A stretch of DNA of 64,000 nucleotides from Desulfomarina profundi (GTDB lineage Bacteria; Desulfobacterota; Desulfobulbia; Desulfobulbales; Desulfocapsaceae): positions 2,624,501-2,688,500 of the forward strand of contig NZ_AP024086.1 of NCBI RefSeq assembly GCF_019703855.1, read 5' to 3'. Position 1 is the first letter of the stretch, and every line of letters starts with the position of its first letter. Under the pieces are notes generated by a model. The model saw nothing but the letters and a program-made list of their open reading frames with translations. It had not been told where the DNA came from and did no database searches. Made by a program: the position numbers and the translations under genes. Below are positions 1 to 64,000 of this stretch, piece by piece.

Positions 1-7
1 AAACGGG

Positions 8-721
8 TCATGGCAGAAACAGGTATCCTACAGAACGAACTGTCTTGATGTAACGAGGATTGGCCGGATCATCCTTCAGCAGTTTTCGCAGGCGGGCTAT
101 ACGGATATCCACGGAACGGTCAAGACCGTCATATTCTATTCCGGATAAAGTTGACAGAATATCATCACGGCTCAAAATTGTTCCCGCATTGCTCGCAAGA
201 AGATAGAGCATTTCAAACTCCTGACTGCTGAGCGACAATGGCTTTCCACCGAGAAATGCATCCCGCGTTTTTGTGGATATATGCAGTTCACCGATGTCAA
301 AAGATTCCCTGGCTTCCGATTTCTGCCTGAATCGCCGCAGCAGATTCTGGATGCGGGCCAGCAATACCCTGGGTTTGACGGGTTTTATCACATAATCGTC
401 TGCCCCCAGTTCCAGGCCAAGGACCTGGTCAATATCCTCGTCCCTGGCGGTGAGCATCAGGATTGGATTTTTGTATTGCGGACGAACCTGCCGACAGACA
501 TCCATACCGTCAAGCCCCGGCAGCATAAGATCCAATATCACCAGGTCCGGCTGTTCCTCACAGATTCGTGGAACCGCTATATCACCACGTCCTTCAATAG
601 TAACAGTGAATGAGTGCTGCTCCATATACTCTTTGACAAGCTGAGCCAGACGGACATCATCTTCCACAAGTAAAAGAGTTGGTTTGTCACTCCTGTTGCC
701 AGGTGTATGCAATTCCTTCAT
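8..721 (-). CDS. OmpR-family response regulator, RstA-like
   Basis: DNA-binding response regulator of a two-component system. The receiver domain fills about residues 13-130, with the acidic pair Asp21-Asp22, the probable phosphoacceptor Asp64 (VILDLML) and the conserved Lys113 (YVIKPVKP). A winged-helix Trans_reg_C domain follows to residue 237. The receiver resembles RstA more than PhoB or OmpR (VTIEGRGD and LGLELGADDY stretches). I chose the ATG at 721; the frame stays open for 32 more codons upstream, but those residues look unlike the family. No sensor kinase is in the window; it may lie just beyond position 1. The upstream tandem site at 862-881 is copied ahead of the gene at 2160, suggesting autoregulation and a neighbouring target. 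Confidence 0.9.
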   Translation of the reverse strand: MKELHTPGNRSDKPTLLLVEDDVRLAQLVKEYMEQHSFTVTIEGRGDIAVPRICEEQPDLVILDLMLPGLDGMDVCRQVRPQYKNPILMLTARDEDIDQVLGLELGADDYVIKPVKPRVLLARIQNLLRRFRQKSEARESFDIGELHISTKTRDAFLGGKPLSLSSQEFEMLYLLASNAGTILSRDDILSTLSGIEYDGLDRSVDIRIARLRKLLKDDPANPRYIKTVRSVGYLFLP

Positions 722-861
722 TGGCAATTCCACATTACAGTTTTTGGGGTTGTGGCCGAAAAAACAGCCACATTTCCTGATGCTGATAAGCCATACTGAA
801 TTTTTATGGGTAAACAAAAATAAATCTTAATATAATCTCCCTGTATAAGTCCGTCAGTTTT

Positions 862-881
862 TTGTTATAGATTTGTATCAG
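862..881. promoter_or_regulatory. Candidate response-regulator site A (tandem half-sites)
   Basis: Two direct half-sites, TTGTTATAG at 862-870 and TTGTATCAG at 873-881, start 11 bp apart, about one helical turn. This is the usual geometry for OmpR-family regulators. It lies about 140 bp upstream of the response regulator start. A nearly identical block is at 1976-1995. Function is inferred from position, spacing and duplication. Confidence 0.45.
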
Positions 882-998
882 GATAAAGACCAAAAGTTAT
901 ATTTCTGAAACACTATCTAAATATCCAGCAAACAACAACAGTTCATTTCGAAAACCTTGAGCAGCAACGCAAGCAACAGTCTTAGCCCGCATTTTTCA

Positions 999-1097
999 TC
1001 AGTTCAGGCGGCGTCAGCTACAAAATTTTCAACAGTAAATAATAGTGGCCTATATTTACTGTTGAAATATTGCAGAAGATGGCGTCGCCTGGGCTGA
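999..1097. repeat. Long imperfect palindrome (MITE-like)
   Basis: The inner arms are perfect 15-mers (1027-1041 and 1053-1067, reading TTTCAACAGTAAATA and its complement) around an 11-base loop. The complementarity continues imperfectly outward to about 999 and 1097, where a tcag..cagg..cg block faces its complement. Total about 99 bp with no reading frame. It looks like a mobile palindromic intergenic repeat rather than a simple terminator. Together with the next repeat it fills the gene-free stretch 722-1204. Confidence 0.6.
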
Positions 1098-1104
1098 CCT
1101 TGGG

Positions 1105-1191
1105 TGAACATTGTGTCAATTTTGTTCGACTACTGATAGTTGGCTAATTATTTGTATTCTACAGCTCATCTCAAAATTGACACAATGTTCA
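1105..1191. repeat. Perfect 20-bp inverted repeat with 47-bp spacer
   Basis: The sequence at 1105-1124 is the exact reverse complement of 1172-1191 (right arm CAAAATTGACACAATGTTCA). The 47-bp spacer is AT-rich. It lies just past the stop of the lipoprotein gene (1205) and could be a transcription terminator or the ends of a very short non-autonomous element. The absence of a clear T-run next to the stem makes the element reading a little more likely. Confidence 0.6.
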
Positions 1192-1204
1192 TGAGAAATG
1201 CGGG

Positions 1205-1660
1205 TTAGTCTTGCAGTTCCCACTGACCTGCAGCATTTCTGCAGGCTGTGGTGTATGTTTTTTCTGTCCTGCCGTCAATGGTCGCAACAATTTCAGCCTC
1301 TCTGCAAAGTCTGTTTGGTGTACTGGCAGGCACGTATGCTGGCTGCGGGGTTACTTTGTAATAATTGCCGTTATCTGGGTTTTTCCAGGTGGTCGTATGT
1401 CCGGATTTTCCAAATTCATAGGCCTGATTCAGTTCCTGCCTGTCGTACTTGTCCATTTCGTTGCCAACAATATATCCAAGCATAGTACCAATAGCAGCAC
1501 CGATGAGAGTTGCTTCTTTGTCGCGACCGATCGCCTGACCAATGATAGCGCCAGTGGCTGCTCCCATCACGGCACCATTTTGGCCTTGGGAAAACTGGTC
1601 ACCGCAGGAACTGAGGCCAACAACAAGTAAAGGAAGAAGGATAAGAACTAATTTTTTCAT
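1205..1660 (-). CDS. Glycine-zipper outer-membrane lipoprotein (17 kDa antigen-like)
   Basis: Small lipoprotein of 151 residues. The N-terminus MKKLVLILLPLLVVGLSSCG is a lipoprotein signal with Cys19 as the likely lipidated residue. Residues about 30-70 form a glycine-zipper two-helix segment (GAVMGAATGAIIGQAIG, then GAAIGTMLGYIVGNEMD), as in the Rickettsia 17 kDa surface antigen family. The C-terminal half carries a paired-cysteine segment (NRLCREAEI, YTTACRNAAG). I chose the ATG at 1660 because CTGGAG precedes it and the signal peptide begins there; the longer frame runs through an intergenic repeat. Likely a periplasm-facing envelope protein of unknown specific role. Confidence 0.85.
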   Translation of the reverse strand: MKKLVLILLPLLVVGLSSCGDQFSQGQNGAVMGAATGAIIGQAIGRDKEATLIGAAIGTMLGYIVGNEMDKYDRQELNQAYEFGKSGHTTTWKNPDNGNYYKVTPQPAYVPASTPNRLCREAEIVATIDGRTEKTYTTACRNAAGQWELQD

Positions 1661-1688
1661 TTTTTTCTCCAGTGTGAATAATGATGAT

Positions 1689-1838
1689 CTCGTAAAAAGT
1701 CGTTCAACGTTCTCAGATGGACTCTGGAAAAACTTCGATATACAAGGCGTGGCGGTGTCGTGTAAGCGCAGGCGTACATATGGTACGTCGAGCATTACAC
1801 GATCACCCCACAACGCAGTAGATCGGAGTTTTTACGAG
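1689..1838. repeat. Palindromic intergenic repeat (MITE-like)
   Basis: Terminal arms CTCGTAAAAA (1689-1698) and its complement (1829-1838) enclose a second nested palindrome centred on CGTACATATGGTACG near 1777, itself flanked by CGTGTAA and TTACACG. The total is about 150 bp. The element sits directly upstream of the lipoprotein gene and creates a spurious N-terminal extension of that frame. It is likely one copy of a dispersed repeat family. Confidence 0.55.
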
Positions 1839-1975
1839 TCCATCAATAATGATTTTAAAGCATTACACCAACAGCAAATGGTGTCCGGTTAGACAAATAC
1901 AAAAAAACATATCCAGGTTCCTAACCGGACTATACTGAAAAATAGTGTGAATACAGATAAATGTCTGTCGACTTT

Positions 1976-1995
1976 TTGTTATAGATTTGTAACAG
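1976..1995. promoter_or_regulatory. Candidate response-regulator site B (tandem half-sites)
   Basis: TTGTTATAG at 1976-1984 and TTGTAACAG at 1987-1995, 11 bp apart start to start. The block is nearly identical to site A at 862-881, including flanking bases TTT before and GAT after. It lies about 165 bp ahead of the gene at 2160, the first of a rightward efflux-type set. A shared operator for the response regulator is the simplest reading. The rest of 1839-2159 holds no gene that I can support. Confidence 0.45.
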
Positions 1996-2159
1996 GATCA
2001 ACACGAATTGCTGCATTTCTCTAACATTTCCCCAACAGCCTTTCTCTTCTTTTCAGGCTATGGTTTTTCCATCTAGTGTCCGTCCAGAAATTGGATTTAT
2101 GGACAGACACTCCCTTGCCTTCAACCAACTTGACGTTCATTCTTCAGGAGACAGATATT

Positions 2160-3959
2160 ATGGTTATTTTCATAGCATTCATTTCAATCTTTACCTGCTT
2201 CTTTTTCCCAACAACCGGCATTTCTGCACCACCCCCGGCACAGTCAGGGGTGGTATCACAGGTGGATTACAGATCCATGCGCCAGAAAATTTCCCAACTC
2301 ATCGAAAAGCAAATGAAAGAAAACGACATTGTCGGACTGTCCATCGCGGTGGTTGATGGACAGAAGACCGTGTGGGCAGATGGTTTTGGCTGGGCAGACA
2401 GGAAAAACAAGATCCGGGCTGCTCCTGAAACTGTATACCGCGTAGGTTCTATTACCAAGTTGTTCACCGCAACGGCGGCAATGCAGCTCGCCGAACAGGG
2501 CAAGCTGGACATCGATCAACCACTGAAAAAGGTGCTGCCGCAGTTCAGTATGAAAAGTCGTTTTAAAAAAGCAGGCAACATAACGCCTCGCAATATCATG
2601 ACCCATCATTCCGGGCTACCGACGGACTACAACCGTGGCATGTGGGCGAAAGAGCCGGAAGACTTTACCCGGCTGGTTGATTTACTCAGAGATGAATACA
2701 CCGCCTATCCGCCTGATACGATATTCTGTTACTCCAATATCGGTATGACCCTGCTGGGCCACTCGATTCAGAAAGTAAGTGGTCAACCCTACAGCGAATT
2801 CATTGACCGGAAACTGCTCACTCCCCTGAAAATGTATAATTCTTATATTTTCAAAACATTACCGGATACTCCGCAATCATCAAAAGGGTATTCACATGAT
2901 GAAGAATCCACAATAATACCGCTGCGGGATCTTCCAGCCGGCGGGCTTAACAGTACGGTCCTTGACCTTGCCAATTTTACCAAAATGGTGTTTGCCGGCG
3001 GCAGGTTCGGCAGACAACAGATTATTCGGAAAGAGACTCTGGACAAGATGCTGCATTTTCAGGATGGTAACGCACCCTTCGACCTGGGACGCCAGATGGG
3101 ACTGGGCTGGTTTCTTGAACAGCAGAGTAATGAGAAACCGAACCTCAAGGCAATGCACGGAGGAGATACCTTCTTATTCCACTCCATGTTAATCACCCTT
3201 CCACGATACGAGCTGGCGGTCATTGTCCTGGCAAACTCAGAATCGTCAGCGAACAGTGTTCATGACATCGCTGAAGATGCTCTTGAAATGGCGCTGGAAA
3301 CAAAGACGGGAATCAAAAGAAAAGCAGCCGTAAAACTTTCTGATACTGAATTACCGACACGCCCTGAAGATTTAATCTCTTTTCCGGGATATTATTCAAC
3401 CGGGGACACTATTGTGCAGATTACCCGTGATGACGATCAGCTCAAACTCATAAGTGACGACGACACATTGAATCTGGTTTTGCGCGAGGATGGGCGATAT
3501 CATCTGCAATATAAACTGCTTGGGCTGTTTTCCATAGACGTGGATGGATTGGATGAACTCGCCATAACCCATACCAGAATAAAGGACCGGGAAGTACTGC
3601 TGGCCAGGTTCCATGGACAGAATATGTTTTTTGGTGAAAAAATCGTCCCCGGTCCCATTCCCGCATCCTGGAAATCGAGAACAGGAGTCTATAAAATGGT
3701 TCACCCGACATCAGGACTGATGTTTAACGACCTGCAATTAAAGCTTGAACATGGCTTTCTGGTACTCCAGTATACCATCAAACTCCCCTACCGGGAAGAA
3801 GCGGAGGAAAGCGGACAGATTACCCTTGAGACAGCAGGTGACCAGTTGGCCGTAATTCATGGTCTCGGACCCGGAACAGGTGATGTTGTCCGTGCAGTAT
3901 ACCGAAACGGCGAGGAGCTGTTATCCTGGTCCGGTTTCCTTTTCCACAGGGTTCAGTGA
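2160..3959 (+). CDS. Secreted serine hydrolase, beta-lactamase/peptidase S12 fold
   Basis: 599-residue protein of the class C beta-lactamase/penicillin-binding fold (peptidase S12 superfamily). It starts with a signal peptide (MVIFIAFISIFTCFFF, cleavage after GISA). The nucleophile motif SxxK is in VGSITKLFTA, the YxN motif in CYSNIGMTLLG, and the third motif is HGG in MHGGDTFLF. The last roughly 200 residues form a separate beta-rich domain. I chose the ATG at 2160, about ten bases after AGGAG; the frame could open earlier at 2076 but that adds no family-like sequence. It may act on peptides or esters in the periplasm; beta-lactam hydrolysis cannot be assumed. Confidence 0.85.
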   Translation: MVIFIAFISIFTCFFFPTTGISAPPPAQSGVVSQVDYRSMRQKISQLIEKQMKENDIVGLSIAVVDGQKTVWADGFGWADRKNKIRAAPETVYRVGSITKLFTATAAMQLAEQGKLDIDQPLKKVLPQFSMKSRFKKAGNITPRNIMTHHSGLPTDYNRGMWAKEPEDFTRLVDLLRDEYTAYPPDTIFCYSNIGMTLLGHSIQKVSGQPYSEFIDRKLLTPLKMYNSYIFKTLPDTPQSSKGYSHDEESTIIPLRDLPAGGLNSTVLDLANFTKMVFAGGRFGRQQIIRKETLDKMLHFQDGNAPFDLGRQMGLGWFLEQQSNEKPNLKAMHGGDTFLFHSMLITLPRYELAVIVLANSESSANSVHDIAEDALEMALETKTGIKRKAAVKLSDTELPTRPEDLISFPGYYSTGDTIVQITRDDDQLKLISDDDTLNLVLREDGRYHLQYKLLGLFSIDVDGLDELAITHTRIKDREVLLARFHGQNMFFGEKIVPGPIPASWKSRTGVYKMVHPTSGLMFNDLQLKLEHGFLVLQYTIKLPYREEAEESGQITLETAGDQLAVIHGLGPGTGDVVRAVYRNGEELLSWSGFLFHRVQ

Positions 3960-4228
3960 GTATCCCGGTCCCCGTATTGATAGACCTTTCTCCTTCAACC
4001 AGGGTATGACTGAAACCGCCAATCATATACTGTTTCCTCTGCTGATATGTCTTTATTGTACAGCCTGGTGGTTGATATCATAGACAATCCGGCGGACATC
4101 ATTCCCTATACTCTACTCTAACAATTCTCAACATTACTCAAACAGACATACACCGGAAAATCGGTCAATATTCACAAAACGATCGACAATACGGTCGAAT
4201 TACTAATCAAATACATTGGAGCTGTCAG

Positions 4229-5077
4229 GTGATGAAAAACAATCCGAAAACCACTTCCGACACTTTACAATCCAGCAGAGCGTATCTGCTTTTCCTTATC
4301 GTATTATTCATTCCCTTTTCCGCCTGTGCCGAGGAAATCAAAGAGCCACAGACAACCGGTGTTCTCCGCTCTTACACCATACTCGGCCTTCCTCTCCTGT
4401 CTATTGATGAAAGTCTGGTCATGGGGTTGGGCGTCGGCTTTTCAACAAACCCTTTCAAAGGTGTTAATGACAAGACAATGCCTTTTCCGGAAATCACATA
4501 CCAGAACGGTAATTTCACCTTGGACTTCAGCGGAATAGGATACACGGTTTATTCCAGTGAGGGGTGTGAAATCACTCTGCTTGGCTCGTGGCGCTCCGCC
4601 CCGTACGACAGCACTGACAGCTCCTATCTCAAGGGTATGGAGAATCGAAATTTCGTCATTGAAGGAGGAGCTTCACTCACCGGAGAGACACCAATCGGCA
4701 GCGTCGGAATCGTAGCAATGAGCGATGTGACAAACAATCACAATGGCCAATATGTAACCGTGCAGTATTCACTCCCCTTTGGCAGTGAATCATGGGGGAT
4801 TGAACCTGTTATCGGTGTCAACTGGGAGTCAAAAAAAATAATCGGATACTATTATGGAGTACGACACTCGGAGGTAAGAGATGACCGCGCTTTTTATGAT
4901 GGAAAATCCACCTTTACACCATTTATCGGACTGAATGGAGGATTGAAAATTTCTGATAATATTTACCTCCAGGGCGGTGTCAATTATGAATTCCTGGGCA
5001 ATGGAATCACAGAAAGTCCCCTGATTGATGACAAATATGTCCTGTCTGGCTCCCTGAGCTTAAGCTATTCTTTTTAA
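4229..5077 (+). CDS. MipA/OmpV family outer-membrane protein
   Basis: 282-residue predicted outer-membrane beta-barrel. A signal peptide occupies about residues 15-36 (AYLLFLIVLFIPFSACA). The mature part shows alternating-strand sequence and ends in the aromatic LSLSYSF typical of barrels recognised by BAM. The GVGFSTNPFKG, GVNWESKKI and GGVNYEFLGNG segments fit MipA/OmpV. Start may be GTG 4229 or ATG 4232; a GGAG lies about ten bases upstream. It sits eight bases before the TolC-type gene, so it is probably co-transcribed with the efflux genes. A role in envelope modification or drug tolerance is inferred from position. Confidence 0.8.
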   Translation: MMKNNPKTTSDTLQSSRAYLLFLIVLFIPFSACAEEIKEPQTTGVLRSYTILGLPLLSIDESLVMGLGVGFSTNPFKGVNDKTMPFPEITYQNGNFTLDFSGIGYTVYSSEGCEITLLGSWRSAPYDSTDSSYLKGMENRNFVIEGGASLTGETPIGSVGIVAMSDVTNNHNGQYVTVQYSLPFGSESWGIEPVIGVNWESKKIIGYYYGVRHSEVRDDRAFYDGKSTFTPFIGLNGGLKISDNIYLQGGVNYEFLGNGITESPLIDDKYVLSGSLSLSYSF

Positions 5078-5084
5078 TCTTCCC

Positions 5085-6521
5085 ATGGAGAGAAAACGGG
5101 TTAAATGGAATTCACCGGCAATAGAAGAGATAAGGGTTCTCTTCTATTGTCTGTTTATGTTGTTGGTTCTAACCGGATGTTCACCTCTATATAAATCTCA
5201 AACATACCTGCCGGAAGATGTTCCTGAGACCTGGCCGGGCAGTGTCGATATTGACAGGTTGCCTGTCACAAAAAACCTGCTGGATTTATTCGAGGAAAAG
5301 CAATTGAAAATACTGGTCAAAGAAGCACTCGACAACAATCCGGATCTCAGGGCCACGGCTCATCGACTGAGAGGTGCGAGTTTTCTGATACACGAAACAC
5401 GGTCAAAACTGTTACCTCATGTTAATGCCAGCTTTGCAGAGAGGCGTGACAACCAGGGGATAGATGGGCGCACCGGAAAACGTCGGCTCAGTCATACAGA
5501 CACACTCTCTCTTGGAATCAGTTGGGAAATAGATATATGGGGGAAACTGGCCGATGAATACAACGCATCAAAACAGGATATGGCAGCCAGAGAGCAACTC
5601 TATCTTCACGCAAGGGACGCGCTGGCGGCCAGAATCATCCAGACATGGATACATATCATCGGCCTGAAACGTTCTGTAACAATACAACAGGAGCGGCTGG
5701 CAGTTCTTGAGCATATCCAAAAACTCCTGACCAAACGTTACACTAGAGGCCTTGAGAATCCGGATGAAATATCCACGGCGACCAGCAGGGTCAAGATAGC
5801 CCAGGCCGATGTCAGCGCAGAGCAAACAGTTCTTCTTCGGGAAAAACGTGCAATGGAAATCCTGCTGGGAAGATATCCAAAAGGGATTTTGTCCTTCAGC
5901 GCCACCCTGCCTGAAGTGCAGCCTCCACCGGTTCATACACCGGCTGCTGTTCTCCTCAACCGACCAGATATCCAGGCAGCAATGGCAAAGGCGGAAGCAG
6001 CGCGCCTCCAAGCTGATTCCGCCGAAAAAGCGCGTCTGCCGGAGCTGAATCTTTCCGGACAGCTTTTCAGAGAAGCCGCGAGTCTTGGAAATCTCGGAAG
6101 TGCCACCAGTTACTGGAACATTGTCGGTTCGGTTTTACAGCCCATATTTGATGGTGGAAGATTACAAGCCATCGCCCGGGCGGGACACACTGAATTTCAG
6201 GCAGCACTGATGGATCTGCGCGGGGCGGTACTGCAGGCATTCAAGGAGGTGGCAGACGGTTTTGACGTTGAACAGGATTACAGGATACAGGTTCAGGCTC
6301 TTGAGGTGGCGGCCGCAGAGTCGGAAAAAAGCGCCCGATATTACACTGCCCGATACCGACAGGGACTGGACAGCATACAAAATCTTCTCATAGCCAGAGA
6401 ACAGGAGATGTCCGTAAAAAACAGATTGAACCAGGCAGTCACAGGACGCCTGAGTAACCGCGTTGATCTGGCGCTGGCTCTCGGGATCGGATTGACTGAC
6501 AACCGGAGTTCTATACAGTAA
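5085..6521 (+). CDS. TolC/NodT-family outer-membrane efflux lipoprotein
   Basis: 478-residue outer-membrane factor of a tripartite pump. The signal ends in a lipobox (LVLTGC, Cys at about residue 32), as in NodT/OprM proteins. Two tandem outer-membrane-efflux repeats follow, with long alanine- and glutamine-rich helices. The repeat boundary is near RPDIQAAMAKAEAARLQAD. Its stop overlaps the ATG of the adaptor gene by one base, so translation is coupled. The channel should connect to the adaptor and RND pump encoded next. Confidence 0.9.
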   Translation: MERKRVKWNSPAIEEIRVLFYCLFMLLVLTGCSPLYKSQTYLPEDVPETWPGSVDIDRLPVTKNLLDLFEEKQLKILVKEALDNNPDLRATAHRLRGASFLIHETRSKLLPHVNASFAERRDNQGIDGRTGKRRLSHTDTLSLGISWEIDIWGKLADEYNASKQDMAAREQLYLHARDALAARIIQTWIHIIGLKRSVTIQQERLAVLEHIQKLLTKRYTRGLENPDEISTATSRVKIAQADVSAEQTVLLREKRAMEILLGRYPKGILSFSATLPEVQPPPVHTPAAVLLNRPDIQAAMAKAEAARLQADSAEKARLPELNLSGQLFREAASLGNLGSATSYWNIVGSVLQPIFDGGRLQAIARAGHTEFQAALMDLRGAVLQAFKEVADGFDVEQDYRIQVQALEVAAAESEKSARYYTARYRQGLDSIQNLLIAREQEMSVKNRLNQAVTGRLSNRVDLALALGIGLTDNRSSIQ

Positions 6522-7720
6522 TGAGCCAAAAAAAAGATAAACAGACTGTTCTGCGGCGGCACAAAATGAAGAAGTGGATGGTTTTTGTGATCATGACAGC
6601 AATATGCATTCCTGCCGGGTTTGCCGCTTTTTACCTGAAACCGGATATTGACAAAGAGGTAAATGTCGAAGAACCCGCAGCAGGGGTAGAGATTGTTACC
6701 GTTCTCTCCGTTGAGCCGCAGGCCTGTGGTGCGAATATTTCAGCTTTTGGAGAAGTTGTTCCCCGCAGACGGATAACAGTTAAAAGTCAGGTCGAAGGCC
6801 AGGTGGTTTTCCTCTCTGATCGGCTGGAAACAGGAAGTCAGGTTAAAAAAGGAGAGTTGCTGGTACGTGTGGAACAAAGTGCCTTTCAACTGCAGGTGGC
6901 CGAAGCAGAGAACAGACTGGCTGTCGCCGGAATCAACCTGATGAAAGAAGAACGGGAGGCAAAGGACGCGCAGACCAACTGGAAACAATCAGGTTTACAG
7001 GGAGAGCCTGCCTCTCCCCTCGTCCTGCGCGTGCCCCAGCTTACAGCCGCACGCTCGGAAGTAAAAGCTGCACAGGCAGCACTGCAGTACGCCCGAACCA
7101 TGCTTTTGCATACGGAAATCCGTGCGCCATTTGATGCGGTAGTTGTCAGGCGGAATATTAACCAGGGTCAAGTTCTTTTTGCAGCGGACGAAATCGCCAC
7201 ACTTTTTGGAACGGAGAGTGTCGAAATAAGTATTCATCTTGACCCCGGCAGTTGGGATCTGCTGCCGAAAAACGTCCGGCAGGCAAAGGTTATGGTGTTT
7301 GATACGGGAAAACCTGCAGGCTGGCAGGCTGCTGTCGTTCGAAAAAGCTATCACCTGGATGGACAGTCACGCCTGCGTACTTTGATACTGCGGGTTGAAC
7401 ACCCCATGGACCTCACCCCTCCCCTGTTGCCGGGAACCTTCGTCAGAGCAGAAATCACGGGCAGGCAGGTCCCTCATCTGCTGAAAATTCCGCAATCCGC
7501 ACTGACAAAACAGGGACTTGTCTGGTTTGTGGACCAGGCAGACAAACTGCGAAAACACCATGTTGATCCTCTTTTCTACGACAACGGTTTCGCCTGTATT
7601 CCTGTACCGACAACAACAGGAAAAGGCCCATTACGGGTTGCGGTTTTTCCCAACTCAAGTTTTGTAGATGGTCTGGCCATCCAACCACTGCCGCAAAAGG
7701 AAAAATCCGATGCTAGATAA
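6521..7720 (+). CDS. RND efflux periplasmic adaptor (membrane fusion protein)
   Basis: 399-residue HlyD/AcrA-type adaptor. One N-terminal membrane anchor is at about residues 18-35. A lipoyl half (RITVKSQVEGQVVFLS), an alpha-helical hairpin, the second lipoyl half (TEIRAPFDAVVVRRNINQGQ) and a beta-barrel domain follow in the family order. The start at 6521 overlaps the previous stop; an in-frame ATG at 6566 is an alternative. It bridges the pump at 7710 and the outer-membrane factor at 5085. Confidence 0.9.
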   Translation: MSQKKDKQTVLRRHKMKKWMVFVIMTAICIPAGFAAFYLKPDIDKEVNVEEPAAGVEIVTVLSVEPQACGANISAFGEVVPRRRITVKSQVEGQVVFLSDRLETGSQVKKGELLVRVEQSAFQLQVAEAENRLAVAGINLMKEEREAKDAQTNWKQSGLQGEPASPLVLRVPQLTAARSEVKAAQAALQYARTMLLHTEIRAPFDAVVVRRNINQGQVLFAADEIATLFGTESVEISIHLDPGSWDLLPKNVRQAKVMVFDTGKPAGWQAAVVRKSYHLDGQSRLRTLILRVEHPMDLTPPLLPGTFVRAEITGRQVPHLLKIPQSALTKQGLVWFVDQADKLRKHHVDPLFYDNGFACIPVPTTTGKGPLRVAVFPNSSFVDGLAIQPLPQKEKSDAR

Positions 7721-10700
7721 TCTCTCAGCCTGGTTTACCAGAAATCCTGTTGCTGCAAATCTGCTGATGCTGCTGGTTCTGACCGGTGGTGCATTCGCTG
7801 TTAAAACCATCCGTATCGAGGGGTTTCCTGCCATTTCTCCCGGCTCTGTCACCATCACAACAGTAAACCCAGGCGCAAGCGCAAAGCAGATCGACCAGAC
7901 CATTTCCTGGAAGATTGAAAAAAGCCTGGAAGGCATGGCCGGTATAAAAAAGATATCATCCTTTTCCGAGCAGAATATTTCCACGATCTGGGTACAGAAA
8001 ACAAGTCGATTTGATTTGGATCGTTTTCAAAATGAGATCCAGGAAAGAGTGAACAGTATTGCCGATCTGCCCCGTCAGGCAGAGCGACCATCTGTCAGGC
8101 GGGACGAATTCAAGGTTGAGGCACTGCTGGTTCAGGTTTATGGCGATACCGATACTGCAACCCTGCAGAAAGCAGCCAGGAAAATCAAAGATGAACTCCT
8201 TGCCCATCCAAAGATCACCAGGATAAAACCCTTCGGTCTGCTCTCCCCTGAAATCCGCATTGAAGTGGACAATGAGCGTCTGCAGGCCTGGAATCTTTCC
8301 CTGGACGATATGAGGGCGGCCATACAGCGGGCTTCCCTTGACTACCGCATGGGCAGAATCGAGAGTGACAGTGGTCGGGTGGTGCTTCGTGCCGACACCA
8401 AGGCCACCGGCTCCAGAGAATTCGCAGCTGTTCCATTGATGACGCTGTCTGACGGCAGCAGTCTGCTGATAAGGGATGTGGCAAATGTAACAGACGGATT
8501 TGGGGAGGAAAACCGCTTCGCCCGTTTTCAGCACCAGCCATCCGTCGGATTGCAGGTTTATACCAGTAAAAAAGGACATCTTCTCGAAGTGAGTGAAGCT
8601 GCTCACAAGGTAGTGGACAGAATCCGGCACCAGCTCCCTGACAATATCAAAGTGGATATCTGGGGAGAATATGCTGTCTATATGAAAACAAGACTCTCGC
8701 TGCTGGCTGTCAATTTTCTCCAGGGACTGCTGATTGTATTTGCCCTGCTGGCTGTTTTTCTGAACCTCAGGCTCGCCTTCTGGGTAGCCATGGGTATTCC
8801 CATTTCACTGGCCGGTACACTGATATTGATGGGTGACAGGTTTTTCGGGAATTCCCTGAACGAGATCACCACATTTGGTATGATCATCGTCCTGGGCATC
8901 CTGGTGGATGATGCGGTTGTGGTAGGTGAATCAGTCTTTACGTCCCGCAGGATAATTAAAGACCCGGTGGAGGGCACCATCCACGGAGTAAAGCGGGTGT
9001 CCACAGCCACCATTTTTGGAAGCCTCACCACGGTGGCGGCCTTTTTCCCACTCCTGCTTATTGATAATGACCTCGGAAAGCTCTTTGCCGGTTTTTCCGT
9101 GGTGGTAGTCATTGCCCTGCTTCTGTCACTGCTGGAAAGTAAACTCATTCTACCGGCCCACCTGGCAGCTATCCGGATTGGCACCCCTTCCCCGACATCC
9201 GGGAAAAGTATTCCTTTCCTCTGGCGGCGGATACAGTCTTTAGCAAACACCTTTTTATCTTTTGTCAACACCACAATATACCAACCCCTGCTTCACCGTG
9301 CCTTGTGTCATCGTTATTCGGCAATACTCGTATTGCTGACCATGGCCCTGTGCTCGGCAACCTTAATATCTAACGGCTGGGTGCGCACTGTCTTCTTTCC
9401 TGAAGTTCCGGGACAGATCATTTCCGTAGAACTGGAGATGGTGAACGGCAGCCCCCTCAGCCTGACACGGTCCAATGTTGACGCCATTGAACTGGCGGCA
9501 AAGGAGTTGAACAGTGAAGTTGAGGCCGAATTACACACCAAGGCCCCTCCCATTGCCAAACTCATGACAGCCATGACCGGACCACTCACAGCTCTGGTTT
9601 TTGCAGAACTGCAACCGGAAGGGAAACGGCATATGAAGACCATGGAGACACTGGCCAGATGGCGCAAAAAGGTCGGAAGACTCGAAGGTGTCGAGTCCCT
9701 GAATTTCAACGGGTCTTTTGAATCCACGGACGGATTTGAAATTGAACTTGCCGGTCGCAATGAAGCTGTACTCGAGAATGCCGCCACCTATTTTACCAAA
9801 TCCCTGGCCAGGCTTGAGGGTGTCAATGATATCCGTGACAACATCAAGCAGGGCAAACCACAGATACGGTTGGAACTGAAACCTGCAGCCAGGCACCTGG
9901 GACTCACCGCCGCAGACCTGGCTCGACAGATTGGCGACGGCTTTGGCGGACTGGAAGTTCAACGTGTGCAGCGGGGCAATGAAGAGGCAAAAGTTGTTGT
10001 AAAATATAAAAGACAGCAACGACGGGATATGGAAGATCTCCTGAAAACCCGTATACAGACAGAAAAAGGACGGTGGGTTCCACTTTCTTCCGTGGCTGTC
10101 ATAAAATCAGGTGCTACCCCCTCCGTTATAATACGACAGAACGGTCGAAGGGTTGCCAGTGTGCATGCCTCTCTCAATAAGGAAATCATAAGCCTGACAG
10201 AGGCTTTTCAATGGATCGAGAAAAATTTAAAGCCGGAATTCAAACGTCTTTATCCGGGGATCAGTATCAGAAGCGCAGGAGAACTTGAAGATATCAGCGA
10301 AGTCAAGGGTGGTATGATGCGCAGCGTTGTCATAATCCTCCTCCTGATCTATTCCCTCCTCGCTGTTCCGCTGAAATCCTACTGGCAACCTTTTATAATA
10401 ATGTCCGTCATTCCCTTTGGTTTCGTGGGTGCAGTAACGGGTCACCTCATCACCGGGACCTCACTCTCAATCCTTTCATTTTTCGGCATGATGGTGGTCA
10501 TGGGAGTTGTCGTCAATGACAGCCTGGTGATGATAACCAGGTTCAATGAATTGAGGCAAAAAGGAGAAAAACTGCAACTATCGCTAATACAGGCGGGAGG
10601 AAGCCGTTTCCGGGCAATTTTTCTCACCACGGCAACCACCGTCTGCGGCCTGGTACCGTTGCTGTCCGAAACCTCTGAACAGGCGCAGTACCTGATACCG

Positions 10701-10865
10701 GCAGCCCTGTCCATCGCATGGGGAGAACTCTTTGCCACCCCTGTGACATTGCTCATCGTTCCGGTGTTGATCAATATTGGAGATGATCTGCGTTTTTTTC
10801 AACGCCTGAATCCAAAACGGTTGTTTTTCGGTACCCTGAAAACAGAAAAAAGGGCAATAAAATGA
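7710..10865 (+). CDS. RND superfamily efflux pump, AcrB/HAE1-like
   Basis: 1051-residue inner-membrane proton-driven transporter with the usual two-fold repeat: one N-terminal helix, a large periplasmic loop, a six-helix bundle, then a second such half. Helix 4 carries the paired Asp of GILVDDAVVVGE used in proton relay; the second half has GVVVNDSLVMITRFNE. Start ATG 7710 overlaps the adaptor stop by 11 bases and follows AAAAGG. Full length for the family. Substrate cannot be named from sequence; the linked serine hydrolase and MipA/OmpV protein hint at cell-wall-active or hydrophobic compounds. Confidence 0.93.
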   Translation: MLDNLSAWFTRNPVAANLLMLLVLTGGAFAVKTIRIEGFPAISPGSVTITTVNPGASAKQIDQTISWKIEKSLEGMAGIKKISSFSEQNISTIWVQKTSRFDLDRFQNEIQERVNSIADLPRQAERPSVRRDEFKVEALLVQVYGDTDTATLQKAARKIKDELLAHPKITRIKPFGLLSPEIRIEVDNERLQAWNLSLDDMRAAIQRASLDYRMGRIESDSGRVVLRADTKATGSREFAAVPLMTLSDGSSLLIRDVANVTDGFGEENRFARFQHQPSVGLQVYTSKKGHLLEVSEAAHKVVDRIRHQLPDNIKVDIWGEYAVYMKTRLSLLAVNFLQGLLIVFALLAVFLNLRLAFWVAMGIPISLAGTLILMGDRFFGNSLNEITTFGMIIVLGILVDDAVVVGESVFTSRRIIKDPVEGTIHGVKRVSTATIFGSLTTVAAFFPLLLIDNDLGKLFAGFSVVVVIALLLSLLESKLILPAHLAAIRIGTPSPTSGKSIPFLWRRIQSLANTFLSFVNTTIYQPLLHRALCHRYSAILVLLTMALCSATLISNGWVRTVFFPEVPGQIISVELEMVNGSPLSLTRSNVDAIELAAKELNSEVEAELHTKAPPIAKLMTAMTGPLTALVFAELQPEGKRHMKTMETLARWRKKVGRLEGVESLNFNGSFESTDGFEIELAGRNEAVLENAATYFTKSLARLEGVNDIRDNIKQGKPQIRLELKPAARHLGLTAADLARQIGDGFGGLEVQRVQRGNEEAKVVVKYKRQQRRDMEDLLKTRIQTEKGRWVPLSSVAVIKSGATPSVIIRQNGRRVASVHASLNKEIISLTEAFQWIEKNLKPEFKRLYPGISIRSAGELEDISEVKGGMMRSVVIILLLIYSLLAVPLKSYWQPFIIMSVIPFGFVGAVTGHLITGTSLSILSFFGMMVVMGVVVNDSLVMITRFNELRQKGEKLQLSLIQAGGSRFRAIFLTTATTVCGLVPLLSETSEQAQYLIPAALSIAWGELFATPVTLLIVPVLINIGDDLRFFQRLNPKRLFFGTLKTEKRAIK

Positions 10866-11539
10866 AAACTGAGCAAAAGATCGCAAGAAGTGTTGGAGTA
10901 ATGTTAATCATTGGAACTGTAGCAGGTATATCAAGCATTGCCCTTACCGGCTCAATCTTTGGTGCCCCGGACTATCTTACCCGGATTTCGGCAAATGTAA
11001 TCCAGTTTATAACGGGAACACTCCTGGTGCTCATTATGGGTTTTGCACTGGCCTCAGTTCCAGTCATGATGTTTCCGATTTTTAAACAGTACAATGAACC
11101 CCTGGCACTCGGGTCAGTTATTTTCAGGGGAGCACTTGAAACTTCTGCCTATATAGCCATTGCTGTCTGCTGGCTCCTTCTCCTCTCCCTGAGCCAGGAA
11201 TATATCAATGCTGAACCTCCTGACCTTTCCTTGTATCAAATACTTGGTACATTGATCCTGAAAACGGTCAATATAATCAGCCAGATTCTGGCTATTGTTT
11301 TCAGCCTTGGTGCGCTGATGTTTTACTTTTTATTCTACCGATCAAAACTCATCCCTCGCTGGCTGTCAACTTGGGGACTTGCCGGGGCCGTATTGTATCT
11401 GAGTGTCCCTCTGACAGGTATGTTCAATATCGATTGCGAGTTCCTGTACGCTCCCCTGGCAACCCAGGAAATGGTCCTGGCAGTCTGGCTGATTATCAAC
11501 GGTTTCAATCCACCCCGAAAACATTCAGGAGTAGAGTAA
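10862..11539 (+). CDS. DUF4386 family integral membrane protein
   Basis: 225-residue protein with about six transmembrane segments (for example residues 12-34, 45-70, 90-110 and 140-165) and the RGALETSAYIA stretch characteristic of DUF4386. The family has no known biochemical function. ATG 10862 overlaps the RND stop (ATGA), so it is translationally coupled to the pump. Its own stop overlaps the next start in the same way. Confidence 0.8.
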   Translation: MKTEQKIARSVGVMLIIGTVAGISSIALTGSIFGAPDYLTRISANVIQFITGTLLVLIMGFALASVPVMMFPIFKQYNEPLALGSVIFRGALETSAYIAIAVCWLLLLSLSQEYINAEPPDLSLYQILGTLILKTVNIISQILAIVFSLGALMFYFLFYRSKLIPRWLSTWGLAGAVLYLSVPLTGMFNIDCEFLYAPLATQEMVLAVWLIINGFNPPRKHSGVE

Positions 11540-11973
11540 TGAATAATTATCAATTACCCCCCAAAAATGCCATGACAACAAAACTCGATACGAAAACAAA
11601 ACTCTCAACATTATGGATCGTAGTCATGTTCAACATGGCATATGCGGATATTCTTTCATTTTATATCCCCGGCAAACATGAAGAACTTGCTGCATTTGCC
11701 GGTGACACACCGGTCTCTCAACTTATGCTGGCTGGCGCAATAGTGCTTGAAATTCCGATTCTCATGATTTTTCTCTCAAGAATATTGAATTACAATGCGA
11801 ACCGCTGGGCAAATATCATAGCAGGTATCAGCATGATCATGTTTGCCGTCGGCCCGGAGATCGGTAACGATTCCATAGATCCTCACTATATTTTCATCGC
11901 CACTGTAGAAATTCTCTGTATGCTCCTTATTATCAGAACCGCATTGAAATGGCCAAGTCCTGAAAATGCCTGA
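11539..11973 (+). CDS. DUF6326-like small membrane protein
   Basis: 144-residue protein with four predicted membrane helices. The segment LSTLWIVVMFNMAYADILSF resembles DUF6326 proteins. The start is the ATG at 11539, where TAATG links it to the previous stop. Frames open further upstream but lie inside the previous gene. It is the last gene of the coupled efflux set; function unknown. Confidence 0.75.
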   Translation: MNNYQLPPKNAMTTKLDTKTKLSTLWIVVMFNMAYADILSFYIPGKHEELAAFAGDTPVSQLMLAGAIVLEIPILMIFLSRILNYNANRWANIIAGISMIMFAVGPEIGNDSIDPHYIFIATVEILCMLLIIRTALKWPSPENA

Positions 11974-11984
11974 TCAACAAGAGT

Positions 11985-12007
11985 GGCGATTTGACTTGTC
12001 AGTCGCC
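11985..12007. terminator. Candidate hairpin between convergent genes
   Basis: GGCGA (11985-11989) pairs with TCGCC (12003-12007) and TGAC (11992-11995) with GTCA (11998-12001). It lies between convergent genes ending at 11973 and 12076. There is no T-run next to the stem, so it is only a possible terminator. Confidence 0.3.
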
Positions 12008-12075
12008 GTAAAAAGGAACAGCAGATTCCACCTTAAATTCGTCACCTCGTGGTTTTAAAAGGGGGGTAAGCCCAG

Positions 12076-13005
12076 TCACCACGTCATCAATTTCTCTATT
12101 TTCTCTTGTAAACATTGCGGAGCATTGTTTTTTAACTTGTTGATTAACGCGGACTTGGTTTTTTTCAGCCCCGGCTCAAAAAGGTCCATATCTCCATGAT
12201 TGGTATGAATAACCAGCTTGGTCTGTAATTTTCTCGGTGCCTTGAATTTACTTGCTCCAGCAACTGTATAGGTTTCCTTCAGATCAAAGTCTTGAATACT
12301 TTTCCACGCGGCAAACAGAACATTTGCAGGGTAATGCACTCTGATCCCCTCATCACCTATCTCAACACTCTGAGCACTAAGATTAGAGGTAAAATAGGCG
12401 CAGAAGATAATAACGGGAATGTATACCACCGTCGCCGTCATCATTGCAACAGGATCATACAGGTAAGGGGTCGTCCCTGTAAATTTATTCCATCCATAGG
12501 CAACCACGCAATAAGCCATAATGCTTAAAAACAAAATAAACACCATGTCGGCTGTTATTGCCACCCACCTGGGATTGATGGGGATACCGGGTTGCTTGGT
12601 ATACCCCCTGCGTATCAATGTAAGACTTGGTAATAAAAAAACTGCGGCCAAAATATACCTTATAGTCTGCACCCTCCTCTTTAGTTGGGCTTCTTTAATA
12701 AACTTGGGACTGTTTTCCTCCTGCCTCCTTTCTTTTTCGAGCTCCTGCATCATTTTTATATGTGCAGCCGTCATCTTCTTGGTTCGTTGCTTCAACTCCG
12801 CCATCTTCTTTTGAAACTCTTTAGGTATCCACTCCATATCTTTAGCGGTGGGTCCAACATCCCTCTCTTCTCCACTTATATGGTTGTCAAGGCTGTTATA
12901 TTGATATGGTTTACTGAAAGGATTGCCATCATAGGGGCCAAACGCCAGTGCGATAAACAAGGACAAAAAAAGATATCCCAGGGATCTATTTAGATAGATT
13001 TTCAT
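12076..13005 (-). CDS. Unrecognised membrane protein with coiled-coil segment
   Basis: 309 residues, family not recognised. An N-terminal hydrophobic segment (residues about 8-24) is followed by a charged, probably coiled-coil stretch (about 58-110, with KKMAELKQRTKKM), three membrane helices (about 112-130, 148-168 and 184-205) and a C-terminal soluble domain. That domain has a PH-like pattern (EIGDEGIRVHY, FAAWKSIQDFDL, LVIHTNHGDMDLF). Start ATG 13005. It begins 24 bases after the stop of a truncated gene on the same strand. Confidence 0.65.
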   Translation of the reverse strand: MKIYLNRSLGYLFLSLFIALAFGPYDGNPFSKPYQYNSLDNHISGEERDVGPTAKDMEWIPKEFQKKMAELKQRTKKMTAAHIKMMQELEKERRQEENSPKFIKEAQLKRRVQTIRYILAAVFLLPSLTLIRRGYTKQPGIPINPRWVAITADMVFILFLSIMAYCVVAYGWNKFTGTTPYLYDPVAMMTATVVYIPVIIFCAYFTSNLSAQSVEIGDEGIRVHYPANVLFAAWKSIQDFDLKETYTVAGASKFKAPRKLQTKLVIHTNHGDMDLFEPGLKKTKSALINKLKNNAPQCLQEKIEKLMTW

Positions 13006-13028
13006 GCCGACCCATCCTCCTCATGCAA

Positions 13029-13262
13029 TTAGTTGAGATCTAAAACCCAAGTATCTCCTGGATGCAACCCAGTCCCTGAACATGTCCCCTCGATGCGGTC
13101 GCCTTGTATTTGTCCTCGGAAAATCTGCCCGCAAGGCTCGTTCCACCCTTGCTCGGAGCAGTCTCGTTCCATGACCACGGTGTTTCCTGAAATTCTTCCC
13201 TTTATCGGGTCAATGCGGTGCCCCGGACAGCAGGTCCACTCCGATGTTCCTGTAATCAGAAG
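13029..13262 (-). pseudogene. 3' fragment of a cysteine-containing gene cut by an IS element
   Basis: An open frame on the minus strand reads in from the IS boundary near 13263 and ends at TAA (13029-13031). Its readable C-terminus contains EWTCCPGHRIDP, GRISGNTVVMERDC, GWNEPCGQIF and LHPGDTWVLDLN. These GRI(x)GNTV and paired-Cys patterns suggest a small secreted or lipocalin-like protein. The 5' part is missing: the IS3-family element begins where the frame enters. Family not identified. Confidence 0.5.
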
Positions 13263-13349
13263 TGGTCCCCAATTTTAAACCACCTTCAAGCTCTTTTATG
13301 TTTATATTGCATAGTTCAAGTTCATGCCCCTGCAGGGGCATTTTGATGT

Positions 13350-14210
13350 TCAGGCGGCAATAGCCAATTTCTCACTGTAAATCTCTTCAGGAGTTGCGTC
13401 ACCAAGGGATTCATGAGGTCGTAACATGTTATATCTCTCAATAAATGCTGATATTCCTCTTTCGAGTTCAACTCCATTTTCGTAGGATTTCAGATAAATA
13501 TCCTCATATTTGATTGTTCGCCAGAATCGCTCGATGATAACATTGTCAATCCATCGACCTCTGCCATCCATACTGATGTCAATACAATTGTCCTGCAGAC
13601 ATTTTATCCACTCATCTGATGTGAACTGGCAACCCTGATCAGTATTCATAATCTCAGGAGCACCATATTTTTGTAGTGCCCGTTTCAAAGCTTTAAGGCA
13701 GAATTCAGTTTCAAGACTGTTGGATAGTTCCCAGGAAAGAACTTTTCTGGAATACCAGTCCATAACTGAAAAAAGATACATATATCCTCGATGCATTGGG
13801 ATAAATGTAATATCAGCGCACCACACCTGATTGGGACGAACAATGGATAGCCCTTTCAATTTATAGGGAAATATCCCAGAAGGGCCTCCCGGGATTGTTG
13901 TCCTTTTGCGAGGGTAAATTGCCTCTATTCCCATAAGACGCATCAACCGACGAACACGCTTTCTTCCAATTCTTTTTCCGGTCTGTTTTCTGAGATATTT
14001 ATACATCCGGCGTGAACCTGCAGTAGGATCAATAAGATTCTGCCGATCTATCTCTTTCATCAGCAGGTGGTTTTCTTCGGATTCACCTGCTAACCTGTAA
14101 TAAACCATTGAACGATGAATCGCCAGCAATCTGCATTGACAGCGAATGGACAGTTGAGAATCCTTTTCTATTAATTTTATTCTTTGACGGGGATTCCCAA
14201 CTGCCTGCAC
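13350..14210 (-). CDS. IS3-family transposase OrfB (DDE integrase core)
   Basis: 286-residue catalytic part of the transposase. An HTH_21-like segment precedes the rve integrase core. The DDE residues are visible: Asp in VWCADITFIP, Asp in IMNTDQGCQF and Glu in IIERFWRTIKYED, followed by the Lys/Arg expected after the Glu. OrfB should be made mostly as an OrfAB fusion: the heptamer AAAAAAG at the orfA end (just before the GTG at 14210) is a classic -1 slippery site and OrfB is in the -1 frame. It appears intact. Confidence 0.88.
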   Translation of the reverse strand: MQAVGNPRQRIKLIEKDSQLSIRCQCRLLAIHRSMVYYRLAGESEENHLLMKEIDRQNLIDPTAGSRRMYKYLRKQTGKRIGRKRVRRLMRLMGIEAIYPRKRTTIPGGPSGIFPYKLKGLSIVRPNQVWCADITFIPMHRGYMYLFSVMDWYSRKVLSWELSNSLETEFCLKALKRALQKYGAPEIMNTDQGCQFTSDEWIKCLQDNCIDISMDGRGRWIDNVIIERFWRTIKYEDIYLKSYENGVELERGISAFIERYNMLRPHESLGDATPEEIYSEKLAIAA

Positions 14211-14482
14211 TTTTTTTCGAGGAAATCCACCTCCATTGACAATTGCCCGACTTTCTGGTGGAGTTGTGCTTTTTCCTTCTCAGAGTCTTTGGGTTTTCTT
14301 TTTGTTTTTTTCTCAAAAATCTCGGGTAAATGTTCGAGCATTTCTTTTTTCCACTTCCCGACCATAATCGGATGTATTTCAAAATCCCGAGCAATTTCAC
14401 TGAGAGTTTTTACACCCCGAATCGCTTCGAGTGCAACCCTTGCCTTAAATTCTGCTGTGTGTTTTCGTCTTTGCTTTTTCAT
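14177..14482 (-). CDS. IS3-family OrfA (transposase HTH subunit)
   Basis: 101-residue helix-turn-helix protein (HTH_Tnp_1). The N-terminus KKQRRKHTAEFKARVALEAI and TLSEIARDFEIHPIMVGKWK are typical of IS3 OrfA; a coiled coil with LEKKCRQLG closes it. It overlaps orfB by 34 bases, with the slippery run inside the overlap. ATG 14482. Confidence 0.85.
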   Translation of the reverse strand: MKKQRRKHTAEFKARVALEAIRGVKTLSEIARDFEIHPIMVGKWKKEMLEHLPEIFEKKTKRKPKDSEKEKAQLHQKVGQLSMEVDFLEKKCRQLGIPVKE

Positions 14483-14550
14483 AATTCCTCATTTTACCAT
14501 GATTGAAGAACTATGCAGTAATTTATAACTTAACTGGTGGTCCTATTTCC

Positions 14551-15098
14551 TGGGACCGGCTCTGGTGGTTGACCATATTTGCTATAGCTGTTTCCATCTT
14601 CGTTACTTTTTTCTGAAAATCAGCCCTGGTTCCGCTCCAGGTAACAGAGGCGTTGCTGGGCATTTTGCAGCCGTCAATGGCAAACATCTCTCTGCCGATC
14701 AGTTTCTGTTCATCGCAAACCAGAAGTACTTCAAGAAACAGTGAGACTATCTCCCGGTCCATGCTGGAAATAAAATCTGCAATTGTGGTGAAATGCGGAC
14801 GGCTATCAGCAGACAGTGCCATAAAGATTACATTCTCACGACAGGCTCTCTCTATTTTACGGCTGCTCACAATCCCTCTGGAATAGGCAAACAGAATGAT
14901 TTTAAGCAGAATCTTCGGATCATAGGCCGGGGCACCAGAATCATCATTGTGATAGCGATCATTAAAGATGGATAGATCAAGTTCATGATCAATGAGATAA
15001 TTCAGCGTATATTCAAAAGTGCCGGGAAGAACCTGATTTGCAAAATGGATGGGAATGAACTTGCCCTGAGCATAGGAATAAGGTTTATACCGTGCCAT
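14551..15098 (-). pseudogene. Truncated IS1182-family transposase
   Basis: N-terminal about 183 codons of an IS1182-type transposase (normally around 450-500 residues). The DUF772-like domain is present: LNYLIDHELDLSIF, GAPAYDPKILLKIILFAYSR and SRKIERACRENVIF. The beginning of the DDE region is seen in REMFAIDGCKMPSNAS. After HQSRSQEI the frame runs into the IS3-family end, so the catalytic C-terminus is lost. Confidence 0.8.
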
Positions 15099-15197
15099 TG
15101 CAGCTCCATTTATCGAAGGTAAGGGGTATTTCGATCAATTTGCGACAGCAGTATAACATTTTTACATGTATTATTCAGTAGTTAATTGGACTAAATG
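14551..15197 (-). mobile_element. IS1182-family remnant (5' part only)
   Basis: Remaining part of an IS1182-type element: the upstream region and the N-terminal part of its transposase. The 3' half is absent; the IS3-family element sits where it should continue. The outer end is not certain. A sequence CTGTAGAAAAAGT on the minus strand at the 15198 junction may be its terminal repeat or part of the adjacent 283-bp repeat. Confidence 0.6.
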
Positions 15198-15784
15198 ACT
15201 TTTTCTACAGCTTGAACGAGTCTGTAGGATAAGTATCCCGGTATTGCAAGCATCTGCTGTTTTTTGATTTTATCAAATTAATGCTAGTAAATATAATTCT
15301 GTTATTTCAGCTACATATAAGCATATCCCGTTTAAGCCCCCAAAACGACCTTATTTTTTATTTTTCTGTGATATCAGCACCATAGATCACTTATTGTTAA
15401 AGTTAAGGTGTCTATAGGATATATTATAACACTCCCCCACAATTATCATTGTAAAATCAAGCAGTACAAGAGGCACATTTACTTTTTCTACAGCTTGAAC
15501 GAGTCTGTAGGATAAGTATCCCGGTATTGCAAGCATCTGCTGTTTTTTGATTTTATCAAATTAATGCTAGTAAATATAATTCTGTTATTTCAGCTACATA
15601 TAAGCATATCCCGTTTAAGCCCCCAAAACGACCTTATTTTTTATTTTTCTGTGATATCAGCACCATAGATCACTTATTGTTAAAGTTAAGGTGTCTATAG
15701 GATATATTATAACACTCCCCCACAATTATCATTGTAAAATCAAGCAGTACAAGAGGCACATTTACTTTTTCTACAGCTTGAACG
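15198..15784. repeat. Perfect 283-bp tandem direct repeat
   Basis: 15198-15480 and 15481-15763 read identically, and a third copy begins at 15764 but diverges after 21 bases. There is no convincing ORF inside. On the minus strand each unit can be read as beginning at TTCAAGCTGTAG directly after the attC boundary of the HNH cassette, so the units may be tandem copies of an ORF-less integron cassette. A possible R'' core CTTAAAC (15330-15336 and 15613-15619) differs by one base from the complement of the boundary core GTTCAAG. An IS-related tandem duplication is the alternative. Confidence 0.9.
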
Positions 15785-15905
15785 TTGAGCTCACAGGATT
15801 TTGCCTGAAAGCATTGGCCAATAATAATGCTTGAGATATTGCAAAAGCAAATCAATCTGCGATAGCCGGAAGTGGCAAAATTCCTTGTGAAGCGCCTGGT
15901 TATGT
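15777..15905 (-). other. attC site 3 (end of HNH cassette)
   Basis: 129 bp. On the minus strand R'' is ACATAAC (15899-15905), 14 bases past the HNH stop, and the R' cleavage core is GTTCAAG (15777-15783, two mismatches to GTTRRRY). The inner arms CACAAGGAATTTTGCC (15874-15889) and GGCAAAATCCTGTG (15792-15805) pair except for two unpaired bases in the left arm, the usual extrahelical bases of attC. Confidence 0.65.
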
Positions 15906-15919
15906 ATATATTTTTAATA

Positions 15920-16888
15920 TTATTTTTCTCTTGTGAACATAGATTCAGAAAAACCGTCATGCTGTTGTAGAATATCTAAAACGTCAGGTTTAACTATCGC
16001 ATTCAACATGTGATAGTGGAGATATATTCTACTAATACCTTCAGCACCACACCCAATTTGATACCTTTCAAAAGTAAACTCTAGAGCATATTCGTGAAAA
16101 TTGAAAAGCATGAAATTCTCATACTTTGGCATTGTTCCTCGTATAACTAAATCATGGTCTCTTTTTCTCTCATTTGAAGAAAGTAATTCTGAGCGGGCTA
16201 ATTCGGCTAATTGTTTCAAACTATCTTTTGATTCGATCAATTCAAGGATGGTTAAGGGTTGAAAAGGGTTAATAATGAAGTTCTGAACTCGAGTTTCTAT
16301 TCCACGATGAGCAGCATAATTCGAAAAACGTTCAATAGTATATCTTAAGCTTATGACATAGCTATCTCTGCGTACTACCTCGTACCTGCCCCTTAACCAG
16401 ACAATAATAGGCTCAGGAGGCATAGGGTTCTTTCTCAATACCTCTAAACCTTTCAGGTATTCAACGAGAAGTTCGTTCCCCCACAATTCAATGTTTCTTG
16501 ATACAATTCTTGCAGCTGGATCTTTAAAATCTGGAAATTCAAAATCGAACCCTACTTTGGTTTGCGATAAATCTGAATGTGATAGTTTCCTCTTAATCTC
16601 AATTGGTGGTGATTGAAATGATAAGGAGTCAGAAAAAGAAAACTCTGAAACGAGTAGTTTCTTATACTGCCGCAGTGATTTTCTGTCTATTTCATTTTTA
16701 TGCACTCGTCTGTGGCATAATGGACAAAGTGCAATAAGATTTTGATACTCGTGTTTTTTGCATTGGGACCACGGGATAATATGATGGATGTCAATGTCAG
16801 TATTATTACACCTTGGTATTGCACATCTGTGCCCAGCTTCTACTAATACAGCTCTTCGAAGTTCTGCTGGGATTGGTGGGCGATTCAT
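15920..16888 (-). CDS. HNH endonuclease fused to RsiV-like (DUF3298) domain
   Basis: 322 residues. Residues 10-70 form an HNH nuclease with zinc ligands: Cys22 and Cys27, the catalytic-type IHHIIPW, an Asn in YQNLIALC, then CPLC and HRRVH. From about residue 160 to 315 the sequence follows the RsiV/DUF3298 pattern: YVISLRYTIERFSNYAAHRG, then FNFHEYALEFTFERYQIGCG and YLHYHMLNAIVKPDVL. There is no signal peptide, which is unusual for DUF3298 domains. It is the sole gene of integron cassette 3, between attC 2 and attC 3. Start ATG 16888 (a GTG precedes it at 16891). Likely a DNA-cutting protein, perhaps for defence; that is inference. Confidence 0.75.
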   Translation of the reverse strand: MNRPPIPAELRRAVLVEAGHRCAIPRCNNTDIDIHHIIPWSQCKKHEYQNLIALCPLCHRRVHKNEIDRKSLRQYKKLLVSEFSFSDSLSFQSPPIEIKRKLSHSDLSQTKVGFDFEFPDFKDPAARIVSRNIELWGNELLVEYLKGLEVLRKNPMPPEPIIVWLRGRYEVVRRDSYVISLRYTIERFSNYAAHRGIETRVQNFIINPFQPLTILELIESKDSLKQLAELARSELLSSNERKRDHDLVIRGTMPKYENFMLFNFHEYALEFTFERYQIGCGAEGISRIYLHYHMLNAIVKPDVLDILQQHDGFSESMFTREK

Positions 16889-16948
16889 CACAATAAACTT
16901 TTAATTGCTATTCCAATAAGCTGAGGATAACTGTGTTCTGCTTTTTTT

Positions 16949-17042
16949 ACATAACGGGGCTTGCAATAAGCCGCGAGGATTGTGGTTAAAATTTTAATTT
17001 TAAGCGCAACCGGAGTCGGCTTGATTGCAAGCCCCGTTAAAT
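16949..17042 (-). other. attC site 2 (ORF-less cassette)
   Basis: 94 bp. On the minus strand R'' is ATTTAAC (17036-17042, perfect) and R' is GTTATGT (16949-16955, one mismatch). The arms GGGGCTTGCAATCAAGCCG and CGGCTTATTGCAAGCCCC pair fully except for one extra C in the left arm. That is the position of the extrahelical base in the classic aadA-type attC and it fixes the orientation. Confidence 0.8.
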
Positions 17043-17067
17043 GAGGCCGCGCAGCGGTCTCATTTAA
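16955..17067 (-). other. Minimal ORF-less integron cassette
   Basis: Cassette 2 is only 113 bp: about 25 bases of TTAAATGAGACCGCTGCG-type sequence followed by attC 2. Its 5' core and its R'' are complementary over ten bases (GTTAAATGAG and CTCATTTAAC). No start codon with a usable frame is present. It could be a promoter or RNA cassette, or a deletion remnant. Confidence 0.6.
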
Positions 17068-17152
17068 CGCCACGGCTAACCTGCTGCGCCCCGACCCTTG
17101 CCGCGTCAGCGCCGCCGACGTTCTCGCAGTCAGGTTAAGCCGATTGTTAACC
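17062..17152 (-). other. attC site 1 (end of HEPN/membrane-protein cassette)
   Basis: 91 bp. On the minus strand R'' is GGTTAAC (17146-17152) and contains the stop codon of the HEPN-like gene. R' is a perfect GTTAAAT (17062-17068). The arms CGGCTTAACCTG and CAGGTTAGCCG pair with one extra base in the left arm. Stop codon inside R'' and an extrahelical base in the R''-proximal arm are typical of attC. Confidence 0.8.
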
Positions 17153-17782
17153 CTTAATTTTATTTATTTTTTCCATCAATAACGCATGTATTTCTTTCAA
17201 GTGAGAATCGTCTCCTTCAAAAATACTGAGGATTAGATTCAGAAACATTGTATTGCCCCCAATGACATTATCGAAATCGATTTTGTCCAAGTCTTCAGCT
17301 TCAAAATCAGGATTTGTAGGTATCTCAATTTCAGTAATCCACCAAACGTCAATTTTTCTGACGACTTCAACTAAACACTCCAATGTTTTTTTGTTAATGT
17401 TGTGGTCAATGTTAGAAATAAATTTTGGTAATTCATGGGCAATTTCGTTACGGTGCTTTCGAGCATTTTCAATTTCTGTTAAATCTGATTCGTTTAATGC
17501 CCCTTGATCTTTAAACCAAAGACAACAAGCATGAAACTCATCCTTTGGATATAGGGTAATAACTTTCTCTTTGTATGATTTGCTGACTTTCCCTTTCAAC
17601 TCCCCTGTTTTTTCATCAAGACGCCATTCATGTGTGAAAAGGTCCCTGAGCTTATCTATAACGCTTTCTTTTAAAATTTCGTATGAGGAAAGGAAGAGCG
17701 AAGCCTTGACAAGACTGTCTTTCAACTTCTCTGGATTTAAGAATTTGTCCCAGCTTTGAATAACCTTTTGATCCAAATTCAT
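17147..17782 (-). CDS. HEPN-like protein in an integron cassette
   Basis: 211-residue mainly alpha-helical protein. The segment ENARKHRNEIAHELPK contains Arg111-Asn112 and His116, matching the RNxxxH signature of HEPN RNases and HEPN-like binding domains. An aromatic and acidic C-terminal half (IDVWWITEIEI, DLDKIDFDNVIGG) may be regulatory. It overlaps the upstream gene by four bases (ATGA), so the two are coupled in one cassette. The stop codon lies within the attC R'' core. HEPN proteins in mobile contexts are often toxins or abortive-infection effectors; here this is inference. Confidence 0.65.
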   Translation of the reverse strand: MNLDQKVIQSWDKFLNPEKLKDSLVKASLFLSSYEILKESVIDKLRDLFTHEWRLDEKTGELKGKVSKSYKEKVITLYPKDEFHACCLWFKDQGALNESDLTEIENARKHRNEIAHELPKFISNIDHNINKKTLECLVEVVRKIDVWWITEIEIPTNPDFEAEDLDKIDFDNVIGGNTMFLNLILSIFEGDDSHLKEIHALLMEKINKIKG

Positions 17783-18213
17783 TTTATTAATCCAATTGCA
17801 AGACCAAGCAGGCCGAGGAAAACCGAAACTATTGCCAAGTCAGCACAAATGCGAATGCTACTGTCTGGATGCTTAAGTGCTGCCTGCATTTGCCGAAGAG
17901 GGAACAAAAAACTACATCTAATTGGCTTGATTTCCAGATTGTGTGTTTGGTTTTTTGATAAGCCAATAATATTCCGATACCATTCGTTAACAGTAATTAC
18001 TTGCTCATTATTTTGAATATTTTTTGTGTTTGGGTTGTTGTTGTAATTTTTTGTGTAATTGGTGTCTATTGCCTGGATTTCAACCCATACCGATTTCCCA
18101 TTGTCGGATGACAACTTTGCCAGTGTCCTACCCTTTATCAGGTCGTTTCGGACCCAGATAGTAGAGGAATTTATGTCTTCTTTGAGGGATGCGAGTACTC
18201 TATACGATTTCAT
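17779..18213 (-). CDS. Unrecognised protein with C-terminal membrane helix, cassette gene
   Basis: 144 residues. The N-terminal part is a soluble beta-rich region (VWVEIQAIDTNYTKNYN, then ITVNEWYRNIIGLSKNQTHN). It ends in a single membrane helix (residues about 122-143, ADLAIVSVFLGLLGLAIGLI). Family not recognised. It is the first gene of cassette 1, starting 14 bases after the cassette boundary with no clear ribosome site, and is coupled to the HEPN-like gene. It could tether or hold in check its partner; that is a guess from arrangement only. Confidence 0.55.
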   Translation of the reverse strand: MKSYRVLASLKEDINSSTIWVRNDLIKGRTLAKLSSDNGKSVWVEIQAIDTNYTKNYNNNPNTKNIQNNEQVITVNEWYRNIIGLSKNQTHNLEIKPIRCSFLFPLRQMQAALKHPDSSIRICADLAIVSVFLGLLGLAIGLIK

Positions 18214-18231
18214 TTTTTTTTGGGGGTTAAC

Positions 18232-18362
18232 AAGTTATTCTCTGGTTTCCTTATAACTCCAAAAACCCCAAATCTTTGACAACGTAAATTCAACATGTTA
18301 TGTTTTTTTATGCTTTATATCATGTAAATATTGAGGGATATCAGGTTAACAGGATAACATTC
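18232..18362. other. Presumed attI/promoter region of the integron
   Basis: About 130 bp between the first cassette boundary (GTTAACC on the minus strand at 18225-18231) and the integrase remnant start. By integron architecture this should hold attI and the divergent promoters. An imperfect inverted repeat (AGTTAT facing ATAACT, GGGGTT facing AACCCC) lies at about 18221-18267. I cannot define a simple attI core beyond the boundary itself. Confidence 0.35.
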
Positions 18363-18764
18363 ATGTTGCAACTCCCTGCTCAACTCGCCAACCAATTCGT
18401 AACTTATATCGGTCAACAGAGAATTCCATCCGGGCAACACAGGTACTACTTGAAATGGATGCGATATTATCTTGGTTTTTACCATAAATATGGCTTTCCC
18501 AATTCCGAACCGTGTCCACTTGCTGTCTTGAAAGAAAAACATCGAGCTGAGCACCTGAGGAATCAAGCTCATCATGCAGTTAGTCTGTTTCAGACAATGG
18601 AAGCTAATTTTGCCAAAACTTCACCTCATGCTGACAAGAATTAGGGCCATACAGAAACACCTATGCCTGACAAATTTCATAACAGGAAAAACTTACGAAA
18701 TCAAGCTGATAATAGTGAGGAAAAAAACTCTGTTGCTGAATCAACACAGCCGTTTTCATAGTCA
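18363..18764 (+). pseudogene. intI: Integron-type tyrosine recombinase remnant
   Basis: Only an N-terminal region remains. Residues about 1-90 fit the SAM-like, core-binding start of integron integrases: ANQFVTYIGQQRIPSGQHRY, then YLKWMRYYLGFYHKYGF and the NQAHHAVSLFQTME helix. After ADKN the frame has a TAG (18642-18644) and resumes for about 39 codons (MPDKFHNRKNLRNQADNSEE) to a second TAG at 18762. The catalytic domain with the Arg-His-Arg-Tyr residues is absent. The gene points away from the cassettes, as intI genes do. The array can therefore move only with integrase supplied from elsewhere. Confidence 0.65.
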
Positions 18765-18822
18765 GTGCGGCAATAGTGTGAACTGTGCCGGAGCCGCGAG
18801 AAGTACAGCTTATAATTCACTG

Positions 18823-20520
18823 CTATTCCACTGAAACCCGAAAAACCTCTTCTACCGTGGTAATCCCCTGAAGCACTTTCATCGCCCCGTCCCTGCGAAG
18901 AGTTATCATGCCGTTTGCGACGGCCCGCTCCTTGATCTGGTTGGCATCGGAAGTTTTGAGGACAAGTGATTTCATGTCCCGGCTCATGAGCAGCAGTTCA
19001 TAGATACCGCATCGGCCCTTATAGCCTGTATTGTGGCATTCCGGGCAACCCCGTCCCCGGCTGACCCGTCCTCCATTTGACTCTTCTCTGGAAAGGCCTA
19101 TACGGGCCAGCTCCACCTCGTCGGCAATATACTCTTCCCGGCAATGGGGGCAGATAATCCGTACCAGTCTCTGGGCAAGAACAGCATTGATGGAGGAGGC
19201 GATCAGAAACGGTTCAATCCCCATATCCCTGAGGCGGGTAATGGCACTGGCTGAATCGTTGGTATGGAGGGTTGAAAAGACCAGGTGACCGGTCAGGGCA
19301 GACTGGATGGCTATTTCCGCTGTTTCCGTGTCCCGGATTTCACCCACCAGAATAACATCCGGATCCTGACGGACAATGGAACGGAGTCCTGAGGCAAAGG
19401 TCAGGTTGATTTTCGGGTTAACCTGAACCTGGCCGATACCGTTAATACGATATTCGATGGGGTCTTCAACGGTGATTATATTGATATCAGTATTATTAAT
19501 GGCCGAAAGCGCCGCATAAAGCGTTGTGGTTTTTCCGGAACCGGTTGGGCCGGTCACAAGGACAATACCGTTGGCGGCCCTGATTTCCTTTTCAAAGGGG
19601 ATAAACCGGTCCTCCGGCATGCCCAGCTCCTTCAGGGAGAGCAGGACGGACGATTTCTGCAAAAGCCTCAGGACAACCCGTTCGCCAAAAGCGGTGGGCA
19701 GAGTGGAGACCCTCACGTCAATTTCCCGGTCTGCTATTTTCAACTCGATACGGCCATCCTGGGGCAGGCGCTTTTCCGCAATGTCAAGCTTTGCCATAAC
19801 CTTCACCCTGGAAACAAGTGCCGATTGCACATGTTTAGGCGGGCTGAGCATATCATAGAGAATCCCATCCAGCCGCTGGCGAATCTTCAGACTGTTCTGG
19901 TATGGCTCAATATGAATATCAGAAGCCCTGTCCCGGACCGCCTGGGAAAACATGAGGTTGACCAGCCTGATGACTGGGGAATCACTGGTGTCATCCAGCA
20001 GATCACCAATCTCCTCTATCTCTGAAAAGAGCCTTTCAGGATCCTCTTCATCCATATCAGCCAGCACTTCATCGGCGGAACTCTGGGTCAGGTCATAACT
20101 GTAATTGATTGCGTTGAAGATGGATACAAGTGGAGCCAGAACTACCGGTATATCTGTCAGACCAAGAATACGACGCACATCATCAAGTGGTTGAAAAAGA
20201 GCAGGATCATTCAAGGCTATAAACTGTTCTTCGGCGCAGATCACCGGAACGAGTTTATTGGTTTTCAGAAAACCGATGGGCAGTTTTTCTGTAAATCCGG
20301 TGGATATCTCCAGCGGCAATTCCCGTCGTACCTCTAATTCGTATTGAATCCCGAGTGCTTGAAGCAAGTCAAGTTCGCTGATATTCCCCTGTTTTTTTAG
20401 AATTTCCCCCAGACGGTCCTCATTTTCCTGCTGTTTTTCAAGAGCGTCATGCACCACCTTTTCTTCAACAAGACCTCTCTCTATTAATATCTGTCCGAGA
20501 TTTTTCATAAAAACCAGCAT
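18823..20520 (-). CDS. gspE: Type II secretion ATPase GspE
   Basis: 565-residue cytoplasmic ATPase that drives pseudopilus assembly. An N-terminal MshEN/T2SSE_N domain (LGQILIERGLVEE) precedes the T2SSE core with Walker A GPTGSGKTTTLYA, Asp box ITVEDPIEY, Walker B VILVGEIRD and the His box of STLHTNDS. A tetra-cysteine zinc motif (CPHC, then CPEC) lies near residues 455-495. Full length. The frame opens at ATG 20520; ATG 20508 (MKNLGQIL) looks closer to the family start. It is the last gene of the leftward gsp set. Confidence 0.95.
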   Translation of the reverse strand: MLVFMKNLGQILIERGLVEEKVVHDALEKQQENEDRLGEILKKQGNISELDLLQALGIQYELEVRRELPLEISTGFTEKLPIGFLKTNKLVPVICAEEQFIALNDPALFQPLDDVRRILGLTDIPVVLAPLVSIFNAINYSYDLTQSSADEVLADMDEEDPERLFSEIEEIGDLLDDTSDSPVIRLVNLMFSQAVRDRASDIHIEPYQNSLKIRQRLDGILYDMLSPPKHVQSALVSRVKVMAKLDIAEKRLPQDGRIELKIADREIDVRVSTLPTAFGERVVLRLLQKSSVLLSLKELGMPEDRFIPFEKEIRAANGIVLVTGPTGSGKTTTLYAALSAINNTDINIITVEDPIEYRINGIGQVQVNPKINLTFASGLRSIVRQDPDVILVGEIRDTETAEIAIQSALTGHLVFSTLHTNDSASAITRLRDMGIEPFLIASSINAVLAQRLVRIICPHCREEYIADEVELARIGLSREESNGGRVSRGRGCPECHNTGYKGRCGIYELLLMSRDMKSLVLKTSDANQIKERAVANGMITLRRDGAMKVLQGITTVEEVFRVSVE

Positions 20521-20523
20521 GGC

Positions 20524-20540
20524 CTGAGCAAATGGCTCAG
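20524..20540. terminator. Hairpin between gspD and gspE
   Basis: CTGAGC (20524-20529) pairs with GCTCAG (20535-20540), with flanking GG/CC able to extend the stem around a bulge. It lies right before the gspE start on the minus strand and has no T-run in that direction, so it may tune rather than stop gspE expression. Confidence 0.35.
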
Positions 20541-20635
20541 CCTTTTAGACACAAAAAAAATAAAAATCTGACTGCCGTGAAAGCACTTTCCGTAGTGGAA
20601 TTTTCAGGGAACCAGAAAATAACCGCTATAAACCG

Positions 20636-22888
20636 TCATTCTTTCTTTGTAATACGTTCAATATTCTCCTGGGCAATCTGCGAAAGAGAAGTACCATTCT
20701 TTCCAGGTTCACTCGTTCTGGTGGCAACTTCCCCGGTATTCAATGCAATTACGGCCCGATACATCTGCAGTGCGCCCTGAATATTTCCCTCCTTTTCCAG
20801 GACAACCCCCATATCCATAAGGGCAAAAGGATTCTCAGGATCAATATCAAGAGCCTCCTGGAAATAATTTTTCGCCTCCTCCAGCCTGCCTGCCTGTAAT
20901 TTTTCAAATCCGGTGGAAACCAGCCTGTCCGCATGTTCCGGGTTATCCTTTTTATGCAGTTCTTTAGCTACAGTGGGCAGTACCGTCCCCATATCATCCT
21001 CCTTCTTCATGGTTACCGCCGCAAGATCTGCCGGGTTTCTGATTATATGGGGAGTGATAAAAATAAACATATTGGTTTTTACGCTTGTAGTTGTATGGGT
21101 TTTGAATAACCAGCCAAGCCAGGGAATGTCTCCAAGAAGCGGTACCTTCCATTCACTTTCCGCTGCGTCCTGCCCGATAATACCTCCGATGACAACCGTA
21201 TCATTGTCATTGATAATTACAGTCGTTTCCACTGTTCTTTTGTAGGTCGTGGGACGAAATTTATCGGCGGCATCCTTTTCCTTCAGCTTTATTATTTCCG
21301 TGGATATTTCCAACCGAAGGGTATTGGCCTGGTTGATATGAGGCGTTATGGTGAGCTTGGTGGATACATCCTTGTACTCATACTGGGTATAATCCTGATC
21401 ACCGACGGTTGTATTCTGTGAGGTGATATACGGCACATTCTCCCCGGCACTCATCACCGCCTTTTTATTATCAGTCGTCAATATCTGCGGAGTAGAAATA
21501 ATATTTATGTCTGAATCACTTTTATAGGCCCTGAGAATTGCGGCAATATCGGGAAAAGTCACTCCACCGATACGTATTCCCTGTTTCAGAACACCAAAGG
21601 AAAACCCTGTCGGCAAAACAGGATCCGTGCTGCTTATTCCCCCCAACATATCAAAAGGAGGATCGGTATTGCCACTGAAACCGACAGCCACCTGCCCGGT
21701 ACCTTCGGAAAAGGCTCCACCACCACCCCACTGCACTCCGACATCAAAGGTTTTGTTGGTATCCACCTCCATGATAAGAGCCTCCAGGTATACCATTCGC
21801 CTTGGAATATCGAGCTTCTTAATCACATCTTCCAGCACCATGTATTCTTCTTTGGTTGCCCGGATAACAAGGGAATTGGTCTCCTCATCAGGCATGATTT
21901 TGACATCTTTTGAAATAGGTGGTGCCTTGCCCTTGTTTTTTATACTTGTTCCGGTTTCCGGCAAGGCATTCAATACCTTGGCAAGCTCTACTGCGGTGGC
22001 GTTCTGCAGATAAAACACATGGATATTGCCCTCTCCCCGCTCAACTTCACGATCCAGAAGTTTCACAAGGCTTTTTACCCTTTCGATTTCCGTGGATCCG
22101 GCAAGAATGACCAGACTGTTTACCCGCTCATAAGGTACAACTTTAACGCGTTGGGTGAATGCCGGTCGTGCCCCTTTTCGTGGAACATTTTTCTGAAAGA
22201 TTTTGTCCAGGATTTTGGCAAGAGATGCAGCGGAACCATTTTCAAGGGGAATCACGGCAACTTCAGCTTCCTTGGATTCCACATCAAGCACCTTGATAAT
22301 CCCGAGCAGTTTCTGAATATTGGACAGAGTCTCGGTTATGATCAGCATTCCGGAAGGGGTATGGGCTATCACCACTGAGCTTTTGGAAACAAGGGGAGTC
22401 AACACCTTCTTCATCTCGAGAGGTGAACTGTATTTCAACGGAACCAGCTGGGTCACGATCTTGTCTTCCGGATCATGAGACATACCGATCCGCATTGTTT
22501 CAACATTCTGAAAGCGTGCCTTGGCAGCCGGCAGAATTTTAATCACCGATCCGGATTTCACTGTGGTATAACCATGAACTTCCAGGACCGATTCAAAAAC
22601 CCGGTATGCCTCTTCTTCAGAAATTTTGGTTGGTGAAACGATGGTGACATTACCCTGAACTGATTTATCAACCACAAAATTTTTACCTGTCAGTTCGCTG
22701 ATATATTTAATAAAAAGACGAATATCCACACTGTCAAAGTCAATGGTGATAAACCGTTGGTTCCTGTCTGAAGACTCAGCCATGGTTCCCGGAAGAGGAT
22801 GAGGCAGTTTTTCCGCGGCCAACACCACAGAGGACGCAAGCAAAAAGATCATCAGCAAAATATGAAATATCTGAAACAGCCTGTTCAT
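20636..22888 (-). CDS. gspD: Type II secretion secretin GspD with C-terminal TPR region
   Basis: 750-residue outer-membrane secretin. It has a signal peptide (FHILLMIFLLASSVVLA), an N0 domain (ITIDFDSVDIRLFIKYISEL), three N1-N3 KH-like repeats, and the secretin core with VPLLGDIPWLGWLFK and FIFITPHIIRNP. After the core comes an extra tail with about two TPR units (FEKLQAGRLEEAKNYFQEAL and ALMDMGVVLEKEGNIQGALQ). TPRs at the secretin C-terminus are not part of standard GspD. Start ATG 22888 fits the signal peptide; the frame runs 72 codons further upstream inside gspC. Confidence 0.93.
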   Translation of the reverse strand: MNRLFQIFHILLMIFLLASSVVLAAEKLPHPLPGTMAESSDRNQRFITIDFDSVDIRLFIKYISELTGKNFVVDKSVQGNVTIVSPTKISEEEAYRVFESVLEVHGYTTVKSGSVIKILPAAKARFQNVETMRIGMSHDPEDKIVTQLVPLKYSSPLEMKKVLTPLVSKSSVVIAHTPSGMLIITETLSNIQKLLGIIKVLDVESKEAEVAVIPLENGSAASLAKILDKIFQKNVPRKGARPAFTQRVKVVPYERVNSLVILAGSTEIERVKSLVKLLDREVERGEGNIHVFYLQNATAVELAKVLNALPETGTSIKNKGKAPPISKDVKIMPDEETNSLVIRATKEEYMVLEDVIKKLDIPRRMVYLEALIMEVDTNKTFDVGVQWGGGGAFSEGTGQVAVGFSGNTDPPFDMLGGISSTDPVLPTGFSFGVLKQGIRIGGVTFPDIAAILRAYKSDSDINIISTPQILTTDNKKAVMSAGENVPYITSQNTTVGDQDYTQYEYKDVSTKLTITPHINQANTLRLEISTEIIKLKEKDAADKFRPTTYKRTVETTVIINDNDTVVIGGIIGQDAAESEWKVPLLGDIPWLGWLFKTHTTTSVKTNMFIFITPHIIRNPADLAAVTMKKEDDMGTVLPTVAKELHKKDNPEHADRLVSTGFEKLQAGRLEEAKNYFQEALDIDPENPFALMDMGVVLEKEGNIQGALQMYRAVIALNTGEVATRTSEPGKNGTSLSQIAQENIERITKKE

Positions 22889-22901
22889 TCGTTTTTTACC
22901 T

Positions 22902-23567
22902 TTATTCAATGGGTTGTTCTTCAGCTCCTGCTTTTTGCGGCTGGGAAGGTGGGCGAGGTTGAACCTTTTTTGAACCAACCATCCTGCCGACAAGAACCGG
23001 CCGCCGCAGGGGCGCGGCACGTTTTGCCGGCTCCACGGCAACAGGAGCAGCAGGCTCCGGAGAACCTGCCGTTTCGCCCATTTCCAGAATTTCATCCCTA
23101 CCATTATGGGAAAGCACCACCTTTCCGCGCAAAATCTTTCTGATCATGGCACCCTGCACAAAATCCCCCTGCCGGTAAAGGTTCTGCCGGGCTGTGCTCC
23201 CGTCCAGAATAATGGCTCTGGTTTCCTTCTTTTTTGCTCCGTGAATTGTTCCTTTTAAAACAATATTGAGGCGAGTTGCTTCCAGTTCTTCCGGGATAAC
23301 ACTGTTTTTCTCCATTATATTGTTCTTGCCTGCAGGTTCACCAAAAAGATTTCGTTTAAAAATAATATGGTAATCGAGTGATTGCTCTGATTTTTCAGCC
23401 ACAGTTTTTTCCGGTTGCGTAACGGGAGGTTTTTCAGAAATCTTCCGGTTTTCCTTAAAATTCCTCAACAGGAAATATTCCAACCCGCTGTAACCACCCT
23501 CCACAATACCGACACAAATAAGTGTTATGAGCAGAAGCGGTAATATACTGGAAAACCGTTGTGTCAT
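22902..23567 (-). CDS. gspC: Type II secretion protein GspC (no PDZ domain)
   Basis: 221-residue inner-membrane protein. One membrane helix (residues 8-30) is followed by the homology region: YHIIFKRNLFGEP, then VLKGTIHGAKKKETRAIILD and YRQGDFVQGAMIRKILRGKV, which should contact the secretin N0 domain. The C-terminal 60 residues are Pro/Ala/Lys-rich; no PDZ or coiled-coil domain is present, so it is a short form. It lies 14 bases ahead of gspD. Confidence 0.85.
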   Translation of the reverse strand: MTQRFSSILPLLLITLICVGIVEGGYSGLEYFLLRNFKENRKISEKPPVTQPEKTVAEKSEQSLDYHIIFKRNLFGEPAGKNNIMEKNSVIPEELEATRLNIVLKGTIHGAKKKETRAIILDGSTARQNLYRQGDFVQGAMIRKILRGKVVLSHNGRDEILEMGETAGSPEPAAPVAVEPAKRAAPLRRPVLVGRMVGSKKVQPRPPSQPQKAGAEEQPIE

Positions 23568-23604
23568 AGTGTTTTTTATAAAAGTCTTTACGTTTTAACC
23601 CGCA

Positions 23605-24495
23605 CTACATTGTCCCGGCAGAAGCCAGTCTGAATGTCGGTTTTTCCATAGTCCCTCCAACATTGAAACGAAGAGCCGGTTTCCCGGAACGCTGTTTCAA
23701 TTTACCGATAAACCTGCTGATGACTGGTCTTTCGGCCAGAAATGTATCATGAAGGAAGAGTAATCCACTCAATTGCAAACGCCCCTCCGGCGGTAAAAAA
23801 GGAGCACGTACCATACCCGTCACTTCCGCATCCATATCTTTTCCCTGCATCTTTCCTTCCCGAATCAATACCTGGTGATCCTGCAGTTGCAGTTTCATCT
23901 CCAGCTTATCAAAATCTATTGCTGTAAGAGTCAACAGTGATCTGGTCAACGGGACTGTTCCCTTGTTGAGAACCAGCCGGCCCTCTCCATCTCCAGCCAT
24001 GGGTTTATCAAACCGGGCTTTGTATCCCCCGGAGAAAAACAGCTGTCCCGTCAACTCTCTCCCCATAACAGGCATGGATGAAGAAAAAACAGACAGATCG
24101 ATATTCTCGATCCTGATCTTTTGCAAAACATACGCTTTTCTTTTCGGCTTTATTTCAAGTAACGCACTGAAAGTCCCTCCGTAACAGGAACCCTCCAGGC
24201 GCCACTGCCCAAATATATCCTTTCCGGCAGGAGACAGGTGAAAAGCATCTATCCTGATCCGACCCTGATTCCCTGGCTTCATCAAGAGCTTAACTCGTTT
24301 TGCCTCGAAACCAAAAGGGAAATGGTACACAATTTCTCCAATTGAACATCTCTCTACCCCTGTAAACTGCTCAAGACGATGCTCGCAATAGGTTTTCAAA
24401 GTCCCGGAAGGAAACCGGACATAGAGCAAAACAGCTGTCAGAACCAGCCCGTAAAACAGATAAAAAAAGAAGCGTGGAGAGACAATTTTTTTCAT
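23605..24495 (-). CDS. gspN: Type II secretion protein GspN
   Basis: 296 residues with one N-terminal membrane helix (about 9-25) and a long periplasmic beta-rich domain resembling GspN/AsmA-like repeats (LKTYCEHRLEQFTGVERCSI, LSGLLFLHDTFLAERPVI). ATG 24495 overlaps the gspM stop (ATGA). Proteins of this type occur in deltaproteobacterial gsp operons between gspM and gspC, as here; the precise role is unsettled. Confidence 0.8.
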   Translation of the reverse strand: MKKIVSPRFFFYLFYGLVLTAVLLYVRFPSGTLKTYCEHRLEQFTGVERCSIGEIVYHFPFGFEAKRVKLLMKPGNQGRIRIDAFHLSPAGKDIFGQWRLEGSCYGGTFSALLEIKPKRKAYVLQKIRIENIDLSVFSSSMPVMGRELTGQLFFSGGYKARFDKPMAGDGEGRLVLNKGTVPLTRSLLTLTAIDFDKLEMKLQLQDHQVLIREGKMQGKDMDAEVTGMVRAPFLPPEGRLQLSGLLFLHDTFLAERPVISRFIGKLKQRSGKPALRFNVGGTMEKPTFRLASAGTM

Positions 24496-25067
24496 TTCTC
24501 AGCCTTCAACTCATAGGTTGTTACCTGTAATACGACATCAAGTGTACCTTTTCGCGCTCCATTTTCCTGGATAGCAATACGTTTGACCGCCACAACATTT
24601 TTTTCAGATTCAATTGCCAGCAGAAATTCGACCAGTTGTTTCAAACCAACTCCCTGCAGCTTCATTTCCACCATAAATTCCCGCAGATTACCCTCCCCCT
24701 CCTCGGTGGAAGGTTTCATATATTGAATCATCTTTTTTACGCCGACCCGCGCTGCCCGTGTGTCCAGGAAGGTAAAAAGGGTGAAATCAGTGGAACGCAG
24801 TTTTACCTTCTCATAAATTCCACCTTCCTCAGCTTTCAATTTACGATACTCATTCTGCAGTCTCCGTATGGTGACCAGCTCCTCCTTTTTGCGTACAATG
24901 GATTTCCCCAGGTGCTGCCTGGCCTGCCAGAAAGGGAGAATACCAAGTTGCAGAACCAGAAAACAGCAGACAAATACAGCACCCCAGAAAAGCACTTTTC
25001 TGTCGCGCTCATCAAGGCTGTCAATACCTGACTTCTGCCTTAAATATTGAAAATAATTGATACGCAT
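24492..25067 (-). CDS. gspM: Type II secretion protein GspM (PilO-like)
   Basis: 191-residue inner-membrane protein. A membrane helix at about residues 27-47 is followed by a coiled coil (KSIVRKKEELVTIRRLQNEY) and a ferredoxin-like periplasmic domain (LKQLVEFLLAIESEKNVVAV). This is the GspM/PilO plan. It should pair with GspL to form the assembly platform. The start abuts the gspL stop without a gap. Confidence 0.85.
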   Translation of the reverse strand: MRINYFQYLRQKSGIDSLDERDRKVLFWGAVFVCCFLVLQLGILPFWQARQHLGKSIVRKKEELVTIRRLQNEYRKLKAEEGGIYEKVKLRSTDFTLFTFLDTRAARVGVKKMIQYMKPSTEEGEGNLREFMVEMKLQGVGLKQLVEFLLAIESEKNVVAVKRIAIQENGARKGTLDVVLQVTTYELKAEK

Positions 25068-26516
25068 CTATCTGTCCCGGTAGAAAAGGTTCAGCCTCAA
25101 CTCGAACCGAACCCCTTTCCCATCCGTGTCCTGGCTGGCAGAGCTTATGATAACATCTTGAAAATAAGAAGATTTCTCGAGTTCCTTCTGGATATTGTCC
25201 ACTGTATTGAAATCGGTTGTTGTCCCATTCATTCTGACCATATCCGTATCGATAACCATCCGCCTGACCTCAATCGGATAGGAAGGAGGAATTCTGGCAG
25301 AAATTTCCGCCAACAAGGGAACAATGCCATAACCACTTGCAAACTCATTATTTTTATATGTTTTTTTAAGTTCATTGATCTCCGCCTGCAACTGCCTGAC
25401 CGGATTCACAACCCGCTTGACCCGGGGCAATGTCTCTTTGAAAACCGAAACAATCTGTTGTTTCAGTACGGTATGACGACCTGATGTTACCCGGTAATCA
25501 TACCCCAGGTATGCTCCCGCGACAGCGAGGACAATCAGAAGAAAAACACCCATCTTCAAATACATTCCCCTGAACGGCACGGATCCTTTCGTCTTCCTGA
25601 ATTCATCGCGACGGAAATTCAGGAGACTGTTCTTCCCCTTCTCCTTTATTGCCAGTGAAAAAGCGGCATCCATTACCTCGCTATTATACCGTTTCCGCAG
25701 GGACGGATCGATTTTAATCAGTGGCTGATCAGTCAGGCAGTATTTTTTAACTTCCACGCCCTCAGAGTCGGCAAATCGGGAAAGAGCATCATCGAGATCG
25801 GAACTGTCCCCAAAAAAGCAGATAGTAAAGGCGTTTTTTTGCGATTGAGTCAGGCGGGCTGCAATAAGTGTCTGTTTTAAGCGGCGAATAAACAGTTCAC
25901 CCCGGTCGGATCCATTTTTCTCACCGGCGGGTTCCAGTGACAATGTCCGCACAAGAACAATTCTGCCATCCCGTACAAAGAAAAGCCCGACCTGGGAACC
26001 ATACCTGTCCAGGAACAGACAATCTCCCCGTAACACGCCTGCCAAATGCAGTGCCACCCTGCCGGACCGGATTTCAACTGAATCGGGATCAAATCCAACA
26101 GCGTTCAGTGAGGCCAGCAGCCCGGAGAAAATATCCTTTTCCAATACTGCCGCAATAATATCTGCCTCTTCTCCACCGGTTCCTGAAACCAGAAAATCCA
26201 TATGCAGTTTTTCCGGATCCACGACAGAAGAACTTTCAAGCTCGTAGGGAAGAACCTGGCGGATCTTTTTCCTGTCAACAAAAGGTAACGACAGATTTCG
26301 AAAAGAGAAAAACTCACCACCCAGGGAGAGCCGGGAATCTCCTTTGGAAGACAGGTCCACCATCTTCTCCAGCCTGGCCAGCCCTTCTTCCAGGGTGAGA
26401 CTGTGCAGGGAGACGGAATTGCACTCAACAATGACAAGAACCTTTGCCTGCCTTTCAACCCGAACGGCGGTAATGGCATCTTCGGTAATATCAAGACAAA
26501 TAATTATTTCTGCCAT
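25068..26516 (-). CDS. gspL: Type II secretion protein GspL
   Basis: 482 residues. The N-terminal half is an actin-like/PilM-type cytoplasmic domain (IIICLDITEDAITAVRVERQ) that binds GspE. A membrane helix at about residues 330-350 (MGVFLLIVLAVAGAYLGYDY) and a PilN/GspL periplasmic domain with a coiled coil follow. It links the cytoplasmic ATPase to the platform. Intact length, three bases after gspK. Confidence 0.87.
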   Translation of the reverse strand: MAEIIICLDITEDAITAVRVERQAKVLVIVECNSVSLHSLTLEEGLARLEKMVDLSSKGDSRLSLGGEFFSFRNLSLPFVDRKKIRQVLPYELESSSVVDPEKLHMDFLVSGTGGEEADIIAAVLEKDIFSGLLASLNAVGFDPDSVEIRSGRVALHLAGVLRGDCLFLDRYGSQVGLFFVRDGRIVLVRTLSLEPAGEKNGSDRGELFIRRLKQTLIAARLTQSQKNAFTICFFGDSSDLDDALSRFADSEGVEVKKYCLTDQPLIKIDPSLRKRYNSEVMDAAFSLAIKEKGKNSLLNFRRDEFRKTKGSVPFRGMYLKMGVFLLIVLAVAGAYLGYDYRVTSGRHTVLKQQIVSVFKETLPRVKRVVNPVRQLQAEINELKKTYKNNEFASGYGIVPLLAEISARIPPSYPIEVRRMVIDTDMVRMNGTTTDFNTVDNIQKELEKSSYFQDVIISSASQDTDGKGVRFELRLNLFYRDR

Positions 26517-26519
26517 ACG

Positions 26520-27569
26520 TTATTCCACCTTCCTGTGAACCACTTCCATGGTTCCATCCCCATTTCTTCTGACAACAGCAGTAACATAATATGAGCGGGA
26601 TCCGTCTTTTCCTGCAGAGTGAAGTAAAAAATATGAGCTCTTTGTTGTCAGCAGTTTTTCACTTAAAACAACATCACCGGGCCATGCTGACACTTTTTTA
26701 TACCAGCCGGGATCAGCGAGGGCTTCTTTGTTGGTTTTATCTTTTCTGAACAGGTCAAAAGCGGTTGCCAGTTCAGCTCCAATCTGTGAATCCATACTTT
26801 TGACCAGCAAAGGATCCATGGTATTAATGTTCATTCTGCCGTCATTACCGTAGACGGTAATAAAATCAGCCAAACCTCTTTTTTTACCGTCTCCAAACAA
26901 AAGGATCGGCGTCACACCCTTCACAAGCAAAAGCTCTTCAATTGTTTCCACAGGACCGTTTCTACACTCATACGGCGGATCCAATGCCTGATAATAATTT
27001 GACTCGGCGCCATAATCCGACTCGTTATCATCCTTGTCTATCCAGTCAACGATGGCATCAACAATATCTCTTGCATCCTCCTCCACCTGCAAGGCAAATT
27101 CACCGGACAACAACAGCTGATACAGTATTTTTCGCAGGTTTTCCGCCGTCGAAGTTCCACCCTTTTTCCCGGATTTCTTCTGCCCACCAGGTGTTCCACC
27201 GGTTTTGGCAAGGCTGTTGATCTGCAACCTGCCGGACAGATCCTCAATAACAAGCTGCAGGCGGCCCTTGTCAAACAGAGGGATGAACGTTTCTTCTTTC
27301 AGGGTTGCCCAACTGTCAAGAAATGAATCAAAAGGATCCTCCCCCTTTTTTTTATAGAGCAGTTCAGTACCGATATTGATTCCCGATTCGGCGACAGTTC
27401 TCAAGTAGCTGTTTGTCTTGTAGGAATCAGCCTGACGATAATTTTGCCAACTTTTCTGGTGGAACATCATGGTGATACCGACAAGCAGACCGACGATCAT
27501 TACGGTCAGCAACAGGGCCATTCCCTTTTCATCCGTAAAAACGGATTTTCCTGCAGCCGGTCCCTTCAT
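26520..27569 (-). CDS. gspK: Minor pseudopilin GspK
   Basis: 349-residue minor pseudopilin, larger than the others as usual. The prepilin signal is FTDEKG followed by MALLLTVMIVGLLVGITMMF; as in other GspK proteins the Glu at +5 is missing. The helical insert (DDNESDYGAESNYYQALDPP) and the GRLQLVIEDLSGRLQINSLA motif support the call. It should cap the pseudopilus tip with GspI and GspJ. ATG 27569 overlaps the gspJ stop. Confidence 0.9.
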   Translation of the reverse strand: MKGPAAGKSVFTDEKGMALLLTVMIVGLLVGITMMFHQKSWQNYRQADSYKTNSYLRTVAESGINIGTELLYKKKGEDPFDSFLDSWATLKEETFIPLFDKGRLQLVIEDLSGRLQINSLAKTGGTPGGQKKSGKKGGTSTAENLRKILYQLLLSGEFALQVEEDARDIVDAIVDWIDKDDNESDYGAESNYYQALDPPYECRNGPVETIEELLLVKGVTPILLFGDGKKRGLADFITVYGNDGRMNINTMDPLLVKSMDSQIGAELATAFDLFRKDKTNKEALADPGWYKKVSAWPGDVVLSEKLLTTKSSYFLLHSAGKDGSRSYYVTAVVRRNGDGTMEVVHRKVE

Positions 27570-28243
27570 TTTTTCCTCTGCAGGGCAACAGCGGTTGTGA
27601 AAACTGTAACATCATCATCGGCAGCGGAGTTATCAAAACGCAGAGCAATTGAAACCATTGCCGGAAATTTGTTCTTTTCATCATCAACAGTCTGTTCCCC
27701 GTCGCTGTGCCATTCATCATGCTGCACACCGTCAACATCATAGTATAAAAAGCGAACACCTTTCAGCCGGTCACAGAGCAGGTATTTCTGTCTTTTTTCC
27801 TTTTCCATCTTGATTCCGGGCAAAAAAACCCTGTCTGAACGGTATAAATTCAAAAGTCCCGTTTTTCCATCCTCTTCAACAAAGTATTCAATCAGGGCAG
27901 TTCCACTGCCCTCCTCTCCCTTTTTAAAACTGATATGAAGAGATGAAAAAAATGAGAGTCCGTCACTGTCCATACCGGAATTTTCATGGTGTTCTCCTGA
28001 AAAAAATCCAGCCTTTCCCAAGAACAGGGAAAAAAGATCTTCATGTATGCGTTCAAGTGCCACCCGCGCCCTGCCGGCGACTTCCATTTTTTCTCCAGTA
28101 GTGTTAACAACGAGAAATGTCGCATGATACACACTATAGACAGTTGAAATAACAAGCCCAAAGATAAAAATCGCCAGAAGCAGTTCAATCAGGGTAAACC
28201 CCTTATTACCTGGACAGATTTTCAAGTGATTTTTCCTATTCAT
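27566..28243 (-). CDS. gspJ: Minor pseudopilin GspJ
   Basis: 225 residues. The prepilin cleavage site is GNKG then FTLIELLLAIFIFGLVIS, with Glu at +5. The remainder is a GspJ-type globular domain (RARVALERIHEDLFSL, LKGVRFLYYDVDG). ATG 28243 lies eight bases inside the 3' end of gspI. Confidence 0.9.
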   Translation of the reverse strand: MNRKNHLKICPGNKGFTLIELLLAIFIFGLVISTVYSVYHATFLVVNTTGEKMEVAGRARVALERIHEDLFSLFLGKAGFFSGEHHENSGMDSDGLSFFSSLHISFKKGEEGSGTALIEYFVEEDGKTGLLNLYRSDRVFLPGIKMEKEKRQKYLLCDRLKGVRFLYYDVDGVQHDEWHSDGEQTVDDEKNKFPAMVSIALRFDNSAADDDVTVFTTAVALQRKK

Positions 28244-28655
28244 GCCCTGTGGCCCGGTAATATCTCAACGTATAGCTGTATGGCGAGCCATTTTGTTGCA
28301 CCTGGAGATCAATTTTCTCCAGTTTTTTCCACGGAGCAGCGGAAGCAACAATTTCGCGCAGTGCAACCTCGTCAATTGAAACCTGCCACGTATATCCGGG
28401 ATATTTTTCTCCGAAATCACCATTTACCTGGGCAGAGCCGGTTACTCCGGATTGCAATTCCGCCATTTTTGTCTCGGCGAGCGAAGCAGCAACCGAGTAA
28501 AAACGTGCTTCTATTGCATAGGACAACCCCATTGACTGGGATCCATACAGGGAAACAAGGGCAATGGCCATAATAGCCACTGCTATCATTACTTCCAACA
28601 GGGTAAAACCGGCACAGTTCTGTCGGTTTTCAATGGCATATGTTCTGTCCGGCAT
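28236..28655 (-). CDS. gspI: Minor pseudopilin GspI
   Basis: 139 residues. The prepilin signal is NCAG then FTLLEVMIAVAIMAIALVS, with Glu at +5, followed by a short globular domain (ASLAETKMAELQSG, YPGYTWQVSIDEV) of GspI type. It overlaps gspH by one base and gspJ by eight. Confidence 0.9.
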   Translation of the reverse strand: MPDRTYAIENRQNCAGFTLLEVMIAVAIMAIALVSLYGSQSMGLSYAIEARFYSVAASLAETKMAELQSGVTGSAQVNGDFGEKYPGYTWQVSIDEVALREIVASAAPWKKLEKIDLQVQQNGSPYSYTLRYYRATGHE

Positions 28656-29239
28656 CAGGGAATGGGGGTATATGTTTCATAGATAGTGACATTTTCCAGA
28701 AAAGGCTGGAAATGCAGACTGAATATTTTTTTATTTCTGTCTTCCAGGTGCAGAACCATCTGTTCCATATATCCTTTTTGACTGATCCATATCTTTTTTT
28801 CTCCTTCCGCAATTTTCCCTGAATCTGCAGTCTGAACCTCAAAAATCCGTACTCCATCAGGAAAAACAAGTTGATCCTGGTGGCCGGTTTTTTCTCTTTT
28901 CGCCTCCTTTTCTGAATCCGGCATAGTTGGAATTTGCTGAGTCTGTTTTGAATAGGCCATCGGCTCCAGCCATACCGGTTTATCCGAATCCTGTGAAAAG
29001 CGAAGGGTTTGATCAATCATATCAATATAGAGATAATACGATTGTCTCTCCCGAACAGCCAACTCACGCACACCCTTTACAAAACCAATGACCTTTCTTG
29101 AAGTCGATTTCAAACTGCTGTCAAACAGATTATCACGAAATGCAGGTAAACCGATAAACAGCATGATGCTGATAAGGGCGAGTACAACAATCATTTCGAT
29201 CAGGGTAAATCCTCTTACACAGGAATCTCCCCGCACCAT
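28655..29239 (-). CDS. gspH: Pseudopilin GspH
   Basis: 194 residues. The prepilin signal is CVRG then FTLIEMIVVLALISIMLFIG, with Glu at +5. The rest has the GspH/FimT-type pattern (STSRKVIGFVKGVRELAVRE, then YYLYIDMIDQTLRFS). The start overlaps the gspG stop by one base. Confidence 0.87.
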   Translation of the reverse strand: MVRGDSCVRGFTLIEMIVVLALISIMLFIGLPAFRDNLFDSSLKSTSRKVIGFVKGVRELAVRERQSYYLYIDMIDQTLRFSQDSDKPVWLEPMAYSKQTQQIPTMPDSEKEAKREKTGHQDQLVFPDGVRIFEVQTADSGKIAEGEKKIWISQKGYMEQMVLHLEDRNKKIFSLHFQPFLENVTIYETYTPIP

Positions 29240-29706
29240 TACTCGATGTCCCAGTTATTGATATCCCGCGCATCACCCTCCCCTCCCTCTTCTCCGTCCT
29301 GGCCATAAGAACTTATGTCAATATCTCCGTGCACTCCGGGACTGAGATAAACATATTCATTCCCCCAGGGATCAAGAGGAACTTTTGATTTTTCCAGGTA
29401 GCCGCCAGGCTTCCATTTCGGAGGAAGTTTTCCTATGGAAGGTGGTTCCACCAGGGCCTGCAATCCCTGATCCGTTGAAGGGTACACATCATTGTCAAGC
29501 TTATACATTTTGAGAGCAGTTTCCAGACTCTGGATCTGAAGAGCAGCTTTGGTCCGCTTGGCCTCTTCCGGATGGCCCATCAGTTTGGGGCCAATATAAC
29601 CAGCCAGAATACCAATAATAACAAGGACCACCAGCAATTCAATAAGGGTAAATCCCCTGTAATCTCCCAACACTCTGACATGCTCATTTATTCTCTGTTT
29701 TTTCAT
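29239..29706 (-). CDS. gspG: Major pseudopilin GspG
   Basis: 155 residues. The prepilin signal is DYRG then FTLIELLVVLVIIGILAGYI, with Glu at +5. The conserved major-pseudopilin features follow: DNDVYPSTDQGLQALVEPP, then PLDPWGNEYVYLSPG and a C-terminal acidic loop (DISSYGQDGEEGGEGD) that corresponds to the calcium-binding region. I chose ATG 29706; ATG 29727 is possible but no ribosome site favours it. Confidence 0.92.
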   Translation of the reverse strand: MKKQRINEHVRVLGDYRGFTLIELLVVLVIIGILAGYIGPKLMGHPEEAKRTKAALQIQSLETALKMYKLDNDVYPSTDQGLQALVEPPSIGKLPPKWKPGGYLEKSKVPLDPWGNEYVYLSPGVHGDIDISSYGQDGEEGGEGDARDINNWDIE

Positions 29707-29756
29707 AGTTATCAAGACAGGCTGCATATATCGGCAATTGACCGACAGATATTGAT

Positions 29757-31898
29757 TCAGGTTCTATTTCTCCGCACGAGAACAATCCCGGCGGACACAA
29801 CTGCAATTACAATAATCGTATATTTTATCAACAGGGGCGTTTTCACCATAAACAGGGCAAAAAGAACAAAGGGGTACAAAAGAATCCGAACGGCAAACCG
29901 CAGGATTTTGCTCTGTTGTATTACTGATGCGGCAACAGGAGACAGGTGATAATAGGTGGCAACCAGTTTCCTGCCGAATGCATTTGTCATGAGAAAAGAA
30001 TCACGAAAAACACGGAGAATCGCCACACACGGGTCTCCCGGTGAACCATAGGCTGCAGTGGCAATGAAACAGGCATCATCCGTTGTGAACTGCACTTCAT
30101 TTCCATACAGGATTTTACCATCAGACAGAACAGCATAGGCACGAAGGTAATAGGTCATTCCAGGAGTTACATCAGTGACTATACTTTCATATTCACCTGT
30201 CCCGCTACCATCCTCGGTCTGACCCGAGCGAACCAGGTTAAAGAGAAAGGACTGTTTCGTGACTTTTTTCCCGAATATTGAAGTTATGTTTTCGACGGTT
30301 GCCGGTTCTTCTTCCTCATCTGCGTTGTATTGCGGCTCCCTTTTTAAACTGAAACTGACCCCCCGTAATGTAATGGTCGGTCGGTTTTCGCATGTTTCAA
30401 GGCATTCAGTATAACATGTTGTTTCAGTTTCTCCACATTCTGCAACACACGAGCTCTCGCAGGAAAGGGTCCGGGTGTCGGTGATGATTCCACCGCTGAT
30501 ACCTCCAATGTGGGAAATATCGGTTACCGGTAAGGTCTGCAGACGATACTCTTCTGTGACTACGCCCTCGCCCCCAGCTCCAACCCGGGAATCAGACTCT
30601 GTCCTGCCGGAAGCATAACGGGCCAGCAGAAAATCCCTGTCCCCTGATTTTCCGGTCGATCCCGCAACCAGTACCTTCCCCGATTCAAGAACAGTCACCA
30701 CATAACCGACATCATCCGTGCCGGCCATATCGGTGATAATCTTCGAAGAAACCAAACTGTTTTCCGGCAATTCTTTTTCCCCGACAATATCCCCACTGCC
30801 TGCCCGTATCGGTATTGTCCACAGGACAACATCCCTGTTTCCAGCAGATCCTGTTATCCCGGCAAGTATCACATCTCCACGGTCGTCTGTCGTAACAGTA
30901 AGTCCCTCTGTCTCATGCTGCAGGACACTTTTGAAAATTCCCTGTTCAGCAAAAGTCTCATCAGTGCTGAAGTCTTTATTCAGGCATAAAACAAAAGCAC
31001 GACTGCCCTGTTCATCCCTGCTGGTTCCGGCAAGAAGAACCTTTCCATCCAGGCCAACGGATAGATCCCTGACAGTAGAAGCAACACCACCGATTTCCGG
31101 CAGCAACTCACCCCGCTCAGCAAACATCCGGTCAACACTGCCATCCTCAGTAAATTGCCAGAGGGCTGCTTGCCGGGAACCATCCCGGTCAACTGCCCCG
31201 CCCACAAGAATTGTATCTTTTTGCAGAATCAGGAGAGACTGAAGCCATGACTCGGAATTAGAATCGACGGTAACAACACCGTTTTCACCAAAACTTCCAT
31301 CCTCTTCACCCTGTGCATTCAGACGAAAAAGAAAAGAACGGGAAAAATCAGCTCCAGTCACCGTTGCACCAATAAAAAAAGCAGTGTCGGTATCTGTTTT
31401 CAAGTCGGCCGAGACTATCTTTTCACCTTCAACGGAAAGTGTCTGCAGGCCATTTTCCCCAAACGTTTTATCGGGATAGCCATCTGACTCCAGAATAAAA
31501 AGGCCCAGAAGCGGATTTTCGTCAAAACCTGTACTGAGCACGGCAATCCTGCCGTCTTCCAACAGTGCCAGGGAACGTGCGGTACTGTCTTCACTCCCCA
31601 GGTTATAAGTAAACACCCCGTTAGAATGAAAAGAAGTATCCGGTTTTCCATCAGGCAGGTAACGGGAAACAGTAACTTCACTGACAGCGCCATTACTGCT
31701 GTATCCGGCGACAAGAACCTTGCCGTCCGGCTGCACTGTCATTGCAAGAATCTCGTCATCCCCAATGCCGAAATCCCTGACAACAAACCCGTCTTCAGCA
31801 AAACTTGTATCTATTGTTTCAACAGCTCCCCTGAGATCTGTTGAAAAGAGGAAAAACGACATGAAAATGATTGATATAATGCTCAGTCTGTAATTCAT
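29757..31898 (-). CDS. Delta-60 repeat protein with CFI-box C-terminal sorting domain
   Basis: 713 residues. A signal peptide (LSIISIIFMSFFLFSTDLRG) leads to about seven 55-60 residue repeats of delta-60 type (AMTVQPDGKVLVAGYSSNG, DLSVGLDGKVLLAGTSRDE) that probably form a beta-propeller. A six-cysteine patch (residues about 470-500, CESSCVAECGE then CYTECLETCE) and an Fn3-like segment follow. The C-terminus starts with CFIATAAYGSP and continues through a YYHLSPVAA motif to membrane helices and an Arg-rich end: a CFI-box-CTERM domain. It lies between gspF and gspG on the same strand, so it may be a substrate or surface partner of this secretion system. Confidence 0.75.
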   Translation of the reverse strand: MNYRLSIISIIFMSFFLFSTDLRGAVETIDTSFAEDGFVVRDFGIGDDEILAMTVQPDGKVLVAGYSSNGAVSEVTVSRYLPDGKPDTSFHSNGVFTYNLGSEDSTARSLALLEDGRIAVLSTGFDENPLLGLFILESDGYPDKTFGENGLQTLSVEGEKIVSADLKTDTDTAFFIGATVTGADFSRSFLFRLNAQGEEDGSFGENGVVTVDSNSESWLQSLLILQKDTILVGGAVDRDGSRQAALWQFTEDGSVDRMFAERGELLPEIGGVASTVRDLSVGLDGKVLLAGTSRDEQGSRAFVLCLNKDFSTDETFAEQGIFKSVLQHETEGLTVTTDDRGDVILAGITGSAGNRDVVLWTIPIRAGSGDIVGEKELPENSLVSSKIITDMAGTDDVGYVVTVLESGKVLVAGSTGKSGDRDFLLARYASGRTESDSRVGAGGEGVVTEEYRLQTLPVTDISHIGGISGGIITDTRTLSCESSCVAECGETETTCYTECLETCENRPTITLRGVSFSLKREPQYNADEEEEPATVENITSIFGKKVTKQSFLFNLVRSGQTEDGSGTGEYESIVTDVTPGMTYYLRAYAVLSDGKILYGNEVQFTTDDACFIATAAYGSPGDPCVAILRVFRDSFLMTNAFGRKLVATYYHLSPVAASVIQQSKILRFAVRILLYPFVLFALFMVKTPLLIKYTIIVIAVVSAGIVLVRRNRT

Positions 31899-31987
31899 TA
31901 TCTTTCCTCACTGCTTATGAAACCGGTTTATGGTGACATACATAACCCTTGAGATATGCCTGAGTTTTTCATGCCAATCAGGTTTTT

Positions 31988-33211
31988 TCATCCAACCATC
32001 TGATTCATCTCAAAAATCGGTAACAGTATCGAGAGCACAACAAATCCTACAGCGGCCCCCATCACAACAATCATAATCGGTTCAAGAAGTGAAGTCATGG
32101 CCTGAACCGCTGTGTCAACTTCACGCTCATAGGATTTGGCCATCTTGCCGAGCATGTTCTCCAGATTGCCGCTCTGCTCGCCCACAGCAATCATCTGCAC
32201 AAACATTGGCGGAAACCACCGGGAAGATGAAAGAGAATCCGCAATATTCTGACCTTTTTGAATCTGTGATACAGTTTCATCAAGAACCTCATCAATATGG
32301 ACATTATTAACAAGTGTGCGAACAATTCCCATTGAAGTCACCAGTTCAACGCCACTCCCCAGAAGACTCTCCAGGGTTGAAGCGAACCGGGCGAGAATGA
32401 TTTTTCGGACTACTGGACCGATGATTGGAACTTTCAATTTAAGCAAATCCCAGACACGGCGGCCATAGGGCCGGCCAAGCAGCCAGCGTATGCCGAAAAC
32501 TCCTGCTGCTCCGGCTCCAGCCACCACCCACCAGTATGCTCTTAAAAAGCCGCTTACGCCAAGAAGAAAGAGGGTGGGCATGGGCAAAACCTTGTCCATA
32601 TCAGCAAAAACTTTTGTGATGTTAGGAACAATATAGGTCAGCAGCACAAACAGAATTGCACTGCCGATAACCGCCATAAATACAGGATACACAAGAGCAG
32701 CACGTAAACGTCCCCTGAGCGCTTCCTGCTTTTCACTGAAATCCGCCAGCTTTTCAAGGACGATATCAAGAGAACCCGATGCCTCACCCGCCCGCACCAT
32801 GTTGGCATAAATGGAAGAAAACAGTTTCGGATGATCCATGAGAGCGCTGCTGAGCGTGTTTCCTTCATTTACCGAAACTTTTATTTGAGCCAGAACTCTT
32901 TGCAAGGCTTTGTTGGCGGTCTGCTCCACCAGAGAATCCAGAGCCTGGACCATTGGAACACCAGCTCCGAGCAGGGTGGCGAGCTGCCGGGTCATGACAC
33001 TTATTTCATCTGAACCGATCCGGCTGAAAATACTGAAAGTTTTTTCTTTTCCGCCGCCTGCTTCCCGCCTGCCATCCGCTTCTCCGATGAAAACCGGATA
33101 CAATCCTGAAGAACGTAATTTGATTCGAGCGGTTGATTCACTTTCAGCATCGATAATTCCCTTTGATGTCTTTCCTTTTCTGTCGAGACATTTATATTCA
33201 TATACAGGCAT
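31988..33211 (-). CDS. gspF: Type II secretion inner-membrane protein GspF
   Basis: 407-residue platform protein with two T2SSF domains (LATLLGAGVPMVQALDSLVE and FASTLESLLGSGVELVTSMG) and three membrane helices (about 167-190, 215-240 and 375-400). The start MPVYEYKCLDRKG at 33211 is the family start. No strong ribosome site is seen; the frame continues 22 codons further upstream. First gene of the leftward gsp set. Confidence 0.93.
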   Translation of the reverse strand: MPVYEYKCLDRKGKTSKGIIDAESESTARIKLRSSGLYPVFIGEADGRREAGGGKEKTFSIFSRIGSDEISVMTRQLATLLGAGVPMVQALDSLVEQTANKALQRVLAQIKVSVNEGNTLSSALMDHPKLFSSIYANMVRAGEASGSLDIVLEKLADFSEKQEALRGRLRAALVYPVFMAVIGSAILFVLLTYIVPNITKVFADMDKVLPMPTLFLLGVSGFLRAYWWVVAGAGAAGVFGIRWLLGRPYGRRVWDLLKLKVPIIGPVVRKIILARFASTLESLLGSGVELVTSMGIVRTLVNNVHIDEVLDETVSQIQKGQNIADSLSSSRWFPPMFVQMIAVGEQSGNLENMLGKMAKSYEREVDTAVQAMTSLLEPIMIVVMGAAVGFVVLSILLPIFEMNQMVG

Positions 33212-33653
33212 AATATTTGTTATATCAATTACAAACTCATCATGCCAGAAGAAAAGGAACGTAAAAAACAGGGACATACTTTCCTGAATTACAGCCTGAT
33301 AAAATTACCGTATCTCCTGATTGACTGAGTTTCATGGGTAAGCAAAATTAAAAAAATGACTTTTCCGATGAAATGATTGTAAAATAAACTTGAATTCGTG
33401 TGCATTCGATGGTGGTGCAACCTGTTCTTTCCCCTCACTTTGATTATAGGGATTTCTATCAACAGATTCAAAATGAACAGGATACATTGCTGACGGATGT
33501 CCGAAAGGTGACATGCAAAAGAAAATCCGACTACGCAAAACCGCCTTCAGTGACGGGATTTTCAGACTGAGAAGCATGGATTAAAAGCTGGCCTGAAGAG
33601 CAAAACAAAACTCGAACCACTCACTTACCCGAAATTTAACTGCGTTCCGTCAC
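33212..33653. other. Divergent intergenic region between gspF and gspA
   Basis: 442 bp gene-free region that must hold the promoters of both secretion units. It is AT-rich. I see no RNA gene, no clear repeat and no confident -35/-10 pair. Confidence 0.5.
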
Positions 33654-34676
33654 ATGTACACCCAATATTTTGGTTTAGAGAAAAAACCATTTTCAATAGC
33701 CCTGGAACCCGAGTTCATTTACATGAGCACGCCACACCAGGAAGCCCTGGCTCATCTTCTTTACGGAACAGAAAATGACGGATGCATCGTACTGCTTACG
33801 GGAGATGTGGGTACAGGTAAAACAACCCTGTGCCGGTGTATGGTGGATAGACTTCCTGAACACACCGAATATGCACTTGTTTTAAATCCCAGTCTCACGA
33901 TTACAGAGCTTTTGAAAACAATATGCGAAGAATTCGGGGTATCGGCTCCATCCCACCCTGTTTCCAATAAGGTCTATATTGATCTCCTTAATAGATATTT
34001 CCTGACCGCCCATGCAGCAGGTAAAAACTGTATTCTTATAATTGACGAAGCCCAGAATCTTGAACTGGATGTGCTGGAGCAACTCCGTCTCCTGACAAAC
34101 CTGGAAACAGATAACCAAAAGCTGTTGAAAATTGTGCTGCTGGGGCAATCGGAACTCCGCGACACGCTCAGGGGCGAACAACTTGCCCAGATCAATCAAC
34201 GCATCACCACCCGCTACCATCTTCATCCTCTTCCCGCGGATGAAGTAAAAAATTATATCAACCATAGAATCGTGCTCGCCGGTGGTCCCGGAATTTCACT
34301 TTTTTCGCGAAAAGCAATTCATCACATAATTGTATCTTCCCGGGGAATACCGAGAATAATCAACCTGATCTGCAACCAGGCCCTCCTGGGTGCTTATGCC
34401 GGTTCAAAAGAACGTGTTACTGCAACAATCGCAAAAACAGCAGCAGGTGAAGTGCTGAAAGGGCCACCAGCTCCTCTATCCTCAAGGCAGCGCCCTGTTG
34501 TTATAACACTTTTCCTTGTTCTCCTGGCCTGCCTGGTATTATTTTTTTTCATGACCGGAAAGATAAATAGTGTTGCAACACTGTTCTCCCAAAATACTTC
34601 ATGGATCTCCGCTCAGAAAAATCCAGATAATATCCAGGATAACATGCAAAAGACGTCGACAACCAAGGGAAAATGA
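33654..34676 (+). CDS. gspA: GspA/ExeA-like AAA+ ATPase
   Basis: 340 residues. An AAA+ ATPase domain has Walker A GDVGTGKTTL, Walker B CILIIDEAQNL and the arginine-rich sensor (QRITTRYHLHPL). One membrane helix at about residues 283-302 (PVVITLFLVLLACLVLFFFM) leads to a short tail; the peptidoglycan-binding domain of ExeA is missing. With gspB it should help place the secretin in the cell wall. Divergent from gspF. Confidence 0.87.
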   Translation: MYTQYFGLEKKPFSIALEPEFIYMSTPHQEALAHLLYGTENDGCIVLLTGDVGTGKTTLCRCMVDRLPEHTEYALVLNPSLTITELLKTICEEFGVSAPSHPVSNKVYIDLLNRYFLTAHAAGKNCILIIDEAQNLELDVLEQLRLLTNLETDNQKLLKIVLLGQSELRDTLRGEQLAQINQRITTRYHLHPLPADEVKNYINHRIVLAGGPGISLFSRKAIHHIIVSSRGIPRIINLICNQALLGAYAGSKERVTATIAKTAAGEVLKGPPAPLSSRQRPVVITLFLVLLACLVLFFFMTGKINSVATLFSQNTSWISAQKNPDNIQDNMQKTSTTKGK

Positions 34677-34680
34677 TCTT

Positions 34681-35286
34681 ATGTCATATATTCTGAATGC
34701 ATTAAAAAAGTCGGCAGCAAAAAGACAACATGATGAAAAGCACAGTTACGATTTCATACGTGACCCCTTACCGATTTCCCTGCCTTTTGATTTTTCGGAA
34801 TTTGGCAGGCCTGTTTTTCTTTCCTGTTTAATACTCATTCTTTCCATCTCCTTTGGAACCTGGTTTTATAAATCCTCAAGCCCTGAACAGAAAGAACAGG
34901 TCGAACAGGGTCATCAGGAAACTGCGAACATGACTCCCAGGGTGTCAACCGTAAAGCTTTCGAAACTGACGATAACATCCCTCGCCTGGAAAGGTAAAAC
35001 TCCAACCGATCCCCTGGAGAAACCGCCGCAGAAGATTGCTCAAATCCTTCCACACCAGATTCCGGATCGGGCAGAACTTCCTGTGACAACAAAAGATACA
35101 TTTCCGCAACTCCACTTTGCCGGGCATGCCTGGTCTACTGTTCCTTCAAAACGTATGATTATTATTAATAACGCCATTCTCAGGGAGGGGGATAGAATTG
35201 ACCCGCAGCTTCGGCTCATGGAAATCACCCGCCGGGGAGTCATCCTGGAACAGGGAGAGAAAAAATTCAGAATAGAACTTGAATAG
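34681..35286 (+). CDS. gspB: Type II secretion protein GspB
   Basis: 201 residues. The N-terminus MSYILNALKKSAAKRQ is typical of GspB. One membrane helix at about residues 42-60 is followed by a Pro-rich linker and a C-terminal domain (RMIIINNAILREGDRI, MEITRRGVILEQGEKKFRIE) of the T2SSB type. It starts four bases after gspA ends. Partner of GspA. Confidence 0.85.
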   Translation: MSYILNALKKSAAKRQHDEKHSYDFIRDPLPISLPFDFSEFGRPVFLSCLILILSISFGTWFYKSSSPEQKEQVEQGHQETANMTPRVSTVKLSKLTITSLAWKGKTPTDPLEKPPQKIAQILPHQIPDRAELPVTTKDTFPQLHFAGHAWSTVPSKRMIIINNAILREGDRIDPQLRLMEITRRGVILEQGEKKFRIELE

Positions 35287-35297
35287 CCAAAACCTAT

Positions 35298-36209
35298 TCA
35301 GGTCATAAGAAAATAGATACCCATTACGGCAATACATGCACCGGCAACAGCCCTGGCAGAGACATGCTCCTTATGTAAGAACACGGAAAAAGGGATAATG
35401 ACTACAGGAACAAGGGAGAGAATAGTAGAGGCAACGCCGACACTCAGATAATGAAGGACAGCCAGTGACAGGGAAACTCCAAGAAATGGTCCTACAACTG
35501 CTCCGACAGCGGTCAACGCCACAGCTCTTCCATCTGTCAGGGCCAACCTGACCTTTTGCCACCTGCCGGTGAGTGTGAAATAAAAAAGGAAACAGACAAA
35601 GGCCGCAAGAGCACGTATCTGAGTGGCTGAAAATGCATCCAGGTATCCCGCTTCCACCTGCATGCCGATTTTACTGAACACATAGCCCACAGCCTGACCC
35701 AGCATGGCAATACCAGCAAAAACAACCCCCTTGGGAGACACATGCCTTCTTTGTTGTTCCTGCTGGTCACGGGTCCCGCCGCCTTTTTCCAGAATAACTG
35801 TTCCCACGCCGAAGAGTGTCATCAGCATTCCTGACCATTGCTGCATGGTATAGATTTCACCGAGAAACAGGTAACCGATTACAGCAGATGCGGGAGCTGC
35901 AAGAGAAAATATCAGCATGGCGATTCGGGGACCAATTTCCACAAAAGACTGAAAAAGAAAAATATCGCCGATAAAAAAACCGATTATTCCGGAAAGACTG
36001 AGATATATCCACGCGTGGGCGGGAAACTGCAAAGGAAGAAAACTGCCTCGCCGTATCAGCAGCAGAGTGGTGAAAAGAAGCAGGGCCACCGTGATTCGTA
36101 TAATATTGACGGGAATGGCTCCAACCCGTCTGGAAGCAGCCTCAAAAAACTGAACACTCACAGTCCAGCAAAGCACGGTGGCGAAAGCCAATATTTCTCC
36201 GGTAAACAT
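35298..36209 (-). CDS. EamA/DMT-family transporter
   Basis: 303-residue protein with ten predicted membrane helices in two EamA repeats; the second repeat ends with AVAGACIAVMGIYFLM. The family exports metabolites such as amino acids or nucleotides; the substrate is not shown. It converges on gspB with an 11-base gap. ATG 36209. Confidence 0.85.
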   Translation of the reverse strand: MFTGEILAFATVLCWTVSVQFFEAASRRVGAIPVNIIRITVALLLFTTLLLIRRGSFLPLQFPAHAWIYLSLSGIIGFFIGDIFLFQSFVEIGPRIAMLIFSLAAPASAVIGYLFLGEIYTMQQWSGMLMTLFGVGTVILEKGGGTRDQQEQQRRHVSPKGVVFAGIAMLGQAVGYVFSKIGMQVEAGYLDAFSATQIRALAAFVCFLFYFTLTGRWQKVRLALTDGRAVALTAVGAVVGPFLGVSLSLAVLHYLSVGVASTILSLVPVVIIPFSVFLHKEHVSARAVAGACIAVMGIYFLMT

Positions 36210-36317
36210 TTCACTCGTCCTTGTCTGGCTGTACTTCAGGAAACCTGCAGAGAACCACCTTGCACAAACCCTGACAACCTATTGCAAAACTTTGCGGAAA
36301 ACAAGGAGAAAACAAAT

Positions 36318-36455
36318 ATGAAATATTTAACCAGGCTGCTACAAAATGTTTTTAATGAACGCTCTCCGGATGAGTATAGAGATTATAAAGGCCCTCTTCC
36401 TCGACCTGGATCCTCCGGGTCAGCTGTTCTCCGACGGCCTCCAGTTCTTTTCTGA
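36318..36455 (+). CDS. Possible small ORF overlapping the hemerythrin gene
   Basis: A strong ribosome site (AAGGAG) precedes ATG 36318 and a 45-codon frame starting MKYLTRLLQNVFNERSPDEY. The 3' part runs antisense through the end of the hemerythrin-like gene. The good initiation site but meaningless C-terminus suggests the start of a lost gene. Low confidence that it is expressed as a functional protein. Confidence 0.25.
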   Translation: MKYLTRLLQNVFNERSPDEYRDYKGPLPRPGSSGSAVLRRPPVLF

Positions 36456-36903
36456 AATCATCATCATAGACCGCTCCTTCTGCTGTCGCCTTACTGATAA
36501 AAACAAAAACCATGTTACCTATTGCTGTCATTTCCTTCTGCATCTTCCTGGCCAGATCCCGTTTATTTCGATCATCAATATAGAGGTATTTCAGATAAAC
36601 ATACAGCAGCACGTTTTCCCTTAAGATATGGGAAATAAGTTCTCTCTTGAACTCCTTCAGGTAAAGCCGTACCGACGAACAATCTCCCCTGTCCAGGGCG
36701 GCAACAATGGAACTGAACAGAGATATCAACATGACATGTTCGTCTTTGAACTCTTCTATCAAATCATTGTGCCAGGAAATCCTTGTTCCTTTCACATATA
36801 TTTTTTCTTCAATATCCGTTTTTACAGAGGAAGACACAGGAAAACGATTTTTCCGGCCACCAACCGTAACCTCTTTGTTTCTTTTAAAAAAACCAAACAT
36901 CAT
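36352..36903 (-). CDS. Hemerythrin-like (HHE) domain protein
   Basis: 183-residue all-alpha protein. The four-helix HHE-type pattern includes DLIEEFKDEHVMLISLF, ELISHILRENVLLYVYLK and IQVEEEGLYNLY, giving candidate metal ligands His and Glu. A basic N-terminal leader (FFKRNKEVTVGGRKNR) precedes the domain. Not every ligand of classic hemerythrins is obvious, so metal binding is likely but unproven. Two ATGs (36903, 36900) follow GGGGAG very closely. Confidence 0.65.
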   Translation of the reverse strand: MMFGFFKRNKEVTVGGRKNRFPVSSSVKTDIEEKIYVKGTRISWHNDLIEEFKDEHVMLISLFSSIVAALDRGDCSSVRLYLKEFKRELISHILRENVLLYVYLKYLYIDDRNKRDLARKMQKEMTAIGNMVFVFISKATAEGAVYDDDFRKELEAVGEQLTRRIQVEEEGLYNLYTHPESVH

Positions 36904-36951
36904 CTCCCCACAACAATAAAGTGTTTAATTTAATTCTAACATAACTTCCAA

Positions 36952-37122
36952 ATCAAGATCCAATTAAAAACTGAAGGTACTCTCGATATTGACAACCTAA
37001 AGCACCAAGTTCAGGAGTACAAGTTTGGAGAAAACAGTTTACCAAAAGCTTACATCGCTGCATTAGATGGCTCCGAATTAATAAGATCGGCTACCATTGG
37101 ACATGACATAAAAAAAGCTTAA
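36952..37122 (+). pseudogene. Orphan C-terminal gene fragment
   Basis: An open frame without a start codon encodes about 56 residues (LKTEGTLDIDNLKHQVQEYK, then AYIAALDGSELIRSATIGHD) and ends at TAA 37120-37122. The composition is protein-like but the upstream part is missing and the family is not recognised. It lies 47 bases ahead of the small selenoprotein gene. Confidence 0.3.
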
Positions 37123-37169
37123 GTTATTAAAACAAGGCACAGAGCCGAATATAAAAAAAAGGAGACAAC

Positions 37170-37496
37170 ATGAAACTCTTTTTCATATCACTGCTGATGT
37201 TTGTTTCAGGTTTTTTTCAGGTTCCAGGAAGTTTAGCCGATCAATCAGGCACCCAGGCTCGGCAGGGGACATTTGTGGTGGCGTGATACGACGTCGGTAA
37301 AGCCGCCCTGGAAGGGCAGCCCGGAATCATCAACGTCACAAGAGGCTGGCTGGATAACAGTGAAATAAACAGCGTTGTTTTTAATCCCGCAAAAACCGAT
37401 CTACAGCAGATTGAACAGACCCTGAAAGCCTCAGGAACTTACATCAGTACTGTTCCTTCTGCGGGGCAGAACAGAACCATCCCCCAAAATGAATGA
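37170..37496 (+). CDS. Small secreted selenoprotein, MsrA-like (UGA = Sec39)
   Basis: 108 residues when the in-frame TGA at 37284-37286 is read as selenocysteine. AAAAAGGAG lies upstream of ATG 37170 with ideal spacing. A signal peptide (MKLFFISLLMFVSGFF, ending GSLA) precedes GTFVVA, Sec39 and YDVGKAALEGQPGIINVTRG, then NSVVFNPAKTDLQQIEQTLK. The Sec-aromatic-x-x-G...pGI..V..GW...V.F.P order resembles the start of MsrA and related thiol enzymes. The frame stays open and protein-like on both sides of the TGA. A hairpin with an apical GG begins 18 bases after the UGA. A periplasmic redox function is inferred; it could instead be a pseudogene with one stop. Confidence 0.7.
37287..37317 (+). promoter_or_regulatory. 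Candidate bacterial SECIS element
   Basis: GCCCT (37305-37309), loop GGA, AGGGC (37313-37317) forms a perfect 5-bp stem whose loop is about 23 bases past the UGA. Bacterial SECIS hairpins have an apical G at roughly this distance. The stem lies inside the coding frame. Confidence 0.55.
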
Positions 37497-37510
37497 TATC
37501 GAAACGCGGG

Positions 37511-38704
37511 CTAACCAAATCGGACAAGCCATCGTTCGATCCGGTCAAAGGCCTCATTGATCTCATCCGACTTCCCACCGAAGGAGAGCCGAAGGTGCCC
37601 TTCTCCGCCCGGCCCGAAAGAACCACCGGGAACGGTGATGACCTTTGCCTCCTGCAGTAATCGTGTTGCGACTTCCCTTGATGGTGAATCGGAAAACAGG
37701 TATTTTGCCATTACGTAAAAAGCACCCTTTGGCGGGACATACGAAAAATACTCTGAAAGCCCGTCGAGCCTGGAGCAACAGAGAGTCCTTCGCCTTACAA
37801 GTGCATTTCGCATGTGGGTAACACATTCCTGGTCCCCTTCAAGGGCGACCAGGGCGGCAAACTGGGAGGGGGTCGGGGCGCAGATGGTTGTTGCATCATG
37901 AACTTTCATGATCTGCTCCATCCATCGTTGATCAGCCGCAACCCAACCTATCCGCCAACCGGTGAGAGCATATTTCTTGGAAAGAGAGAACACCGAGATA
38001 ATATGTTCTCTCATTGTTTTCAGGCCGAGCAGGCTGGTCAGGGTTTCATTTGAATAAAGAATATAATCGTAGGCTTCATCCGTAATAATCACAAAATTAC
38101 AGTCTACCGCCATCCTGCCAAGCTCCATCGTCTGGTCATCGGAAAAAACCGTTCCCGTAGGATTCCCGGGGTTGCAGAGCATTACAGCCTTTGTCTTTGG
38201 ATTTACTGCCTGCCTGATTGCAGGCAGATCCAGACCCCAGTCACGGGTGAGGGGAACAAACTTTGGAATACCACCGGCAAGCAGAACCTGTTCAATATAA
38301 GAAGCGTATGTCGGTGAAGGAAGAATGATCTCATCCCCCGGATCAATCACGGTAAAAATGGTTGTCAGCAGAGCTTCCATACCTCCGACGGTCACACAGA
38401 TCTCATTTTCAGGATTAACGCTGATATTTTTTTCCTGCAACAGATACCCTGCAATACATTCACGAAGCTGAATCATACCGCTCTGCAGGGTATATTTGCC
38501 GCTGGCGGGGTCTGAATGCATAATTTCCGTAACCGCTGCAACGATATGATCTGGCGTGGCAAAAGACGGAACACCCTGCCCCAGGGACACACACCCCCCT
38601 GTTTTAGCGGCCAGGTTCGCCATCTCCTTGGTAGCCGATGGGGATATGTCGCGAACCCTTCTGCTCACCGGAACATGCCGGGAATAATTGCTGTTATCGT
38701 TCAT
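37511..38704 (-). CDS. Class I/II PLP-dependent aminotransferase
   Basis: 397 residues, fold-type I. The PLP lysine is in SLSKKYALTGWRIGW; the AMLCNPGNPTGTVF and IITDEAYDYI motifs and C-terminal LRLSFGG are all present. The closest subfamily appears to be aspartate/aromatic-type aminotransferases. It is four bases past the GlcD-like gene in an ABC-transporter operon, so it probably transaminates the imported amino acid. Convergent with the selenoprotein gene, 14 bases apart. Confidence 0.9.
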   Translation of the reverse strand: MNDNSNYSRHVPVSRRVRDISPSATKEMANLAAKTGGCVSLGQGVPSFATPDHIVAAVTEIMHSDPASGKYTLQSGMIQLRECIAGYLLQEKNISVNPENEICVTVGGMEALLTTIFTVIDPGDEIILPSPTYASYIEQVLLAGGIPKFVPLTRDWGLDLPAIRQAVNPKTKAVMLCNPGNPTGTVFSDDQTMELGRMAVDCNFVIITDEAYDYILYSNETLTSLLGLKTMREHIISVFSLSKKYALTGWRIGWVAADQRWMEQIMKVHDATTICAPTPSQFAALVALEGDQECVTHMRNALVRRRTLCCSRLDGLSEYFSYVPPKGAFYVMAKYLFSDSPSREVATRLLQEAKVITVPGGSFGPGGEGHLRLSFGGKSDEINEAFDRIERWLVRFG

Positions 38705-38708
38705 ATGT

Positions 38709-40099
38709 TCACTTTTCAGGAAAAATCTTACCCGGATTCAGAACCAGGTTGGGATCAAACAGCTTCTTGATCTTCTTCTGCAGGGTAATGGAAGCCTCGG
38801 ACAACTCCATGGCGAGAAATGGGCTTTTGGCAATACCGATACCATGCTCTCCGGATATTGTCCCGTTAAGCCCCAGCGTCAGTTCCAGCAGGGCTCTTGT
38901 TCCTTCATGAACACGGGTTTCACTGGTCATCTTTCTGCTGGTAATGTTAAGATGGATATTGCCGTCTCCCGCATGACCGAAGGCAAATACCTCCATACCG
39001 TATTTTTTTTCATATTCAGGCAGGGCGTCCACAAGGGTCGCGATATTGCTCAACGGGACCACGATATCTTCCGGTATGTACAATTCCGCATAGTCATGAA
39101 TACGCAGGCTGACCTGACGTCGGACTGACCAGATCTCCTCCCTCTCCTTTGAATCCACAGCTTTGATAAATTCTGTGGCGCCGTTTTTTCTTGCGATCCT
39201 GCAGAGTTCTTCAATTTCTTTTTCAATCTGTTTTTCCGGGCCGTCTATTTCTATGATGAGCAGAGATGGTTGTTTCCCGGAAGGAGAAAAGGGCAGCAAC
39301 TCACCGATCAATCTGAGACACTTATGATCAAGAAATTCCAGGGCACTCGGCAGATGCCCCTTTTTCATAATGGCTGCAACGCCATTCATGGCAGACACCA
39401 TATCACTGAAAACACACATCATGGTTTTCAGTGCCGGTGGTCTGGCAAGGAGTTTCAGGGTAAGCGATGTAATAATACCAAGTGTCCCCTCACTGCCGAT
39501 CAACAGATTTGTAAGATCATACCCCACCACTCCCTTCCTTGTTTCCACACCTGTTGAAATAAACTGTCCATTGGGCAACACTGCCTCGAGTCCAAGGATA
39601 TAATCGCGGGTTGTGCCGTATTTCAGGCAGGATGGCCCCCCGCATCCGTGGCTCCATTTCCGCCAATGGTGCTCTGATCCATTCCAGCCGGGTCCGGCGG
39701 ATAGAAGAGACCGGCGGCTTCAGCCGCCTCACGCACCTTCAAACTGATAACACCTGCGCCAACCTTCATGATAAAATTTCCGGTATCGATCCGCTCAATC
39801 CGGTCAAGGCCCATGGTAGACAACACCACTCCACCCCGGGACGGCAGGCAGCCTCCCGCCAGTCCCGATCCGCCACCACGGGGAGTCACAGGGAAATTAT
39901 ACCTGTTCGCCAGTTCTATCAGCGATTTGATATCATCAGTATTTCCTGCCAGAACGACAAGTTCCGGCAGGTAACTGAGTGTGGAGGCATCAGAGGAATA
40001 TTCGACCAGGTTCCCCCTATCGACAATGGACGAATCCGGACTGAGTCCGTCAGCAATAATTGCTTTCAGTTCCGCAGTGAGGGGAGAATAGGAAACCAT
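38709..40099 (-). pseudogene. GlcD-like FAD-linked oxidase, frameshifted
   Basis: D-2-hydroxyacid dehydrogenase (glycolate/D-lactate type) in two frames. The N-terminal part (40099 to about 39640) has the FAD-binding motif TPRGGGSGLAGGCLPSRGG and STIGGNGATDAGG. The C-terminal part (to 38709) continues CLKYGTTRDYILGLEAVLPN and ends GTISGEHGIGIAKSPFL with the FAD-oxidase C domain. The break is at a run of six C on the plus strand (39636-39641); one more base would restore LGNNATDAGGPSCLKY-type sequence. Either a sequencing error or a real frameshift; everything else is intact. Confidence 0.85.
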
Positions 40100-40138
40100 G
40101 ATGAATCATCCTGTAGAAAAAATAAACAAAGTACCGGA

Positions 40139-40804
40139 TCAGGCCCTTCCGAATCCTGGAACATAAAGAACCTTCTCGATTTTTTTCAAAATAAACATGG
40201 CGATTGTCACCAGCACAAGATAATAGAGTCCGATAAGGGCAAAGACCTCGGTAAATCGGAAATATTCGGTGGCAATAGTCTTCCCTTCGCCGGTCAATTC
40301 TATGCAGGTGACAATAAACGCCAGGGAAGAATATTTGATGAGGTAGATAATCTCATTGCCGCAACCGTGCAGGGCGCGACGCACAGCCTGGGGTACTATT
40401 ATCCAGAAAATAGTCTGAAACCTGGTAAAACCAAGTGCCTGGGCACCTAGATGCTGGCCGCTTTTGATGGATAACAGAGCGCCCCTGACATATTCAGACT
40501 GGTAAGCACCACTGCAAAGGGTAAAGCCGGTAACCGCCGCCATATAAGGTGAGAGATAAATGCCTATATTGGGAAGGCCGAAGTAGAGAATAAAAAGCTG
40601 CACGACCAGGGGCGTACCTCGAAAGACCGCCGCATACGTATCTCCGATCCTCCTGAAAACTGTGGAACCAAAGGTGCGGACAGTGCCGGCCAGAATACCG
40701 ATAAGCACACCACCAGCTGCGGAGGGAACAATCAGGGCAATTGACATGACAAGTCCCCGATTGAGACTGGTCACCAACTCTTGATAAAAGGGTGAGAGTT
40801 CCAC
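40139..40804 (-). CDS. Polar amino-acid ABC transporter permease
   Basis: 221-residue HisM/GlnP-type permease with about five membrane helices and the EAA-like loop (GAQALGFTRFQTIFWIIVPQ). It forms a heteromeric channel with the permease at 41575. Part of a leftward operon with binding protein, ATPase, oxidase and aminotransferase. Confidence 0.9.
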   Translation of the reverse strand: MELSPFYQELVTSLNRGLVMSIALIVPSAAGGVLIGILAGTVRTFGSTVFRRIGDTYAAVFRGTPLVVQLFILYFGLPNIGIYLSPYMAAVTGFTLCSGAYQSEYVRGALLSIKSGQHLGAQALGFTRFQTIFWIIVPQAVRRALHGCGNEIIYLIKYSSLAFIVTCIELTGEGKTIATEYFRFTEVFALIGLYYLVLVTIAMFILKKIEKVLYVPGFGRA

Positions 40805-40806
40805 AA

Positions 40807-41571
40807 CTATTTCTCCACTCCTGAAAGCTCATCCAACCGATTGCAGAACCCTCTGGTCTTGCTGTTATTCCCAGCACCCAGCAGGATTTCCGGAGCCCCA
40901 TGTTCGGCAATGCTCCCTTTTTCCATAAACAAAATTTCATCTGCAAGGGTTGAAATCAGGCTGATCTGGTGGGTAGCCATAATCATGGTCATTCCCCGTG
41001 CCGCAAGCTGCTTGATGACAGCTATCACCTCGCCAATCAGTTCCGGATCAAGGGCTGAAGTCGGTTCATCGAGCATGAGAATTTTCGGATCCATGGCCAG
41101 GGCCCGGGCAATGGCCACCCGCTGCTTCTGACCACCGGAAAGCTGGGCAGGATAAAGGTCCTCCTTATCGGCCAGACCAACCTGTTCCAGTTCCTGCCTG
41201 GCTCTCTGTTCTGCTTCAATCCTGCTCTTCTTTTTCACTTTCCTGAGGGCAATTGTAATGTTGTCAAGGGCAGTGAGATGATCAAAAAGATTAAAGTCCT
41301 GAAAAATCATCCCCACCTGCTGACGAAGCAGATAAAGATCCTGTCTGCGGGAAAAATCAACCTGCTTTCCTTCCAGAAAGATCCTGCCGGAATCGGGAAT
41401 GACCAGACAGTTCACGCATTGCAGAAGAGTACTCTTCCCGCCACCCGACGGACCAATCAGAACCTTGATTTCCCCTTTTTCAAGCTGAAAACTCACCTGG
41501 TTGAGAATAGTATTGTCAGCAAATGATTTGGTGATATTTTCTACCCTGAGAATTGGGCTGTTTTCATTCAT
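40807..41571 (-). CDS. Polar amino-acid ABC transporter ATPase
   Basis: 254-residue GlnQ/HisP-type ATPase. Walker A is GPSGGGKSTLL, the signature LSGGQKQRVAIARALA, Walker B ILMLDEPTSALDP and the switch His in ATHQISL. It lies two bases from the neighbouring permease gene and three from the other, all on the minus strand. Confidence 0.93.
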   Translation of the reverse strand: MNENSPILRVENITKSFADNTILNQVSFQLEKGEIKVLIGPSGGGKSTLLQCVNCLVIPDSGRIFLEGKQVDFSRRQDLYLLRQQVGMIFQDFNLFDHLTALDNITIALRKVKKKSRIEAEQRARQELEQVGLADKEDLYPAQLSGGQKQRVAIARALAMDPKILMLDEPTSALDPELIGEVIAVIKQLAARGMTMIMATHQISLISTLADEILFMEKGSIAEHGAPEILLGAGNNSKTRGFCNRLDELSGVEK

Positions 41572-41574
41572 ATT

Positions 41575-42252
41575 TCAACTTCCATAGTGCGAATATCCGG
41601 GAATCTGGAGACGTTTTTCCAGTTTTCTCAGGGCAAGGACTCCAGCCCAGGTGAGAAGAAAATAAATAATCCCTGCTGTAATATAGAGAGGCAGATGCTG
41701 GTAGGTTCTGGAAGCGACAAATTGGGTCCGCGCCATGATCTCAGGCGCACCGATCACGAAGGCAAGGGCGGAATCTTTCAAGATTATTGAAAATTCATTT
41801 GACCATGCCGGAATGGACATCCGCAGTATCTGGGGCAGAATGATGCTTCTTATCGCCTGAAAGTCACTCATGCCCAGCCCGCTGGCTGCTTTGAACTGCC
41901 CCCGGGGAAGCGACAGAATCGCTCCCTTGAAAATATTTGCCTGGTAGGCGCCGGTTGTCATGCCAAGCACAACAGCCACCGAAGTAAAGGCACTGAACGA
42001 CAGTCCCAGATAAGTAAAAATGCCAAAATAAAAGAGAAAAAGCAGGACAACAACCGGAACTCCCCGGAAAATCCAGATATACCCTGAAAAAATCAGTCGA
42101 ACAAATCTGTTCCCGTACACAAGGCCGACAGCCATGATTATACCGACCACAAGACCGAAAAGCATGGCTGAAGCCACAATGCCGAGGGTGATGAATGATC
42201 CCTGAAGCAGATAAGGCAGGGAGTCAATAATAACAGAAAAAGCGGACGACAT
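41575..42252 (-). CDS. Polar amino-acid ABC transporter permease
   Basis: 225-residue HisM/GlnP-type permease, with the loop AASGLGMSDFQAIRSIILPQ that contacts the ATPase. About five membrane helices. Partner of the permease at 40139 and fed by the binding protein at 42371. Confidence 0.9.
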   Translation of the reverse strand: MSSAFSVIIDSLPYLLQGSFITLGIVASAMLFGLVVGIIMAVGLVYGNRFVRLIFSGYIWIFRGVPVVVLLFLFYFGIFTYLGLSFSAFTSVAVVLGMTTGAYQANIFKGAILSLPRGQFKAASGLGMSDFQAIRSIILPQILRMSIPAWSNEFSIILKDSALAFVIGAPEIMARTQFVASRTYQHLPLYITAGIIYFLLTWAGVLALRKLEKRLQIPGYSHYGS

Positions 42253-42370
42253 GGGGTTATCAGAAAAAAATCATTCCCCACCCTCCTGGCAAAACAGAAA
42301 AGGTGACGAAAACAGTATATTAAGAAAATGGCTGAACCTTCTGGTCCAGCCATATGAATTTACAGGGCAG

Positions 42371-43114
42371 TTATTTGTCCAGTTTGTATTTCTTGATCAG
42401 CCCATGCCAGGTAGCTGTTTTCATCAGTTTCGCCAGAGCGTTGTTCACCTTTGCCAGCAACTCTTTATCTTCTTTACGCACGGCATAACCGAACTGCTCA
42501 TCACCCATACCAAAAGTGCCGACGATATGAACAGCTTTTTTCGATGAAGCATCCTTTGCCGGAGCATCGTCCATGGCGGCAGCATCGATTCTGCCGTTCA
42601 GTACATCCTCAACAGCCAGGGGAGCAGAACTGTAGTAGCGGAGCTCGAAATTCCAGCCATTTTTGGGTGCTTCAGCCTTCAACCATTTGGCTTCAGACGT
42701 TCCCTGCTGAACACCTATGGTCTTCTTTCCCTTCAAAATCATGTCAATAGTGAGCGGGGAATCCTTTTTTGCCACCATAACCTGTTTGATCACCCAGTAC
42801 GGGGTGGAAAAACTGACCTTTTTGGCGCGCTCTTCGGTGATACTCATACCAGAAGCTATGATATCAATTTTTTTCGTAAGAAGGCTGGTTATAATACCAT
42901 CCCATTCTATCGGCTGGTGACTTACCTCCACACCGATTTCTTTGGCTATCCAGTTCATGGCTTCCACGTCAAAGCCACTGGGCTGACCCGTTTTATCGAT
43001 ATAGGCAAATGGTGGAAAGTTTGCATCAATTCCGTTGACAATCTTGTCGGCGGCCAGAGCCTGAATTGAAAAGATAAGACTGAAAATACCGAGCAGAAGG
43101 ACTGTTTTTTTCAT
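42371..43114 (-). CDS. Polar amino-acid ABC transporter substrate-binding protein
   Basis: 247-residue periplasmic binding protein (SBP_bac_3). Signal peptide MKKTVLLLGIFSLIFSIQA; then VNGIDANFPPFAYIDKTGQP, GFDVEAMNWIAKEIG and IASGMSITEERAKKVSFS, the family signatures. AAGGGG precedes two adjacent ATGs; I chose 43114 for spacing. First gene of the leftward operon. Ligand probably a polar amino acid; not further specified. The upstream 43115-43476 region holds no other gene that I can support. Confidence 0.9.
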   Translation of the reverse strand: MKKTVLLLGIFSLIFSIQALAADKIVNGIDANFPPFAYIDKTGQPSGFDVEAMNWIAKEIGVEVSHQPIEWDGIITSLLTKKIDIIASGMSITEERAKKVSFSTPYWVIKQVMVAKKDSPLTIDMILKGKKTIGVQQGTSEAKWLKAEAPKNGWNFELRYYSSAPLAVEDVLNGRIDAAAMDDAPAKDASSKKAVHIVGTFGMGDEQFGYAVRKEDKELLAKVNNALAKLMKTATWHGLIKKYKLDK

Positions 43115-43476
43115 CATTTTCCCCTTAGTTGTAATGACTGCCCGAGAAAAATCTCCCGAGCTGATGGAATATTTTTTGTTTCTGAAACCATTGCATACTA
43201 TTTTTCTCTCCAATACAGTGATACAGCCTATCTTGTTTTCTCTTCCTTTTCCATATTTTTGTTTATCTGATACTTGTCCAGAAATGAGATTTTTGGTTCA
43301 AGTTCAGGTAAGCGTAAACTCCGAGGAGCATAGAACAATAAAAAAGACCATTTGTGGACAGGTACTGCCCAAAAACCTTCCCGGATTTCCAATGCCTCTA
43401 TTTCGTATCTTGACTTCAAACAGAATTTACATATTGTATTAGTCATTACTCATATAAATACTTACTGATAAGGATT

Positions 43477-43800
43477 ATGACAAAATTAGCACAGTTTATA
43501 AAAGTTCTTGGTGATGCCAATCGACTGGCAATTATCCATGCCATTGGTGAATCAACCCGCTCAGTCACCGAAATTATAGCAGAAACAGGCCTGTCACAGA
43601 CTCTTGTCTCTTTCCACCTGCGGGTAATGCGGGAAAAAAGTGTGGTAACAACACAACGGGATGGCCCATTTATTTTTTACAGCCTTTCAACCCCTGAACT
43701 TTATGGCCTGATTGGTGAACTTGCCCGAGTTGCCGGAATAGAGAGTGCCATCGGCAAACCAATATCATCTTCAGTAAAAGTCAATCAGAACAGGAGTTAA
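43477..43800 (+). CDS. ArsR-family transcriptional regulator
   Basis: 107-residue winged-helix regulator. KVLGDANRLAIIHAI and SVTEIIAETGLSQTLVSFHL form the ArsR helix-turn-helix. No cysteine pair for metal sensing (no ELCVCDL-like box), so it is probably not an arsenic or zinc sensor. It heads a tight rightward set with two small proteins, a winged-helix protein and the DUF5714 selenoprotein. Confidence 0.85.
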   Translation: MTKLAQFIKVLGDANRLAIIHAIGESTRSVTEIIAETGLSQTLVSFHLRVMREKSVVTTQRDGPFIFYSLSTPELYGLIGELARVAGIESAIGKPISSSVKVNQNRS

Positions 43801-43802
43801 TC

Positions 43803-44042
43803 ATGTGGTGGAATAATGGTGGATGGGGACCGATGTATGGTATGTGGTTTATGCCTGTTTTCGGTCTGCTGTGTATGTTGATATTATTTTATGTGGTTTT
43901 ACGGATCGTAAATCGTGAGCGGGAATTATTCAACAGAATAGATCCTCATATCAACCAGAAACAGGATGAACTGCTCAAAGAGATAAAAGCACTCCGAAAT
44001 GAAGTTGAAGAATTGCATAAAAAACAAAAAAAGGATCATTAA
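43803..44042 (+). CDS. Small membrane protein with coiled-coil tail
   Basis: 79 residues. The N-terminus is Trp/Gly/Met-rich (MWWNNGGWGPMYGMWFMPVF), leading into one membrane helix to about residue 36 and a charged coiled coil (LLKEIKALRNEVEELHKK). Similar small proteins accompany redox or metal-resistance genes, but no family function is known. Two bases after the ArsR-type gene. Confidence 0.65.
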   Translation: MWWNNGGWGPMYGMWFMPVFGLLCMLILFYVVLRIVNRERELFNRIDPHINQKQDELLKEIKALRNEVEELHKKQKKDH

Positions 44043-44046
44043 CACA

Positions 44047-44205
44047 GTGGAAAAATTAAATATTTCTCAAAAGAAAGCTCTTCTGGACAGCCTGCTCAGT
44101 TCACTGATGGCTGATATAAGCTGCGATGATCGGCAACAATTGCTGCATGATATTCTCCTGAAGAACAAAGAATCCCGACCGGTTATTGAAATGGTTGAAT
44201 ACTGA
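44047..44205 (+). CDS. Small conserved-looking hypothetical protein
   Basis: 52 residues, helical (EKLNISQKKALLDSLLSSLM, DDRQQLLHDILLKN). I chose GTG 44047, four bases after the preceding stop; the frame is open further upstream inside that gene. AAGGAT lies some distance ahead. Family not recognised. Confidence 0.5.
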   Translation: MEKLNISQKKALLDSLLSSLMADISCDDRQQLLHDILLKNKESRPVIEMVEY

Positions 44206-44229
44206 ATCAACGAATGTACTGATTCAGGT

Positions 44230-44535
44230 GTGAATCCCGTTGAAATGAGCAGAGAAGTCCTCGCCGCAATAAGTCACAGTTATGAACTGGCTCCATATGC
44301 CACTCACGAATTACGGGGTCTTTTTAACGATTGGCTTGGGGAAATTGAACTGCGGGTTATAGATTTTGTCAACCAACGCAATCGGGTTGACCCACAGGAA
44401 TTATCTTCCCATTTTAAATTAACCAGGGAATCCATTATTTTTGTGCTGGGAAAACTCGAGCGGGAAGGCAAGATCACCACGAATACCAGAAAGAAATCAA
44501 CAACCAGTTTACGATTACTGAAAAGAGGAGAATAA
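44230..44535 (+). CDS. Winged-helix DNA-binding protein
   Basis: 101 residues. The C-terminal half is a winged helix (VDPQELSSHFKLTRESIIFV, LGKLEREGKITTNTR). The N-terminal helices may dimerise. It starts at GTG 44230 after AGG; ATG 44245 is possible. Its stop overlaps the DUF5714 start (TAATG). Likely co-regulates this set. Confidence 0.65.
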   Translation: MNPVEMSREVLAAISHSYELAPYATHELRGLFNDWLGEIELRVIDFVNQRNRVDPQELSSHFKLTRESIIFVLGKLEREGKITTNTRKKSTTSLRLLKRGE

Positions 44536-45488
44536 TGGACAATATATTTACATCGGCACAGACATCGAAAGAGAATTGTTGAGGTTCAAACGATGACGGT
44601 CGTCATCCTGAAAAAGCTACACAGCAGGTACATTTTTCTGAAAGAAACAATGAGAACTGCATGGTCTGTGGCTCCCATCTCCAATACCATACCCAGCCGG
44701 TGGAAGGCCATTGTCATTATTGTAACAGTGAGAATAAATGGTATATCTCCTGTTCCAAAGGCCACATGGTTTGCGATTCCTGCCATAATCAACAGACAAT
44801 GCAGCAAATCAAGACCATACTTATGAAATCAACGTCAACTGATCCATTTGCAATTTCCGAACACTGCATGGATCTCCCCATTCTGCCAATGCTTGGTTGC
44901 CAGCATACATATATAGCGGGTGGAGCATTAATGACTGCCCTGAAAAATGAAGGCACATTTGATCTTACGAATGACGCTGTTCTCGAAGTCTTCCACCGAA
45001 CGGAAAAACAAGCTCATGGTGGCTATTGTGGTCTGACGGGAACCTGCGGAATAGCCCCTTCATTGGGTGCCTGTATGGCAATACTTACCGGGTCCAGATG
45101 TGGTCGTGACAAAGAGCAGAAACTCACCATGGAACTTGTCTCCAGGGTAATGGGGGCAATTACGAAACTCACGGGCCCAAGCTGTTGCAAAGCATATGTT
45201 CGAATATCGCTGGCAGTTGCTGTCGATTTTATCCAACAACATTTTTCACTTTTACTGCCAGGAAACGACTCTCCCACCTGCCGGCACATGGAAAATCACC
45301 CCCATGGCTGCAGGCAGGAGAAATGCCCGTATTTCCCTTTAAATTCGATTGAAAAAAACAAAAACCCAATTGCCCCGACGCCTCTCTGGCCGCGGGTTAT
45401 AAGCCCTGAACCAGACATTGCCTGGCAGTTGCAAGAGAGAATAAAACATCTGATGCAGAGCTTTCTGAAGCTATGCAGGTTGCAATGA
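44535..45488 (+). CDS. DUF5714 protein, predicted selenoprotein (UGA = Sec16)
   Basis: 317 residues if the TGA at 44580-44582 is selenocysteine. GAGGAG precedes ATG 44535 at good distance; after TSAQTSKENC comes Sec16, then GSNDDGRHPEKATQQVHFSE. The DUF5714 body then follows in the same frame with cysteine motifs NCMVCGSHLQ, GHCHYCNSENKW, CSKGHMVCDSCHNQQ and the C-rich GLTGTCGIAPSLGA and GPSCCKAYV. Ordinary gene calling would start at ATG 44661 and lose the Cys15-Sec16 pair. A 6-bp hairpin with a GGTC loop starts nine bases after the UGA. Many Cys suggest metal or redox chemistry; the function of DUF5714 is unknown. Confidence 0.75.
44583..44607 (+). promoter_or_regulatory. SECIS-like hairpin with GGTC loop
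   Basis: GATGAC (44592-44597), loop GGTC (44598-44601), GTCATC (44602-44607): a perfect 6-bp stem nine bases after the in-frame UGA. The loop bases GGUC match those of the E. coli fdhF SECIS recognised by SelB, and the loop distance (16-19 bases) fits bacterial elements. Confidence 0.7.
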
Positions 45489-45535
45489 CAGTGGTAGCAA
45501 CGAAAAATCAGGTTGAATAACATCAAGCTCATCAG

Positions 45536-45572
45536 ATATGAGATACCTTGCGAGAGGGCATATCTCATTTTA
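45536..45572 (+). terminator. Rho-independent terminator after the DUF5714 gene
   Basis: ATGAGATA (45538-45545) pairs with TATCTCAT (45561-45568), with CC/GG inside, followed by TTTTATA. It ends the rightward set and reaches the stop of the convergent hydrolase gene. Confidence 0.6.
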
Positions 45573-46121
45573 TAGTGACTTGATAAATACATCCGTTTTT
45601 ACAACTTCTGCATAAACCATTTTAAGTGCAGCAAGAAATGATGCATGAACATGAGAGGCAGGAATTTCAACACCTTGAAATTCAAGTGATCGTGCGGCAC
45701 AGGCATCACCCAGGACAACTACATCAAAACCCAGATCATATGCAGCTCTGGCTGTTGCGTCGATGCACATAAATGTCATCATTCCCGCTATTACTACCCT
45801 TTCAACACCAATAGAATGGAGTTCCTGCTCAAGATCAGTTTCACGAAAGCTGTTTGGAAAATGCTTGAGAACAGTCTTTTCCCCCTTCACCGGTGTTACA
45901 GAATTATGAATCTCAGCACCATGTGTACCGGGCTGGAAAAAACCGCTACGCCCGTTAAGACTTTCATGACGGACATGAATAACGGGTATTTTCTTTTCTC
46001 GGAATTTTTTCATAACTTTTGCTGCATTATCTGCCGATACTTCAGCTCCATTTTGCTCAAATTTTCCACCTGGGAAATAATCATTTTGAATATCTACCAA
46101 TATCAGGGCTGTCTTTTTCAT
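45570..46121 (-). CDS. Cysteine hydrolase, isochorismatase-like
   Basis: 183 residues. Catalytic triad candidates are Asp in ILVDIQNDYF, Lys in EKTVLKHFPNSF and the nucleophile Cys in AGMMTFMCIDATARAA. HVRHESLNGRSGFFQPGTHG is typical of nicotinamidase/isochorismatase-type enzymes; substrate unknown. ATG 46121 follows AAGGAG; the frame is open 29 codons upstream. Divergent from the GlxA-like regulator, which probably controls it. Confidence 0.85.
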   Translation of the reverse strand: MKKTALILVDIQNDYFPGGKFEQNGAEVSADNAAKVMKKFREKKIPVIHVRHESLNGRSGFFQPGTHGAEIHNSVTPVKGEKTVLKHFPNSFRETDLEQELHSIGVERVVIAGMMTFMCIDATARAAYDLGFDVVVLGDACAARSLEFQGVEIPASHVHASFLAALKMVYAEVVKTDVFIKSL

Positions 46122-46285
46122 AGTTCTGCTCCTTATGTTCCTTTGCTTCAGAGTGCATCGCTCAATTCCACCGATTTTTTCTGTTTCTGTACTTGTACGA
46201 GAGAACATAAGCCACTATCCTGCTCAGAAGAAGTGGCAGAAACGACAAATAAAGGGCAAATTATGACAAAACAGGCGAGGTGAAA

Positions 46286-47239
46286 ATGATCCGGACAGCT
46301 ATCCTTGCAGTACCAGGATGTTTGAGTTCATCCGTTGATGGACTGGGAGAAATACTGGCATTTGCAAATTCTTTTCTGAAATCAGCATATTTCACTACCC
46401 GGGTATATACAGTGAACGGTAGGCCTGTACAAAGTTATACCGGGAAAAAAATTGTACCCGACCACTCAATCACTGAGTCCGGAGCAGATATTATAATTTT
46501 ACCGCCAGTATTAAGTAAGCTCGAAGAATCACTGAACAATTGCGAAATAGTTGACTGGTTGCAGAACCACCATAAATCTGGAGGCCAGATTGCGTCTGTC
46601 TGTGCAGGATCTTTTCTACTTGCTGAAACTGGCCTGCTTAACGGTCGTACCGCTACCACCCATTGGAATCTGGCTGATACGTTCAGGACCCGCTATCCGG
46701 AAGTTCACCTGCAGATACAACGGCTGGTTGTCGATGGTGGGGATTATATCTGCTGCGGTGGTGTATCTGCCTGGATGGACCTCGCCCTCCATTTAGTGAC
46801 ACGTTTTACAGGGAAAGATATTTCAAGACAATGCGCCAAAATGATACTTATGGATCCACACCGTGAGCACCAGGCACCTTACGGTATGGGAGGATTTCGG
46901 AAAAATCACAAAGACCAGGCGATACTCAAAGTCCAGCAGCTGATAGAAAGACAACATGATCAATCAATTCCCATACAAAAAATGGCAACTGTAGCAGCCC
47001 TTGGGGAAAGGACATTCTTGAGACGTTTCATCAATGCAACAGGAATATCCCCTGGAAAGTATTTACAGCAGATGCGTATGGAAACAGCCAGGGAGCTACT
47101 TGAAACAACTGACTTAAGCATTGAAAATATAGCAGAATCTATTGGATATATCGATTACAGTGCTTTTAGAAAATTATTCAAGAAAACTATGGGATGTACC
47201 CCTTCCTCATATCGGCGGCGATTTGGATTGATCAGTTAA
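46286..47239 (+). CDS. GlxA-family transcriptional regulator (DJ-1/PfpI + AraC)
   Basis: 317 residues. The N-terminal DJ-1/PfpI-type domain has a nucleophile-elbow-like Cys in GGQIASVCAGSFLLAETG. The C-terminal AraC domain has two helix-turn-helices (MATVAALGERTFLRRFINAT and IENIAESIGYIDYSAFRKLF). ATG 46286 has GAGG five bases ahead; GTG 46280 is an alternative. It faces away from the isochorismatase-like gene, the common arrangement of regulator and target. Confidence 0.87.
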   Translation: MIRTAILAVPGCLSSSVDGLGEILAFANSFLKSAYFTTRVYTVNGRPVQSYTGKKIVPDHSITESGADIIILPPVLSKLEESLNNCEIVDWLQNHHKSGGQIASVCAGSFLLAETGLLNGRTATTHWNLADTFRTRYPEVHLQIQRLVVDGGDYICCGGVSAWMDLALHLVTRFTGKDISRQCAKMILMDPHREHQAPYGMGGFRKNHKDQAILKVQQLIERQHDQSIPIQKMATVAALGERTFLRRFINATGISPGKYLQQMRMETARELLETTDLSIENIAESIGYIDYSAFRKLFKKTMGCTPSSYRRRFGLIS

Positions 47240-47315
47240 TTTCAGATTGAGACGATTCTGAAAAAAAGGGACACATTTACAACATACTCTTCCAACCTGC
47301 CAATTGACTCAAACT

Positions 47316-47774
47316 TCAATTTGCAACAGGCCCAAAAATCAACCATCCATTGCTGTACCGTTGCACAACAGTTCCCTCTTTCGATAAGGTACCTGGTGTA
47401 TCTTTTGTGAATATAACACGAAACTGGTGTGGATGTGCAATGCTCCAATTTTCTACATCAGCTGGAGATTCCAGGGGAAGCAAAGGTGTCTGCAACCGGC
47501 CGGAGAACTGAAATTGATCTGCCAGCCAGGCAGGAAAAATTGCCACCTGTGTACCACGTTTCTGAATTGTTCGAATAGCATTGCCGACAACAGCCTGGTT
47601 GTAAAGTTTATGGAAAGGCTTAACGAGAGCCAGGTGGAGAAACAGGAAAAACACTACAATGGTGCAAGAGATAATCTTGATGTTTTTTACGACAGATTCA
47701 GATTGAAAAAAGAGTAAAAAGAAGCTGCACAAAACTGGAATAATAGCTATCCATTGAGGAATATACTTCATCAT
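47316..47774 (-). CDS. C-terminal part of an ArnT-like glycosyltransferase, separate frame
   Basis: 152 residues. Two membrane helices (WIAIIPVLCSFFLLFF and IISCTIVVFFLFLHLAL) are followed by a soluble domain (IRTIQKRGTQVAIFPAWLAD). It begins at ATG 47774 within the stop region of the upstream gene (ATGA overlap) after GGAGACAGGGAA. It looks like the C-terminal third of a GT39 protein made as a second coupled cistron, or as the product of a frameshift. Confidence 0.55.
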   Translation of the reverse strand: MMKYIPQWIAIIPVLCSFFLLFFQSESVVKNIKIISCTIVVFFLFLHLALVKPFHKLYNQAVVGNAIRTIQKRGTQVAIFPAWLADQFQFSGRLQTPLLPLESPADVENWSIAHPHQFRVIFTKDTPGTLSKEGTVVQRYSNGWLIFGPVAN

Positions 47775-48889
47775 TTCCCTGTCTCCACCATGTAAAGGTA
47801 GACGGGGACAATAAAGAAAGCTAAGGCAAGCAGCAGAAAAAAGACAATAATTGGCATTCGATGCCATGATGAATGTTGAGCTGCAGCTACCGCATGTCGT
47901 GACAGCAGAAGAGCCGCCAGAGGTAAAACAGGCAGGATATAATGTATCTGCTTACCACTGACACAAGATAGAAGGAAAAAAGAAGGCAGGATCGCGCAGA
48001 TACAAAATCGTGTCGAAGTATCAATGGATATACTCCTCCAGCCTTTCCAGGCAGGCCACCAGAGAAACCACGGAAAAAGAAGAAGGGGTAACAAAATGAT
48101 ATACCAGTAAAAAGGTCTGGCATGGGCGAAAGATTTCACTATGCGCCCAGCTGTCTGACTGAACAGTATTGCCTGGCGATATTCTTCCCCTCCTGCCCTT
48201 GCAGCTGGAATGACCCAGCAGAGAGCAATACCTATACCCACCGTAAGTGATAAAAAAATACAGCCGTACCACCTTAACCAGAACGATTTTTCTTCCCTGT
48301 GCCAGAAAGGTGCCAGGAAACTGACCGGCAATACGTAAAGCAGGATGACAGGTCCTTTGGCTAGTATACCGAGCCCTATGGCAACACTGAAACCCAACCA
48401 GGGAAAGATGCTTTTTCTGTTCACTGCCAGCAACAGACAATTCAGAGCAAGTAATGATAAGAACGTCAAGAGTGTATCAAACATCGTGAGAGAACTGTAA
48501 AGACTCCAGATAAACGTTCCCATTAAAATAAACGGTGTAGCCAGATGAATGTCTTTATTTCCAGGCCATAGGAATTTTGCCAGCCTTACAGTCATGGCAA
48601 TGGAACACAAACCAAAAAAAGGGCTGACCAACCTGGCAGACCATTCTCCAACTCCGAAAATAAGCCATACAAAATGAATACACCAGAAAAACAGCGGAGG
48701 TTTGTGACTGTATGGCAACCCATTAATACGAGGTACCAGAAAATCACCGTTCTGCCACATTTCCCAAGCTACGGAAAGATATCTTGTTTCATCAATGGGG
48801 ATCAATGGTCTTGAATAAACGGCAATGATAGAGAGCATGATTGCAAAACATGCCCATTGCCAGTTTTCTGATATTCTATATCTGAACAT
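47771..48889 (-). CDS. GT39/ArnT-like glycosyltransferase
   Basis: 372 residues with about ten membrane helices. The N-terminal catalytic loop PLIPIDETRYLSVAWEMWQN with the Asp-Glu pair and the INGLPYSHKPPLFFW motif are typical of ArnT and other polyprenyl-phosphate sugar transferases. The usual length is about 550, close to this gene plus the overlapping one at 47316. It probably adds a sugar to lipid A or another envelope lipid; acceptor not shown. ATG 48889. Confidence 0.8.
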   Translation of the reverse strand: MFRYRISENWQWACFAIMLSIIAVYSRPLIPIDETRYLSVAWEMWQNGDFLVPRINGLPYSHKPPLFFWCIHFVWLIFGVGEWSARLVSPFFGLCSIAMTVRLAKFLWPGNKDIHLATPFILMGTFIWSLYSSLTMFDTLLTFLSLLALNCLLLAVNRKSIFPWLGFSVAIGLGILAKGPVILLYVLPVSFLAPFWHREEKSFWLRWYGCIFLSLTVGIGIALCWVIPAARAGGEEYRQAILFSQTAGRIVKSFAHARPFYWYIILLPLLLFPWFLWWPAWKGWRSISIDTSTRFCICAILPSFFLLSCVSGKQIHYILPVLPLAALLLSRHAVAAAQHSSWHRMPIIVFFLLLALAFFIVPVYLYMVETGK

Positions 48890-48981
48890 TATAAATAATT
48901 TCTCTCGTTCTTCGCTGGCAAAGATGGAACTAATCAGACGACCCTGTGATCAAGCTAAACAGCAATTCTACCTGGCAGAAG

Positions 48982-49865
48982 TCAGTCAAGATTCTTCGAT
49001 ACTTTAAGTGTTGAGTATGGCAGTTGGAAATACTCAAGAGTTTTTCCGGTCTTGCTCCAGCCATTCTGATATAATAATTTTGCCAGATTAATGCTGATAC
49101 CACCATAGAGAGATCTGGAGTTTGCTTCCCCAGGATCCTCATAACCTCTGGTATAGTATCCACCAGAAATCTCAACCCATTTGAGGAAACTATCTTGAAA
49201 TACGTCAAAACCGTCAAGTTTGAGCACCAGTGAATAGTATTGATTGGAATAGTCATCGAAGATACCATTTACAGGAACATTGAATACATACTCTATCCTG
49301 AAATCAACTTTTCGATCCAGTTCGGGGTAGTGCTCAAATAATACGCTGGTCAAAGCCCCGATCGTATTCATTGTCATATCCCCCAGTCAAATCCCTGGGT
49401 TTCACTTGTAGCATCACCAAGTTCCATAAAAAGTTGCACCGTCCAGGCTGAAAAGGCTGCATAGGCACTTGCTTTTTCTGAGTCATATCCCCAGTTTTTA
49501 TAAAGTCCGGTAAGTGCGTCCGAGAAAGTATACGTTGCCCAGAAATGGCCAAGCTTGTCAGCACCACCATATTTGGAATCATGCTCAAACCAACCTTCAT
49601 CTGAAGTATGCAATCCACTTGATCCGTAGTCCCATGTTGCAAGACCCCATATTCCGATTGCTGCGGCGGCGGTTAAATTGGTATAAAACATTTTTTTTTC
49701 TTTTGACTGGCTCATCCACCAGTCTTTTTCATTGTCCAGGGATTGTTCCACCTTACTGGAATGAGTGAGAGGATTTTTGGTGATCCGAGTTGAAACCACA
49801 TCTGCATAAGAGTTGCAGGTGAAGCTCAAAAAGACCACTGTGATGAGAAATAACTGTGTATTCAT
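48982..49865 (-). pseudogene. DUF2279 (YfiM-like) protein, frameshifted
   Basis: Two frames join into one DUF2279 protein of about 294 residues. The first part has a signal peptide (NTQLFLITVVFLSFTCNSYA) and the motif GGADKLGHFWATYTFSDALT, ending at SETQGFDWG. The second part (from MTMNTIGALTSVLFEHYPEL to the C-terminus) continues the expected G-D-M-x-x-N-x-x-G. The break is at five C on the plus strand (49380-49384); six would restore the frame. GGAAAG precedes ATG 49865. Probably an envelope protein; function unknown. Confidence 0.75.
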
Positions 49866-50101
49866 GCTTTGTCTTTCCTTTAAATTACTATTGAAATTAT
49901 GGCCAGTAGTAAGTGGCCGTCCAGAAACTGGAATTTCCATTCAAGTGTAAAAGTGCTTCGAGTTTGAGGTAATATCCCGAATTATGGGAACCATAATAAA
50001 CGACAAAGATGAAGAAATGATGAAGAAGTGATGAAAACCACCGCAAACACGGCTTTTTTTATAAAAAGGGAGAAAAAGGACATACTCGTGGATTTTGACA
50101 T

Positions 50102-50142
50102 AAAACAAGCACTTACCAAATTAATGGCAAGTGCTTGTTTTT
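50102..50142. terminator. Perfect 13-bp terminator hairpin
   Basis: AAAACAAGCACTT (50102-50114) pairs exactly with AAGTGCTTGTTTT (50129-50141). On the minus strand it lies four bases beyond the CCA end of the tRNA fragment and ends in TTTTAT, so it is the tRNA terminator. It can also act rightward. Confidence 0.8.
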
Positions 50143-50146
50143 GTTC

Positions 50147-50191
50147 TGGTACACCAGACAGGATTCGAACCTGTGACCCCCTGATTCGTAG
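50147..50191 (-). pseudogene. 3' half of a tRNA-Arg(ACG)-like gene
   Basis: On the minus strand the sequence runs from the anticodon loop (CTACGAATCAGG, anticodon ACG) through the T arm (ACAGG, loop TTCGAAT, CCTGT), acceptor strand CTGGTGT, discriminator A and CCA. The 5' half is missing: upstream bases do not pair to make the D arm or the other acceptor strand. A tRNA 3' half with its terminator is the usual remnant left at one end of an integrated element. The remainder of 49866-50568 shows no further feature I can support. Confidence 0.7.
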
Positions 50192-50568
50192 TCCTGACCT
50201 TCGAAGCTTCGCAATCTCATCAATTGCAGTAACTTATTGATATAATATCACATAAAAGCTCCATAGCTTTTCTCTTTTTATCCATTTTTGCAAATTTTAG
50301 AACCTTTTTCTCACACAAATCCACACACGAAAAATTCATTTCCAAAAGTGCCGAAAAATAATTCTTTCCAGCTATAATAATGCACAACCAGGCGCTTGTC
50401 AGAGAATAAACATTTTACTCAAAATCGAGGTTTTATACAAAAATAAGCGCACACTTAATGCAGCAAAATTAGCAATATTAGAAATTTTCCTTTCCACTTT
50501 CAGAGATAATCGGATACAATAATTCCCAATGAACAACTTTGAAAGAAAAATTTATAACCAGTAACAAC

Positions 50569-51879
50569 ATGATCAACACAATTAAAGAAATCATCTTTGA
50601 TCTTCAGGAAATCAAACTCGAGACAGGCGTGCCACGTCTCCTAAGGATTAGACCCGTAACAAATAAAGCCACTGTCTGCATAGGTGTTCGTCGTAGCGGG
50701 AAATCGACATTCATGTTTCAAATCATGCAGAGACTGATCGAGAGGGGTGTCTCCCGACACAATATACTCTACTTGAATTTTTTCGACGACCGGTTGCATA
50801 ATTTACAACGCGGCCCTCTGGATGCTATTTCGGAAGCATATTACTCCCTCTACCCGGAAAAGAAAAATTCTGAAAAAATATATTGTTTCTTTGACGAAAT
50901 ACAGATACTACCGGGCTGGGAATCCTTTGTTGACAGATTGATAAGAACAGAAAATTGTGATATATATATCACAGGCTCATCAGCACAAATGCTTTCCAAA
51001 GAGATCGCCACACAGATGCGGGGACGTGCGCTTTCATGGGAATTATTTCCCTTTTCTTTTCGGGAATTCCTCAATGCAAAAAATGTCGATCACACGTTAC
51101 CTTTTTCAAGCAAAAAACGATTACTCATACAAAAAACATTTGAAGAATATTGGCAAACCGGGGGATTTCCTGAGGTCATAGGCTTAGATCGATTTCTTCG
51201 TATTAAAATTCATCAGGAATATTTTTCCACCCTGCTGTTTCGGGATCTTATAGAACGACACGATGTTTCCCATCCTAAAGCGGTAACAGACCTGGCACAT
51301 CGATTAATAGATAACATCGCTTCATTATACTCTGTCAACAAACTTACCGGGTATTTGAAGTCACTTGGACATAAAGCACCAAAATCTGCGGTATCTGAAT
51401 ATCTAGAATGGTTCGAGGATGCGTATTTCCTCTTTACTGTTCGCATTTTCGATGCCTCACTGGCAAAAGCCAATGTCAATCCGAAAAAAATCTATTGTAT
51501 TGATCATGCAATGGTGACTTCAACGGGATCCGGTATCCTAGTCAACTCCGGGCACCTGCTGGAAAACCTGGTGTTTGTCGCACTACGCCGAATCAGCCGG
51601 AATATCTTCTATTACAAAACAAACAGTGGCCGGGAAGTCGATTTCATTGTTCAGCAACAGGATAACTCCCGGATGTTAATCCAGGTATGTGAATCCATGT
51701 CCAATCCTAAAACGTATAAACGTGAAGTTAAGGCACTGAAAGAGGCCATGTACGAGCAAAACCTCACAACAGGTACCATTGTCACCTTTGACCAGGAAGA
51801 ACAAATCGTTATACATTCCGGTAAAATTGAAGTTATGCCCGCATGGCGTTTCCTACTGAATCTGCCGGAAACAATGTAA
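50569..51879 (+). CDS. AAA+ ATPase with DUF4143 domain
   Basis: 436 residues. The ATPase domain has Walker A GVRRSGKSTFM, Walker B KIYCFFDEIQILPGWES and the sensor region CDIYITGSSAQMLSKE. A DUF4143 C-terminal domain follows, with the PD-(D/E)xK-like pattern YYKTNSGREVDFIVQQ. This family is common in accessory genome parts; its role is uncertain. Start is unclear: ATG 50569 or TTG 50539, neither with a good ribosome site. Confidence 0.8.
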   Translation: MINTIKEIIFDLQEIKLETGVPRLLRIRPVTNKATVCIGVRRSGKSTFMFQIMQRLIERGVSRHNILYLNFFDDRLHNLQRGPLDAISEAYYSLYPEKKNSEKIYCFFDEIQILPGWESFVDRLIRTENCDIYITGSSAQMLSKEIATQMRGRALSWELFPFSFREFLNAKNVDHTLPFSSKKRLLIQKTFEEYWQTGGFPEVIGLDRFLRIKIHQEYFSTLLFRDLIERHDVSHPKAVTDLAHRLIDNIASLYSVNKLTGYLKSLGHKAPKSAVSEYLEWFEDAYFLFTVRIFDASLAKANVNPKKIYCIDHAMVTSTGSGILVNSGHLLENLVFVALRRISRNIFYYKTNSGREVDFIVQQQDNSRMLIQVCESMSNPKTYKREVKALKEAMYEQNLTTGTIVTFDQEEQIVIHSGKIEVMPAWRFLLNLPETM

Positions 51880-51962
51880 TAGCCAATAAAACTGCATGTT
51901 CAATATTTTCATCAACCACCTGACACAACCGCTTCATGATTTCGATACACCTCGTGGAAAGA

Positions 51963-52649
51963 TTAAATCCCATCGAATACCTGATTGATCCCATGCAGCG
52001 CCCAATCAATCTCTTCCCTTTTAATAATAAGAGGAGGAGCAAATCGTATGGTATAGGTGTGGGTCTCTTTGCAGAGAATGCCAAGTTTCTGCAATTTTTC
52101 TGCTATGGCCCTGGCGCCACCTTCGGTACCTTCATGCAATTCGATCGCAATCATCAGGCCACGTCCCCTGATATCTTTGATGTCTTTATGCTTAATTTTT
52201 TTAAGTTCTGAAAGAAAATAGTCACCCATCTCTTTGGAATTTTCAATCATGCCTTCATCGACAAGAACCTTTAGCGCAGTCCGGGCAATACTGCAGGCAA
52301 GCGGGTTCCCTCCAAAAGTTGAACCATGCTGACCGGGTTTTAAGATTTCCAAGACCTCTTTGTTGGAAAGTACAGCGGATACCGGATAGAAACCGCCCGA
52401 AAGTGCTTTACCAATCAGAGTCAAATCGGCTTCAATCCCTTCATGTTCTTCAGCCAGGAGCGCCCCTGTTCTGCCAAGTCCAGTCTGAATTTCATCCAAG
52501 ACAAGGAGTATATTGTTTCGCTCGCAAATTTCTTTGACTTCTTTGAAATACCCTTTGGGTGGGATAATAACCCCGGCTTCTCCTATTCTCTTCCTCCATC
52601 GTGTCATGCTTGATTGATGAATGGGAATCTTATGTTCAAAGTATTTCAT
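51963..52649 (-). pseudogene. Ornithine aminotransferase 3' part fused to transposase remnant
   Basis: 228-codon chimeric frame. From about residue 23 it is the C-terminal half of a class III aminotransferase of RocD type: [36 protein letters not shown] Lys in [17 protein letters not shown] and [16 protein letters not shown]. The first 22 residues ([16 protein letters not shown]) instead match IS5-type transposases. About 180 N-terminal residues of the enzyme are missing. The junction is near 52580, joined at a shared Gly-Glu. The product is unlikely to be an active aminotransferase. Confidence 0.75.
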
Positions 52650-52902
52650 ACCACAGAAATACTACCAATACGGATTCTCAACTCAATTCCTGAGAACAGC
52701 TAATCAACGACAATTATAATTCCCGGCTGGCGACAATTATAATTCCGGCCTTAACCACATAATAATACGCAATAATATTTCATTGCTTTTTCTGTTTCTG
52801 TTGCAGTGTCCTCATCTAAAATGTAACTTATTTGTACTCATCCGGAGGATAGGGCAACGCTGAGGAGCGACCCGAGCGCCGAGATGAGTGCCGTAAGGAT
52901 GA

Positions 52903-52933
52903 AGACCGGGTATAAGGATTTGCCCGGTCTTTT
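52903..52933 (+). terminator. Hairpin with T-run at the IS21 left side
   Basis: AGACCGGG (52903-52910) pairs with CCCGGTCT (52923-52930), followed by TTTCTTTC. Probably protects the IS from outside transcription. Confidence 0.5.
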
Positions 52934-53005
52934 CTTTCTTCATCCTCATGGCCACAATGCGTTAAACCTCGGGGGTTGGGGGCAGAGCCCCCTATTCTGT
53001 GATTA

Positions 53006-53773
53006 TTAATTTTCCTCAAGGCTTTGTTTTGCTTTTTCCAGTCTGTAGCTATCAAGATTAAGTTCCAGTATTACGCTATGATGCACAAGCCGGTCTATCG
53101 CTGCAGCCGTAGTCATTGGATCTTTAAATATCTTCTCCCACTGTGAAAATGGTAAATTGCTGGTTAGCATGATACTGTTCCGTTCATAACAATACGCAAG
53201 AAGGGTAAAGAGCACTTCCATTTCTTCTCGGCTTTGCTGGACATAGCCGATATCGTCGATCAGTATGGCATCATACTTGGCAAGTTTTTTCAGAAATCTT
53301 GGAAGAACAAGCTCCTTTTTGGCCACCAGCAGATTTTGCACCAGCAGACTGCACGGAGAAAAGAAAACACGCCTATCCTTGTTAATCAGTTCCTGGGCAA
53401 TGGCACAGAGCAGATGGGTTTTTCCACTACCTGGGTTTCCAAAAGCTAGTATGTTTTCACACCTGTCAAGAAAAGAACCTTCCAGCAAACTATTGACAAA
53501 GCCGCTCAGTTTGGCCGGAAGCCGATCCATTTCAAACGAAGCTAAGTTTTTTTCCAGGGGCAGTCTGGATTCTCGCAAATATCTGGTAATGCGTTTATGG
53601 CGTCTTTCTTCACACTCCCGCACAACCAGTTCCTGAAGGTATGATTCATAGCTTAGTGATTCCTTTCTCGCCAAATCCGCCTCCTCCTGGTAACAGGCTC
53701 GGATAGTTGACAGATAAAGCTTTTTAAGAGACGCATCCAGGATAATTCGATTATCGGTTGAACTCATCTGCAA
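53006..53773 (-). CDS. istB: IS21-family ATP-binding protein IstB
   Basis: 255-residue helper ATPase. Walker A is GNPGSGKTHLL, Walker B AILIDDIGYVQQ; the ARKESLSYESYLQELVVREC start is typical. It assists the IstA transposase. ATG region overlaps the istA 3' end by ten bases. Intact. Confidence 0.9.
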   Translation of the reverse strand: MQMSSTDNRIILDASLKKLYLSTIRACYQEEADLARKESLSYESYLQELVVRECEERRHKRITRYLRESRLPLEKNLASFEMDRLPAKLSGFVNSLLEGSFLDRCENILAFGNPGSGKTHLLCAIAQELINKDRRVFFSPCSLLVQNLLVAKKELVLPRFLKKLAKYDAILIDDIGYVQQSREEMEVLFTLLAYCYERNSIMLTSNLPFSQWEKIFKDPMTTAAAIDRLVHHSVILELNLDSYRLEKAKQSLEEN

Positions 53774-55247
53774 CCCTCCTGTAAGAGTTGATCATAGCCT
53801 GTGAGGGCAACAGTCTGGACAGAAATATTGGTAATCGGTTCAACCGGTTTACCAGAGACAAGCAGTGTTTTTACCTGGGCAAAATCAATGTTCTTTTCAT
53901 GGTCAATCAGATGACGAAGGGCATCATCTACAGCTGTCTCATTATCTTGGGCAGCAAGCTGTAAAATAGATAAGTATTCTTTTGCTGCTCCCGTAACGGT
54001 ACGAAATTTGCGCAGAGAGTCATAGGCAACCCGGAACCTGCTCGTAGGAAAAAGATCACTGCGGTATCTGTAGTTCTCAAATGCACCGGGTTTTCGAACC
54101 AGCCAGTCAATTATATGGCGGTACTGGATATAATGTTTGCTACCGCCTCGTATTCTGGGGATATTCTCAATATGTTTCTGACCGTACCAGATCTCCAGAT
54201 ACTCTGCATACAGCCGCACTGTGACTGTTTCTTTGATAAGTCGACTATTCACCGAGTAAACCTTGTGCTTTACTCTGATCGTACTGCTGGGACCAACTCG
54301 AACTTCAAAACGAGTACATGTGTCGAGCTTACCCGAAGGCAGTGGACGCAACATCGACTGTTCTTCTTGAAAGCGCTCCTGGCGGTTGCAGTTGAGTTGT
54401 GCAAACAGCTTCTGTAGAAATAACTCATATTCCTTGCGTGTAGTAAAATCCCGGTTACCTCGCAGCATCAGGGCCTGATCTACGGCTTTCTTGAAACGAT
54501 GATGGCGCTGCTCAATGTCACCATTTTCGTGGGGCTTGACGAATTGATTTTACGGCCTTGCAATTTGTAATGGGCCAAAAGCCCCTGGTAGCCACGGGTA
54601 AACTCTTCCGGGTTATCCGGTTTATTCACCGCAGCTGACAACCTGTCTGTTTGATGTTGTTCTGGAACTCCGCCAAGTTTCCATAGACTCTTCTGTAATC
54701 CTTCGCTCAGGCTTTCGAAACTCTCGGAAAAACAGATCGTTCCTGTCTCCCAGTTCGAATATGTCAGCACAAAATGGTAGATCAGGTGATCAAAAGGCTG
54801 ACCACCAATACTGATCTGTAATTGGGACATATCTGTAAAATCAGACTGACTCAACCGTGCAGGCACATGCACCTGGGGAAAATAAACTTCACGTCCTGGA
54901 CCTTCTGTACAACGCCAGGTTTTTACTCGACGTTGAAACGTGCGGAGCTGGCCATCTCCAAAAGAACCGGGATAAATCCTTTGAAAATGGGTAAAAAGAG
55001 TTTTGGCTTCCAAACCTTCATTAGTTTCCAGAAATTGTAAAACCTCTGGCCATATACCTTCAAAAGGATCTTTACGAGTTCGCCACTCCCTCACTCGCTC
55101 CGCACTGATCTCACTTGGCAATTTGCCATTATCTCTATACTTGCGACCGGTTTTCTCATCCATGCCGGCTCTAGCCGCTGCTACTTCCAACGTCTTCCCT
55201 TGACTTAAGTATTTCTTCAATTTCCTCACCTGAATATCTGTGACCAT
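53764..55247 (-). pseudogene. istA: IS21-family transposase IstA, frameshifted
   Basis: About 490 codons in two frames. The first (55247 to about 54540) has the HTH (QGKTLEVAAARAGMDEKTGR) and the start of the DDE core (LSQSDFTDMSQLQISIGGQP). The second (to 53764) continues after HENGDIEQRHHRFKKAVDQA with LMLRGNRDFTTRKEYELFLQ and the C-terminal Mu-type domain. One base appears missing at the AATT near 54543, within the expected KIN-FVKPHENGD region. Transposition would need correction of this shift. Confidence 0.8.
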
Positions 55248-55534
55248 CCATATTCCTCCTTTGAGAAATATGAATAATCAGATCACAATTTTCCGGGAAA
55301 TTTAATTGTCGTCAAAAGGAATTATAATTGTCGCTGGTCAAACAGCATCATCACTGAGATCGAATGTAAACAAATCCGGTTGAGGATTTTGTTGCGGAAA
55401 TATTTTCGGTTTCACGGTGAAAATTTGCAAGAAAATTAAGGGGATAAGGCCAGTATCCTGTTATTTCTATACAATAGATTTAAAATATTGTCTCGTGTTT
55501 TCAACAGGATAAACAGTTTTTCAAGATCGACTAA

Positions 55535-56818
55535 CTAGACTAGACTCAACACTATGTAAATAATCGGAATTAAATAAAGAGATAAGAGTATGAACCGAGA
55601 CTGATGATTTTTTTTAAAAAATACAGCTACGAATAAACCTGCAAAAACTGCAGATCCCCTGAGGCCCATTGATAAATAGCTCCATTTAAGAATTGTTGTG
55701 TCAAGGCCAGTGAAAACAAGGATAGTTGCAAGAATAAGGACGGCCAAGGCAGTAATTCTGAGTAACCTGACTGGGTTGTTTTTTTGCAGAAGACCTTTGT
55801 GAGTACAAAGGAAGTCATTGTATATATTGGTTGTTACACCAAGTGTAAGACCGGCACCGGTACCTAAGACAATTAGTAATATCCCCGCAGAAAAAAAAGC
55901 AGCGATCACAGGTGGAAAACTATGATAAATAAAAAAAGGAAGAGCCTGAGCGGCATGTTCTCCTATCTCTGGAAAGCTACCTCTTAAATAGAGTCCGACG
56001 ATTAAACCAAGTACACCTATGGGTGGTATGACCGTGGCGCTCAGAAAAGCTCCATTCCTTGCTTCTTTGACGTTTTTTGCTGAGAAAATTGCCTGGAGAT
56101 AGATCTGCGTTGACAAAACTCCTGCCAGCATTGATAACATGTCGATAGCAGCAGTTTTCCTGCCGTAAGCGGCGAAACTCAACATATCCAGATCTTGCGG
56201 CAGACGACTGATTATTTCATTTAACCCGCCTCCCTTGTAAAGTGCAAGGCCTGCACAAACCAGCATAATCATGTAGAGCATGAAAAACTTGATCTGACCG
56301 ATTAAGCCAGCTCCAGAAATACCTCCAGAAATAACAAAAACACCAAGCAAGATCAGAGTAAGCAGTATTGAAACTACCGGGCCAAATCGGAAAACCGACT
56401 GTAGAATAGCAATCGACGCAAGAAACTGACCAACCACATGGAGAAACATGCCGCTGGAGTTGAGGATACTACTGTAATGTCGAAATTTTTCCCCGAAATA
56501 CTTCCCGAGAAATTCTGATACTGTTATGACACCTTCTTCTCTGAGTGCTTTAGCAAAAAGACAACCAAGAAGGAAACAGGAAATACCACTACCGAATGTG
56601 AAAATACATGCGGCAATGCCGTGAGTATAAGCAGTTTGGACAGTACCGATGGTCGAAACACCACCGACAAGAGTGCCGATAATGATCCATGAGACTCTTG
56701 TAAAAGGCAGAGAACCACGGGCGATAGAAAAATCCGCTGCTGACTTTACTTTAGTGCCTCTCCTGACTGTTAATAAGGAGATGATTATAAAGGTGATAAT
56801 AAATGTTAATTGATACAA
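55535..56818 (-). CDS. Sodium:solute symporter (SSS family)
   Basis: 427 residues with about 12-13 membrane helices. GTLVGGVSTIGTVQTAYTHG and GGGISGAGLIGQIKF-like stretches match SSS symporters. TTG 56818 appears to be the start, preceded by AGAGGAAAG. It lies downstream of the ornithine-cyclodeaminase-like gene in the methyltransferase cluster and may import its substrate. Confidence 0.85.
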   Translation of the reverse strand: MYQLTFIITFIIISLLTVRRGTKVKSAADFSIARGSLPFTRVSWIIIGTLVGGVSTIGTVQTAYTHGIAACIFTFGSGISCFLLGCLFAKALREEGVITVSEFLGKYFGEKFRHYSSILNSSGMFLHVVGQFLASIAILQSVFRFGPVVSILLTLILLGVFVISGGISGAGLIGQIKFFMLYMIMLVCAGLALYKGGGLNEIISRLPQDLDMLSFAAYGRKTAAIDMLSMLAGVLSTQIYLQAIFSAKNVKEARNGAFLSATVIPPIGVLGLIVGLYLRGSFPEIGEHAAQALPFFIYHSFPPVIAAFFSAGILLIVLGTGAGLTLGVTTNIYNDFLCTHKGLLQKNNPVRLLRITALAVLILATILVFTGLDTTILKWSYLSMGLRGSAVFAGLFVAVFFKKNHQSRFILLSLYLIPIIYIVLSLV

Positions 56819-56995
56819 AAAGCTTTCCTCTATGATAAGAGAGTTTTTCGTTGGCTGTTTGGTAAAGTTGTCTGTTCATCAATTTTCATTATCGTACCGG
56901 GAGGTTCATAAAGCCAATCTTGATACCTGTCATCTTTGCTTAAAGTGATAATGTTCCCACGATTTGGTGTCTTCCTCGCGGGAACAGACCAAAGA

Positions 56996-58093
56996 TTACA
57001 AAGACAGCGAATCAAGCCATCCACTGTTCCTTTCAAAATAAGTCAGTGTTGTTCCCACACCTTTTGCCATTGCATTCTGGTACACTCTGTATGCTTCGGA
57101 AAGATCATGGATACCCAGACCAATAGGGTTGAAAAAGATCCTGTCGCTTTTGCTCTCTCGACCAACTTTCTTACCGACAACAACTTCACCCAGTTCTCCG
57201 ATTACTCGCTCCTCCGGAATGAAACCCTCCTTAACAGCCCGCCAGGATACATCCACTCCATGGTGTTTTACCTGATACCAATCATCGACGAAGACCCTGT
57301 CAAATACAGTAAGTGCTTCTGGCGGAGTATCCCAGAATGAAATCTCGGCATGGAAAACGCCGGGTTTGTACCACTCTTTATTCACATAGGGTTCCCTTGC
57401 CATGGTCGCAGTTGAGATTACATCCATCTCTACAAAGGCTTCACGTACAGTCTCAACAGGAATAATCTCCATCTCCAGTCGCTCAGACATCTTATCAGCA
57501 AATGCTTTAGATGCGTCCGAATTAATATCAAATACCTTTAACATTTCAAGAGATGGAACTGCTGCTTTGATTGCTGCAGCCTGAGTCATACCCTGTACAC
57601 TTGCGCCAACCAGGCCAAAATATTTTGAATCAGGGTTTGCCAGATATTTGGCACCAACCCCACTAGCGGCACCAGTACGCATAGCGCTGACAATAGCACC
57701 GTCCATTACGCAGATCGGAATAAATGTTTCAGGATCAAGGATGATTATAATTGCGGTTGCCCTTGGTAACCCCTTTTTAGGATTATCAGGACGACTTGGA
57801 ATAAATTTAATACCTGAGGTATCAACCGGACCTAGAAGCCCGCGCAGGTTGAGTTCCTCTCCGAATTCCTTTCCACCAAGAAAACTTGGCATTGACATAA
57901 TCCTGCCAATAGTTTCTTCCGTTGATGCATCTCCCCAACGTATTACTGGTTTGCCGGGTTGGACATAATCCCCTTTTCCGTGGAGAAAAAAGGAACGTTC
58001 CGTGGCTTTTAGTGTTTCAGACATTTCAGCACCACCTGCTTCCACACAATCTTCCTGACTTAGATAGAGCAACGACCAACTTGATTCTGACAT
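56996..58093 (-). CDS. Ornithine cyclodeaminase/mu-crystallin family protein
   Basis: 365 residues. The NAD-binding Rossmann part (YFGLVGASVQGMTQAAAIKA) and the substrate part (DGAIVSAMRTGAASGVGAKY) match the ornithine cyclodeaminase/alanine dehydrogenase-like family. The reaction could be reduction or cyclisation of an imine or amino acid; the exact substrate is unknown. It lies between methyltransferase genes and a symporter, so it may act on the demethylated amine product. Confidence 0.8.
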   Translation of the reverse strand: MSESSWSLLYLSQEDCVEAGGAEMSETLKATERSFFLHGKGDYVQPGKPVIRWGDASTEETIGRIMSMPSFLGGKEFGEELNLRGLLGPVDTSGIKFIPSRPDNPKKGLPRATAIIIILDPETFIPICVMDGAIVSAMRTGAASGVGAKYLANPDSKYFGLVGASVQGMTQAAAIKAAVPSLEMLKVFDINSDASKAFADKMSERLEMEIIPVETVREAFVEMDVISTATMAREPYVNKEWYKPGVFHAEISFWDTPPEALTVFDRVFVDDWYQVKHHGVDVSWRAVKEGFIPEERVIGELGEVVVGKKVGRESKSDRIFFNPIGLGIHDLSEAYRVYQNAMAKGVGTTLTYFERNSGWLDSLSL

Positions 58094-58205
58094 CTTTATC
58101 TCCAGATACTTTTTTGATTACTTTTATAATAAATAATATACTGATATTACAAAGATACGCTTTGAACGACCTAAAGAGAGGTTGTAGATACCGGGTGAAT
58201 TAATT

Positions 58206-59006
58206 TTACGATTTGATCACTCCTGTTCGAACTCCTTTTAAATAATTCATGCAGAAAATGTCTTTACCGTTAAGCATGTCTGCAGTCTTAATCGTTGCCA
58301 TAATCTTTTCATCGAGGGGATCGATAATTGCTGAATCCATACCTGCTGCCATCATAAGGGTAACAAAGGTACGATTTATGATTTTTCTCTCGGGTAATCC
58401 GTAGGATATATTGGATAGTCCTCCTGTGATATGCACCTCCGGAAATTGCTTTTTGATCTGCCTGACTGCGTCCAGTACCATCGTGCCTTTGCCGGAATCT
58501 GTACTGATAGGTTGTATAAGAGGATCTAAGTATATATCATCCAGTTTCATACCTATACCCACCAGTGCGGTAACAAGTTGTTCTGCTCTGTTAAGGATAT
58601 CAGTCGAAGAACCTGGCATTCCGCTATCATCCATGCACAGGGCAACAATCTTACATTTCTTACCCTTCAAGAACGGCATCATTACCTCAAAACGTTCTTT
58701 TTCTAAACTGATAGAATTGACCATCGGCTGCTCTTTTACCAGGGTATAAGCCATTTCAAGAATCGTGGGATCAGGGCTGTCCAGACAGATTGGTACCGTC
58801 ACAACAGGAGCAATAGTCTCCAACAGCCACTGCATATCCTCCTGCTCATGCCCTATTCGTGCTCCACCGTTAACGTCTATAAAATGGGCACCTGCCTCCT
58901 GCTGACTCCTTACATCTTCCTGGATATATTTGACATCGCGAGCGACTACTGCAGCCTGAACCTTTTTTCTTGAAGTGTTTATTCTCTCTCCGATCACTTG
59001 AAACAT
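58206..59006 (-). CDS. Methyltetrahydrofolate:corrinoid methyltransferase, MtgA-like
   Basis: 266-residue TIM-barrel pterin-binding enzyme (DHPS-like). FQVIGERINTS, GAHFIDVNGGARIG and CLDSPDPTILEMAY are the family motifs; VHITGGLSNISYGLPERKII follows. It should move a methyl group from the corrinoid protein to tetrahydrofolate. ATG 59006 follows AAGGGG; 27 codons of open frame upstream are not family-like. It is 13 bases after the corrinoid protein gene. Confidence 0.88.
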   Translation of the reverse strand: MFQVIGERINTSRKKVQAAVVARDVKYIQEDVRSQQEAGAHFIDVNGGARIGHEQEDMQWLLETIAPVVTVPICLDSPDPTILEMAYTLVKEQPMVNSISLEKERFEVMMPFLKGKKCKIVALCMDDSGMPGSSTDILNRAEQLVTALVGIGMKLDDIYLDPLIQPISTDSGKGTMVLDAVRQIKKQFPEVHITGGLSNISYGLPERKIINRTFVTLMMAAGMDSAIIDPLDEKIMATIKTADMLNGKDIFCMNYLKGVRTGVIKS

Positions 59007-59019
59007 TTGGGACCCCTTT

Positions 59020-59652
59020 TTAATGAACAAGTTCCTTGGCCCTTTTAGCAGCAGAACCTGCATCGGGAGCGAACGCATCGGCACCAATCACATTTGCGAA
59101 TTCCTGTGTGACAGGGGCTCCACCAACCATCACCTTTACCTGAGCCCGAAGCCCACTTTCTGATAATGCGTCAATGGTCTGTTTCATCATAGGCATAGTG
59201 GTCGTAAGCAAGGCGGAGAGGCAAAGAATATTGGCATTTGTTTCTTTAATGAGTTCAATGAATTTATCAGGGCTTACATCAACACCGACATTATGAACTG
59301 TCAGACCAGCACTTTCCATCATCATTGCCACAAGGTTCTTACCAATATCATGAAGATCGCCTTGTACAGTTCCAATAACAACAGTCCCTTTAGAGGAGCT
59401 CGCATCATCTGCCAAAAGATGTTTGATAACCTCAACCCCTTTGCTCATTGCTTGAGCAGCCATAAGAACCTCCGGGATGAACATATCGCCATTTTCCATT
59501 TTTTGACCGACAATATCCATCCCGGCAATAAGTCCATCATTGAGTATTTCATCTGCTGGAGTACCGCTCTCCAAGGCTTTGTTAATCAATTGAAGCATTT
59601 TGGGTTCATCTAGCTCCAGCAGTGTCTGAGTAATTTCTTTTAAATCAACCAT
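59020..59652 (-). CDS. Corrinoid-binding protein, MtgC/MtbC-like
   Basis: 210 residues. An N-terminal helical cap (EITQTLLELDEPKMLQLINK) precedes a B12-binding domain with the lower-axial-ligand motif GDLHDIGKNLVAMMM and the base-on pocket NILCLSALLTTTMPMMKQTI. It carries the methyl group between the MttB-type and MtgA-type enzymes. ATG 59652 follows AAGGTGAG. Confidence 0.9.
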   Translation of the reverse strand: MVDLKEITQTLLELDEPKMLQLINKALESGTPADEILNDGLIAGMDIVGQKMENGDMFIPEVLMAAQAMSKGVEVIKHLLADDASSSKGTVVIGTVQGDLHDIGKNLVAMMMESAGLTVHNVGVDVSPDKFIELIKETNANILCLSALLTTTMPMMKQTIDALSESGLRAQVKVMVGGAPVTQEFANVIGADAFAPDAGSAAKRAKELVH

Positions 59653-59686
59653 GATTCTCACCTTATAAAGTCTGTTAAATTTCTAT

Positions 59687-61144
59687 TTAAATATCGAGTA
59701 AAATATTAAATTTCTCTCGGATTACTTTGTTAATATCATCTGGAATTAACGATGGTTTCGCAGCTGCGATAAGATCTCTCGCGATAATACGCGCCCTTTC
59801 CCTTGCATCTAGACTGCCTTCTTTTTCCCACTTATCTCTACTCTTATTGTCAGTAACTCCATTGCCGTGATAATGCTCTGTCCTCAAATGCTTCATCGTG
59901 TGCATAGAGGTCATGAAATTGCCACCAGGCCCCACAGATTCAATAACTTCCAATGCAAGATGCTCTACATCTACTTCGATGCCTTTTAATACTTTGCAGC
60001 AGTTACCAATAATTTCGTCATCAATCACAAACTGTTCATGCGCAATGGCAAGCATTGATTCGAGCATTCCTGCGCTGTGGTGAATATAGTTGGACCCTCC
60101 CATGGACGCTAAGAGTGCGGTAAAAGCTTTTTCATAACCAGCTTGGGCATCTGGAACTTTCGAGTCAGAAAGACCTGCTGAATTATAATTAGGTACTTTT
60201 ATATGAGCTGAAAGTTGATGGATAGCAGCGTTCATCATCCCACACTCCACCGCTCCACCTGAGTATCCCATTGTTTTAAGATTGGCAAGACCTGGTATTC
60301 CACCATAAAGGAGTGGAGCTCCCGGGTTTGTCAACTGACAAATGGTGACCCCTGCCATTTCTTCAGCATGCAGTTGTGCAAGGGTTCCAGCCATGGTCAA
60401 AGGAGATGTGGAGCCTGCCATTGGTGCACTGGACAGAGCTACCGGAATGTTGTTACGAATAGCTTCCTGCATAATCAGAGTCGATTGCGTACACAGCTTA
60501 AGTGGGCTAATGGCAAAAGATGTAATCACCGAGATAAATGGTCTTTCCTGCAGCTTTTCCTTACCTCCTGCAATTAAGGAAGCCAACTCTATTACATTGT
60601 GTAAACCTGCTTCATCGTTTACACCTGACATGACGTGCTTTGATGATCCGGTTAAACAGGCATAAAACATATTGATATCGTAATCAGACTTGTCAATATC
60701 TGTTGGAATACATGGCCGTACAAGGAAGTGGACATTATCCAGCTGCTCAACAAGTCGAGAAACATTATAGAGATCCTTCAGAGTTGTTGATCTTACCTCA
60801 CCCGTTTCAGGATCCAGAATTTTAATGGTCCCACCACCAGTCCCCAAATGAACGCGATCTTCACTCAGGTTGAGATCATGTTTCGGGTCACGGCCACAAA
60901 GGACCACTTTCTCCGGCGATTTGGCTACTTGTTCGGTAACCATTTCTTTTGGGAAAAGAATATTCATCTTTTCCCAATCGACAGTAGCACCATTGTCTTC
61001 CAGCATTCGGGCTGTATCTTCAAGACCCTTTTCGAAAGTGATACCAATTGTTTCAAGAATCCTTAGGGATGCGTCATGTACTACTTCAACCTGCTCTGAA
61101 GAAAGCGGGCGATATTGCCCTCCCTGAAAACCCATTAAATTCAT
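59687..61144 (-). CDS. MttB-family (trimethylamine/betaine) methyltransferase
   Basis: 485 residues. PLSSEQVEVVHDASLRILET and HLGTGGGTIKILDPETGEVR are typical of the MttB superfamily. There is no in-frame TAG, so this is a non-pyrrolysine member like MtgB (glycine betaine) and MtcB/MtpB (carnitine, proline betaine). It should transfer a methyl group from a quaternary amine to the corrinoid protein. AGGAGG directly precedes the first ATG, so the second ATG (61144) is better spaced. First gene of the leftward cluster. Confidence 0.88.
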   Translation of the reverse strand: MNLMGFQGGQYRPLSSEQVEVVHDASLRILETIGITFEKGLEDTARMLEDNGATVDWEKMNILFPKEMVTEQVAKSPEKVVLCGRDPKHDLNLSEDRVHLGTGGGTIKILDPETGEVRSTTLKDLYNVSRLVEQLDNVHFLVRPCIPTDIDKSDYDINMFYACLTGSSKHVMSGVNDEAGLHNVIELASLIAGGKEKLQERPFISVITSFAISPLKLCTQSTLIMQEAIRNNIPVALSSAPMAGSTSPLTMAGTLAQLHAEEMAGVTICQLTNPGAPLLYGGIPGLANLKTMGYSGGAVECGMMNAAIHQLSAHIKVPNYNSAGLSDSKVPDAQAGYEKAFTALLASMGGSNYIHHSAGMLESMLAIAHEQFVIDDEIIGNCCKVLKGIEVDVEHLALEVIESVGPGGNFMTSMHTMKHLRTEHYHGNGVTDNKSRDKWEKEGSLDARERARIIARDLIAAAKPSLIPDDINKVIREKFNILLDI

Positions 61145-61552
61145 ATCCATCCTCCTAACATATTGTTTTTATATGATTATATAGAGTTCCAAACAGCCTG
61201 AAACTAAAGTTCGTATATGTCCTTTCTTTCTTTCACTTATTACTTGTCACAATCAGCAGCGCCTGTCAAGATAAATGTAACGAAACCTGTCATTAATTCT
61301 TTCAAAGAACCGAAATCTATCTTACCTACTCGTAAGTCGAGTAATAATTCCATCAACATATCATGTAGATACTTGCATTCAACTCAAGAAAGCGCAGAAA
61401 ACAACGCAAAGTACTTCTAGCAGACGTAAGAGATCACCTCTCCCCTCATCTTGAAAAGAATTATTGATGCAAAACCCCGCAGAATCATTTATGCTACTTT
61501 CATCTCAATGTTAATGTCACTCATAACTGATTATTTTCGCAGGAGAAATACA
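61145..61552. other. Divergent intergenic region (MttB-type gene / rpiR-type gene)
   Basis: 408 bp between divergent genes. It must carry both promoters and probably operators for the RpiR-type regulator. An AACATATTGTT motif lies near 61157. No RNA or extra gene seen. Confidence 0.4.
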
Positions 61553-62419
61553 ATGACCAGCAAGCAACTATCTCTGACAAAAACCATTCAGGAGCACTAT
61601 CAAGGATTAACCGCAAAAGGGAAAATACTTGCTGATTTTATCAGGTCGCGTCCCGACAAAGCTGTTTTCATGACGACAAGGCAACTTGCGGCGGAAGTTG
61701 GCGTTAGTGAAGCGACAGTCGTTAGGTTCGTCCGTCAGCTAAACTTCACCAGCTATTCACTCTTAATCGATAAGTTGCGAGAACACATCGACACCGAGCT
61801 CACCCTTCTAGACCGTAGTAAACTTACCCAATCTGTTGTTCATACTGACGACGAATTGCTTCAAAAAATGCTTAGTCGAAATATTGAAGATATAAAATCT
61901 CTGAGCCAATCCATTGATTTGAATGAAATAAAAAAGGTCAGAGATCACATCAAGAATGCAAAGTCGGTGCATATTATTGGTTCAAGACTTTCCTATTCTC
62001 TTGCAAGTCATATGAGCTGGACTCTCGGAAAATTAAGACCGGAAGTTCATTTACTAAAAGGGAGTGATACAACTTGCATAGACAGACTTGTATTCATTGA
62101 TCCTGACTCGGTGATCGTTATAATTGCCACCACCAGGTATCCAAATGATTTAATAAAAGTAGGTAAGTTGGTTAGACGACAACAGCTAAAAATGATACTA
62201 CTCACAGAGAGTTCGACATGTCCATTATCACAAATAAGCAACCATACTCTAATTGCCTCGAGCACCGGCATCCCATACCTCGGCGCAACCATATCCCTTC
62301 TCTGCCTGATCAACTATTTGGTCGAGTCACTCTCTGCGGAAATGGGAGAAGAGCTGCAACTTCACCAGCAAAAGCTAGAGCAAACGTTTTTGGAAAATGA
62401 TTTGTTATTTCTTCAGTAA
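61553..62419 (+). CDS. RpiR/MurR-family transcriptional regulator
   Basis: 288 residues. The N-terminal HTH_6 (GKILADFIRSRPDKAVFMTT, then LAAEVGVSEATVVRFVRQLN) is followed by a SIS domain (KSVHIIGSRLSYSLASHMSW). SIS domains usually bind phosphosugars, though RpiR regulators also control amine and betaine genes. ATG 61553 follows AGGAG at good distance. It is placed between the leftward methyltransferase cluster and the rightward Opu-type transporter, so it probably controls both. Confidence 0.87.
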   Translation: MTSKQLSLTKTIQEHYQGLTAKGKILADFIRSRPDKAVFMTTRQLAAEVGVSEATVVRFVRQLNFTSYSLLIDKLREHIDTELTLLDRSKLTQSVVHTDDELLQKMLSRNIEDIKSLSQSIDLNEIKKVRDHIKNAKSVHIIGSRLSYSLASHMSWTLGKLRPEVHLLKGSDTTCIDRLVFIDPDSVIVIIATTRYPNDLIKVGKLVRRQQLKMILLTESSTCPLSQISNHTLIASSTGIPYLGATISLLCLINYLVESLSAEMGEELQLHQQKLEQTFLENDLLFLQ

Positions 62420-62730
62420 CCGAACGCGAGAAAGGTGCAAAGTCCCCGTGTTGTTATGTACTGGCTGTTACGCGGTGGTGCTTCTTTTAATCGCTCATCA
62501 AATTAACAAGATGCAAACATCACATTGTATTTTTTAACTTCTATGGTGCCTATCTTTAATGTGGACAATCAGCTATCAGAGATTGGGTGAAGCATAAGTA
62601 GCTGAAGGCAACTATGAAGAACCCTCCCGAAAACAGCTTCAATGCATGAACATCACAAATTCAAACACTAAAACATTTTGATAGCTTTGGTTACATTTAG
62701 CCCACTTCTTACGTAGGCTTGATTTTTATC

Positions 62731-62885
62731 ACACGCAGCTCGGTGGAGCGTTTCAACGGACAATTGAAAGAGGAATATGGCGGACGGAACCTTATGGTTC
62801 ATGGCCCTGCCAAGGTAATGATGCATTAATGTTTGGGGTTATCACGCTGTTTGCCGACCAGCTTATCAAATTGACCGGGTATTAA
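62731..62885 (+). pseudogene. Transposase 3' remnant
   Basis: Two overlapping frames read SSVERFNGQLKEEYGGRNLM, then LMFGVITLFADQLIKL, the C-terminal end of an IS5/IS1182-like DDE transposase. The shift lies near 62825. No 5' part is nearby. The rest of 62420-63157 has no other gene that I can support. Confidence 0.6.
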
Positions 62886-62974
62886 AGTGTGATAGCCAAA
62901 CTCAACAATCAACCGGTGAGTTTACTTTTGCAAGAGGCTCAGAGTAATGTTTGAAAAATTTTGCAAAGATAAAA

Positions 62975-63010
62975 AACAATGTTGACAATTATTGTTACAT
63001 TTGATAGAAG
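62975..63010 (+). promoter_or_regulatory. Candidate promoter/operator of the Opu-type transporter
   Basis: AACAAT (62975-62980) and ATTGTT (62991-62996) form an inverted repeat around TTGACA (62982-62987), a good -35; TAGAAG (63005-63010) is a weak -10 at 17-bp spacing. The overlap of inverted repeat and promoter would suit a repressor. Confidence 0.3.
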
Positions 63011-63157
63011 TTGACGTCATCACATGATTCATCAGACTAAATATTACCATAGCCCTATATTCCGAGATCTATGGTTGACTTAAAAAATGACCTTAGCTTG
63101 GAAGCCTGTTTAGGTAATCAGCCTACATGGGTAACTATTTACGATTACAGGTGATTG

Positions 63158-63820
63158 ATGGAAGAGATTATCCAATATCTGGGAACGAACTACCCGACAA
63201 TTATACGGTTGACAATTGAACATCTGTATCTAGTGAGCATATCTGTTGGAGTTGCTATACTGACCGGTGTCCCCATTGGTATATTGATAACCAAAAACAA
63301 AAAACTTGCGGATGCAGTGCTCTATGTTGCTTCCGTAATAATCACCATTCCTTCAGTTGCTCTGTTTGGCCTAATGATTCCGCTATTGTCACTCATCGAC
63401 CGTGGCATTGGTTTCTGGCCTGCCGCTATCGCTATCTTTTTGTATTCACAATTGCCGATCATACGTAATACCTACACAGCCATCAATAACATTGACCCAT
63501 CTCTTCGAGAGGCCGCACGGGGAATGGGGATGAGTAATTGGCAGCGACTGGCCAGGGTTGAAATCCCGCTTGCCATCCCTGTTATCATGGCCGGAGTACG
63601 GATGGCAGTCGTGATGAACATAGCCGTGGCCACCATCGCAGTCTATATCGGAGCAGGGGGCTTGGGCACAATCATTAACGAAGGAATTACTGGCACCAAT
63701 ACCACCAAGCTGATTGTAGGGGCAGTTGCCGTTTCATTGTTAGCTATCACCGCTGACTACCTGTTCCTCTTTTTACAAAAACTCCTAACACCAAAAGGCC
63801 TGAGCGAGGCAACAACATGA
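63158..63820 (+). CDS. Opu/ProW-type ABC transporter permease
   Basis: 220-residue permease of the glycine betaine/carnitine/choline type (OpuCB-like), with about five membrane helices and the loop EAARGMGMSNWQRLARVEIP. AGGTG precedes ATG 63158; TTG 63155 is possible. The stop overlaps the ATPase start (ATGA). Confidence 0.88.
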   Translation: MEEIIQYLGTNYPTIIRLTIEHLYLVSISVGVAILTGVPIGILITKNKKLADAVLYVASVIITIPSVALFGLMIPLLSLIDRGIGFWPAAIAIFLYSQLPIIRNTYTAINNIDPSLREAARGMGMSNWQRLARVEIPLAIPVIMAGVRMAVVMNIAVATIAVYIGAGGLGTIINEGITGTNTTKLIVGAVAVSLLAITADYLFLFLQKLLTPKGLSEATT

Positions 63821-64000
63821 TTCGACTTCAAAACTTAACCAAGCATTTTGATGTGCCGGGAAAAGCTCCTGTAATTGCAGCAAATAACATCTCACTGGAG
63901 GTCAAAAAGGGGGAGATCTGTATTTTCCTGGGTCCGTCGGGTTGTGGTAAAACAACAGCCTTGAAAATGATCAACAAGTTGATCCCTAAAACTTCTGGGA
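63817..64000 (+). CDS. Opu/ProV-type ABC transporter ATPase (partial)
   Basis: The first 61 codons are in the window: MIRLQNLTKHFDVPGKAP, then Walker A LGPSGCGKTTALKMINKLI. The gene continues past the end. It powers the permease at 63158; the substrate is probably a quaternary ammonium compound, in line with the MttB-type genes. Confidence 0.87.
   Translation, partial: MIRLQNLTKHFDVPGKAPVIAANNISLEVKKGEICIFLGPSGCGKTTALKMINKLIPKTSG

Follow-up and report, generated by a model that had tools for sequence, protein, structure and literature searches.

A probable selenocysteine codon in a short MbdU-type DUF5714 gene of Desulfomarina profundi

Results

In a 64,000-nucleotide stretch of the Desulfomarina profundi genome (contig NZ_AP024086.1; the window hereafter), we found a DUF5714 gene (44535-45488, plus strand) whose single in-frame TGA is, by comparison with homologues, very likely read as selenocysteine, giving a Cys-Sec protein. 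The predicted product is a short, single-Sec form of the known MbdU family and, judged by its profile match, not the first DUF5714 selenoprotein. Its apparent difference from MbdU lies in the short single-Sec form and in its partner gene. The genome consists of one contig of 4.31 Mb. The start codon ATG (44535-44537) is preceded by the ribosome-binding site AGAGGAGA and overlaps by one base the TAA of the upstream frame (44533-44535), so that ribosome-binding site and TAATG stop/start overlap together occupy 44524-44535 (plus strand). Codon 16 (44580-44582, plus strand), directly after Asn14-Cys15, is the only TGA in the frame, which then stays open to the stop TGA at 45486-45488. With TGA 44580 read as Sec16 the product has 317 residues. 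Pfam DUF5714 (PF18978) matches residues 92-267 with 162.7 bits. The initial annotation had described the frame in these terms, from ATG 44535 through one TGA after Asn-Cys into DUF5714, and direct reading of the sequence bears it out.

Homologues were collected from three sources: a contig scan (five loci), a set of 193 genomes of relatives (L024-L038, 270-405 bits) and a draw of 395 genomes from the phylum (L074-L086, 249-359 bits). In all three, N-termini were read by script from the loci returned. After removal of the duplicates L037, L074 and L075, 30 strong stand-alone loci remained, our own included. L023, L083 and L084 were left out because their contigs end before the N-terminus. TGA stands at the aligned place in 26 of the 27 readable loci, again counting our own; in the exception, L079, the 90 residues that precede the match contain no TGA and no Cys pair. 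Sec is preceded by Cys in 23 of the 26 rows and by Gly in two (L029 and L033), and in L085 (1471) the order is Sec-Cys. An ATG is found upstream of the TGA at 24 of the 26 loci; the contig of L028 ends first, and no ATG, GTG or TTG was found upstream of the TGA in L086. L019 and L020 are near-copies. The nearest relative, L021, has the same sequence as L037 of G043, an uncultured member of the Desulfobulbaceae in the same family. A weaker stand-alone homologue, L040, carries no Cys/Sec motif.

The longer homologues (L039 and L041-L053) all have Cys-Cys pairs near the Sec place (14 of 14), with NSCC[AS]P in five; there are often two or three such pairs, which makes the exact alignment of a pair ambiguous. 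The in-frame UGA is thus aligned with UGA or Cys in homologues, as is looked for in a selenoprotein gene, and the alignment shows a conserved motif upstream of residue 43, where the initial annotation had proposed to look for one. A tree of 40 rows splits at a branch supported 100/100 into 25 stand-alone Sec rows and 15 others (14 fused rows and L040), the labels being known beforehand; L038 of the Sec rows and L041 and L046 of the fused rows were left out by length and pattern rules. A tblastn search hit seven plasmid records, two of which were read. The best hit, 40% identical, is in Acetoanaerobium noterae (Clostridia; L127), a member of a different phylum. Its tail reads GGCUGP and is followed by a 5-bp hairpin (CTGCA-GGGG-TGCAG), and its frame is of the short form, stopping without a DUF2284 part. 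In the Selenomonas ruminantium homologue no such motif was found in the 50 codons before the match. The Acetoanaerobium noterae record (NZ_CP154629.1) is labelled a plasmid, has four features and is 2.63 Mb long, a size that could be that of a chromosome.

The substitution rate of the N-terminal tail was an uninformative to unfavourable test of recoding. Against L021 the nonsynonymous/synonymous ratio is 0.84 in the tail and 0.08 in the body. Over five pairs the tail gave 0.84, 0.51, 0.39, 0.60 and 0.60 and the body 0.08-0.30; four further pairs were not used because their synonymous count was saturated (0.0 printed). The tail evolves fast outside the Cys-Sec motif, and its conservation alone would therefore not carry the case.

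A candidate bacterial SECIS element (44592-44607, plus strand) begins nine bases past TGA 44580. The hairpin GATGAC-GGTC-GTCATC has a perfect 6-bp stem, as the initial annotation had noted, and it is the only one of its kind in the window: among the 2,656 TGA triplets of the two strands, TGA 44580 alone has a GGTC loop that begins 9-31 bases downstream on a stem of six Watson-Crick pairs or more. Stems of 6 bp with any loop follow 50 of the 2,656 triplets, so it is the loop and its conservation that carry weight and not the stem alone. In synonymous-codon draws for this site, made from the codon pool of the gene and the gene just upstream, a 6-bp hairpin arose in 1.2%. A search of the window for frames crossing one TGA followed by such a hairpin (at least 10 codons before the TGA and at least 60 after) returned two places only, TGA 44580 and TGA 44203 in the upstream gene.

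Equivalent hairpins with compensatory changes are present in relatives. A hairpin in register follows 22 of the 26 homologue TGA sites, with four to eight pairs (only four in L032), a loop of four bases and the loop start 15-21 bases after the TGA; the loops are GGTC (18), AGTT (2), GGGC (1) and GATC (1). At L033, L082, L085 and L086 there was no hairpin in the register used, and these sites were left out of the pair count. Inner pairs were counted by script in a fixed register, since a MAFFT alignment of the 16-base hairpins inserted gaps. Across 20 unique rows, 99 of the 100 inner-pair cells (five per row) hold a standard pair, and every position shows three or four different pair types. When the 3' sides were shuffled, the mean was 55 standard pairs and the maximum 71, and none of 2,000 shuffles reached 99. 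The choice of the best stem favours pairing; a fairer control is synonymous resampling, where the stem could be placed about as freely, and in it a hairpin with such a loop arose in 0.04-2.3% of draws per homologue gene. When at least five Watson-Crick pairs without any G-U were demanded, the strict rule of that resampling, 17 of the 22 real sites remained, and L019, L020, L021, L032 and L035 dropped out. The paired inner positions and the rarity under synonymous resampling together show that the hairpin is not a by-product of the protein sequence. A bacterial SECIS element is expected to follow its UGA closely, to carry a G in its loop and to be conserved in structure; all three features were found here. 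Rfam gave three matches in 43400-45600, all far below their gathering scores.

The genome also encodes the machinery, for which the initial annotation had suggested a check of selA, selB, selC and selD; all four are present above curated cut-offs. The scores are 74.9 bits for tRNA-Sec (selC), 364.5 bits for SelB, 634.6 bits for SelA, and 370 and 342 bits for two SelD genes. Since control genomes also give matches below cut-off (all 14 of them for tRNA-Sec, SelB and SelD; 4 of the 14 for SelA), only matches above cut-off were counted. With TGA in 26 of 27 loci, the hairpin at 22 of 26 and Cys-Cys pairs in all 14 longer homologues read, the initial proposal of a DUF5714 selenoprotein with a Cys-Sec pair gains support. 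Neither of the two outcomes that the initial annotation had named as speaking against it, homologues lacking conserved sequence before residue 43 and a genome lacking Sec insertion genes, was observed.

The novelty implied by that proposal did not hold. The NCBIfam model NF045648 (MbdU, metal-binding double selenoprotein) covers residues 11-275 of the product (profile positions 4-274 of 468) with 349 bits, below its cut-off of 600, and an excerpt of a 2026 review (PMC13188914) lists MbdU with the motif CU and two Sec and names the MbdU sequence WP_327229162.1; the same excerpt also lists TsoA, TsoB, TsoC, TsoX and TsoY, citing Haft and Tolstoy 2025. Likened by profile, Cys-Sec tail included, the product shares with MbdU the N-terminal CU motif and the DUF5714 core. 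It differs in that it scores below the cut-off, has one Sec instead of two and falls short of full length, lacking the C-terminal DUF2284. The identity of the missing part follows from a G006 protein that matches profile positions 282-467 and is PF10050 (DUF2284). All 26 members of the homologue alignment (A1) match NF045648 and no other family (E up to 1e-10). The model matches 105 of the 193 genomes of the relatives set, our own included (E up to 0.001), 14 of the 395 genomes drawn from the phylum (E up to 1e-70) and one of 14 control genomes (Methanosarcina acetivorans, below cut-off). No match reached 600 bits in the 193 or the 395 genomes. A literature search for DUF5714 found no paper in the limited library searched, one on the tso operon gave mostly papers on other subjects, and no DUF5714 protein is named in the available portion of the deep-Sep paper (PMC12013277).

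DUF5714 also occurs in long fusions. In L056 (523-3735) and L057 (763-3900) a radical SAM part and an ArsM-like methyltransferase are joined to DUF5714 (PF18978) in proteins of 1,070 and 1,045 residues. These fusions share the domain with the short form and have Cys-Cys pairs near the Sec place; they differ from it in length (about 1,050 residues in the two whose entire sequence was scanned), in having Cys for Sec and in lying on the opposite side of the 100/100 branch. Many further NF045648 matches in the 193-genome set lie in frames of similar length to L056 and L057.

The short form is rich in conserved cysteines. Residues 42-83 hold Cys-x2-Cys and Cys-x2-Cys followed by Cys73, His77, Cys80 and Cys83, all invariant in 26 rows. 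Cys122, Cys165, Cys171 and Cys189 are also invariant, and Cys217, Cys218, Cys249, Cys259 and Cys264 are nearly so. The model of the whole protein has a mean pLDDT of 79, with the tail (residues 1-38) below 50 and disordered in the model; a model of the body only has a pLDDT of 89. Foldseek gave no confident relative (best E 0.64 for the whole model and 0.46 for the body model), and a PDB sequence search returned nothing under E 0.02. The best VIA match of the whole model was L-serine dehydratase (Z 4.7, rmsd 4.4, 132 aligned), which is not listed for the body model. An L-serine dehydratase alpha-type fold was dropped after A1 was compared with 28 SDH_alpha proteins by hhalign: the probability was 0.8%, the best stretch was 13 columns with a similar Gly/Cys motif, and a score as high came from one of 40 column-shuffled controls. 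With the body alignment (A3) the probability was 0.5%. At the C-terminus the product has a tail of about 50 residues (45339-45485 of the window) that is shorter or missing in the other aligned rows.

The gene just upstream (43999-44535, plus strand) appears to be a divergent TsoA with a second Sec-type TGA. It encodes 178 residues with TGA 44203 read as Sec (start codon uncertain), and this candidate Sec UGA codon (44203-44205, plus strand) lies in the motif YUINEC. A 6-bp SECIS-like hairpin, GATTCA-GGTG-TGAATC, follows at 44221-44236 (plus strand); a 6-bp hairpin arose there in 1.4% of synonymous draws. The TsoA model (NF045695) scores the protein at 87.8 bits, below its cut-off of 170, and the LULAxC motif is absent, with [YH]UIxxC in contrast to it. 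TsoA matches occur in 61 of the 193 genomes and form two groups, one of 167-225 bits and one of 81-93 bits. All nine places of the low group have one TGA inside, and at eight of them a strong MbdU-like match lies within 1 kb on the same contig. No strong MbdU-like match was found at the ninth (G111), which starts at base 145 of its contig. Conversely, eight of the 15 genomes of this set with a strong MbdU-like gene have a low-group TsoA partner and seven do not (G155, G178, G114, G104, G039, G071 and G043; the contig ends just upstream in G155 and G178). G043 holds the nearest relative (L021/L037), which is thus among those without the partner.

Further upstream are an ArsR/SmtB-type regulator (43477-43800, plus strand) and a small membrane-type protein of 79 residues (43803-44042, plus strand). 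The regulator is nearest to TsoR (NF045707) but does not reach that cut-off (73.6 bits against 115); it passes the broader ArsR/SmtB cut-off (metalloregulator subfamily, 70.7 bits, cut-off 55). L027 and L025 have a relative of the membrane-type protein ahead of their TsoA-like genes, and L027 has the ArsR-type regulator as well. In L019 (from 2181) and L020 (1443-1700) the HSGNPNU motif of TsoX comes directly after the short MbdU-like gene. The L020 protein, the only one of the pair scanned, matches TsoX with 129.9 bits (cut-off 52), which puts three selenoprotein genes in a row at that locus (TsoA-like, MbdU-like and TsoX). No HSGNP motif was found in the window. The likeness to the tso system (TsoA/TsoR/TsoX) thus consists of a TsoA-like gene with Sec, an ArsR-type regulator resembling TsoR and, in L019 and L020, the TsoX motif; the difference is in TsoA itself, at 88 bits against the cut-off of 170 and the 167-225 bits of the other TsoA matches in the set. 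Regulator, small membrane protein and two selenoprotein genes look like a tso-like selenoprotein operon.

Chosen genes were scanned around five relatives. The MbdU-like gene of L060 is near an ArsR-type gene, an ArsP-type permease and an ArsE-family thioredoxin, and that of L066 is near an ArsM-like gene. Among the genes scanned, the other three relatives had only TsoR-like regulators and one CxxCxxCC zinc- or iron-chelating domain (L062).

Discussion

We consider it probable that Sec is inserted at UGA 44580 through SelB into a short MbdU relative whose Cys-Sec pair binds a soft metal or metalloid. Sec coding, the hairpin and the kinship with MbdU rest on comparison with homologues; the neighbour genes recur in part of the relatives. 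SelB with charged tRNA-Sec would recognise the hairpin nine bases past the UGA and so place Sec16 beside Cys15. The pair would sit in a flexible N-terminal tail ahead of a putative Cys4 zinc ribbon and a predicted helical DUF5714 domain with its many invariant cysteines. Regulator, small membrane protein, TsoA-like selenoprotein gene and short MbdU follow one another in one direction and would be transcribed together. The Cys-Sec pair may bind a metal or metalloid such as As(III) or Hg(II) and either hand it on to the DUF5714 core or shield the core from it. Metal(loid) handling appears to be the likeliest role. It is suggested by neighbours and names: the ArsR-type regulator, the ArsP permease, ArsE thioredoxin and ArsM-like neighbours in relatives, the ArsM-like fusions and the name MbdU.

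Adjacent Cys and Sec could form a selenenylsulfide, and the pair might then be a redox centre that reduces disulfides, peroxides or oxidised metal species and is not a metal ligand. According to the abstract of PMC9312934, redox functions are assumed for most selenoprotein families of prokaryotes. Such a role is nevertheless somewhat unlikely: the motif stands in the low-pLDDT tail, two of the 26 rows have Gly-Sec instead of Cys-Sec, homologues with Cys have it as Cys-Cys pairs, frequently more than one, within ArsM-like fusions, and the regulator belongs to the ArsR type. The remaining alternatives concern Met43 (ATG 44661), an in-frame codon 81 bases 3' of where the UGA begins that would yield 275 residues. 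A protein started there scores 328 bits to MbdU against 349 from ATG 44535, a drop that indicates that the model covers the N-terminal tail. If UGA terminated translation at low selenium and an internal start at Met43 gave a Sec-free form, the element would mainly be a selenium-dependent switch. The in-frame ATG, the 275 residues and most of the MbdU score would be kept in that case, but the late start removes Cys42, the first Cys of the zinc-ribbon-like Cys-x2-Cys ... Cys-x2-Cys motif that is invariant in 26 aligned rows. A ribosome site before 44661 is not evident, and the place of Met43 is taken by Thr, Leu, Ser or Phe in L077, L078, L080, L082, L085 and L086, all of which makes two products improbable.

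In a reading without recoding, TGA 44580 would end a frame of 15 codons and the DUF5714 gene would begin at Met43. This is how the ORF listing gives the gene (44661-45488, the default gene-caller reading), and the high nonsynonymous rate of the tail points the same way. It is hardly credible against a TGA and hairpins kept across two phyla, a complete Sec machinery and a zinc ribbon that the late start would break. Recoding at UGA 44580 is the reading we keep. The initial annotation had held that the N-terminal Cys-Sec extension would be lost in standard annotation, and it is plausible that the gene is cut short in this way, since its score is below the NF045648 cut-off. More generally, because only one NCBIfam model matches the short form, and does so below its cut-off, gene callers will probably place the start of such genes at Met43, losing the Sec and a probable zinc ligand.

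Together with its neighbours the gene may belong to a second, unnamed type of tso operon that joins the short single-Sec MbdU to an ArsR regulator, a small membrane protein and a TsoA of divergent type ([YH]UIxxC), with TsoX added in some relatives. The two or three selenoproteins in a row would act in a joint selenium-dependent metalloid or organometallic pathway, and the short MbdU, found in this phylum and in a single clostridium, would form a separate family missed by the current model. We offer this tentatively, at a little under even confidence. Most of the strongly matching stand-alone DUF5714 genes in the genomes sampled turn out to be selenoprotein genes once the TGA is read. The Cys-Cys forms in arsenite-methyltransferase-like fusions are a concrete lead to what these selenoproteins handle.

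Two minor observations concern other TGA codons. A readthrough candidate on the minus strand of the window (38706-40099), which we take from its translation to be glycolate-oxidase/D-lactate-dehydrogenase-like, was rejected as a Sec gene: it meets a TGA, but the remainder is in another frame (39623-40099 and 38709-39581), which indicates a frameshift. The two selD genes of this genome (L071 and L072, at C1:3598297-3599223 and C1:581421-582347 of G000) each have an in-frame TGA, and selenophosphate synthetase looks like a selenoprotein here twice over.
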